NCBI GenBank assembly: GCA_016194585.1
Contig: JACQBG010000033.1
Span: 1 to 37,992, forward strand
Origin: Gemmatimonadota bacterium
GTDB lineage: Bacteria > Gemmatimonadota > Gemmatimonadetes > Gemmatimonadales > Gemmatimonadaceae
DNA: 37,992 nucleotides
Reading direction: 5' to 3'
In this document: positions 1 to 37,992 of the stretch, piece by piece
How the letters are laid out: every line of letters starts with the position of its first letter
Numbering within the stretch: the stretch's first letter is position 1
Position numbers and translations under genes: made by a program
The notes under the pieces: generated by a model
What the model was told of the DNA's origin: nothing
The model's database searches: none
The model's input: only the letters and a program-made list of their open reading frames with translations

Positions 1-1007
1 AGCGCGCCGGGCCGGCCGAACCTCGACATCCCCACGGCTACCCGCGCGACCATCTGTGCCATGCGGATGCTCCAGCGGCTCACGAACCAATGCCCCGTCG
101 GCAGCCGGCGGAACTCCACGCGCGCCCCGACCCCTGCCTCGTCGTACGCGCGTGGCAAGCCGGTGTAGCGCAACTCGATCAGCCGCAGCTCGTCCGTCGC
201 GCGATCGAGCCACAACGTGCCCGTGATGTCGCTGATCCCTTCGCGATCACGGGACGGACGGAAGCCGACGCCCACCCAATCCGCGCCGCCCTCGGGGGGC
301 GGCTCGAGCGCGAAACAGTGGGTCGAGGCGAAGAGATCGCTCAGCAGCACCGCCTCGTCGGGGGCGTGGTACCAGACGTCCGCTCCGTCCTGCGTCACGT
401 ACCCCGTGGCCTCGAGCACCTCCGGCGACTCGGCGGAGAACGGCCGCGCCGTGTTGCCGCTCCGGAGCGTGACCTTCTGCGCCTTCACCATGCGTCCCTG
501 AGCGTCCAGGGTGCGATCGTAGACGAACCACCGCGTGTCGAGCGCGTGCGCCTCGACGGCGAGCCGCGAGGCGAGCATCGCCTTGCGGGCCTCCTCCCAC
601 ACGCGCGCGACAAGGCGCCCCGAGTCCTCGCGGATGCGGCACACGCGCTCGCCACGCACGGTGACCCGGGCGAGCGTCACCGCCTCGCCGCCGAGCACGA
701 TCGGCAGGTCGCGCGTCTCCCCGGCCGCGACGACGATGGCGGGAAGCGTCGTCGGGCGGAAGCCGATGCGGAGGGCGCGCACGATGTACGTCCCCGGCGC
801 GGGGAGCGCGAGGTCGTACTCCCCGCGTTCGCTGGCAAGGCCGTTCACGCGCACGTGCCCGAGCGTGTCGCTCGCGGTGACGATCACGCCGGCGGCGCGG
901 GTGGCGCCGTCGGGGAGTACGACGGTACCACGCACGCGCTGCCCCTCGGCGGAAGCCGCGGTGAGCACGATCGCCGAGGCGATCAGGAGCGCGATGCGTG
1001 AACGCAG
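1..1007 (-). CDS. Exported protein with N-terminal carboxypeptidase-regulatory-like domain (partial, C-terminus off left edge)
   Basis: The reading frame is open from about 1007 down to base 1 without a stop, giving about 335 residues and no C-terminus. The N-terminus LRSRIALLIASAIVLTAASA looks like a Sec signal peptide. It is followed by a typical CarboxypepD_reg-like beta-sandwich: RGTVVLPDGATRAAGVIVTA, then a GEYDLALPAPGTYIVRALRI stretch, about residues 25-95. The rest (Trp/Tyr-rich, with GTLWLDRATDELRLIELRY) is of unknown function. No ATG fits. A GGAGG (1012-1016) lies four bases from a CTG at 1005-1007, so I chose CTG as start; a downstream GTG is possible but would cut the signal peptide. 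Such proteins are common exported or outer-membrane-associated proteins in Gemmatimonadota and Bacteroidota; the exact role is unknown. It is divergent from the S10 peptidase gene. Confidence 0.75.
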   Translation of the reverse strand, partial: MRSRIALLIASAIVLTAASAEGQRVRGTVVLPDGATRAAGVIVTASDTLGHVRVNGLASERGEYDLALPAPGTYIVRALRIGFRPTTLPAIVVAAGETRDLPIVLGGEAVTLARVTVRGERVCRIREDSGRLVARVWEEARKAMLASRLAVEAHALDTRWFVYDRTLDAQGRMVKAQKVTLRSGNTARPFSAESPEVLEATGYVTQDGADVWYHAPDEAVLLSDLFASTHCFALEPPPEGGADWVGVGFRPSRDREGISDITGTLWLDRATDELRLIELRYTGLPRAYDEAGVGARVEFRRLPTGHWFVSRWSIRMAQMVARVAVGMSRFGRPGA

Positions 1008-1118
1008 GATGCCTCCCGGCGCGGTCGCGCCGACGTTCCGTCCGGCACTAGAATACTCCTGCCCGGCGCCCCCCGCGACTCGGCCGCAGGGTCTTCACAC
1101 TCACCAAGGTGTTCGCCC

Positions 1119-2678
1119 ATGCGTGTCATCGCAGCACTGATGCTCGTCTCGTCGCCCGTGCTCGCCCAGGGAGGGCGTGGCGGTCGCGGCGCGGCTCCCG
1201 CGACGGCGGCCGCCGCGGCGCGTCCGGATTCGGTCGCCCGACCGGCCGCCGCGGCTCCTCTCAGGCGAGTCGAGGAGGAGCCGCCCGCCGTCACGCACCA
1301 CACACTCCATGGCAACGCCGACTTCAAGTACACGGCGACCGCGGCGATGCTGCCGATCCGCAACGAACAGAGCGGCGAGACCGACGGCAACATGTTCTAC
1401 GTCGCCTACACGAAGGACGGCGCCGACCCCGCCACTCGCCCCATCGCCTTCATCTTCAACGGCGGCCCGGGCTCCGCGACGGTGTGGCTGCACATGGGAG
1501 CGTTCGGCCCGAAGGTCGTGGCATTGAACCCCGACGGCACGAACCCGCCGCCACCCTACACGTACAAGGACAACCCCAACACCCTGCTCGACCAGGCCGA
1601 CCTCGTGTTCCTCGATCCGGTCGGCACCGGCTACAGCCGCGCCACGTCGCCCCAGAACGGCCCCAAGTTCTGGGGGCTCGACGAGGACATGCACGCGGTC
1701 GCCGAGTTCATCCGGCTCTACCTCACGCGCAACGAGCGGTGGGCCAGTCCGCGGTTCATCGCCGGAGAGAGCTACGGCACGACGCGCGCCGCGCACCTCT
1801 CGGGCTACCTCACCGACAACGGCATCGCCCTCAACGGCGTCGTGCTGTTGAGCGCGGTGCTCAACTTCGAGAACTCGCGGCCGAGCCGCGGCAACGACAT
1901 CGCGTACGTCGGCTTCCTCCCGTCGTTCGCGATGACGGCGTACTACCACAAGAAGGTGGCGCCCGACCTCCAGAAGCTCCCGCTCGAGGAGTTCGCCCGC
2001 TCGGTGGAGACGTTCGCGAGCGGCGAGTACGCCGCCGCCCTGATGAAGGGGAGCGCGCTCAGCGCCGCCGAGCGCAAGGCGATCGTCACCAAGATCGCGC
2101 GCTACACGGGGATGAGTGAGCAGTTCGTGCTCGATTCCGACCTGCGCATCGAGCTCGCGCACTTCAGCACGGAGCTGCTCCACGACCAGCGGCTGCAGAG
2201 CGGGCGCCTCGACAGCCGGCTCACGTCGTACATGCAGGATCCGCTCGCCGGCCGCACGGGATTCGATCCGAGCGACGCGAGCATCCGCAACTCGTTCACG
2301 CCAGTACTCAACGACTACGTGCGCCGCGAGTTGGGCTACAAGAACGACAACCTCTACTACATCCTCGGCGGCGGCATCGGCCGCTGGCGCTACGAGGAGG
2401 GGCAGTACGCCAACGTCGTGCCGAGCCTCGAGCGCGCGTTCGCGAAGAACCCCGACATGCACCTGTTCGTCGCGATGGGCTACTACGACATGGCGACCCC
2501 GTATTGGGCCGTGCAGTACACGCTCGACCACATGACGGTGGAACCCAAGGTGAGGGCATCACGGATCCACACCGACCACTTCACGGCCGGGCACATGATG
2601 TACATCGACGCGGCGTCGATGAAGAAGCTCAGGGAGGACCTGCGCGGGTTCATCGACGGGGCGATCGCGAAGCGGTGA
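1119..2678 (+). CDS. Secreted S10-family serine carboxypeptidase
   Basis: This 519-residue protein matches the peptidase S10 (serine carboxypeptidase) family, exported enzymes that remove C-terminal residues from peptides. A Sec signal peptide (MRVIAALMLVSSPVLAQ) is followed by a Gly/Arg/Ala-rich linker to about residue 50. NGGPGS (114-119) is the family oxyanion motif, DPVGTGYS lies at 166-173, and GESYG (216-220) holds the nucleophile Ser218. Asp457 (in GYYDMATP) and His492 (in TAGHMMY) complete the triad. An AAGGTG Shine-Dalgarno at 1106-1111 lies seven bases before the ATG and fixes the start. The gene stands alone. A near-perfect palindrome just after the stop separates it from the convergent alcohol dehydrogenase gene. 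Exact substrates cannot be read from the sequence. Confidence 0.93.
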   Translation: MRVIAALMLVSSPVLAQGGRGGRGAAPATAAAAARPDSVARPAAAAPLRRVEEEPPAVTHHTLHGNADFKYTATAAMLPIRNEQSGETDGNMFYVAYTKDGADPATRPIAFIFNGGPGSATVWLHMGAFGPKVVALNPDGTNPPPPYTYKDNPNTLLDQADLVFLDPVGTGYSRATSPQNGPKFWGLDEDMHAVAEFIRLYLTRNERWASPRFIAGESYGTTRAAHLSGYLTDNGIALNGVVLLSAVLNFENSRPSRGNDIAYVGFLPSFAMTAYYHKKVAPDLQKLPLEEFARSVETFASGEYAAALMKGSALSAAERKAIVTKIARYTGMSEQFVLDSDLRIELAHFSTELLHDQRLQSGRLDSRLTSYMQDPLAGRTGFDPSDASIRNSFTPVLNDYVRRELGYKNDNLYYILGGGIGRWRYEEGQYANVVPSLERAFAKNPDMHLFVAMGYYDMATPYWAVQYTLDHMTVEPKVRASRIHTDHFTAGHMMYIDAASMKKLREDLRGFIDGAIAKR

Positions 2679-2690
2679 GTCGCTACTTGA

Positions 2691-2736
2691 GAGCGGGTGC
2701 ACGGTTCACCGTGGACGGTGGACCGTGCACCCGCTC
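2691..2736. terminator. 46-bp palindrome at convergent gene ends (putative bidirectional terminator)
   Basis: The arms GAGCGGGTGCACGGT and ACCGTGCACCCGCTC are perfect reverse complements. The interior (CACCGT, GG, ACGGTG) pairs further, leaving a tiny loop. It sits 12 bases after the S10 peptidase stop, and its last base is the final base of the opposing alcohol dehydrogenase stop codon. There is no T-tract. A bidirectional terminator or mRNA 3'-end stabiliser is the likely role. Confidence 0.6.
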
Positions 2737-3833
2737 TAACTGTTCGGCTCCACCACCGCCTTCACCACCCGCCGCTGCGCCACCGCCTCGAGCCCCTCCG
2801 ATACCCGCTCGAGAGCGTACGTGGCGGAGACCGCGTCCGCCCACGGCAGCGCCCGCCCCTGCACCGCCAGCACTTGCAGCGCGCGGTACACGTGCGAGTA
2901 ATCGCATCCCCAGCAGCCGCGGATCTCGACGTGCTTGCGGTTGATCTGCCGGTGCGGGTTGATCGGCATGTCGCCACCGTCGGTGTACTGGCCGGCGATC
3001 ACCACGCGCCCGCCGTCGCGCACGAGGTCGAGCGCGTCGCCCACGGCGCGCGGATCGCCCGCCGCCTCGATGACGATGTCCACGCCGCGCCCGCCGGTGA
3101 GCGCGCGCACCGCGGCCGCGCGATCGGCCGCCGGCACCTCGAGCCCGATCGTGTGCGTCGCCCCCATCCGCGTCGCGAACGTGCGCCTCGCCTCCGGGTC
3201 GCCGATCAGGATCACCGGATGCGCACCACTCAGCGCCGCGAGTGCGGCGGCCGCCAGCCCCACCGGGCCGGCGCCCAGCACGGCGACCGATGACCCCAGC
3301 CGCACCTCGGCGCGCTCGACCGCGTGTACGCTCGTCACGAGTCCGCAGCCGCCGGCGATGAAGCTCAGCGCGTCGACGCCGTCGGGGATGCGCAGCAGCT
3401 TCACGCCGGGCTTCATCCAGATGTGGTCGGCCCACCCGCCGAGCGGACCGTCGGCGACACCGTAGGTGATGCCGTAGACGCGGCGGTGCGAGCAGCGCGT
3501 CGTCTGCTTGGTGACGAGACATTCGTAACACGCGCCGCACGTCTCGTGCACGTCGAGGAAGGTCGCGAGGTCTCCCTCGCGGAACGGCGTGCCCGCGATG
3601 TCGCGCACCGTGCCGCGGATCTCCGTGAGATGCCCGATGCTCACGTGCCCCGGGATGATCGGATACGGCACGCCGGCAAGCCGGCCGTGGTGCAGGTGCA
3701 CGTCGGTGCCGCACACCTCGGAGTACTGTGTGCGGAGCATCGCGGCGCCCGGCTGCAGGTCGGGCCACGGCACGTCGCGCAGCTCGATCGGTGCGTCGGG
3801 CGCGGGCATCACCGCGGCGCGGACGTGCTTCAT
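2736..3833 (-). CDS. Zinc-dependent alcohol dehydrogenase (MDR superfamily)
   Basis: This 365-residue protein is a cytoplasmic medium-chain, NAD(P)-dependent alcohol or polyol dehydrogenase. The GroES-like domain carries Cys41 in CGTDVH and the PGH motif at 61-63. Four cysteines at 99, 102, 105 and 114 (CGACYEC...C) form the structural zinc site. The Rossmann fold shows GAGPVG at 187-192, and VDIVIEAAGDP follows in the cofactor domain. An oddity is that the usual catalytic-site GHE is GHV here, so the conserved glutamate is missing. The substrate is not predictable. The start is the ATG at 3831-3833; no strong ribosome binding site is seen. It is convergent with the S10 peptidase gene and divergent from ctaA. 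Confidence 0.88.
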   Translation of the reverse strand: MKHVRAAVMPAPDAPIELRDVPWPDLQPGAAMLRTQYSEVCGTDVHLHHGRLAGVPYPIIPGHVSIGHLTEIRGTVRDIAGTPFREGDLATFLDVHETCGACYECLVTKQTTRCSHRRVYGITYGVADGPLGGWADHIWMKPGVKLLRIPDGVDALSFIAGGCGLVTSVHAVERAEVRLGSSVAVLGAGPVGLAAAALAALSGAHPVILIGDPEARRTFATRMGATHTIGLEVPAADRAAAVRALTGGRGVDIVIEAAGDPRAVGDALDLVRDGGRVVIAGQYTDGGDMPINPHRQINRKHVEIRGCWGCDYSHVYRALQVLAVQGRALPWADAVSATYALERVSEGLEAVAQRRVVKAVVEPNS

Positions 3834-3940
3834 CGGCCGACCCTCCAGCGGATCGCGGCCGCCGTGCGAAAGTGGTTACGCATGCCGCGGGAAACTAGCC
3901 GCCGCCGGCGATACACGATAGCCGACCGATCGTCCATATT

Positions 3941-4987
3941 GTGAGGATGGAGAACGCACCCGCGCCGCGCACGAATCGCGAGGACCCCACGCTCGTCGGC
4001 CGCTGGATGGCCCTCTGGGCGGCGTCGCTGTTCCTCCTCGTGCTCATCGGCGGCGCGACCCGCCTCACCGAGAGCGGCCTCTCCATCACGGAATGGAAGC
4101 CGGTCTCCGGCATCCTCCCGCCGCTGAACGCCGCGGCGTGGAACGAGGCCTTCGAGAAGTACAAGCAGATCCCGCAGTACCTCGACATGGGCCACGGGAT
4201 GACGGTCGACGACTTCAAGGGGATCTTCCTCTGGGAGTACGCGCACCGTCTGTGGGCGCGCCTCGTCGGCGTGCTGTTCGCCGTGCCCCTCGTGCTGCTC
4301 TGGCGGCGGGGCGCCGTGCCGCGCTCGCTGCGCCCGCGGCTCGTGACCCTCCTCGTTCTCATGGGACTGCAGGGGCTCATGGGCTGGTACATGGTGATGA
4401 GCGGGCTCACCGAGCGGGTGAGCGTGAGCCAGTACCGGCTCGCCGCGCACCTCTCGCTCGCGCTCGTCATCTACGCGACGGCGCTCTGGACGGCGCTCGA
4501 CCTGCTCGCCCCCGCCGCGGGTCCGGAGGGATGGCGCTGGTTCGAGCGGCGACTGCGCGTCCTCACCGGCGCGGCGTTCGTCGTCATCATCAGCGGCGCG
4601 TTCGTGGCCGGCCTGCGCGCCGGGCGCATCTACAACACGTTCCCGAAGATGGGCGACCGCTGGACCCCGGTCGAGTACTGGATGCTCACGCCGGCGTGGC
4701 GGAACTTCTTCGAGAATCCCGCGGCGGCGCAGTTCGACCACCGCCTGCTCGCCGTGACGCTCGTGCTCGTGTGCATCGCCACGTGGTGGGAGGCGAGCCG
4801 CGAGGCGGGACACTCGACGGTCGGGCGGCGTCTCTCGTGGGTCGCCGTCGCCGCCGCCGTGCAAGCGTCACTGGGGATGATGACGCTCGTCTTCTCCGTG
4901 CCCGTCGCGCTGGGCGTCGCGCACCAGGCGGGCGCGGTGCTGCTCTTCTCCACGCTACTCGCGGCGTGGCACGCGACGCGAGCCTAG
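3941..4987 (+). CDS. ctaA: Heme A synthase, COX15/CtaA type
   Basis: This 348-residue polytopic membrane protein oxidises the C8 methyl of heme O to the formyl group of heme A, needed for aa3-type cytochrome oxidase. After a short tail, the first membrane helix (about 22-38) runs into GGATRLTESGLSITEWKP, the hallmark of the proteobacterial/mitochondrial COX15 type. The four family histidines that bind heme are all present: His102 (EYAHRLW), His170 (RLAAHLSL), His267 (FDHRLLA) and His328 (GVAHQAG). About eight membrane helices are visible in two repeated halves. The start may be the GTG at 3941 or the ATG at 3947; neither has a clear Shine-Dalgarno. No cytochrome oxidase genes lie nearby in the window. 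It is convergent with msrA. Confidence 0.94.
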   Translation: MRMENAPAPRTNREDPTLVGRWMALWAASLFLLVLIGGATRLTESGLSITEWKPVSGILPPLNAAAWNEAFEKYKQIPQYLDMGHGMTVDDFKGIFLWEYAHRLWARLVGVLFAVPLVLLWRRGAVPRSLRPRLVTLLVLMGLQGLMGWYMVMSGLTERVSVSQYRLAAHLSLALVIYATALWTALDLLAPAAGPEGWRWFERRLRVLTGAAFVVIISGAFVAGLRAGRIYNTFPKMGDRWTPVEYWMLTPAWRNFFENPAAAQFDHRLLAVTLVLVCIATWWEASREAGHSTVGRRLSWVAVAAAVQASLGMMTLVFSVPVALGVAHQAGAVLLFSTLLAAWHATRA

Positions 4988-5021
4988 CGGGCCAGCCTCC
5001 CGAGGAACGCCGGCCGCGGCG

Positions 5022-5564
5022 TCAGCGCGCGAGTCTCTCGAGGAACTTCTTCCGCGCCTTCGCCACCTTCGGCGCGATGACCACCGCACAGTACGGGTTC
5101 TGCGGATTCCGAGCGAAATAGTCGTCGTGGTAGTTCTCCGCCGGCCAGAACGTCTCGAGCGGCGCGATCTCCGTCACGATAGGGTCGCTCCAGATCTTCG
5201 CCGCGGCGAGCGCGGCCACCGCCTCACGCGCCACGCGCTCCTGCTCCGGAGAGTGGAAGAAGATCGCCGACCGGTACTGCGTGCCGACGTCGTTCCCCTG
5301 GCGGTTCAGCGTGGTCGGATCGTGGATCGTGAAGAACACGTCGAGCAGGTCGCGGTAGCTGATCACCGACGGGTCGAAGGCCACCTGCACCACTTCGGCG
5401 TGTCCCGTCGTGCCGGAGCACACCTGCTCGTATGTCGGGTTCGGCCGGCGGCCGCCGGCGTAGCCGCTCTTCACGCTCGCGACGCCACGCAACTGCAGGA
5501 AAACGGCCTCGAGACACCAGAAACAGCCGCCGGCGAGCGTCGCGATCTCGACGCCTTCGCCCAT
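5022..5564 (-). CDS. msrA: Peptide-methionine (S)-S-oxide reductase MsrA
   Basis: This 180-residue enzyme reduces methionine-S-sulfoxide in proteins. The signature GGCFWC (12-17) contains catalytic Cys14, and the family motifs GYAGG, TGHAEVV, and ENYHDDYF (active-site region) follow in order. No signal peptide is present, so it is cytoplasmic. It starts 14 bases after the msrB stop; an alternative GTG at 5580-5582 would overlap that stop (GTGA) and add six residues. Co-transcription and probable translational coupling with msrB are inferred. The protein ends KKFLERLAR. A degenerate second copy of that tail, coding FLGRLAR then TAG in another frame, lies just downstream (4984-5007). Confidence 0.95.
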   Translation of the reverse strand: MGEGVEIATLAGGCFWCLEAVFLQLRGVASVKSGYAGGRRPNPTYEQVCSGTTGHAEVVQVAFDPSVISYRDLLDVFFTIHDPTTLNRQGNDVGTQYRSAIFFHSPEQERVAREAVAALAAAKIWSDPIVTEIAPLETFWPAENYHDDYFARNPQNPYCAVVIAPKVAKARKKFLERLAR

Positions 5565-5578
5565 CGCGGATGCGCCGG

Positions 5579-6025
5579 TCACTTCGACGTCTCGAACAAC
5601 GCGGCGTACTTGCCGTACCCTTCCTCGGCGAGCTTGCTCACCGGCACGAAGCGCAGCGACGCGGAGTTGATGCAGTAGCGGAGCCCCGTCGGCCCCGGGC
5701 CGTCGGGGAAGACGTGCCCGAGATGCGAATCGGCGCCGGTCGAACGGACCTCGGTGCGGCGCATCCCGTACGCGTCGTCGGCATGCTCCGTGACGTTCGC
5801 GGGTTCGATCGGCTGGATGAAGCTCGGCCACCCGGTGCCCGAATCGAACTTGTGCGTGCTCGAGAAGAGCGGCTCCCCCGAGACGACGTCGACGTAGATC
5901 CCGGATTCGTGATGGTTCCAGAACGCGTTCCGGAACGGCGGCTCGGTCGCGCTGCACTGGGTGACCTCGTACTCCAGCGGCGAGAGCCGGGCCTTCAGGT
6001 CGTCAGCGGTCTTCTTGTCGTCCAT
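5579..6025 (-). CDS. msrB: Peptide-methionine (R)-S-oxide reductase MsrB (zinc-less form)
   Basis: This 148-residue enzyme reduces methionine-R-sulfoxide. Family motifs are visible: [13 protein letters not shown] (57-69), [10 protein letters not shown], and [13 protein letters not shown] with catalytic Cys118. The four zinc cysteines (two CxxC pairs) of many MsrB proteins are absent: the positions read SGEPLFSS and [11 protein letters not shown]. The only other cysteine is Cys24. A longer frame starts at 6079, but the ATG at 6023-6025 has an upstream AGGAG and gives a normal family N-terminus, so I chose it. It lies upstream of msrA in the same orientation; the two handle both sulfoxide diastereomers. 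Confidence 0.94.
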
Positions 6026-6146
6026 GCTCCGATCGCTCCTCGTGGGCGCCGCACAGAGGGGCGGCGCTCCCTGACTCACGAATCCGCAGGCGCGCCGATT
6101 CGTTCCCGCGTCGAGCTCTCCGGCGCGGCCGTGCGACGCCAGCGCG

Positions 6147-7514
6147 CTACGGACGCGACAGCCGGTCGCGCGTCCACATCACGACCGTCCCGCACGCCTT
6201 CCCCGGCACCGTGAACTCCGGTGGGGTGTCGGTCGCCGAGGCGTAGACCTCGATGGCACCGATGTTCTGCGCGCTGAACGCCGCGTCGATGTCACCCGGC
6301 TGGTAGGTCTCGAACAGCGCGTTGTCGACGTAGAAGTTCATGCAGCCGCTGGCGCGCGACGACTCGATCACCCGCCCGGTCCCGACGTTCGTCACGTGGA
6401 TCCCCGGCATCGTCACGAGCAGGTCGGAGAAGAGCTGGGCATGCCGCCGCTCCACCTCCGACGGGTCCATGAAGTACCCGCCGGTGCGCCCCTTCCGGTC
6501 GAGGAATCCGACCTTCTGCAGTCCGTTGTCGAGCTTCCCCACGACCTTCACCGCGGCCAGCACCTGCGCGGCCGCGATCTTGAAGTCGAGCTGCCGCGGC
6601 TCGCGCTGCGCGAGGTTCGCGGTGAGCGTCGCCGCCGCGAACCCGATGCGCCGCGCCACGACCTCCACGGTGCCCGACGGCAGCCCTTCGAGGCGATAGC
6701 GCCCCGCGCTGTCGGTCACGGCGACCACCGGCGTGCCGGCCACCGTGATCTGCACCCCGGGCACGGCGAGTCCAGATTGCTGCGTGACCCGCCCCCGCAG
6801 CACGGCCTTCATCTCCGCCGTCGTCCCGAACGTCAGGCCGACGGTCGAGAACAGCTGCCCCTTCGTCTCGACGTGCACCTCCGCCGTCACTTTGCCGCTC
6901 CGGGCGACCTGCACCGTCCCCGAGATGGCGTCGGGGAGGCCGCAGATCACGAAGCGCCCGCTCGGATCGATGCGAGACGTGCGCACGCGCTCCATGCCGT
7001 CGCCGGCGAACAGGTCCTTGTAGACGAGCGACGCCGTCCCGCCGGCCAGCGACGTGTCGGCGTCGGCGTCGCGCAGGATGCCGAGCATGATGGCGCGCCC
7101 GAAGTTCGCGCCGGAACGGGGGCATGATGTCGCACGGAGTTCCTCGAGCGAGAGGGTGCGCACGTTGAGCACGCCGCGCTGCCCGGTCACGAGCGTGAAC
7201 GGCCGCGAATCGAGGTTCTCGCCGAGCGTGTCGAGCAACGGATGACGCACTTCGAGCATCATCTCGCCCACCTTCACGCTGTCGAGCGTGAACTCGCCGC
7301 GCTCGTTCGTCCGCACTTCGCGCGTCGTGCCGCCGATGCGGATCACCGCGCCCTGGAGCCCCACGCCGCGCAGGCTGTCGAACACCACGCCGACGATGGA
7401 CGCGCCGGGCCCCGTCATCTGCGCGGCGGCGCGCGCGGGGGCGACCGACGCCACCAGCGCCGCAAGGGATCCGGGGAGCAGCACCCGGGCGAGGACCTGC
7501 ATCGTCTTTGGCAT
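6147..7514 (-). CDS. Exported protein: carboxypeptidase-regulatory-like domains plus TonB-plug-like C-terminus, no barrel
   Basis: The protein has 455 residues. A signal peptide (about 1-33, ending PARAAA) precedes a first CarboxypepD_reg-like domain ([20 protein letters not shown]). A middle region contains the pair CPRSG and CGLP. A second regulatory-like domain follows ([20 protein letters not shown]). The C-terminal section ([20 protein letters not shown] ... [10 protein letters not shown]) resembles the plug domain of TonB-dependent receptors, but the protein stops where the beta-barrel would begin. It is therefore unlikely to be a transporter by itself; a surface or periplasmic binding role is inferred. 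The start is the ATG at 7512-7514, with a second ATG at 7500-7502. There is no Shine-Dalgarno; the upstream divergent region is AT-rich. Confidence 0.8.
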
Positions 7515-7559
7515 CGTTTGAATTATCTTAGGCGCACCGCCCCGAGTCGAGAGCCTGCC
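7515..7559. promoter_or_regulatory. AT-rich divergent promoter region
   Basis: Only 45 bases separate the two divergent starts. The segment GTTTGAATTATCTTA (7517-7531) is strikingly AT-rich for this genome and could supply -10-like elements in both directions, for example TATCTT on the plus strand. No clear -35 partner is assigned. Confidence 0.4.
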
Positions 7560-8522
7560 ATGAAGCCGATCACCCGCCGCGCCTTCCTCGCCACCTCCAG
7601 CAGCTGCGCGGGACACCTCGCGCTCGCCGCCTTTGCGACCCCAGCCCTCCGCCGCCTGCAGTGGACCCCCGTCCGCGGCCAGGTCGTCGCCGCCGAGCCG
7701 TTCGGGCGCCTCGAACAGGTCGCCGAAGGCGTCTGGGCGCTCATCTCCACTCCGCTCAGTGGCGACCGGACCACGCTGTCGAACGGCGGCCTCATCGCCG
7801 GGCGTAACGGCGTGCTCGCCATCGAGGGATTCAACCAACCCGAAGGCGCGCGCTGGCTCGCCGAGCGGTCGAAGGTGCTCACCGGACGCTGGCCCACGCA
7901 CGTCGTCGTCACGCACTACCATGCCGACCACGCGAACGGCGTGCAGGGCTACCTCGCCGGCACCGAGCACCCGGTCGTCCACTCGACCGCGGAGACGCGC
8001 GACCTCGTCATCGCCCGCAATCTCCCCGCCGTCGCCGAGCGGACGGCCGCGCTGCACGACGCCCAGCTCCTCTCCCCCACCGACCTCACCACGCTCGACC
8101 TGGGCGGCCGCCGCGTGACGGTGCGTCCCGCCGCCGGCCACACCCCGAGCGACGTCTCGGTCGAGATCGCCGACCCGTCGATCATGTTCTGCGGCGACCT
8201 CGTGTGGAACGCGATGTTCCCCAACTACGTCGACGCCATGCCGACCGTGCTCGCCCGTTCGGCCCGCGCCCTCCGCCGCGAGAAGGGGACGCACTACGTC
8301 CCCGGCCACGGCGCGCTCGCCACGGAAGCGGACTTCGACCGCTATCTCGCGATGCTCGATGAGGTCGAGCACGCCGCCCGCGAGGCCCACGCGAAGGGCA
8401 TCGACGCCGCCACCGCCGGCGCGGCATACGCCCTCCCCACATCACTCGGCGAGTGGACCCTGTTCAACAAGGTCTTTTTCGAACGCGCGTTCGGTGCGTG
8501 GTACAAGGAGTTGGGAGGTTAA
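7560..8522 (+). CDS. Tat-exported metallo-beta-lactamase-fold hydrolase
   Basis: This 320-residue protein has a twin-arginine signal (TRRAFLA, 5-11), so it is probably folded with its metals before export. The MBL-fold metal ligands are complete: HxHxDH at 119-124 (HYHADH), His194 (GHTPSD), Asp213 (CGDLVW) and His250 (PGHG). This is the layout of binuclear zinc or iron hydrolases of the glyoxalase II / class B3-like branch. The substrate is unknown; beta-lactamase activity should not be assumed. The frame is open further upstream, but the ATG at 7560 starts exactly at the Tat signal and just after the AT-rich region. It is divergent from the plug-like protein gene. Confidence 0.9.
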   Translation: MKPITRRAFLATSSSCAGHLALAAFATPALRRLQWTPVRGQVVAAEPFGRLEQVAEGVWALISTPLSGDRTTLSNGGLIAGRNGVLAIEGFNQPEGARWLAERSKVLTGRWPTHVVVTHYHADHANGVQGYLAGTEHPVVHSTAETRDLVIARNLPAVAERTAALHDAQLLSPTDLTTLDLGGRRVTVRPAAGHTPSDVSVEIADPSIMFCGDLVWNAMFPNYVDAMPTVLARSARALRREKGTHYVPGHGALATEADFDRYLAMLDEVEHAAREAHAKGIDAATAGAAYALPTSLGEWTLFNKVFFERAFGAWYKELGG

Positions 8523-8591
8523 GGTCGGAGCGGAACACGGCGGGAGGGGTTCACATCTGACCGGAAGCGGCCACGTCCGCTGAGCAAAGCA

Positions 8592-8641
8592 CCCTCCCCC
8601 TCCCCCTTTCCCTCCCCCTCCCCCTTTCCCTCCCCCTCCCC
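8592..8641. repeat. 18-bp tandem C/T-rich repeat, G-quadruplex-capable on the minus strand
   Basis: The unit is TTTCCCTCCCCCTCCCCC, repeated nearly three times without error. The minus strand reads runs of five or three G separated by A or AAA, a classic quadruplex-forming pattern. The array directly follows the stop codon of the minus-strand acyl-CoA dehydrogenase gene and faces the end of the convergent MBL-fold gene. Confidence 0.85.
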
Positions 8642-10438
8642 CTAGAAAGCATCATCCCTCATCTCGTACGGCGTCGCCTCGATCGACCGCAGGATCTCGT
8701 GCATCGGCCCCGTCTGCGGCAACTCCCACGCGAACCAGTACCGCGCCGCCCGCAGCTTGCCGTCGTAGAACCGACGGTCGTTCTCCGACGTCGAATTCGC
8801 GAGCGCCCGCGTCGCCACCAGCGCCTGCCGCAGCCAGAGCCACGCCACCACCGTGCGGCTCGCGCAGTCGAGATAGAGGTTGGCGTTCGCCAGCCCGCGC
8901 GCCGGGTCGGCCGCCATCGCCTTCACGAGCGTCATCGTCGTCGTGCTCAGCTCCTCCACCGACGCCCGCAGCGCCTGCGTGTGCGCGGGGAGCGCCGACT
9001 CCGCCTCCGCGGCCGTCGCGAGCATCCGTTCCACCAGCGCCCGGTACGCGGCGCCCTTCTCCATCGTCACCTTGCGACCGAGCAGGTCGAGCGACTGGAT
9101 GCCGTTCGTCCCTTCGTGGATCTGGTTGAGCCGGTTCGCCCGGTAGAGCTGCTCGACGTCGTACTCGCGCGCGTAGCCGTAGCCGCCGAGGATCTGCATC
9201 GCGTTGCTGATCGATTCCTGTCCCGCGATCGAGGGCCACGTCTTGGCGATCGGCGTGAGCACCTCGAGCAGCAGCCCGGCGCGCCGCCGCTCCTCGTCGC
9301 CCGGCGCCGTGTCCTGGTCGTCGACGAGGCGCGCGCACTCGAGCACGAGGCAGAGCGCGCCCTCGACGATCGCCTTCTGCTGCAGCAGCATGCGGCGGAT
9401 GTCGGCGTGCTCGATGATCGCGACCGGCGGGCGCAGCGGATCCTTCTCCCCCGGGAGCCGCCCCTGCTTGCGCGTGCGCGCATACTCGAGCGAGTAGCGG
9501 TACGCCGTGTACGCCATCGCCGTGGCCGACCGGCCCACGCTGATGCGCGCGTCGTTCATCATGTGGAACATGTAGGCGAGCCCCTTGTTGGCTTCGCCCA
9601 CGAGGTACCCCACGCACGGACCGTGCTCGCCGAAGTTGAGCAGCGCCGAGGTCGTGCCCCGCCATCCCATCTTGTGGATGATGCCGCCCAGCGCGACGTG
9701 GTTGCTCTCCCCCACCGCGCCGTCGTCGTAGACGTGCCGCTTGGGGACGATGAACAGCGAGATCCCCTTCACCCCCTCCGGCGCGCCCTCGATGCGGGCG
9801 AGCAGCAGGTGGATGATGTTGCTCGTGAGCTCGTGGTCGCCCCCCGAGATCCAGATCTTCGTGCCGGTGATGTGGTACGTGCCGTCGCCCGCCGGCACCG
9901 CCTTCGTGCGGACGTCGGAGAGCGACGACCCCGCATCGGGCTCGGTGAGCGCCATCGTGCCGAGGAAGCGCCCCTCGAACATCGGCGGCAGGAACTTCGC
10001 CCGCTGCGCGTCGTCGCCGAACTGCGCGATGAGGTCGGCCGCCCCCGACGTGAGCATCGCGTACGAGGTGGTCGCGACGTTCGCCGAATCGAACCACGCG
10101 AGCGCCGCCCCGCCGATCGCGTGCGGGAGCTGCATGCCGCCGTGCGCCGCGTCGTGCGTGCCGGCGATGAACCCCGCGTCGGCGATCGCCTGCACCGCCG
10201 CCTTGATCTCGGGGATCAGCACCACCTTGCCGTTCTCGACGCGCGGCTCCTCGGCGTCGTTCTTCTTCCAGTGCGGCAGCAGGTGCTCCTCGGCGATGCC
10301 GCGCGCCGTATCGAGCACGGCGTCGAACGTCTCGCGCGAGTGGTCGGCGAAGCGCGGGCGGGCGCAGAGCGCCTCGACGTCGAGCACCTCGTAGAGGAGG
10401 AAGGAGAGGTCGCGCGGATTGATCAGGGAGTCGGCCAC
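8642..10438 (-). CDS. Acyl-CoA dehydrogenase, large (about 600-residue) type with C-terminal extension
   Basis: This 598-residue FAD-dependent enzyme inserts a 2,3-double bond into an acyl-CoA, passing electrons to ETF. The usual acyl-CoA dehydrogenase core is seen: a helical N-domain, MALTEPDAGSSLSDV (FAD/substrate site, from about 162), a beta-domain with TGTKIWISGGDHE (about 191-203), and a C-domain with NQIHEGTNGIQ at about 439-449. An additional helical C-terminal domain (about 470-598) places it in the long subfamily that includes DmdC-like 3-methylmercaptopropionyl-CoA dehydrogenases. The true substrate is not predictable. The start is GTG at 10436-10438, with AGGAT upstream. No ETF or other beta-oxidation gene is next to it. 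It is divergent from the GGDEF gene. Confidence 0.93.
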   Translation of the reverse strand: MADSLINPRDLSFLLYEVLDVEALCARPRFADHSRETFDAVLDTARGIAEEHLLPHWKKNDAEEPRVENGKVVLIPEIKAAVQAIADAGFIAGTHDAAHGGMQLPHAIGGAALAWFDSANVATTSYAMLTSGAADLIAQFGDDAQRAKFLPPMFEGRFLGTMALTEPDAGSSLSDVRTKAVPAGDGTYHITGTKIWISGGDHELTSNIIHLLLARIEGAPEGVKGISLFIVPKRHVYDDGAVGESNHVALGGIIHKMGWRGTTSALLNFGEHGPCVGYLVGEANKGLAYMFHMMNDARISVGRSATAMAYTAYRYSLEYARTRKQGRLPGEKDPLRPPVAIIEHADIRRMLLQQKAIVEGALCLVLECARLVDDQDTAPGDEERRRAGLLLEVLTPIAKTWPSIAGQESISNAMQILGGYGYAREYDVEQLYRANRLNQIHEGTNGIQSLDLLGRKVTMEKGAAYRALVERMLATAAEAESALPAHTQALRASVEELSTTTMTLVKAMAADPARGLANANLYLDCASRTVVAWLWLRQALVATRALANSTSENDRRFYDGKLRAARYWFAWELPQTGPMHEILRSIEATPYEMRDDAF

Positions 10439-10585
10439 GGGCGGGATCCTGGGCGAACGGTTGGGGTCGGGTGCCGCTCCCGGGAAAACTATGGCGGGAG
10501 CCGTCCGGTATCGACGGCGGCGTCACCCGGGCGTAAGTTCATCGCGCGCCGCTTCCACCCCCCCGCCCCCTCCCTGACGCTCCAC

Positions 10586-12205
10586 ATGCGCCGAACGCTC
10601 CCGCTCTCCCTGCTCGCCTTCGCGGCGTCCGTCGCCGGCGCCCAGGCACCCGCGCACCTCACCCCGATCGCCGAGGCCATCCGGGCGCGGGAGCGCGGCG
10701 ACACGGTGACGGTCACCGGGCGGGCGACGGCAGGCACCGGGCAACTGCAGTCGACGGTGTTCGACATCTCGGTGCAGGACGCCACGGCCGGCATCCGCAT
10801 CTTCTCGCGCAAGTTCGGCGTCGAGGTGCACGAGGGGGACAGCGTCGTCGCGACCGGCGTGGTGCAGGTCTATCGCGGCACGCACGAGCTGATGGCGACG
10901 GCGTTGGCCGTCGTCCCCACCGAGGCGCGGCACATCGAGCCGGCCGACGTGCCGATCGACCAGGCGATGCTGCCGAAGTACGACGGCATGCTCGTGCGCG
11001 CCCGCGGGCGCGTGGCGCGCTATGGCACGAGCGAGGGCGGGCAGTTCCTCACGCTGCGCGACATGCGTCCCGAGGCGAAGGGGACGCTCACCATCTGGGT
11101 GCCGTCGAACCATGGCGTCCCGGTGGACCTCTCGCGCGTCCGCTTCGAGGACAGCGTGACCGTCACGGGCATCATCGGTCGCTATCAGGACAACCCGAAC
11201 GATCCCGTGGTGTGGCAGGTGATCCCGCGCACGCACGACGACGTGATGGTCCCCACCGTGCCGCGCGACCTGCCGCCCTGGGTCACGGCGGCGGCGCTCG
11301 CCATCGCCCTCCTGCTCGCCGCCACGCTGCTCGCCGGACGGTGGACGGCCGGCCGCCAGCTGCGGGCGCTGCGCGAGACCGAGGTGCGCTACCGCCAGTT
11401 GCTGGCCCTCTCGCCCGACGCGGTGTTCGTCCACGCCGATGGCGAGATCCGCTTCGCCAACCCCGCCGCCGCGAAGCTCCTCGGACTCGATGGCGAAGCC
11501 CAGTTCATCGGACGCGACCTGCACGACTTCGTGCCCCCCGAGTTCCGCGGCGTGCTCGAGACGCCGGCCGTGCCGGCGCCGGGGCAGCTCGCGCAACGCC
11601 ACCGCGGCCAGCTCAAGAGCGCCACGGGACGGAGCGTCGACGTCGAGGTCACGGCCGCCCCCTGCGTGTACCTCGACCGACCGGCCGTCGTCGTGCTCGC
11701 CCGCGACATCACGCAGCAACTGCGCTACGAGCGCGACCTCGAGGGGCTCGCGCTCGTCGACGAGCTGACGTGACTCGCGAACCGGCGCGGCTTCTCCCTG
11801 TTCGCCGAGCAGGAACTGGCGCGCGCGCGGCGCGAACGGCGCGCCCCCGTCGTCGTGTTCGCCGACATCGACCTGCTCAAGCAGATCAACGACGCGCACG
11901 GCCACGCCGCCGGCGACCAGGCCATCTGACTCGTGGCGAACGCGTTCAAGAGCGTGCTGCGCGAGTCGGACATCGTCGCCCGCTGGGGGGGCGACGAGTT
12001 CGTGGCCCTCATCGGCGAGGGGGGCGAGCGCGCCGCGCAACAGATCGCGGCGCGCCTCGCCGGCGCCATCGCCGCGCTGCGTCCCTCGACGCTCGCCTTC
12101 GTCGTGCGCGCGAGCGTCGGCATGTGCCCGCTCGACCCGAGCCTCTCCCTCTCCGAAGCGCTCGACAAGGCCGACGCTGCCCTGTACGAGCAGAAGAAGC
12201 GGTAG
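10586..12205 (+). pseudogene. Membrane PAS-GGDEF diguanylate cyclase interrupted by two in-frame TGA codons
   Basis: One continuous frame of 539 coding positions holds a signal peptide (1-20), a periplasmic region with two OB-fold-like segments (about 35-215), one membrane helix (232-251), a PAS domain (about 268-378) and a GGDEF domain. TGA replaces codon 396 (11771-11773), where the family motif DELTGLANRR requires Gly, and codon 448 (11927-11929), just after AAGDQAI. Both flanks keep family sequence in the same frame, including ADIDLLKQIND and the active site GGDEF at 468-472. So there is no frameshift, only two nonsense codons. Read literally, the gene makes a 395-residue PAS protein without a cyclase. 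Alternatives are a decaying gene, base-calling errors or stop readthrough. The ATG at 10586 starts the signal peptide. Confidence 0.8.
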
Positions 12206-12241
12206 CGGCATTCGCGGTCCGCGGAGCGGCGAGGATTACTA

Positions 12242-12386
12242 CTTTGCCACGGATTCCACGGATTACGAGAACCGATCATCACGGATGAAGAACTGGGGGA
12301 ACGACAGCGCGGTCGGCACGCGGTCGTTCCCCCAGTCATTCATCCGTGATGATCCGTTCGTCTGATCCGTGCGATCCGTGGCAAAG
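12242..12386. repeat. Long imperfect inverted repeat with CACGGAT motifs (63-base arms)
   Basis: Arms 12242-12304 and 12324-12386 pair at 54 of 63 positions around a 19-base loop. The outer ends (CTTTGCCACGGAT) and the inner ends (ACTGGGGGAACGA) match perfectly. Each arm carries three CACGGAT copies, in the left arm at 12248, 12257 and 12280. It lies between the convergent GGDEF gene and the DsrE-like gene, whose stop is 35 bases away. It has no coding capacity. It resembles mobile REP/BIME-like palindromes and may also terminate transcription from both sides. Confidence 0.85.
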
Positions 12387-12421
12387 CCGTTGTCGTCATC
12401 CTGCCGCGCGCCGACCGACCC

Positions 12422-13096
12422 TCAGCTCCCGAGCACATACAGGCATCCCGCCTGCTGCGCGCGGAGCGTCGCGAACACTCCCGAGGGCTGCAGGATCACC
12501 CCCGGCACGAGCATCGAGACGGCCTTCTTGTGCGCCTCCTCCTGGCTCAGCTTGTCCTTCTCCGCGATGAGCGGCACGCAGAGGAAGCCCAGGGCGACGT
12601 TGCACGCCAACGCGATGCCGCCGCTCGCGAGGTAGCGGTCGAGCATCAGGTCGTCGAGCATCGGCGGATTGCCGTCGCGCTTGGAGTTGAGCAGCGCCGG
12701 GTTCTTCGACGTCGGCGGATCGCCCGCCGGCACGCGCTTCTTCCCCACGTCGTACGTCGCCCAGAACTCCGGCGTCATCGCGAGCGCGATCGCCTCGTGG
12801 CGCAGCACGAGCACCGTCGAGAAGTCGGAGGGCTTCGCCCCTTCGGTCTCCATGAACCCGCCCTTCCACATCCCGGCGCGATACACCGGATCGCCACCTT
12901 CGATATGCGTGGCGTCGATCACGGCCTTGTGCTTCCCTTTCACTCTCCCCACCCAGCTCATGTCCCATGCGTCGGCGGCGGTCGGTGCCGGCACGGGCTC
13001 GCTCGGGGCCATCGCGGCAAGGGCGGCCGGCATCGCGCCCAGCAGCGCGGCGCTCCCGGTGAGTCGTTCGAGGAAGTCACGTCGCGTCGTCGTCAT
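12422..13096 (-). CDS. Tat-exported conserved protein, DsrE-like fold suspected
   Basis: This 224-residue protein has a clear twin-arginine signal (TTTRRDFLERL) and cleavage-type Ala-rich stretch up to about residue 35. The mature part has alternating strand/helix pattern: HKAVIDATHI, STVLVLRHEAIALAMTPEFW, GGIALACNVALGF, a helix, then GVILQPSGVFATLRAQQAGC. This arrangement, with cysteines after strands (CNVAL, QAGCLYVL), recalls DsrE/DsrF-like sulfur-relay proteins, but that is a tentative reading. A role in periplasmic redox or sulfur chemistry would be guesswork. The ATG at 13094-13096 has AGGAG six bases upstream, so it is preferred over the longer open frame. It follows the VPS10 protein gene in the same direction but is separated by a strong hairpin. 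Confidence 0.7.
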   Translation of the reverse strand: MTTTRRDFLERLTGSAALLGAMPAALAAMAPSEPVPAPTAADAWDMSWVGRVKGKHKAVIDATHIEGGDPVYRAGMWKGGFMETEGAKPSDFSTVLVLRHEAIALAMTPEFWATYDVGKKRVPAGDPPTSKNPALLNSKRDGNPPMLDDLMLDRYLASGGIALACNVALGFLCVPLIAEKDKLSQEEAHKKAVSMLVPGVILQPSGVFATLRAQQAGCLYVLGS

Positions 13097-13186
13097 GGTC
13101 GGCTCCTGGTGGGGGGACATCGCCCTTGAGGCGGTTACTACGACCAGACGATAAGACATCCGGCCCTCACCGTCCAGCGAAACGGA

Positions 13187-13220
13187 CGCGGGGGGCGACC
13201 GTCGCCGGCCGCCCCCCGCG
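13187..13220 (-). terminator. GC-rich hairpin terminator after the VPS10-type gene
   Basis: CGCGGGGGGCG (13187-13197) and CGCCCCCCGCG (13210-13220) form a perfect 11-bp stem with a 12-base loop. It lies 23 bases after the minus-strand stop at 13244. In the RNA it is followed by CCGUUUCG, so a weak U-run is present. It should separate the large exoprotein transcript from the downstream DsrE-like gene. Confidence 0.65.
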
Positions 13221-13243
13221 CCCAACCCTGCGACCGTGCGCGC

Positions 13244-16200
13244 TCAGTGCGAGCGCGGCTCCCGGCGATCGTCGCGCTCCTCGCCGAACGGCGAACCGTT
13301 GTCGTCGCCGCCGCTCACCCGCTCGACGTGCAACTTCTGCTTCAGCGTGGTGCCGCCGATCGTCAGCGTCACGAGGTAATCCCCCGTGCCGGCCGTGAAG
13401 CCGCCGGCGCCGCCGAATCCGAAGAATCCGCCGCGCCCGGCCGGCATGGGCGGCTTGATGCCGATCAACTGCAGCACCTTCACCACGTTCGCCGGCTCGG
13501 CGCCGCCGCGACCACCACCGAACGGCTGCTCGCCGGCGCCCGGACCACCGGCGCGCGGCAGCGGACCTTCACCAGGACGGGCACAGAACGTCTCCCACTG
13601 CGTGAGCGGCTGGTAGCAGTTCGCGCCACCCGCGCCACGTCCGCCGCCGCGACCCCCGCGACCGCCGCCGCCCGCCGGCGGATTGAGGATCGCCTTCACG
13701 CGCGCGAGCGCCGCCGAGTCGTACTTCGCCGCGGCGAGCGAGTCGAGCACCTTCGGCCCGCGCACCGCCTTGAGGATGCTGTCCCGGCGTTCACTCGCCG
13801 AGAGCGGGGCCGTGACGGCCGACCGCGTGCCCTGGAAGTTCCACACCACCGTGTGCAAGCCCGCCGCGCCGGGGCCGGTCAGCGTCGCCAGCACGTCGCC
13901 CATCGCGTCGGTGATGGTGATCTTCGCCGGCGAGCCGGCGCCGGCGGCGCCCACGCGGTACTTGATCTCCGCGCCATACTGCGGGCTCGGCGTCGAGAAC
14001 ATCCCATGCGCGTTGCCGTTGCCGCCGCCGGCGAGCGTCGGTCCCTCGCCCCACTGGTACGCCGTCTTCGGCGCGAACAGGTGCGCGGCCGACGTCACGA
14101 CCTTGTCGTTCAGCTGCTCGAGCGGCGCGATGTCGACGATCCAGAAGCTGCGCCCGTGCGTGGCCGCGATGAGCTCGTGGTCGCGCGGATGGATCTTGAG
14201 GTCGAACACCGGCACCGACGGCAGGTTCGAGGCGAACTTCGTCCACGTCTTGCCGCGGTCGAGCGACGCGTACGCCGACAGCGAGCTGCCGACGAAGAGC
14301 AGGTCCTTGTTGTACGGATCCTCGCGGATCACGTGGAGGTAGTCGGCCGGCGAGTCCTTCGGGAGGTTGTTCACCGTCGACGTGAAGGTCTTGCCGCCGT
14401 CGGTCGTCACGTACAGGTACGGCGTGAAGTCGTTGTTGCGGTGGTTGTCGAACGCCACCCAGAAGGTGAGCGTGTCGAAGTGCGAGGGCTCGATGCGCGC
14501 CACGAACAGCTCGCTCGGGAGTCCCGGGAACCGCCCCGTGAGATTCTCCCAGTTGGCGCCGTCGTTCATCGACTTCCACACGTTGCCGTCGTCGGTGCCG
14601 GCGAACAGGATGCCCGGTTTCACGTACGACTCGGCGAGCGCCACCACGGTGCCGTAGGTCTCGGCGCCGGTCGCGTCGAGCGTGATGCCGCCCGTGTACG
14701 TCGTCGACGTGTCGATCTTGGCCTGCTGCTTCTTCGAGAGGTCGGGCGAGATGAGGTAGAAGTCCTCGCCCTTCTTCGTGCTCTTGAGCACGCGGTTCCC
14801 CGCGAAGTACACCACGTCGGGGTTGTGCGACGAGAGGATGAGCGGCGTGTTCCAATTGAAGCGGAGCGCGAGGTCGATCGAGTCGGCGCGCTGCTGCGCG
14901 CGCAGCGCCGTGATCGCCTTCGTCTGCTCCTTCGACTCCGGCGCGAGCGGATCGCCGCGGACCACCGCGATCGAGTCCTCCCACATCTTGTAGCGATCCT
15001 GCCAGCCCGGCTTGCGGAACGCCATCCGCTCGCCCGTCTTCAGGTTCACGCGCGACGCGTTGCCGCCCTGGCTCTCGCCGTAGATGATCGACGGGTCGCT
15101 CTGGTCCATCGCCGCGTAGAAGCCGTCGCCGCCCGCGTACGTGAACCAGTACGACGTGCCCACGGCGCTCTTCCGCTTGCTCGGCCCGCACCACGACCCG
15201 TTGTCCTGCGCGCCGCCGCAGATGTTGTACGGCGTCGCGTAGTCGTACGCGACCTCGTAGAACTGCCCGATGGGAAGGTTCGTCAGCTGCGTGAAGTTGC
15301 CGCCCCGGTCGAACGTCACCGAGAGGCCGCCGTCGTCGGCGAGGAACCAGCGCTGGCCGTCCGACGGGTCGATCCAGATGCCGTGGTCGTCGACGTGCAC
15401 GTTCATCGCCGCGCCGCGGATCGTCTTGCCGCCGTCGTCCGAGAACTGCAGCTGCGTGCTCGAGAAGTACACGCGGTCGGCGTTCTGCGGGTCGACGCGC
15501 ACCTGCGAGTAGTAGAAGGGACGCACGTCGAAGTTGTTCATCTGCGCCCACGTCTTGCCGCCGTCGGTCGACCGGTACAGCCCGCTCGCCTTGGGCGCGT
15601 TCTCCGCCCTGTAGCTGCCGTCCTTGCTCGGTTCCGCGGCCTCGGTGAGCGCGTACATCACGTCCGGGTTCGACGGCGCGATGGCGAGGCCGATGCGCCC
15701 CTTCGGCCCCTCCGGGAAGCCGTTCCCCTTCACCTCGGCCCACGTCGTGCCGGCGTCGGTGCTCTTCCAGAGCGCCGAGCCCTTGCCGCCCGAGTGCAGC
15801 GAGTACGGGGTGCGGAACCGCTCGTAGCTCGCCGCCCAGACGACGTCCGGATTGCGCGGGTCGAGCGCGACGTCGATCATCCCCGCCTTGTCGCTCACGA
15901 ACTTCACGAGGGCCCATGTCTTGCCGCCGTCGGTGGTCTTGTAGAGCCCGCGCTCCGGGTTCGACTTCCAGGCCGCGCCGAGCGCGGCGACGTACACCGT
16001 GTTGGGATCCTTCGGGTTCACGACGATGCGGCCGATGTGCTGCGTCTTCTCGAGCCCCATCAGCGTCCACGTGTTGCCGCCGTCCGTCGACTTGTAGATG
16101 CCGGCGCCGGGCTCGATCGTGTTGCGCGAGTTCGGCTCGCCGGTGCCGGCCCACACCTGGTTCGTGTCGCTCGGCGCGATCGCGAGCACGCCCATCGAGA

Positions 16201-16474
16201 TGATGCGCTTGTCGTCGAACACCGGGCGCCACGTGTTCCCGTTGTTCATGCTCTTCCAGATGCCGCCGGCCGCGGCCGCGACGTAGATCGTCTTCGACGG
16301 CCCCGGGATGCCGACGACGTCGGAGAGGCGGCCGCCGAAGTTCGACGGGCCGACGTTTCGCCACTTCAGTCCGGCGACGACCGTCGAATCGACGGTCTGC
16401 GCGCCGAGCGCGCCCGTCGCCGGGGTGAGGGTCGCAAGTGCGACCAGCAACCGCGTGAATGTTGCACGTTGCAT
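13244..16474 (-). CDS. Secreted VPS10/sortilin-type BNR-repeat beta-propeller protein
   Basis: The 1076-residue protein starts with a Sec signal (MQRATFTRLLVALATLTPAT, cleavage near LGAQ). It then has many BNR/Asp-box repeats of the form SxDxGxTW: STDGGNTW, TTDGGKTW, STDAGTTW, STDGGKTW, SMNDGANW, TTDGGKTF and SLDRGKTW. These build the blades of a sialidase-like or sortilin-like propeller over residues about 30-790. A beta-sandwich-like region follows (KITITDAMGDVLATLTGPG), then a Gly/Arg/Pro-rich low-complexity segment (bases about 13400-13690), and a short closing domain. Such proteins are often labelled glycosyl hydrolase, but no catalytic residues can be assigned; ligand or polymer binding outside the cell is more likely. 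The ATG at 16472-16474 begins the signal peptide; no Shine-Dalgarno is seen. Confidence 0.88.
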   Translation of the reverse strand: MQRATFTRLLVALATLTPATGALGAQTVDSTVVAGLKWRNVGPSNFGGRLSDVVGIPGPSKTIYVAAAAGGIWKSMNNGNTWRPVFDDKRIISMGVLAIAPSDTNQVWAGTGEPNSRNTIEPGAGIYKSTDGGNTWTLMGLEKTQHIGRIVVNPKDPNTVYVAALGAAWKSNPERGLYKTTDGGKTWALVKFVSDKAGMIDVALDPRNPDVVWAASYERFRTPYSLHSGGKGSALWKSTDAGTTWAEVKGNGFPEGPKGRIGLAIAPSNPDVMYALTEAAEPSKDGSYRAENAPKASGLYRSTDGGKTWAQMNNFDVRPFYYSQVRVDPQNADRVYFSSTQLQFSDDGGKTIRGAAMNVHVDDHGIWIDPSDGQRWFLADDGGLSVTFDRGGNFTQLTNLPIGQFYEVAYDYATPYNICGGAQDNGSWCGPSKRKSAVGTSYWFTYAGGDGFYAAMDQSDPSIIYGESQGGNASRVNLKTGERMAFRKPGWQDRYKMWEDSIAVVRGDPLAPESKEQTKAITALRAQQRADSIDLALRFNWNTPLILSSHNPDVVYFAGNRVLKSTKKGEDFYLISPDLSKKQQAKIDTSTTYTGGITLDATGAETYGTVVALAESYVKPGILFAGTDDGNVWKSMNDGANWENLTGRFPGLPSELFVARIEPSHFDTLTFWVAFDNHRNNDFTPYLYVTTDGGKTFTSTVNNLPKDSPADYLHVIREDPYNKDLLFVGSSLSAYASLDRGKTWTKFASNLPSVPVFDLKIHPRDHELIAATHGRSFWIVDIAPLEQLNDKVVTSAAHLFAPKTAYQWGEGPTLAGGGNGNAHGMFSTPSPQYGAEIKYRVGAAGAGSPAKITITDAMGDVLATLTGPGAAGLHTVVWNFQGTRSAVTAPLSASERRDSILKAVRGPKVLDSLAAAKYDSAALARVKAILNPPAGGGGRGGRGGGRGAGGANCYQPLTQWETFCARPGEGPLPRAGGPGAGEQPFGGGRGGAEPANVVKVLQLIGIKPPMPAGRGGFFGFGGAGGFTAGTGDYLVTLTIGGTTLKQKLHVERVSGGDDNGSPFGEERDDRREPRSH

Positions 16475-16794
16475 TGGAGTCCCAAGAGGTGGGGCGCCCG
16501 AGGGCGCGGGACGGCGCGTACGATGCCCGCCCGGTACGTCCCCGGCGGGCCGGTCACAACCTATTGGTAACGCGATGCCGCGACGAACCGTTGGCGCGGT
16601 GCGCACGTCACCTCGCCTCGGTGGAGTGGCGGCGTCCGGGGCCGCGGGTCACCGCTCACCGGGCCACCTGTTCGCACTACGCAAGGATTTCGCCTACGCC
16701 GGCGTGCCCCCTTCACCGATTCGCCGCCGCGTCCGGTGCCGCAGCGTGCAACTGTCACGCAGTTCCGTTCTCCCTGTGTCCCAGGAGGTGTCCG
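16475..16794. other. 320-base divergent intergenic region
   Basis: It separates the VPS10-type gene (minus) from hsp20 (plus). No convincing gene is seen; the frames that remain open are GC-driven and lack family features. A small inverted repeat, AACTG-TCACG-CAGTT (16750-16764), lies about 30 bases before the hsp20 ATG and could be an operator. No CIRCE heat-shock element was found. A weak stem (CCCGCC and GGCGGG) lies around 16525-16550 near the start of the VPS10-type gene. Confidence 0.4.
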
Positions 16795-17298
16795 ATGACA
16801 AGCACCAAAGTGTCGCGGCCGCCGACGATCGAGCCGGCGGAATCCCCCATCCTTCGCGAACTGAGCACCGTTCGCAACCGGCTGCGTCACCTCTTCGACG
16901 AACCGTTCGCCAAGCTGCTCCCCGAGCCGCTCGGCGTGGAGGCGCTGTCGAGCGCCTTCGGCTGGATGCCGCTCGTCGAGGCGTCCGAGACGCCCAAGGA
17001 GTACCTGATCACCGCCGAACTCCCCGGCCTCAAGCTCGAGGATGTCTCGGTCGAGGCGGAAGGCGACATAATCACCATCCGCGGCAAGAAGGAGGAGGAG
17101 AAGAAGACCGAGGAGAAACGCTACCATCTGTGGGAGCGCTCCTACGGGTCGTTCCAGCGGACGTTCACCCTGCCGCTCCCGATCGTCGCCGACGACATCC
17201 ACGCCGAGATGAAGAACGGCGTGCTGTCGGTGCACGTGCCGAAGAGCGCCGAGGCGAAGTCGAACGCCCGCAAGATCGCGATCTCCGAGAAGAAGTAG
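16795..17298 (+). CDS. Small heat shock protein Hsp20 family
   Basis: This 167-residue cytoplasmic chaperone binds unfolding proteins without ATP. A variable N-terminal arm with RLRHLFDEPFAKLLPEP precedes an alpha-crystallin domain (about 57-152). The domain shows YLITAELPGLKLEDVSV, a charged loop (KKEEEKKTEEKRYH), the ERSYGSFQRTFTLP strand and the signature NGVLSVHVPK (141-150). It ends in a short tail, KIAISEKK. A consensus AGGAGGTG (16783-16790) four bases before the ATG sets the start and predicts strong translation. The gene is monocistronic, with a possible small operator palindrome upstream. Confidence 0.95.
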   Translation: MTSTKVSRPPTIEPAESPILRELSTVRNRLRHLFDEPFAKLLPEPLGVEALSSAFGWMPLVEASETPKEYLITAELPGLKLEDVSVEAEGDIITIRGKKEEEKKTEEKRYHLWERSYGSFQRTFTLPLPIVADDIHAEMKNGVLSVHVPKSAEAKSNARKIAISEKK

Positions 17299-17449
17299 GC
17301 TTCTCCCCGGCTGTCCGGCGCGCGTCCGCCGCACCATTATGTAAGCGTCGCGCGCCGTGGCGCCGGGCACGATCCGGCGGCCGTCCGCTGGAAGCCGGGC
17401 GGCGCGCGCTCCACGACGGGGCGTGCGCCGCCCGTTCTCACGCTCCGCC

Positions 17450-18253
17450 ATGGCCTTCTTCGACGAACGCAAGAACCCGCCCGCCCGCAACGCCATCGAT
17501 CGGTTCATCCGCCGGTTCGGCACGCCGGCGTGGGCGATCGCCGTCGCCGTGCTCTACCTCGCGGCCGCGACGGCCGCGGGCGTGGCGCTGGTCCCGGCGC
17601 TCGCGCTGTTCGAGCGGTGGGGGATCCCGCTCTGGCACGCCACGGCGTGGTGGCGTCTCCCCGCGCTGGGCATCCTGCTGGCCGCGTGCGCTGGCGTATG
17701 GGGACTCGCGCTCATGGCCGTCGTGCCGGTGTACAACTGGTTGCTGCCGACGCGCGTGCGTCCGTTCAAGGGCGGCTACTTCACCATCGCCGCGGTGCCG
17801 TGGTACGTGCACAACGCGCTGTTCTACCTCGTGCGATTCACGGTGCTCCCGTTCGCGACGCTGACGCCCATCGGCCCGCTCTTCCTGCAGGCGATGGGGA
17901 TGCGGCTCGGCAAGCGCGTGCGCATCGGCACCGAGTACCTCTCCGACGTGCGCCTCATCACGATGGGCGACGACGCGGCGATCGGCGGGAGCGCGACGAT
18001 CTTCTGCCACGTCGCCGGCGCGGGGCACCTCATCATCGCCCCCGTCACGATCGGCGCGCGCGCGCAGATCGGGCTGCGCGCGACGATCATGGGCGACGTC
18101 GTCGTCGGCGACGACGCCGTGGTGCTGGCCCACTCGGTGGTGCTGCCGGGCACGCGCATCGGCGCCGGCGAGCGCTGGGGCGGCGTGCCGGCCCGGCGCA
18201 TCGGCAGCGACGAGTGGAAGGACTACACCACCACCGTGCTGCACCGCGGCTGA
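17450..18253 (+). CDS. Membrane-anchored hexapeptide-repeat acyltransferase
   Basis: The protein has 267 residues. Two or three membrane helices (about 28-50, 72-95, 118-138) are followed by a left-handed beta-helix of hexapeptide repeats (about 152-243): RVRIGTEYLSDVRLITMGDD, APVTIGARAQIGLRATIMGD, VVVGDDAVVLAHSVVLPG. It closes with the typical GGVPARRIG. This fold transfers acetyl or similar groups from CoA thioesters. The membrane part plus beta-helix resembles the C-terminal module of Pls/PosA-type peptide synthetases and other envelope-modifying transferases. The acceptor is unknown. The ATG at 17450 was chosen because the upstream frame is Arg-rich noise. It ends only 10 bases from the convergent oxidoreductase gene. 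Confidence 0.8.
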   Translation: MAFFDERKNPPARNAIDRFIRRFGTPAWAIAVAVLYLAAATAAGVALVPALALFERWGIPLWHATAWWRLPALGILLAACAGVWGLALMAVVPVYNWLLPTRVRPFKGGYFTIAAVPWYVHNALFYLVRFTVLPFATLTPIGPLFLQAMGMRLGKRVRIGTEYLSDVRLITMGDDAAIGGSATIFCHVAGAGHLIIAPVTIGARAQIGLRATIMGDVVVGDDAVVLAHSVVLPGTRIGAGERWGGVPARRIGSDEWKDYTTTVLHRG

Positions 18254-18263
18254 ACGCCCGCCG

Positions 18264-19817
18264 CTACACCTCCCATCCCGCGCGGTATTCGCGCGTGAGG
18301 TAGGCGTTCGCTTCCGGCACGTTGGTGATGCGCATGTTCGCGGCGTCGTAGAGGATCTTCTTCCCCTGCCCGGTGCGCAACGCGACGATGCCGAGCAGCA
18401 TCGTCTCCGTGAGCGCGGCCGCGTACGAGAAGGGCGACGTCGCCGCCCCCTGCCCCTGGCACGCGTGCACCCAGTTGAACTCGTGCTTGTCGACGATGCG
18501 CGTCATCGTCTTCGGCACCTTCGCGGCCTTCTCCATCAGGTGTGCCGGATAGAGGCGCGGCTTGTCGCCGTAGGTCTCGTGCAGGAGGATCCCCTTCTCG
18601 CCGTGGAAGATCACGCCCCCCTCGCGTTCCATCACCACGTCGTCGGGGAGAGCGTCGGGACGGGGCGGCTGCAGCCCGCCGTCGTACCACGTCATCTTTA
18701 CGGGGGGCTGCTTGCCGCGCGCCGCGAACTCGTAGTGCACCACCATGCTCTGCGGATAGCTCACCGGCTTCGCGCGCGGTCCGCTCGTCGGCGGCGGCAC
18801 GATCGGCGTCGTCCCCCACGGCGTGCTCGTCGCCTCGACGCTCACCGGCTGCGAGAGGCCGAGTGCCCAGTACGGATGGTCGATGAGGTGCGCCCCCATG
18901 TCGCCGATCGCCCCGACGCCGAACGGCAGCCAGCCGCGCCAGTTGAACGGGTGGTAGATGGGGTGATACGGCAGTTCCTCGGTCACGCCGCCGAGGTAGA
19001 GGTCCCAGCGCAGCTCCTTCGGTGGCGGGAAGATCATCGCGCCCATCGCCTGGGCCGTCATCCCGTTGATGTTCCCCATCCCCCAGCCGTGCGTGGCGCC
19101 GAACACGGGCGGCTGCGGCGCGAGCGGGCGCGGCACCCCCTGCGGCCAGATCGGACGGTTCGTCCAGATGTCCACCGCGTGCACCTTGCCGATGAGCCCG
19201 GCCTGCACCCACTCGTTGATGAGGCGCGCGTTGTCGCTCGAGTGCCCCTGGTTCCCCATCTGCGTGACGAGCTTCGGGTTGTCGGCGGCGAGCTTGGCGA
19301 GCGCGCGCGCCTCGTGCACCGTCGAGGTGAGGGGCTTCTGCACGTAGACGTGCTTGCCGAGCTGCATCGCCGTCTTGGCGATGATGGCGTGGTTGTGGTC
19401 GGGCGTGGCGATGACGACGCCGTCGATCCCCTTCTCCTTCTCGAGCATCTCGCGGAAGTCGGCGTACTTCGCCGCCTTGTCGAACGCCGCGCGCAGCATC
19501 ACCCCTTCGGGGCGCGGCGTGCCGTCGCGGTTCTTCTCGCGGCCGCTCACCTGCGACGCCGAGAATCCGAGGTCGGCGTCGCACACCGCCACGAGGTTCG
19601 CCCCGCCCGCGACGAGCGTCTCGGCGTTGCCCGATCCCATCCCACCGAAGCCGACGACGGCGAAGTTGAACTGGTCGCTCGGCGCGACGTAGCCCGGACC
19701 GCCGAGCACATGGCGCGGCACGATCATCGGGAATTTCGGGACGACGAACGCCGCCGCGAGTGCCGCCTTGGCGGTGGACTCGACGAACTCGCGGCGCGAG
19801 GGGACCTGGTCGGACAT
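18264..19817 (-). CDS. Tat-exported Gfo/Idh/MocA family oxidoreductase
   Basis: This 517-residue NAD(P)-dependent oxidoreductase-like protein carries a twin-arginine signal ([10 protein letters not shown]), so it is likely exported with a tightly bound cofactor, as known for glucose-fructose oxidoreductase relatives. The Rossmann motif GFGGMGSG is at 56-63, [11 protein letters not shown] at 134-144, and the family EKP motif is QKP at 160-162 (Gln for Glu). The C-terminal alpha/beta domain has [20 protein letters not shown] and [13 protein letters not shown], typical of the large subgroup found in Planctomycetes and Gemmatimonadota that acts on sugars. The substrate is unknown. GGGAG lies upstream of the ATG at 19815-19817. 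It follows the CPBP protease gene by 68 bases. Confidence 0.9.
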
Positions 19818-19885
19818 GAGGTACGGCTCCCGGCGAAAGAGGGTACGACGGGAAACTCGCACCTTCGCGCGCGCTCGGCCAGAGG

Positions 19886-22800
19886 TCAGTGCACGGGCGG
19901 CCCCGCGTGCGTCTCGACAGCACGCCGCACGAGCAGCACCAGCCCGGCGAGCGCGGCGAGCGTGATGACGGCGCCGATGCGTTCGGGCGGCGACGGGGCG
20001 TCGATCGCGCTGCGCGTCGCGCCGAGCGCGGTCAGCAGCGAGATGGCGAGCGCCCACGTCGCGGCACTCGTCGCGCCGTAGGCCCGCAGCGCGTAGTACG
20101 TCGCCGGCAGCGAGGCCATGGCGATCGCGCCGAGCAGCATCGGATGCGCCGAGGCCGTGCGGTCGCCGAGGGCGAGCGCGGCGCCGCCACCCACCGCGCC
20201 GAGCGCGAGCGTCAGTCCGACGCGCGCGCGCGTCGTCCGCGCGAGCAGGAGGATCACCATCGCCGGGATGGCCACGAGCATGACGCCCCCGGCGACGCCC
20301 ATCGGGAGCGACAGCGCGCCACTGAGCGGCGGCACGGCCGCGTCGAGCGTGGTCGACGGCGGCGACGGGATGCCCGGGGTCACCAGCCACGCACTGACGC
20401 CGCCGATCGTCGCCTGCAACCCCGCGAGTCCGATCGCCGCGGCGACGGCGTTCGGCCACGGCGCGTCGTCACGAGCGAAGAGCGGGATCCCCACGCGGCG
20501 GCGCAATCCGTCGAACGCCATCCAGAGCCCGACGATGAGCGCGACGAGGAGGAGCGAGAGCACCGAGGTGAGCGCGGTGTTGGCCACGAACGCGCGCCAC
20601 GTCTCGGCCGTGTCGTAGCCGGCGAGCTGCGTGGGCAGGCCGTTCAGCGACGCGGCGAGGACGAATGCGCCCAGCCCGGCCGCGACCGCGATCGCGCGCC
20701 GCCGGGTGAAGTAGCGGTCGTCGAGCACGGCACGGCGCCGGCTGCGCGCGTACACGGCGCCGCCGACGACGAAGCCGATGAGCAGGAGCAGCACCCCGCC
20801 GGCGATCGCGCCGCGGAGCGTCTGCCGCTTGCGGTCGGCGCGGCGGAACGACTCGGGCAACTCGATGCCGCGGCGCACCAGGGTGACTTCGTCGCCGGCG
20901 ATCGACACCCAGGCGCGCGCGAGCGCGCCGCCCGGCAGATGCACGGTCGTGTCGGTGTAGGTCAGCGTCACGTCCTTGCGCTGCGCCTTGGTGGAGTCGC
21001 CCGTCTTCTTGTCGGCGACGAGGTCCGCCTCGACGAAACGCGACGTGTCGAGCCCGGCGCGCGCCATCGCCAGGCGGGCGTGCGCGCGCGCCGTGTCGGC
21101 GCTCAGCGAATCGCGCCACGCGGCGTCGGGAAGCACGTGTCGCACATCCAGCACACGGCCGTCGGGCCACACGCGCACGCGCCACTCCTCGGCGCGCGCC
21201 TCGATCCCCGCCTGCGGGTGCACGTAGCGCACGATCCACCACGCCGCGGGCTCGTACGTGGTCGCCAGCCGCGTCGCGAGCGACTCCGCATGCTCGGCGC
21301 GCAGGAAGCGCGGCCAGGCGTCCATCGTGTCGGTCGCGATGCGCGCGAGCCGCGTCCAGCCGGCCGGTGGCACGGCGCGCGCCGCGAGCGCCGAATCGGC
21401 GACGGCGATCGCCTCGGCGCGCGACGCCGTCACCTCGGGACCGAGCGCCGGCTGCCGAGGTGCCGTGAGCGTGAGCACGAGCCCCGTCACGCCGAGCGCC
21501 ATCGCCGCCGTGCGCCGCCGCGGCGTCATGCGGCTCGGCGTCACCGCCACGGCGCCGACGACGTCGTCGGCCGTCGCATCGGGGCGCCACGCGCCGAAGC
21601 GCACGTCGTCGAGCGCCTCGGTGAAGCCGCGCTGCCTCCACACTTTCCACGCCACGGCGAGCGCCGGCGCGAGCAGCACGAGGAGCGTGACGGCGGCCGT
21701 CATGCGGTACGCCGGCCCCGTCCCCGCCGACGCGAACATGCCGAACAGGAAGAGGTCGTACAGGAAATGCCCCACCATCGTCGTGAGCGGGCCGAGCCAC
21801 ACGACGAGCGCGCCCCACAGACAGGCGTCGAAGAAGATCTCGACGCCTCGCGAATAGGCGGGCCACGATTCGTAGTTGGCGTGCGCGAACCCGAAGACGA
21901 GCGCCGTCGCGACGACGCCCCCCGCCATCCAGCGCGCGCGGTGCGCTCGCGCTCCCACCCACAGCGAGAGCAGCGAGAGCGGGAGCGCGCGGAAGAGCGC
22001 CTCCTCCCACACCCCCGCCTGCAACGAGTTCGCGACGCCGGTGAGGAACGGGAGGCGCGTCGCGATCTGGTTGGGATCGTCGAGCAACTCGGTCGGCACC
22101 CACCAGCCGAAGAACTTCCGCGTGACGATATAGAAGATCGACACGTACGCCACGCCCGCCGCCGCCATCACGTACCCCGCGGCGACGCGCCCGGCGACGG
22201 CGCGCGTACCGCGGGCCGGCCACCACTTCCACCAGTCGAGGTGCGACGGGAACGCCTGCCGCGAGGCCGCTTCGGCCGCGGCGAGCGTGAGAGCGACGAC
22301 GATCCCCATCGCCACGGCGCCGATCACCTCGGCGAACGTCGTCGTCGCGAAGAACACCGTCGGCGACGTCGCCGTGTCGTAGTCGTACCAGGCGAGTCCC
22401 ATCCCGTTCACGGCGGCGCCGAGCAGCAACGCACCGACGATCGCGCCGGCGATCGCGGCCTCGCGCCACCGCACGCCCCCCTCGCGCGAGAAGCGACGCA
22501 ACGTCCACGCCGCGGCGATCATCAACAGGAACGCCCCCGCCGAGGCGATGCCCGCCAGCAGGTTGTTCGCGGCGCGCATCTCGGTGTACCGGCGATCGAA
22601 CGTCTCCGGCACCTCGAGCGTGCGCACCGCCGACGCCGGCAGGTCGCCGGCGATCGTGACCGTGAGCCGGAGCGGAGCGCCGAGCAGCCGACGGTCGGTG
22701 CGCTCGAAGGTGAAGGTGCGGTCGACGCGTCCGCTCTCCTTCTTCGTCTCGTAGCTCGTCGTCGCGAGACGCCAGCGCGCCGGCGACTCGCCGAGCCAGG

Positions 22801-23272
22801 CGTCGCGCACCTGCTCGGCGAGGCGCTGCGCCGAGTCGCTCGCGAGTGCCGGCCGCGCGTCGGCGTCGGCGAGCTTCCGCCTGAACCCGATCACCCGTCC
22901 GTCGGGGGCGAGCGCGACCCTTGTCTCCCGCACGACGCCCGGCGAGAAGCGGCGCACGTGCCACGCATACAGCGCGTGGTCGGTGCCGCGCGCGACGGCA
23001 CGCACGGTATCGGCGCCGCCGGTGAGGTCGAGGAACGTCTGCGCGGCGCCATCCCCTTCGAAACGCGCCGCCACGCGCTCGCCGTCCCACGGCAGCCCGT
23101 GCGCGCGCGCGAACGCCTCGGCCGCGCGCTCCGCGCTCCCGACCGTGAGCCGCTGGTCGAGCGAGATGAGCGGGAAGGAGCGCGGGAAGAGCGCCGCCGC
23201 GGCGGCGAGACAGACGACGAAAGCACCGGCGAGCGAGAGCGCCGTGGCGCGCGTGGAGAGCGGACGAAGCAT
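19886..23272 (-). CDS. Large CPBP-family intramembrane metalloprotease with internal duplication
   Basis: The protein has 1128 residues. The CPBP (CAAX protease/bacteriocin-processing, Abi) motifs are present once: EEALFR (423-428), FGFAHANY with His464, and GHFLYD with His502. It should therefore be an intramembrane glutamic/metal-type protease. Before this core is an extracytoplasmic domain (about 40-230) and a block of helices (about 236-335). After it, a second copy of the same layout occurs (about 640-925): an extracytoplasmic domain with [15 protein letters not shown] (compare [15 protein letters not shown]), then [10 protein letters not shown] and membrane helices with [15 protein letters not shown] (compare [15 protein letters not shown]). 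The second half lacks the protease motifs. The target is unknown. The ATG at 23270-23272 was chosen because upstream sequence is Arg-rich. It is probably co-transcribed with the upstream permease gene (49-base gap). Confidence 0.85.
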
Positions 23273-23321
23273 GCGTCGAACATCGCCGCCGGTGACGGGC
23301 GCGGCAATCCCGCGGGCGCGT

Positions 23322-24788
23322 TCAGGACGCCGGCGCGCCCTCCACGCTGGCCACGCGCGGTGGCGCGAAACGCGACCGTCGTCGCGCATAGCCGAAGTAG
23401 ACCACGAGGCCGATGGCGAGCCATACCCAGAGACGGATCCAGGTCGCGAGCGGCAGGCTCAACATCTGGGCGAGACAGGCGAGCGCGCCGATCACCGGCA
23501 CCCAGGGCATCCCCGGCGTGCGGAACGGTCGCGGCGCGTCGGGCTGCGTGCGGCGCAGCGCGATGATGCCGATGCAGACGAGCACGAACGCGAGCAGCGT
23601 CCCCATCGAGACGAGTTCGCCGAGCACGCCGATCGGCGTGAGGCCGGCGGCGAGCGAGACCACGCTCGCCGTGAGGATGGTGCTCACGTGCGGCGTGCGG
23701 AAGCGCGGGTGCACGCGGCCGAACAGCGGCGGGAGGAGTCCGTCGCGGCTCATCGCGAAGAAGATGCGCGTCTGACCGAGGAGCTGCACGAGCATCGTCG
23801 AGAAGAGCCCGAACAGCGCGCTCACCTTCACGAACGGCGAGAGCCAGCGGAGGCCGGTCGCGTCGACGCCGACGGCGAGCGGGTCGGGCACGTTCAGCTG
23901 GCGATAGGGCACGATGCCGAGGAGCACGACGGCGACGGCGATGTAGAGCACGGTGCAGATCGCCAGCGAGGCGAGGATGCCGATCGGCAGGTCGCGCTGG
24001 GGCGCGGCGCTCTCCTGCGCCGCCGTCGAGACGGCGTCGAAGCCGATGTAGGCGAAGAACATGATCCCCGTCGCCCGCATGACGCCGCTGAACCCGAACG
24101 CGCCGAACGCGCCTTCGTTCGGCGGGATGAACGGCGTCAGGTGCTCAGCCCGCACGAACCGCGCGCACGCCGCGACGAAGACGATGAGCACGAGCACCTT
24201 CACCCCGACGAGCACGGCGTTCGCCGTCGCCGATTCCTTGACCCCCTTCACGAGCAACGCCGCGACGCCGAGGACGATCAGCGTCGCCGGCAGGTTGAAC
24301 GCGCCGTGCGCGACGGTGCCGTCGGCCAGCGTCACGACGACCCCGGGCGCGGCGGTGAGCGCGGGGGGGAGCGAGAGGCCGAAGGTGCGAAGGAAGCTCG
24401 AGAAGTAGCCGCTCCACCCGACCGCGACCGTGGCCGTACTGAGTGCGTATTCGAGGATCAGGTCCCACCCGATGATCCACGCGGCGAACTCGCCGATCGT
24501 CGCGAAGGCGTAGGTGTACGCGCTCCCGGCGACGGGGATCATCGCCGCCAACTCCGCGTAGCAGAGACCCGCGAACGCGCAGGCGACGGCGGCGAACACC
24601 ATCGAGATGACGAGCGCGGGACCGGCGTGCTGGCTGGCCGCCGTACCGGTGAGGACGAAGATGCCGGTGCCGATGATCGAGCCGATGCCGAGGGCGGTCA
24701 GCTGCACGGGGCCGAGCGAGCGCCGCAGCAGGTGGCCTTCGGCTTCGGCCCGGAGGTCGTCGAGGGGTTTCTTGCGGAAGAGGGACAT
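23322..24788 (-). CDS. APC-superfamily amino acid permease
   Basis: This 488-residue cytoplasmic-membrane transporter has about 12-14 helices. The first helix carries GIGSIIGTGIFVLTG, the unwound substrate-binding stretch of the amino acid-polyamine-cation superfamily, and the cationic amino acid transporter-like branch is suggested by the N-terminus (SLFRKKPLDDL ... LGPVQLTALGIG) and by FFAYIGFDAVSTAAQES. The sixth-helix motif and the C-terminal extra helices fit that branch. The precise amino acid is not predictable. The ATG at 24786-24788 is the first family-consistent start; no Shine-Dalgarno is clear. It is divergent from the unrecognised gene pair across an AT-rich region. Confidence 0.92.
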   Translation of the reverse strand: MSLFRKKPLDDLRAEAEGHLLRRSLGPVQLTALGIGSIIGTGIFVLTGTAASQHAGPALVISMVFAAVACAFAGLCYAELAAMIPVAGSAYTYAFATIGEFAAWIIGWDLILEYALSTATVAVGWSGYFSSFLRTFGLSLPPALTAAPGVVVTLADGTVAHGAFNLPATLIVLGVAALLVKGVKESATANAVLVGVKVLVLIVFVAACARFVRAEHLTPFIPPNEGAFGAFGFSGVMRATGIMFFAYIGFDAVSTAAQESAAPQRDLPIGILASLAICTVLYIAVAVVLLGIVPYRQLNVPDPLAVGVDATGLRWLSPFVKVSALFGLFSTMLVQLLGQTRIFFAMSRDGLLPPLFGRVHPRFRTPHVSTILTASVVSLAAGLTPIGVLGELVSMGTLLAFVLVCIGIIALRRTQPDAPRPFRTPGMPWVPVIGALACLAQMLSLPLATWIRLWVWLAIGLVVYFGYARRRSRFAPPRVASVEGAPAS

Positions 24789-24911
24789 CGCGCGCCGCCG
24801 GGATGGAGGGTCCGCTCCGAACCTTGCGCGCGGCGATCGAATGAACAATGTTGAGCTTAGGGATTTTTCTGCACGTATCTTATTGTCATTACTGATGTTG
24901 CAGAGATACTT
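24789..24911. promoter_or_regulatory. AT-rich divergent promoter region
   Basis: From about 24835 on, the sequence is far richer in A and T than its surroundings. On the plus strand TTGAGC (24851-24856) and TATCTT (24876-24881) could be -35 and -10 elements, though with a long 19-base spacer. An AGAG lies shortly before the ATG at 24912. The permease gene starts at the opposite end. Confidence 0.45.
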
Positions 24912-26387
24912 ATGAAGAAACGACAGAAAGATTTCGTCATTTCTACACCGATTTCCTCACCGCTCGTCGCGATCGCCGAACGGGAGCGCGCCGCCGCCAC
25001 CGACTTCGTCGCGAGCGTGCTCCACCCGGAGGCGCGCGTCTCCGTCTACCTCTACCAGCCCGTCGACGCGCCGGGGCTGCGTCCCGAGTCGCCGGGCGCG
25101 CTCTTCGACATCGGCCCGCTCCCGCGTGGCGGCGACACCGTCGACCGGCGGCTCCTCTTCCAGTGCGCCGAAGCCGGCCGCACGGGGAGCTTCCTCCAGA
25201 GCGCCGCCGACTGCACGCAGCGCGTGCCGCAGACGACCCAGATCGACGACTCCGCGTCGCGGAGCTACCGCGCCTTCAACGGCGACGCCGCGGCGCGGGA
25301 GGCACAGATCGCCGTCGAGGAGGCACGCCACGGCTTCACGTCGCCGCGACGCGACGGCCCGCCGGTGGGCGCGTACATCCACCACCTCGCCCTCGCGCCG
25401 AGCGTGCACGGCGCCGAGACCGTCGCCACCGGACGCATCCCTGTGCTCGGGACGATCTTCACCGTCACGCGCGAACGGCGCCCCGCGTCGTTGCACGAGT
25501 ACTCCAACCTCGTCGACTACGCGATCTTCATCGCCGAGGAGGCGCTCGAGATCCGCGCCACGCACCTCCTCGGCGTCTCCCATCTGGGCGCCGAGTTCGA
25601 GGGGAGCGCCATCGAGTCGCTGCTCGACGATCCGGCCAGCGACCTCGCCGTGCAGCTCGTCGTGAAGCTGCTGTTCGCGCACCACTGGTTCTTCCCGTAC
25701 GATGCCGCGGCGCACGCCCTCCTGCGCCACGCGCTCGGCTCCGACGGCGCGACGGCGGCGCTCTACGCCGCGCATGGGTGGATCGCGCCGCGCCGCCTGC
25801 ACGGACCGGCGCGCGACGACCGCGCCGTGTACGCCGTCGTGCGCGGCGACCTCGGCACCCTCGTGCGCCACCTCGCGTGGTACCGCATCGGCAAGGAGTT
25901 CCGGCCGCGCCCGGGCGCGCTCGGCGACGCCATCGGCCGCGCGCTGAACACCGCGCTGCCGCTCCTCGTCGGCACCCAGGCGACGATGCCGAGCTTCCGC
26001 AGCCGCATGGCGGCGCGGTCCCCCCGCGCCGGCGATCTCTACCTCGCGCCGAACGCGGCGTACACCGAACTCGACCGGGACGACAGCCTGCTCGCGCCGG
26101 TGCTCCCGTACGCCGGCATCCACGCGCTGCTCCGCACGAACCCCGACCTCGCGCGCTTCGCGCCGTCGTTCGCCGTGTGCGGCCCCGGCGACACGGCGGG
26201 ACACACCCGCACGCACCTCAAGCCCGTGCGCTTCATCGAGGGCTTCGACCGCGGCGGCGCGCCACGCTTCAGTGCGCGAATGCACGACGGCGTGCGCGAC
26301 CGGTCGCGCTGGCTCTGCTCGTACGCCATCGCGCGGCTCGCCGCGATGGCGGGCGCGGAACGCCACGGCGCGCGCGCGGCCTCGTGA
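24912..26387 (+). CDS. Unrecognised protein, first gene of a coupled pair
   Basis: I do not recognise this 491-residue protein. It has no signal peptide and no membrane helix, so it is probably cytoplasmic. The first about 17 codons (MKKRQKDFVISTPISSP) are AT-rich and Lys-rich, unlike the very GC-rich remainder. Visible features are a paired-histidine run GAYIHHLALAP near 155, a helical acidic stretch (DYAIFIAEEALEIRATHLLG) and LFAHHWFFPYD. Near the C-terminus are CGPGDTAGHTRTHLKP and a Cys/Arg-rich tail. Histidine and acidic clusters could bind metal, but no known motif is complete. Its stop overlaps the GTG start of the next gene (GTGA), so the two products are probably made together. The ATG at 24912 is the only good start. 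Confidence 0.65.
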   Translation: MKKRQKDFVISTPISSPLVAIAERERAAATDFVASVLHPEARVSVYLYQPVDAPGLRPESPGALFDIGPLPRGGDTVDRRLLFQCAEAGRTGSFLQSAADCTQRVPQTTQIDDSASRSYRAFNGDAAAREAQIAVEEARHGFTSPRRDGPPVGAYIHHLALAPSVHGAETVATGRIPVLGTIFTVTRERRPASLHEYSNLVDYAIFIAEEALEIRATHLLGVSHLGAEFEGSAIESLLDDPASDLAVQLVVKLLFAHHWFFPYDAAAHALLRHALGSDGATAALYAAHGWIAPRRLHGPARDDRAVYAVVRGDLGTLVRHLAWYRIGKEFRPRPGALGDAIGRALNTALPLLVGTQATMPSFRSRMAARSPRAGDLYLAPNAAYTELDRDDSLLAPVLPYAGIHALLRTNPDLARFAPSFAVCGPGDTAGHTRTHLKPVRFIEGFDRGGAPRFSARMHDGVRDRSRWLCSYAIARLAAMAGAERHGARAAS

Positions 26388-27205
26388 CGAGCCACGCGTT
26401 GCCGCTCGACGGGCTCGGGGCGTTCCTCGAGGCCGAGATCGCCGGGGCGCCGCCGGGCGGGGTGGCGCTGCTCGCCGGGCACTACGCGATCTTCTCCGCC
26501 GGCGCCGACGCGATCGACGCGCTCGACGAGTCCGGCACGGGCGCGCCGCGCGACCTCCTCGCGTTCACGCGGCGCACCTGGGAGGCGGCGTGCGCGGCGG
26601 TCGCCCGCCAGCGCGCGCGGCGCGCCCGGCTCATGGTGCTCGTCGACGACGTCCTCGGTGTGCGCCCCGCGCTCGACGACCGCGCGGCCGCCGAGCGTCT
26701 CGCCGCCGTGCTCGTCGCGCGCTACCTCGAGCGCACGCCGGCGCTCCCGCCGTACCACGCGCGCACGCTCGCGGCGCACGGGCTGGGCGCCGAGCACCTG
26801 CTGCGGCGCGACGAGACGCGCTGGCTCTTCTCCGAGCGCGAGCTGCGGGCCGCCCTCGTCTCGCACGTGCACCGCGAGCTGCGCAGCACGGGCGAGCACG
26901 GCGCGGTGCTGTGCGAGAGCGCCGACAGCTCGACGATCACCGTCAGCCATCCGGACCACGGCGCGTACTGCCTCGTGCACTCGGGGCACACGAACTGCGC
27001 GGGCGGCTACGTGGAACTCCTCGCCGAGGCGCATCGCCGCGGCGTGCGCACGCTGGTGGCGATGGTGCCGATGCGCTGCCTGGCGCCGGTGAGCGTCGGC
27101 ACCTCGCTGGCGCGCGACCTGTACGCGCTCGAGGGGTTCACGGTCGTGAACGTCGCCATCGGCGACCCCGAGACCGACGCGCCGGCGATCGTGACGCGCG
27201 GCTGA
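26384..27205 (+). CDS. Unrecognised protein, second gene of a coupled pair
   Basis: I do not recognise this 273-residue protein. It begins at GTG 26384, inside the stop codon of the preceding gene (four-base GTGA overlap); no other start gives the full frame. It has no signal or membrane segment. An Arg/Ala-rich helical N-terminal half (MVLVDDVLGVRPALDDRAAA) is followed by a more conserved-looking C-terminal half. That half contains CESADSSTITVSHPDHGAY, then CLVHSGHTNCAGGYVELLAE, MVPMRCLAPV and TSLARDLYALEGFTVVNVAI. The alternating strand-helix pattern suggests an alpha/beta enzyme fold. The HSGHTNCAGG segment is the best candidate active-site or metal site. It probably works with the upstream partner. 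Confidence 0.65.
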   Translation: MTSHALPLDGLGAFLEAEIAGAPPGGVALLAGHYAIFSAGADAIDALDESGTGAPRDLLAFTRRTWEAACAAVARQRARRARLMVLVDDVLGVRPALDDRAAAERLAAVLVARYLERTPALPPYHARTLAAHGLGAEHLLRRDETRWLFSERELRAALVSHVHRELRSTGEHGAVLCESADSSTITVSHPDHGAYCLVHSGHTNCAGGYVELLAEAHRRGVRTLVAMVPMRCLAPVSVGTSLARDLYALEGFTVVNVAIGDPETDAPAIVTRG

Positions 27206-27212
27206 GTGAGAC

Positions 27213-27235
27213 CGCGCGGGGCAACGCTCCGCGCG
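27213..27235 (+). terminator. Short GC hairpin after the unrecognised pair
   Basis: CGCGCGG (27213-27219) and CCGCGCG (27229-27235) form a 7-bp stem with a 9-base loop, starting 8 bases after the stop. No T-run follows. It may end or attenuate the transcript before the spermidine-synthase-like gene. Confidence 0.4.
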
Positions 27236-27284
27236 CAGGCGCCGTAGAACGAGGTCCGGCCTTCCCTCCCACGACCCCCACTCG

Positions 27285-29819
27285 ATGCCGACCGCACGCA
27301 AGAAGGGTTCGACGGCGGCTGCGTCCGCCACGGCGCCCGCGCACGAGCGGCTGCTCCCCCTGCTCCTCCTCCTGTTCGTGGGCAGCGGCAGCGCTGCACT
27401 CATATACGAAGTCCTTTGGTACCAGAACCTCTCCCTCATCGTCGGGTCGAACGCGGTCTCGATGGGGGTGGTGCTGGGCACCTTCATGGGCGGCATGTGC
27501 CTCGGCAGCCTCCTTCTGCCACGCTACATGCGGGCGCTCGCGCATCCGTTGCGCGTCTACGCGCTGCTCGAGGGCGTGATCGCGCTGTCGGCGATCGTGA
27601 TTCTGTACGTGCTGCCGTACGCCGGCGGGCTCTACACGGCCGTGGGCGGGCCGGGCTTCACCGGCATCGTGCTGCGCGGCCTGTTCTGCGCGCTGTTCCT
27701 GCTCCTCCCCACCGTCGCGATGGGCGCGACGCTCCCCGCGGTGGCGCGATGGGTCGAGGCGACCCCATCGGGCGTGACCTGGCTCGGCTTCTTCTATGGT
27801 GGCAACATCGCGGGGGCGGTGTTCGGCTGCCTCGCGGCGGGCTTCTGGCTGCTGCGCGTGTTCGACGCCGAGGTCGCGACGTGGGTCGCGGTGGGGATCA
27901 ACGTGACGGTCGCGCTGCTCGCATTGGCGCTCGCCGCGCGCACGCCGGCGCGCACGACGGCGCACGCTCCCGACGCTGCCGCCGGTGCGACGACGGCCGG
28001 CGAGGGAACCGGCGGCGACGCGGGATCCACGCCCAAGCGCGCGCCGCTCTTCGCGATGCCGCCGGGCACGTGGCCCATCTACGCCACCGTCGCGCTCTCC
28101 GGCGCCGCCGCGCTCGGCGCCGAGGTGATCTGGACGCGGTTGCTCGCGCTCCTGCTCGGCGCGACGACGTACACGTTCTCGCTCATCCTCGCCGCGGTGC
28201 TCGCCGGCCTCGGCATCGGCAGCACGGTGGGCGCGTCGCTCGCGCGTGGCGCGCGCGACCCGCGCCGCGTGCTCGGCTTCCTCCAGCTCGGCGTCGTCGC
28301 GGCCATCGGCTGGGCGGCGTACTGCGAGACGCGCGCCCTCCCGTACTGGCCCGTGAATCCGGCGCTCGCGCCCAGCCCGTGGTTCCAGTTCCAGATCGAC
28401 TTCGCGCGCTGCCTGTGGACGGTGCTTCCCGCCGCGCTCTGCTGGGGCGCGAGCTTCCCGCTCGCCCTCGCCGCGGTAGCGCCCGGGGAGAAGGACACCG
28501 GACGCCTCGTCGGCTCCGTCTACGCGGCCAACACCGTCGGCGCCATAGTCGGCGCGCTCGCCGCGAGCCTCTGGATGATCGCGCACATCGGCACGCAGCA
28601 GTCGCAGCGCGTGCTGATGGCGCTCGCCGCCGGGGGCGCCCTGCTCGCGCTCGTGCTCGAACGCACCGGCGACGGCGCGAAGCTCGCGGCGACGCCCCGG
28701 GGATTGGGGTGGGGCGCGGCCGCCGTCGCCCTCGCCGTCGCGATGGCGAGCACGGTCATCCCCGTGCCGGCGATCCTCGTGGGGTATGGCCGCTACAGCG
28801 CCACGTGGCTCAACAGCCACGGCGAGTTCATCTTCGTCGGCGAAGGGATGAACAGCTCGATGGCGGTGTCGCGCCTCGAGAACGGCTACCTCAACTACCA
28901 CAACGCCGGCAAGGTGCAGGCGTCGAGCGAGCCGCAGGACATGCGGCTGCAGCGCATGCTCGGACATCTCACGACGCTCGTGCCGCCGCACGCCCGGCGC
29001 GTGCTCGTCATCGGCTGCGGCGCGGGGGTCACGGCGGGGGCCGTGAGCATCAGCCCCGACGTCGAGCACGAGACGATCGCCGAGATCGAGCCGCTCGTGC
29101 CGTACACGGTGAGTACGTACTTCGGCGAGCACAACTACAACGTCGTGAAGAACCCCAAGGTGCACGTGCAGATCGACGACGCGCGCCACTTCCTCCTCAC
29201 CACCAAGGACAAGTTCGACGCCATCACGAGCGACCCCTTCGACCCGTGGGTGAAGGGCGCGGCGACGCTCTACACGCGCGAGTTCTTCGAGGAGGCGAAG
29301 CGTCACCTCACCCCCGGCGGCGTCGTGACCGTGTTCGTGCAACTCTACGAGAGCGGCACTCCCGCCGTGAAGAGCGAGATCGCGACCTTCCTTGAAGCGT
29401 TCCCGAACGGCGTCGTGTTCGGCAACACGAACAACGGCCAGGGCTACGACATCGTGATGCTGGGCTCGCCCGACCCGCTCCGCATCGACGTCGACGCGAT
29501 GGAGGCCAAGCTGCAGCGCCCGGAGTACGCGCCCGTGCGGCAGTCGCTCGCCGAGATCGGATTCTTCTCGGCCACGGACCTGCTCGCGACCTACGCGGCG
29601 CAGGGGCACCAGCTCGACGCTTGGCTGGCGGACGCCCAGGTGAACCGCGACCGCAACCTGCGCCTGCAGTACCTCGCCGGCCTCGGCGTGAACAAGTACG
29701 AGCAGGCGAGCATCTACAGCGGCATCCTCGCCGGCGGCAAGTGGAGCGACTCGTTGTTCACCGGCAGCCCGGCGCGCCTGCAGGCGCTACGGTCGGAGGC
29801 GATGCAGCCCAGGTATTGA
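27285..29819 (+). CDS. Membrane protein fused to a spermidine-synthase-like domain
   Basis: The protein has 844 residues. About a dozen or more membrane helices occupy residues 25 to about 500, starting with LLLLLFVGSGSAALIYEVLW, the signature of the fused MFS/spermidine synthase group. A soluble C-terminal domain (from about 520) has the class-I methyltransferase-like fold of SpeE: VLVIGCGAGV (573-582), HETIAEIEPLV, VQIDDARHFLLTT and AITSDPFDPWVKGAATLYT. Canonical SpeE has GGG(D/E)G at the first motif; here it is GCGAG, so polyamine synthesis is uncertain and the true substrate is unknown. No Shine-Dalgarno is clear at ATG 27285. It lies 79 bases after the unrecognised pair on the same strand and is convergent with the histidine kinase gene. 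Confidence 0.85.
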   Translation: MPTARKKGSTAAASATAPAHERLLPLLLLLFVGSGSAALIYEVLWYQNLSLIVGSNAVSMGVVLGTFMGGMCLGSLLLPRYMRALAHPLRVYALLEGVIALSAIVILYVLPYAGGLYTAVGGPGFTGIVLRGLFCALFLLLPTVAMGATLPAVARWVEATPSGVTWLGFFYGGNIAGAVFGCLAAGFWLLRVFDAEVATWVAVGINVTVALLALALAARTPARTTAHAPDAAAGATTAGEGTGGDAGSTPKRAPLFAMPPGTWPIYATVALSGAAALGAEVIWTRLLALLLGATTYTFSLILAAVLAGLGIGSTVGASLARGARDPRRVLGFLQLGVVAAIGWAAYCETRALPYWPVNPALAPSPWFQFQIDFARCLWTVLPAALCWGASFPLALAAVAPGEKDTGRLVGSVYAANTVGAIVGALAASLWMIAHIGTQQSQRVLMALAAGGALLALVLERTGDGAKLAATPRGLGWGAAAVALAVAMASTVIPVPAILVGYGRYSATWLNSHGEFIFVGEGMNSSMAVSRLENGYLNYHNAGKVQASSEPQDMRLQRMLGHLTTLVPPHARRVLVIGCGAGVTAGAVSISPDVEHETIAEIEPLVPYTVSTYFGEHNYNVVKNPKVHVQIDDARHFLLTTKDKFDAITSDPFDPWVKGAATLYTREFFEEAKRHLTPGGVVTVFVQLYESGTPAVKSEIATFLEAFPNGVVFGNTNNGQGYDIVMLGSPDPLRIDVDAMEAKLQRPEYAPVRQSLAEIGFFSATDLLATYAAQGHQLDAWLADAQVNRDRNLRLQYLAGLGVNKYEQASIYSGILAGGKWSDSLFTGSPARLQALRSEAMQPRY

Positions 29820-29850
29820 AGCGCGCGCCGCCGCGTGGTGGCGCGTGGTG

Positions 29851-29873
29851 GCGCGTCAGGCGACCTGGCGCGC
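29851..29873. terminator. Hairpin spanning the end of the kinase gene
   Basis: GCGCGTCAGG (29851-29860), loop CGA, and CCTGGCGCGC (29864-29873) form a 10-bp stem with a single G-T type wobble. It covers the last codons and stop of the minus-strand kinase gene and lies 32 bases after the convergent spermidine-synthase-like gene. A 10-base direct repeat (GCGTGGTGGC, twice, 29833-29852) sits beside it. There is no T-tract. Confidence 0.45.
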
Positions 29874-32600
29874 GACCTCGCTCACCGTCCGCACGAGTTG
29901 CAGGATGGTGTAGGGCTTCTGGACATACCGTATCCCCGTCTCGTGGCGCGCCTCGTCGTCGAGCTGCTCGGGCGCGTACCCGCTCGTGATGACGACGGGG
30001 ACCGTGTCGTCCAGCGCGCGGATCCCCTGGAGCACTTCGCTCCCGCTCATCCCCGGCATCGTCAGGTCGAGCACGACGACGGCGATGCGCGCCGCGCCGG
30101 CGGTGAACATCGCGAGTCCCTGGTGGCCGTCGGCGGCTTCGAGCACCTCGAAGCCCGCGTTGCGCAGGCCGCGGCGCGCCAGCGAGCGGAGCATCGGCTC
30201 GTCGTCCACCACGAGCACCGTGCGCGGCGTCAGTTCCGCCGCCTCCGCCGCGGCCTGCGACGCGGGACGCGAGGCCGGCGCGACGCTCGCCGGGAACGCC
30301 ACCGTGATGCGCGTCCCGACGCCGCGCGCGCTCCGCACGGTGAGCGCGCCGCCGATCCCCTTTACGATGCCCAGCACGGCGGCGAGGCCGAGACCGCGCC
30401 CCAGCTCCTTCGTCGTGAAGAACGGCTCGAACATGCGCCGCTGCGTCTCCTCGTCCATCCCGGCGCCGTCGTCCTCGACGATGAGCAGCGCGTAGGGTCC
30501 GCCCGGAGCGGGCTCGCCCATCCACCGGTCGGCGAGCTCGCGCGGCAGCGTGCTGACGATCTCCGTGCGCACCGTGACCTGCCCCGTCGCGTCGCCGATC
30601 GCATCGCCGGCATTCGTGAGCAGGTTGAGCACCACCTGCGAGAGCTGCGCCGGATCGGCCGTCACCCACGGCGCCGGCTCGCACAACTGCAGGTCGACGT
30701 GCGCCTTCTTCGAGAGCGACATCGAGGCGAGCCCCGAGAGCTCTCGCAACAACGCGTTGATGTCGGACGGCTCCCGCCGGAAGCTCGCGCGCCCCGCGTA
30801 CGCCAGCATCTGTCGCGTGAGATCCGCGGCGCGGCGCGCCGCCGACACCACCTGCTCGAGCGACCGCCGCACCTCCTCGCGGTCGTCGAGCGCGTTGAGC
30901 GCGAGGTCGGCGTTCCCCAGCACGGCGCCGAGGATGTTGTTGAAGTCGTGCGCGATCCCCCCGGCCATCACGCCGAGGCTCTCCAGCTTCTGCGCGTGCT
31001 GGACGTTCGCCTCGAACTCGCGCTGCTCGGCCTCGGCGCGCTTGCGTTCGGTGAGGTCGGTGGCGATCACGCCCACCGCGCTCGCGGCGCCGCCCGGGGG
31101 TGCGATCGGGAAGCACACCGCGAGGTACGTGCGCGGGCCGCGCTCCGAACTCGCCGTGAACTCCCGCTCCACCACCACGCCGCGCTGGATCACCGACTCC
31201 GTCGCTTCCATCAGCGACACCGCCGCCTCGCCCGGGATGACGTCGAGCAGCATGCGTCCCTGGAGCGCCTCCCGGCGCACGCCGAACACCCCCTCGACCT
31301 CGCGGTTCACGAGCACGCACCGCCCCGACTGGCTCACGACGAGCACGAGCGTCGCCGAATTGTCGACGATCCCGTGCATCAGCGCCTGGTTCTCGCGCAG
31401 CGCCTCGAGCGCGCTCGTCGTCGCCTGCACCTGTCCGTTCAGGTCGTCGTACACGTCGCCAAGACGATCGGTCATCTCGTTGAACGACGTCGCGAGTTCG
31501 CCCACCTCGTCGCGCGTCGTCACCGGCGCGCGCACCGTGAAGTCGCCGGCCGCGATCCGCCGGGCCGCGCGCGCCGTCGCGAGGATCGGTTCCGCCACCC
31601 GTCCCGTCACGAGGTAGACCACCAGCGCAAGCAAGCCGCCCGCGAAGAGGCCGCCCACGAGCACGCTCAGGAGCAGCGTGCGCGCCGTCGCCAACGCGTC
31701 GCGCTCCGGCACCTCGACCAACAGCGCGAGATCGCGTTTCGCGATCCAGCGGTACGCGCCGATGACGGTCTCGCCCTCGTAGTCCCTGTATCGGCCCATC
31801 CCGTTGTTCCGCTGCAGCGCGCGCGTGATGCCGGTGCTCTGCACCCCGCGGCGGAAGGCTTCGCTCCCGAACCGGTCGGCCGAGACGAGCTCGCCCAGCG
31901 TGTTCACGAGGTACACGCGCACCGGGAATCCGGGGCTCGGCTGCGCGAGCAGTTCCTGCATCGCGTGCAGGTTGAAGTGCGCGGCAACGACGCCCACGAC
32001 GCGCCCCGACGCGTCGTGGAGCGGCGTCGAGATCGAGAGCACCGGCCGCGCCGTCTCGGGAGCCGGGTAGATCTCCGACACGAACGGACCCTTCAGCCCC
32101 TGCACATAGAAGGGGTCCTGCACGCGGTAGGTGCCGACCGCCGGCGCATCCGTCGCGGCCAGCACGCGGCCGCCACGCAGCGACAGCACCTGCACCTCGG
32201 TGGCGGCGAGTCCCGACGCCACGGCCGCCCGCAGCAGTCGCTCGACCCGGGCGCGCTCGCGCCCGGCCTGATCGGGAGCTTCGCCCGCCGGAGCACGCTG
32301 GAGTCGCACCGCGTCGTCGGCGAGCCCGGGTAGGGTGGCGGTGAACGCGAGCAGGTCGCTCTGCTGCTTCACCCAGGAATTGACGTCCTCCACGCGCCGG
32401 TCGGCGAGCCCCGCCAGACGATCCTCGACGCTCTTCCGGAGCGCGGCCGCCGCCTGCAGGTACACAGTGATCGCCGTCACGATGGCGATCGCGACGGAGA
32501 CGGCGAGGAACACCGCGACCATGCGCGCCTTGAGACTGCGCTCGAGTCGCGAGACCGTCGCCCGCACGAACCCGCCGGTGGAAGTCCCCGGCCCGGTCAC
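29856..32600 (-). CDS. Hybrid sensor histidine kinase: Cache, HAMP, PAS, HisKA, HATPase, receiver
   Basis: The protein has 914 residues. A first membrane helix (about 27-50) and a second (about 308-332) enclose a periplasmic dCache-like sensor (51-305, with DPFYVQGLKGPFVSEIYP). A HAMP linker (about 330-385, RIAAGDFTVRAPV) and a PAS domain (about 405-515) follow. The HisKA box has His551 in GGIAHDFNN, the ATPase has NLLTNAGDAI (Asn663), DDGAGMD (710-716) and GRGLGL. The C-terminal receiver (794-914) has acidic pair Asp799-Asp800, phospho-acceptor Asp845 (VVLDLTMPG) and KPY. No DNA-binding regulator is adjacent. The start is GTG 32598-32600, overlapping the stop of the substrate-binding protein gene by four bases, which links sensor and receptor expression. 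Confidence 0.93.
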   Translation of the reverse strand: MTGPGTSTGGFVRATVSRLERSLKARMVAVFLAVSVAIAIVTAITVYLQAAAALRKSVEDRLAGLADRRVEDVNSWVKQQSDLLAFTATLPGLADDAVRLQRAPAGEAPDQAGRERARVERLLRAAVASGLAATEVQVLSLRGGRVLAATDAPAVGTYRVQDPFYVQGLKGPFVSEIYPAPETARPVLSISTPLHDASGRVVGVVAAHFNLHAMQELLAQPSPGFPVRVYLVNTLGELVSADRFGSEAFRRGVQSTGITRALQRNNGMGRYRDYEGETVIGAYRWIAKRDLALLVEVPERDALATARTLLLSVLVGGLFAGGLLALVVYLVTGRVAEPILATARAARRIAAGDFTVRAPVTTRDEVGELATSFNEMTDRLGDVYDDLNGQVQATTSALEALRENQALMHGIVDNSATLVLVVSQSGRCVLVNREVEGVFGVRREALQGRMLLDVIPGEAAVSLMEATESVIQRGVVVEREFTASSERGPRTYLAVCFPIAPPGGAASAVGVIATDLTERKRAEAEQREFEANVQHAQKLESLGVMAGGIAHDFNNILGAVLGNADLALNALDDREEVRRSLEQVVSAARRAADLTRQMLAYAGRASFRREPSDINALLRELSGLASMSLSKKAHVDLQLCEPAPWVTADPAQLSQVVLNLLTNAGDAIGDATGQVTVRTEIVSTLPRELADRWMGEPAPGGPYALLIVEDDGAGMDEETQRRMFEPFFTTKELGRGLGLAAVLGIVKGIGGALTVRSARGVGTRITVAFPASVAPASRPASQAAAEAAELTPRTVLVVDDEPMLRSLARRGLRNAGFEVLEAADGHQGLAMFTAGAARIAVVVLDLTMPGMSGSEVLQGIRALDDTVPVVITSGYAPEQLDDEARHETGIRYVQKPYTILQLVRTVSEVARQVA

Positions 32601-33766
32601 GGCTTCGGGTCGACGCTGCGAAGGATCGTGTCCGACGTCGCGCCGAGGCGCGACACCAGCCCGCTGCGGCGCGGATCACCGGTGCCGTCGAACGTGATCG
32701 TGCCGGTCACGCCGGAGAATCCGTTCGTCCGGCCGATCGCCTTCGCCAGCGCCAACCCGTCCGTGGTGCCGGCCCGGTGGAGCGCGTCGGCGACGATCCG
32801 CACCGCGTCGTACGTCATGGCGGCGGTCGTGCGAGCGTCGACGCCGTAGCGCACACGGTACTGCTCGAGGAAGGCGGCGGCCTGCGGCAACGTCGCCTTC
32901 GGGCTCCACTGCTGCGTGAACACCGTGCCGATCGCCTCCGGCACGTGGCGCAGCCCGGGCGGGTCCCACACGTCGCTGCCGAGGAAGCTCGCCTTCACCC
33001 CCACGGCGCGCGCCTGGCGAACCTGGAACGAGTCGACCGAGGAATAGTTGGGGAGCAGCAGCACCTGCGGCCCCGCCTTCGCGATGCGCTGCAGCGGCGC
33101 CCGGAAGTCCGACTTCTCGTCCGTCGTGAACGTCTCCGACGCGACGACGCGCCCTCCCCCACCCTCGAACGTCTCGCGGAAGAGCGCCGCGATGTCGCGG
33201 CTGTACGGGTTCGCCACGTCGTACAGGATGGCGGCGCGCGTCGCGTGCAGGTCCTCGAGCGCGTAGCGCGCGAGCATCTCCCCTTGGAACGGGTCGAGGA
33301 ACGCGAGGCGGAACACGAAATGCCGGCCACGCGTCACCGCGGGGTTCGACGCCATCGGCGAGATCATCGGCACCTGCGCGTCCTCGGCGACGCTGCTCGC
33401 CGCCACGGCGTGCGGCGACAGCTGCGGACCGAGCAGCACGTCGGCGCTGTCGAGATTGATCAACTCGCGGGCCGCGCTCGCCGCCGCGTCGGCGCGCGGC
33501 TCGTAGTCCTTCACGATGAGGCGCAGCCGGTGCCGCTTCCCGGCGATCTCCACGCCTCCACGCTCGTTGATCTCGTCGATCGCCATCTCCGCGCCCTGGC
33601 GCGATGGCACCCCCGACTGCACCGCCAGGTCGGAGGTCAGCAGCGCGAGGAGCCCGATGCGCACATCCCGCTCGCGGCCGCGGGCACAGGAGAGCTGCAG
33701 CACCATGCCGAGCGCCGGCAGGAGACGCGCCGCGCGGGCGGCGGTCCGATCATGCAATCGGGGCAT
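32597..33766 (-). CDS. Lipoprotein substrate-binding protein, LivJ-like type I periplasmic-binding fold
   Basis: The 389-residue protein has a lipobox LQLSC (23-27), so it is probably anchored at the membrane through Cys27. It has the periplasmic-binding type I layout of branched-chain amino acid receptors: IGLLALLTSDLAVQSGVPSR, GAEMAIDEINERGGV, LLGPQLSPHAVAASSVAEDA, VPMISPMASNPAVT, and TTAAMTYDAVRIVADALHRA. The ligand is probably an amino acid, amide or related small molecule, which cannot be specified. No ABC permease or ATPase is nearby; instead the gene is coupled (GTGA overlap) to the hybrid kinase downstream. A sensory rather than transport role is inferred. The ATG at 33764-33766 gives a normal signal sequence. 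Confidence 0.9.
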   Translation of the reverse strand: MPRLHDRTAARAARLLPALGMVLQLSCARGRERDVRIGLLALLTSDLAVQSGVPSRQGAEMAIDEINERGGVEIAGKRHRLRLIVKDYEPRADAAASAARELINLDSADVLLGPQLSPHAVAASSVAEDAQVPMISPMASNPAVTRGRHFVFRLAFLDPFQGEMLARYALEDLHATRAAILYDVANPYSRDIAALFRETFEGGGGRVVASETFTTDEKSDFRAPLQRIAKAGPQVLLLPNYSSVDSFQVRQARAVGVKASFLGSDVWDPPGLRHVPEAIGTVFTQQWSPKATLPQAAAFLEQYRVRYGVDARTTAAMTYDAVRIVADALHRAGTTDGLALAKAIGRTNGFSGVTGTITFDGTGDPRRSGLVSRLGATSDTILRSVDPKP

Positions 33767-33996
33767 GCACTGTTTCTATGGACGGGGCGGAGAAAGGGCA
33801 AGGGAGCGGCACCATTGAAAAAGTATCGGGCCCCGCCGTGATGCTCCGCAGCACGCCGGCGCGAGGTGCACGCGCGGCGCCGGCCGCCGGTGAAACCGTC
33901 CGCCGGTGCGGCGCGTAGTGGCAGCAGCAGGACACCTCCTCGCCCCCACGTCCCCTTCAGCCGAGGACGTACCGTTTCTCCCCTTGGAGGTGTGCG

Positions 33997-34512
33997 ATGA
34001 TGTCGTCCGGATCGAAACTGTTCGCCGCTGCGCTCGTCGCCTCGCTCGCCGCGGTGCCGGCCACCGCGCAGTCCGCTTCAGCGCTCGCCGCGTCGCGTGC
34101 CCTTCCCGCGTACATCGCGACCGACCGCGCCGTCTCGATCGCCGACGCGCAGCGCCTCGTCGAGCAGGGCCGCTTGCGCGACGCGCGCAACGCCTTCCGC
34201 CGCGTCGCCCTGGAGCAGATGGACGCCGGTGAGTATGCCGCCGAGGCGTTGAACGGACTCGCGCGCACGGAGTTCGCGCTCAACGACCTGCGCGCCACGG
34301 CGAGCACGCTCGACCTCCTCGCGAGCGAAGCCGCTCGCTTCGGCGATCCCGAGGTGAGGCTCCGCTCGCTCGTCGAGGCCGCACTCACCTACCAGGACCT
34401 CGGCGACCGCCAGAAGGTGGCCGACCTCGTACCGGCGATCCAGGCGCTCCTCAAAAGCCCCGTGATCTCCGAAGCGACGCGGCGCGACGTCGCCAGCCGG
34501 CTCGTGCCGTAG
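33997..34512 (+). CDS. Small exported helical-repeat (TPR-like) protein
   Basis: This 171-residue protein has a Sec signal (MMSSGSKLFAAALVASLAAV, cleavage near ATAQ). The mature part is all helix and reads like two or three TPR-type repeats: DAQRLVEQGRLRDARNAFRR, AEALNGLARTEFALNDLRAT and RSLVEAALTYQDLGDRQKVA. It probably mediates protein contacts in the periplasm; no partner is apparent. GGAGG (33986-33990) lies six bases before the ATG and predicts good translation. A stable hairpin follows about 50 bases downstream, so it is likely monocistronic. Confidence 0.8.
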   Translation: MMSSGSKLFAAALVASLAAVPATAQSASALAASRALPAYIATDRAVSIADAQRLVEQGRLRDARNAFRRVALEQMDAGEYAAEALNGLARTEFALNDLRATASTLDLLASEAARFGDPEVRLRSLVEAALTYQDLGDRQKVADLVPAIQALLKSPVISEATRRDVASRLVP

Positions 34513-34560
34513 CGGTTCCCCCGCCGCGGCGACGCGGTGGGCGCACCAGTCACCGACGGA

Positions 34561-34587
34561 GGGGCGTCGTCCATCGGACGGCGCCCC
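34561..34587 (+). terminator. Hairpin terminator
   Basis: GGGGCGTCGTCC (34561-34572), loop ATC, GGACGGCGCCCC (34576-34587): a 12-bp stem with one G-T wobble, 48 bases after the stop of the TPR-like gene and before the PEBP gene. A T-tract is lacking. Confidence 0.55.
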
Positions 34588-34664
34588 TACGCCGTATCAG
34601 CATCCTCCTGACTGACGGCCGGGGCGCCGGCGGCGCACCTTCGCTCAGTCGGCAGGAGTGTCCC

Positions 34665-35141
34665 ATGTTCACGCTCGAGTCCGCCTCGTTCGCCCCTGGT
34701 GGCGACATCCCATCGCGGCACACGTGCGACGGTATCGACAGTTCGCCGCCGCTGCACTGGCGCGATCCGCCGCCCGGCACGCGCAGTTTCGTCCTCATCG
34801 TCGACGACCCGGACGCCCCCGACCCCGCCGCGCCGATCCGAGTCTGGGTGCACTGGCTGCTCTACGACATCCCCGCATCATGCACGTCGCTCGCCGAAGG
34901 GATCGAGCACAAGGGGCTCCCGAGCGGCACCCGCGTCGGCGTGAACGACAGCGGCGACGCGCACTGGGGTGGTCCCTGCCCGCCGATCGGCCGGCACCGC
35001 TACTTCTTCACGCTCTACGCGCTCGTCGATACGCTCCCCGACCTCGGCCCTCGCGTGCACCGAGCCGACCTCGACAAGGCGATGCACGGACACGTGCTCG
35101 CGCAGGCGCAGCTGATGGGGCACTACGGCCACACCAAGTAG
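34665..35141 (+). CDS. YbhB/YbcL family PEBP-like protein (Raf kinase inhibitor-like)
   Basis: This 158-residue protein belongs to the phosphatidylethanolamine-binding protein family. The ligand-pocket motifs are present: DDPDAP (47-52), VWVHWLLYDIP (60-70), and the GPCPPIGRHRYFFTLYAL segment (about 107-124). Bacterial members are small soluble proteins of unknown ligand. No signal peptide is seen. An AGGAG (from CAGGAGTG) lies seven bases before the ATG. The following hydrolase gene on the same strand is 37 bases away, suggesting an operon. Confidence 0.93.
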   Translation: MFTLESASFAPGGDIPSRHTCDGIDSSPPLHWRDPPPGTRSFVLIVDDPDAPDPAAPIRVWVHWLLYDIPASCTSLAEGIEHKGLPSGTRVGVNDSGDAHWGGPCPPIGRHRYFFTLYALVDTLPDLGPRVHRADLDKAMHGHVLAQAQLMGHYGHTK

Positions 35142-35178
35142 CGCGCCCTCGCCACTGGTGAGGCACCGAGGGACCGCC

Positions 35179-35889
35179 ATGGCACCACACATCGAAGCCG
35201 CCGACCCGTTCCCCGAGGCGACCGCCGTCCAACTTCCCGTCGACGGCGCGCGCCTCTCGGCCGACCTCACCGTGCCGCGCGACGCGCACGGCACCGTGAT
35301 CTTTGCGCACGGGAGCGGGAGCAGCCGGTTCAGCGGCCGCAACCGGGCCGTCGCCGCCACGCTCCAGCACAAGGGCTACGCGACGCTGCTCCTCGACCTG
35401 CTCACGCCGGACGAAGAGCGCGAGGACGAGTACACGCGGCTGTTGCGCTTCGACATCCCGATGCTGGCGCGCCGCCTCGCCTGCGCTGCGGACTGGGTGG
35501 CGCAGCAACGCGAGATGAAGGCGCTTCCGATGGCCTACTTCGGCGCCAGCACCGGAGCGGCTGCCGCCCTCGTGGCGGCGGGCACCAGGCCGCAGGGGTT
35601 CGAGGCCGTGGTCTCGCGCGGCGGCCGCCCCGACCTCGCGGGGGAGAGCCTTCCGATCGTGCAAGCGGCGACGCTGCTCATCGTCGGCGGCGACGACGTC
35701 GAGGTGCTCGAGCTCAACCGGCGCGCGCTCGCGAAGCTCAGATCGACCAAGTCGCTCGAGATCGTGCCCGGCGCGAGCCATCTGTTCGAGGAGCGAGGAG
35801 CGCTCGTTCGCGTGGCGGCGCTCGCCGTGGACTGGTTCGACCGCTACCTGCGTCCGCACACCGAGGCACCCCCGGAGCACGCCGCCTGA
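35179..35889 (+). CDS. Alpha/beta hydrolase, dienelactone hydrolase-like
   Basis: The protein has 236 residues and an alpha/beta hydrolase fold. VIFAHGSGSSRFSGRNR (40-56) is the oxyanion loop region, and the nucleophile elbow GASTG has Ser124. LLIVGGDDVEVLELN carries the acid, and GASHLFEE contains the catalytic His. It lacks a signal sequence. This layout fits the dienelactone-hydrolase/phosphoribosyltransferase-associated hydrolase group; the substrate is unknown. The frame opens at GTG 35158, but the ATG at 35179 has a GAGGGA upstream and is preferred. It lies 37 bases after the PEBP-like gene. Confidence 0.88.
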   Translation: MAPHIEAADPFPEATAVQLPVDGARLSADLTVPRDAHGTVIFAHGSGSSRFSGRNRAVAATLQHKGYATLLLDLLTPDEEREDEYTRLLRFDIPMLARRLACAADWVAQQREMKALPMAYFGASTGAAAALVAAGTRPQGFEAVVSRGGRPDLAGESLPIVQAATLLIVGGDDVEVLELNRRALAKLRSTKSLEIVPGASHLFEERGALVRVAALAVDWFDRYLRPHTEAPPEHAA

Positions 35890-35975
35890 AACCGTCGCTC
35901 AGGTGACGCGCGATCTACCCTGAAAATCTCTGTACGAAAACGCCGACCCGCCGCGCCGGCAGGGGCCGCGAGCCT

Positions 35976-36242
35976 TCAGCTGAGCTTCGCGTCGCTCTTC
36001 TCGCCGAGCAGCTTCGTCGTGAACCGCTGCCCCTCGCCGATCCGCTCCACTTCGAGCGCCGTCGACTCGGCGAGCTGCTCGAGCCGCGCCAGGCGCGCGG
36101 CGATCTCCCCGAGCGTCCGGTCGTCGGCGCCGGCGAGGCCGCGCCGGCGCTGGGCGAAGGTGAGCGTGATCTTGGCGATGACGCCGAGCGTCGTCATCAG
36201 CCCCGCGAAAACGAGGATGTCGTCGATGATCAGTCGGTCCAC
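35976..36242 (-). CDS. Small membrane protein with C-terminal coiled coil
   Basis: This 88-residue protein starts with one membrane helix (about 8-29, DILVFAGLMTTLGVIAKITL) followed by a charged linker and an amphipathic helix (EIAARLARLEQLAESTALEV) with heptad spacing that could form a coiled coil. The start is GTG 36240-36242, with GGAG five bases upstream. No family is recognised, though small proteins with this design are frequent in Gemmatimonadota. It is divergent from the Dph6-like gene. Confidence 0.65.
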   Translation of the reverse strand: MDRLIIDDILVFAGLMTTLGVIAKITLTFAQRRRGLAGADDRTLGEIAARLARLEQLAESTALEVERIGEGQRFTTKLLGEKSDAKLS

Positions 36243-36320
36243 GTTCGCTCCGCGTCGTGTGTCGAGTCCGTTCGATTACATCGCACTTACGAATTCGGGG
36301 TCGCACCGGTTTCGCCGCCG

Positions 36321-37055
36321 ATGGCCCACTCCAAGATAGAGCGATACCTTCCAGCGATGCCAAGCATGCCAGTCATCCTCGCTTGGTCGGGTGGCAAGGA
36401 CAGCGCGCTCGCCCTCCAGGCCCTCCGCGCCGATCCCCGGTACGAGCCGATCGCCCTGCTCACGACCGTGACGCGCGAGTTCGACCGGATCTCGATGCAC
36501 GGCGTGCGCCGCACGCTGCTGCACGAGCAGGCGAGGGCCGTCGGACTTCCGCTGCTCGAAGCCGAGATCGCCGCCGCGACGTCGAATGCGGACTACGAGC
36601 GGGCGATGGCCGCCGCCATCGACGAGATCAGCCGGCGGTTTCCCTGGGCGCGGCACCTCGCCTTCGGCGACCTCTTCCTCGCGGACGTCCGTGCCTATCG
36701 CGAACGGCAGCTGGCGGAGACGCCCCTCGACCCGCTCTTCCCCCTGTGGGGACTCGAAACCCGCCGCCTCGCCCTGCAATTCATCGAGGACGGCTTCGAG
36801 GCGGTGATCGCGTGCGCCGACACGCGGCAGATCCACGCGTCGTTCGCCGGGCGCCGCTACGACCGCTCCTTCTTGCACGACCTTCCGGTGAGCGCTGATC
36901 CCTGCGGGGAGAACGGAGAGTTCCACACCTTCGTCGCGGACGGACCGGGGTTCCGCCACCGGGTCGGCTACACGACCGGAGAGCGGGTACTCCGCGACGG
37001 GCGCTTCGCCTACTGCGATCTTCTTCCCGCGAGCGGCGTGACGTCACCGCCGTGA
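36321..37055 (+). CDS. Dph6-like ATP-pyrophosphatase (diphthine-ammonia ligase family)
   Basis: The 244-residue protein begins with the PP-loop SGGKDSALAL (23-32), which binds ATP in the N-type ATP-pyrophosphatase (alpha-hydrolase) family. HLAFGDLFLADVRAYRE and PLWGLETRRLALQFIEDGF follow the Dph6/MJ0570-like pattern, and FAGRRYDRSFLHDLP with CGENGEFHTFV (containing the conserved ENGEFHT) confirms it. In eukaryotes and archaea this amidates diphthine on EF-2. Bacteria lack diphthamide, so the role here must differ. The start is uncertain: ATG 36321, 36357 or 36366 are all possible and none has a Shine-Dalgarno; the later ones fit the family length better. Its 3' end overlaps the opposite-strand FeoB-associated gene by 46 bases. 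Confidence 0.85.
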   Translation: MAHSKIERYLPAMPSMPVILAWSGGKDSALALQALRADPRYEPIALLTTVTREFDRISMHGVRRTLLHEQARAVGLPLLEAEIAAATSNADYERAMAAAIDEISRRFPWARHLAFGDLFLADVRAYRERQLAETPLDPLFPLWGLETRRLALQFIEDGFEAVIACADTRQIHASFAGRRYDRSFLHDLPVSADPCGENGEFHTFVADGPGFRHRVGYTTGERVLRDGRFAYCDLLPASGVTSPP

Positions 37056-37219
37056 GGCGCCGCCGGACAATCGCAGCCGCAGCCGGCGCCGCCCGCTCCA
37101 CCGCGCCCGCGCCGCGCCGCGAGCACGGCCGACACGCGCCGCCGCACGCGCAGCAGCACGAACAGCGCCGCCCCGCCGACCACCACGGCCACGCCGAGCT
37201 GGTCGAGCCACGCCGGCAT
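37010..37219 (-). CDS. FeoB-associated Cys-rich small membrane protein
   Basis: This 69-residue protein has one membrane helix (about 5-24, LDQLGVAVVVGGAALFVLLR), an Arg-rich juxtamembrane stretch and a Cys cluster (GCGCDCP, Cys47, 49 and 51). This is the usual design of the small protein encoded directly after feoB, which has one helix and a short Cys motif. The start ATG overlaps the feoB stop (TGATG), indicating translational coupling. Its last 46 bases run antisense to the end of the Dph6-like gene. The role is probably in ferrous iron uptake; the mechanism is not known. Confidence 0.75.
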   Translation of the reverse strand: MPAWLDQLGVAVVVGGAALFVLLRVRRRVSAVLAARRGRGGAGGAGCGCDCPAAPHGGDVTPLAGRRSQ

Positions 37220-37992
37220 CACGCGCCCACCCCGAGTCCGAGCGCGAGCCCCGCGCGGTAGATCGCAAAACCGCTCCCCCACGCGAGGGCGAGCATGTAG
37301 CCGAACTGCAGCGCCGCCCATCCCATCCCCTGCCACCCGCCGCCGGTCTCGCGCACCGTGACCGCGATCGTGCTCGTGCACATCAGCGCGAACACGTAGA
37401 ACGCGAGGAGCCCCAGCGCGGCAGCGACCGTGTAGGCCGGCCCCGTGCCCGTGGCGCCGCGGGCATCACGCAGCCGCGAGGCGAGCGCCGTCCGCGCGCC
37501 ATCGCCCGTCTCCTCCACGCCATAGAGCGTCGCCATCGTCGAGACGAACGTCTCCCGCGCCGCGAACGACGCCATCATCGCCACCCCCACCTTCCAGTCG
37601 AGCCCGAGCGGCCGCACGGCGGGCTCGACGGCGTGCCCGATGCGCCCGAGCGACGATTGCGCCAGCTGCACGTCGGCGCTCGCCGCGGCGTCCGCGCGCG
37701 GATAATGGCCGAGCGCCCAGAGCAACACCGAGATCGCGAAGATCACGGTGCCGGCGCGACGCAGGAACACGGCCACCCGCTGCCACACGTTGGCGAGCAG
37801 CACGCGCGGCGTCGGCACCGCATACGGCGGCATCTCGAGGATCAGCGCGCGCGTCGTCGAGCGCAGGATCGTGCGGCGGAACACCGCCGCCGACGCCAGC
37901 GCCGCGACGGTGCCGAGCAGGTACATCGCGAGCAGCGCCACCCCCTGCAGCGTGAACACGCCGGCGATCGCCGTGGCCGGCACGAACGCGGC
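37219..37992 (-). CDS. feoB: Ferrous iron transport protein B, C-terminal part (runs off right edge)
   Basis: About 257 residues of the C-terminal membrane domain of FeoB are present; the G domain and first helices lie beyond the window. Membrane helices include QGVALLAMYLLGTVAALASA, then the ELPPY-like motif LEMPPYAVPTPR. The second Gate region has FAARETFVSTMATLYG, and CTSTIAVTVRETGG is the conserved cysteine stretch near the end. Together these identify a GTP-dependent Fe2+ importer of the inner membrane. The frame stays open to the last base, with no start inside the window. It overlaps the downstream small gene by one base (TGATG). Confidence 0.95.
   Translation of the reverse strand, partial: AAFVPATAIAGVFTLQGVALLAMYLLGTVAALASAAVFRRTILRSTTRALILEMPPYAVPTPRVLLANVWQRVAVFLRRAGTVIFAISVLLWALGHYPRADAAASADVQLAQSSLGRIGHAVEPAVRPLGLDWKVGVAMMASFAARETFVSTMATLYGVEETGDGARTALASRLRDARGATGTGPAYTVAAALGLLAFYVFALMCTSTIAVTVRETGGGWQGMGWAALQFGYMLALAWGSGFAIYRAGLALGLGVGA

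Follow-up and report, generated by a model that had tools for sequence, protein, structure and literature searches.

A diguanylate cyclase gene with two in-frame TGA codons in a Gemmatimonadota genome is probably a young pseudogene

Diguanylate cyclase genes that are interrupted by stop codons have been described before. In Shigella flexneri the degenerate genes dgcE, dgcQ and dgcN carry a stop before the GGDEF domain (PMC11327459). Cyclase genes with such stops still raise cyclic di-GMP in this organism and several proteins are made from them, which is consistent with internal starts (PMC11327459). Belinky et al. 2021 studied in-frame stops in bacterial genes under purifying selection on the basis of stops that orthologs share, and low dN/dS around such stops has been read as evidence of readthrough (PMC7918605). 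The gene analysed here resembles the Shigella genes in that nonsense codons interrupt a GGDEF gene whose relatives are intact, in a lineage that keeps other cyclases. However, the Shigella stops precede the GGDEF domain, whereas both stops lie within the GGDEF fold here. With the cases of Belinky et al. it shares an in-frame stop in a sequence with dN/dS well below 1, but there are two stops in our case and no ortholog has either. The closest known relatives are OB-PAS-GGDEF orthologs from Gemmatimonadota (L100-L110), which have the same domain order and, within the genus, the same neighbours. They differ in that most of their frames are intact and two of them, L109 and the copy in genome G006, each carry another single lesion. 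We consider it probable that the gene is a recently inactivated copy, a young pseudogene, of a vertically inherited and membrane-anchored OB-PAS-GGDEF diguanylate cyclase.

The window, i.e. the whole stretch of DNA that was analysed (37,992 nucleotides), is the entire contig C47 of genome G000 (3.34 Mb, 50 contigs, 98% complete). Translation gives a single frame of 540 codons with a terminal TAG at 12203, in which no insertion or deletion is found and TGA occupies codons 396 and 448 (Table 1). The two TGAs are 156 bp apart and both lie within the catalytic domain. When TGA is read as Trp, Pfam recovers the OB-fold, PAS and GGDEF domains in this order, and the GGDEF domain (PF00990) is whole with 118.5 bits at a cut-off of 23.8. 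The pieces behind the first and the second stop are also recognised alone and are in register. Under the standard code the two TGAs divide the frame, and FADID and RWGGDEF do not stand in one continuous polypeptide. The N-terminal part likely contains one membrane helix (about residues 229-251, assigned by eye from the sequence). An earlier sequence-only reading had described the gene correctly when it placed the first TGA at the Gly of DELTGLANRR and the second behind GDQAI and called the rest, including GGDEF, one intact frame.

Table 1. Coordinates of the interrupted cyclase gene, its neighbours and further loci of the genome. Positions without a contig name refer to the window.
Feature	Position	Strand	Basis
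Acyl-CoA dehydrogenase, upstream neighbour kept beside the cyclase in the four carriers of the genus	8642..10438	-	
Interrupted OB-PAS-GGDEF diguanylate cyclase frame	10586..12205	+	translation, Pfam, orthologs
Segment preceding the first stop: N-terminal region, OB-fold (residues 42-107), PAS (268-375)	10586..11770	+	Pfam PF01336, PF00989
First in-frame TGA, Gly of DELTGLANRR	11771..11773	+	translation, orthologs
GGDEF first half with FADID metal-site motif	11774..11926	+	46.5 bits, profile 9-58
Second in-frame TGA, Arg (once Lys) position	11927..11929	+	translation, orthologs
GGDEF second half with RESD-type I-site and RWGGDEF	11930..12202	+	55.3 bits, profile 62-156
Downstream neighbour without Pfam family, kept beside the cyclase in the four carriers of the genus	12422..13225	-	
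Eight other genes with a single nonsense codon (G000)	C1:40882, C12:42167, C24:46653, C27:15620, C32:35321, C35:1961, C37:5571, C46:9919		
Further selenium-system loci (G000)	C45:58175-59245, C17:3864-5696		

All named relatives of the cyclase come from Gemmatimonadota MAGs and are 58-84% identical to it. The sequence-only reading had called for a comparison with orthologs, and sense codons are present at both sites in all ten that were aligned: the first site is Gly (GGC, GGG or GGA) in every one, and the second is Arg in nine and Lys in one. Compared with intact orthologs the frame is therefore disrupted, as in a pseudogene. Four of the 18 genus genomes carry the gene, and it is absent from the other 14 at E<=1e-60. 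In all four carriers it lies between the same two neighbours, the acyl-CoA dehydrogenase and the downstream gene, and is thus inherited in place. The orientation of the downstream gene relative to the cyclase is reversed in G017 (C701:4200-4976) compared with G000, G008 and G006. A palindromic element lies behind the cyclase at 12215-12413 of the window and has two arms of 95 nt each that are 77% complementary, with CCACGGAT motifs; about ten contigs of the genome carry diverged copies, and the element has no Rfam match. Two orthologs are broken as well: the G006 copy has lost one base near codon 100, and L109 has a TAG at a conserved Gln codon. The lesions of the three genes do not coincide in position, so they are independent events, be they mutations or artefacts.

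Pseudogenes are recognised by relaxed constraint as well as by a disrupted frame. Compared with the nearest ortholog (L100, genome G017), the part up to the first stop has a dN/dS of 0.19 by the Nei-Gojobori method and the GGDEF part behind it one of 0.106. The window protein differs at two of the 218 columns that do not vary among the other orthologs, which is within the range of those orthologs (0-9; only L108, the most divergent, has more). The derived replacements on the window lineage and on its sister number 22 and 20 in the N-terminal part, and 2 and 5 in the GGDEF domain. There is hence no trace of relaxed constraint in dN/dS, in the invariant columns or in the derived replacements, so that the stops must be very young or artefactual, and the assignment to the young pseudogenes is our interpretation of the locus rather than proven membership of that class. 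The sequence-only reading had remarked that frameshifts usually accompany the decay of a gene; this is valid for older pseudogenes, but it does not apply to one so young.

The second-ranked explanation is an error of assembly or base calling, of which the latter had also been offered from the sequence alone. In this case the organism would have an intact gene, and at least one of the TGAs would be miscalled or stem from a minority strain within a metagenome-type consensus. We regard this as rather unlikely. It would fit the full constraint across the supposed lesions and their absence from all orthologs, and the broken orthologs likewise come from MAGs. However, random substitution in this gene yields about 32 missense changes per nonsense change, yet only the two odd residues are seen at the invariant columns. 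Both cyclase stops share the hexamer TGACTC, which the sequence-only reading had overlooked. Two random codons of the gene have an identical following codon with a chance of about 4%, and the shared hexamer is a mild coincidence. Motif-linked miscalling of GGACTC or CGACTC was considered and discarded, as there is no excess of TGACTC either in the window (3 seen, 16 expected) or in 2.63 Mb of the genome, where it occurs 194 times against 2276 for CGACTC and 1390 for GGACTC. The second TGA stands in TGACTCG, and a near-complement, CGAGTCG, follows about 30 bp downstream (window 11927-11968). Relatives have CGC ATC at this spot, so a templated quasi-palindrome change as origin of the second TGA is conceivable, albeit speculative.

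Genes with a single nonsense codon, be it TAG, TAA or TGA, occur here and there in the genome, which would also fit errors. Our scans for broken genes, tRNAs and hexamers covered 2.63 of the 3.34 Mb (79%). In-frame stops with a strong same-frame coding signal on both sides gave 79 candidates, which were sorted by eye, and most of these are normal gene termini followed by another gene in that frame. Besides the cyclase, eight genes are interrupted by a single internal nonsense codon while their frame is otherwise intact (TAG in four, TAA in three, TGA in one), a count by eye that refers to nonsense codons, not frameshifts, in the 2.63 Mb. They include an aminotransferase, a carbonic anhydrase, an S9 peptidase, a LanC-like protein and a sugar epimerase, and a Pfam domain spans the stop in six of the eight. 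Judged from their families these genes look dispensable, which speaks against error. Among the nine broken genes the cyclase alone has two stops. The chance of a second nonsense change before 2-10 missense changes is 6-27% per broken gene, so that with about nine such genes roughly one double-nonsense case is expected, although this estimate is rough and was made after the fact. These other nonsense-broken genes, together with the independently broken orthologs, favour recent inactivation, one of the readings offered from the sequence alone.

Functional readthrough was another of these readings. Here both UGAs would be decoded, for instance as Trp, some full-length cyclase would be made and the gene would be kept for it. 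The low dN/dS behind the stops is the signature that others have taken for readthrough (PMC7918605), and both stops have the TGACTC context. However, neither stop is present in any ortholog, and a recent age of the stops accounts for the low dN/dS as well as readthrough does. Moreover, losses would multiply over two serial events, the sites are Gly and Arg positions and not Trp, and an ordinary gene of the sample also ends in TGACTC (C38:105414). Readthrough-prone forms of tRNA-Trp, with features tied to UGA decoding, have been described (PMC13092985). The tRNA-Trp of G000 has a full 5-bp anticodon stem, and A9 and G24 are read from its sequence, so it lacks these features. No tRNA with a UCA anticodon other than tRNA-Sec was seen in the scanned 79% of the genome, and RF2 (prfB) is present with 486.8 bits. 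Readthrough is thus disfavoured, and we consider it improbable. A special form of it, in which termination efficiency at two serial TGACTC-context UGAs sets a very low cyclase dose, is more improbable still; if true, it would be a new means of setting the dose of a signalling enzyme. A genome-wide recoding of UGA, which the sequence-only reading had thought unlikely, is rejected, since TGA terminates 804 of 1184 genes with a strong coding signal at their end (TAG 279, TAA 101), and the presence of RF2 and, in the scanned 79% of the genome, the tRNA result speak against it likewise.

Insertion of selenocysteine at both UGAs was also considered, because G000 has tRNA-Sec (C24:17211-17307), SelA and SelB. 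A CMD/AhpD-like gene of this genome (C13:17016; L052:17016) reads CPF-UGA where the CMD family has CxxC, and it is likely a selenoprotein with UGA at the Cys position. At the cyclase sites, however, the orthologs have Gly and Arg or Lys, never Cys, and the hairpins behind the two TGAs do not stand out, as they were matched or bettered by 17 and 33 of 200 shuffles. We therefore reject selenocysteine at these positions, and its probability is close to nil.

Taken together, inactivation ranks first among the readings, an assembly error comes second and readthrough far behind. The locus is best viewed as a commonplace gene that broke recently, or else as an assembly error, and does not look like a new way of reading the code. 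We infer that the organism really carries the stops and that the gene has lost its function. Two nonsense substitutions would have placed TGA inside the catalytic domain. Translation would then end at codon 396 and yield at most an OB-PAS protein, probably membrane-anchored, that lacks GGDEF, and without this domain no cyclic di-GMP would come from this enzyme. Internal restart as in Shigella is ruled out by the position of both stops: they lie inside the GGDEF fold, so a restart cannot rebuild the whole domain, and a restart behind the second stop would give the domain minus its first third (profile 1-61), metal site included. Most likely, then, the gene no longer functions, except if the stops are errors or readthrough occurs at both of them. 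A second copy was looked for in the genome and none was found. The cyclase protein has matches in five other regions of the genome, which in at least four cases cover the GGDEF domain, so that synthesis of cyclic di-GMP as such need not be lost. As it stands, the finding is of little import and would show a gene of cyclic di-GMP signalling at the beginning of its loss. It also cautions against taking low dN/dS behind a stop, on its own, as proof of readthrough.
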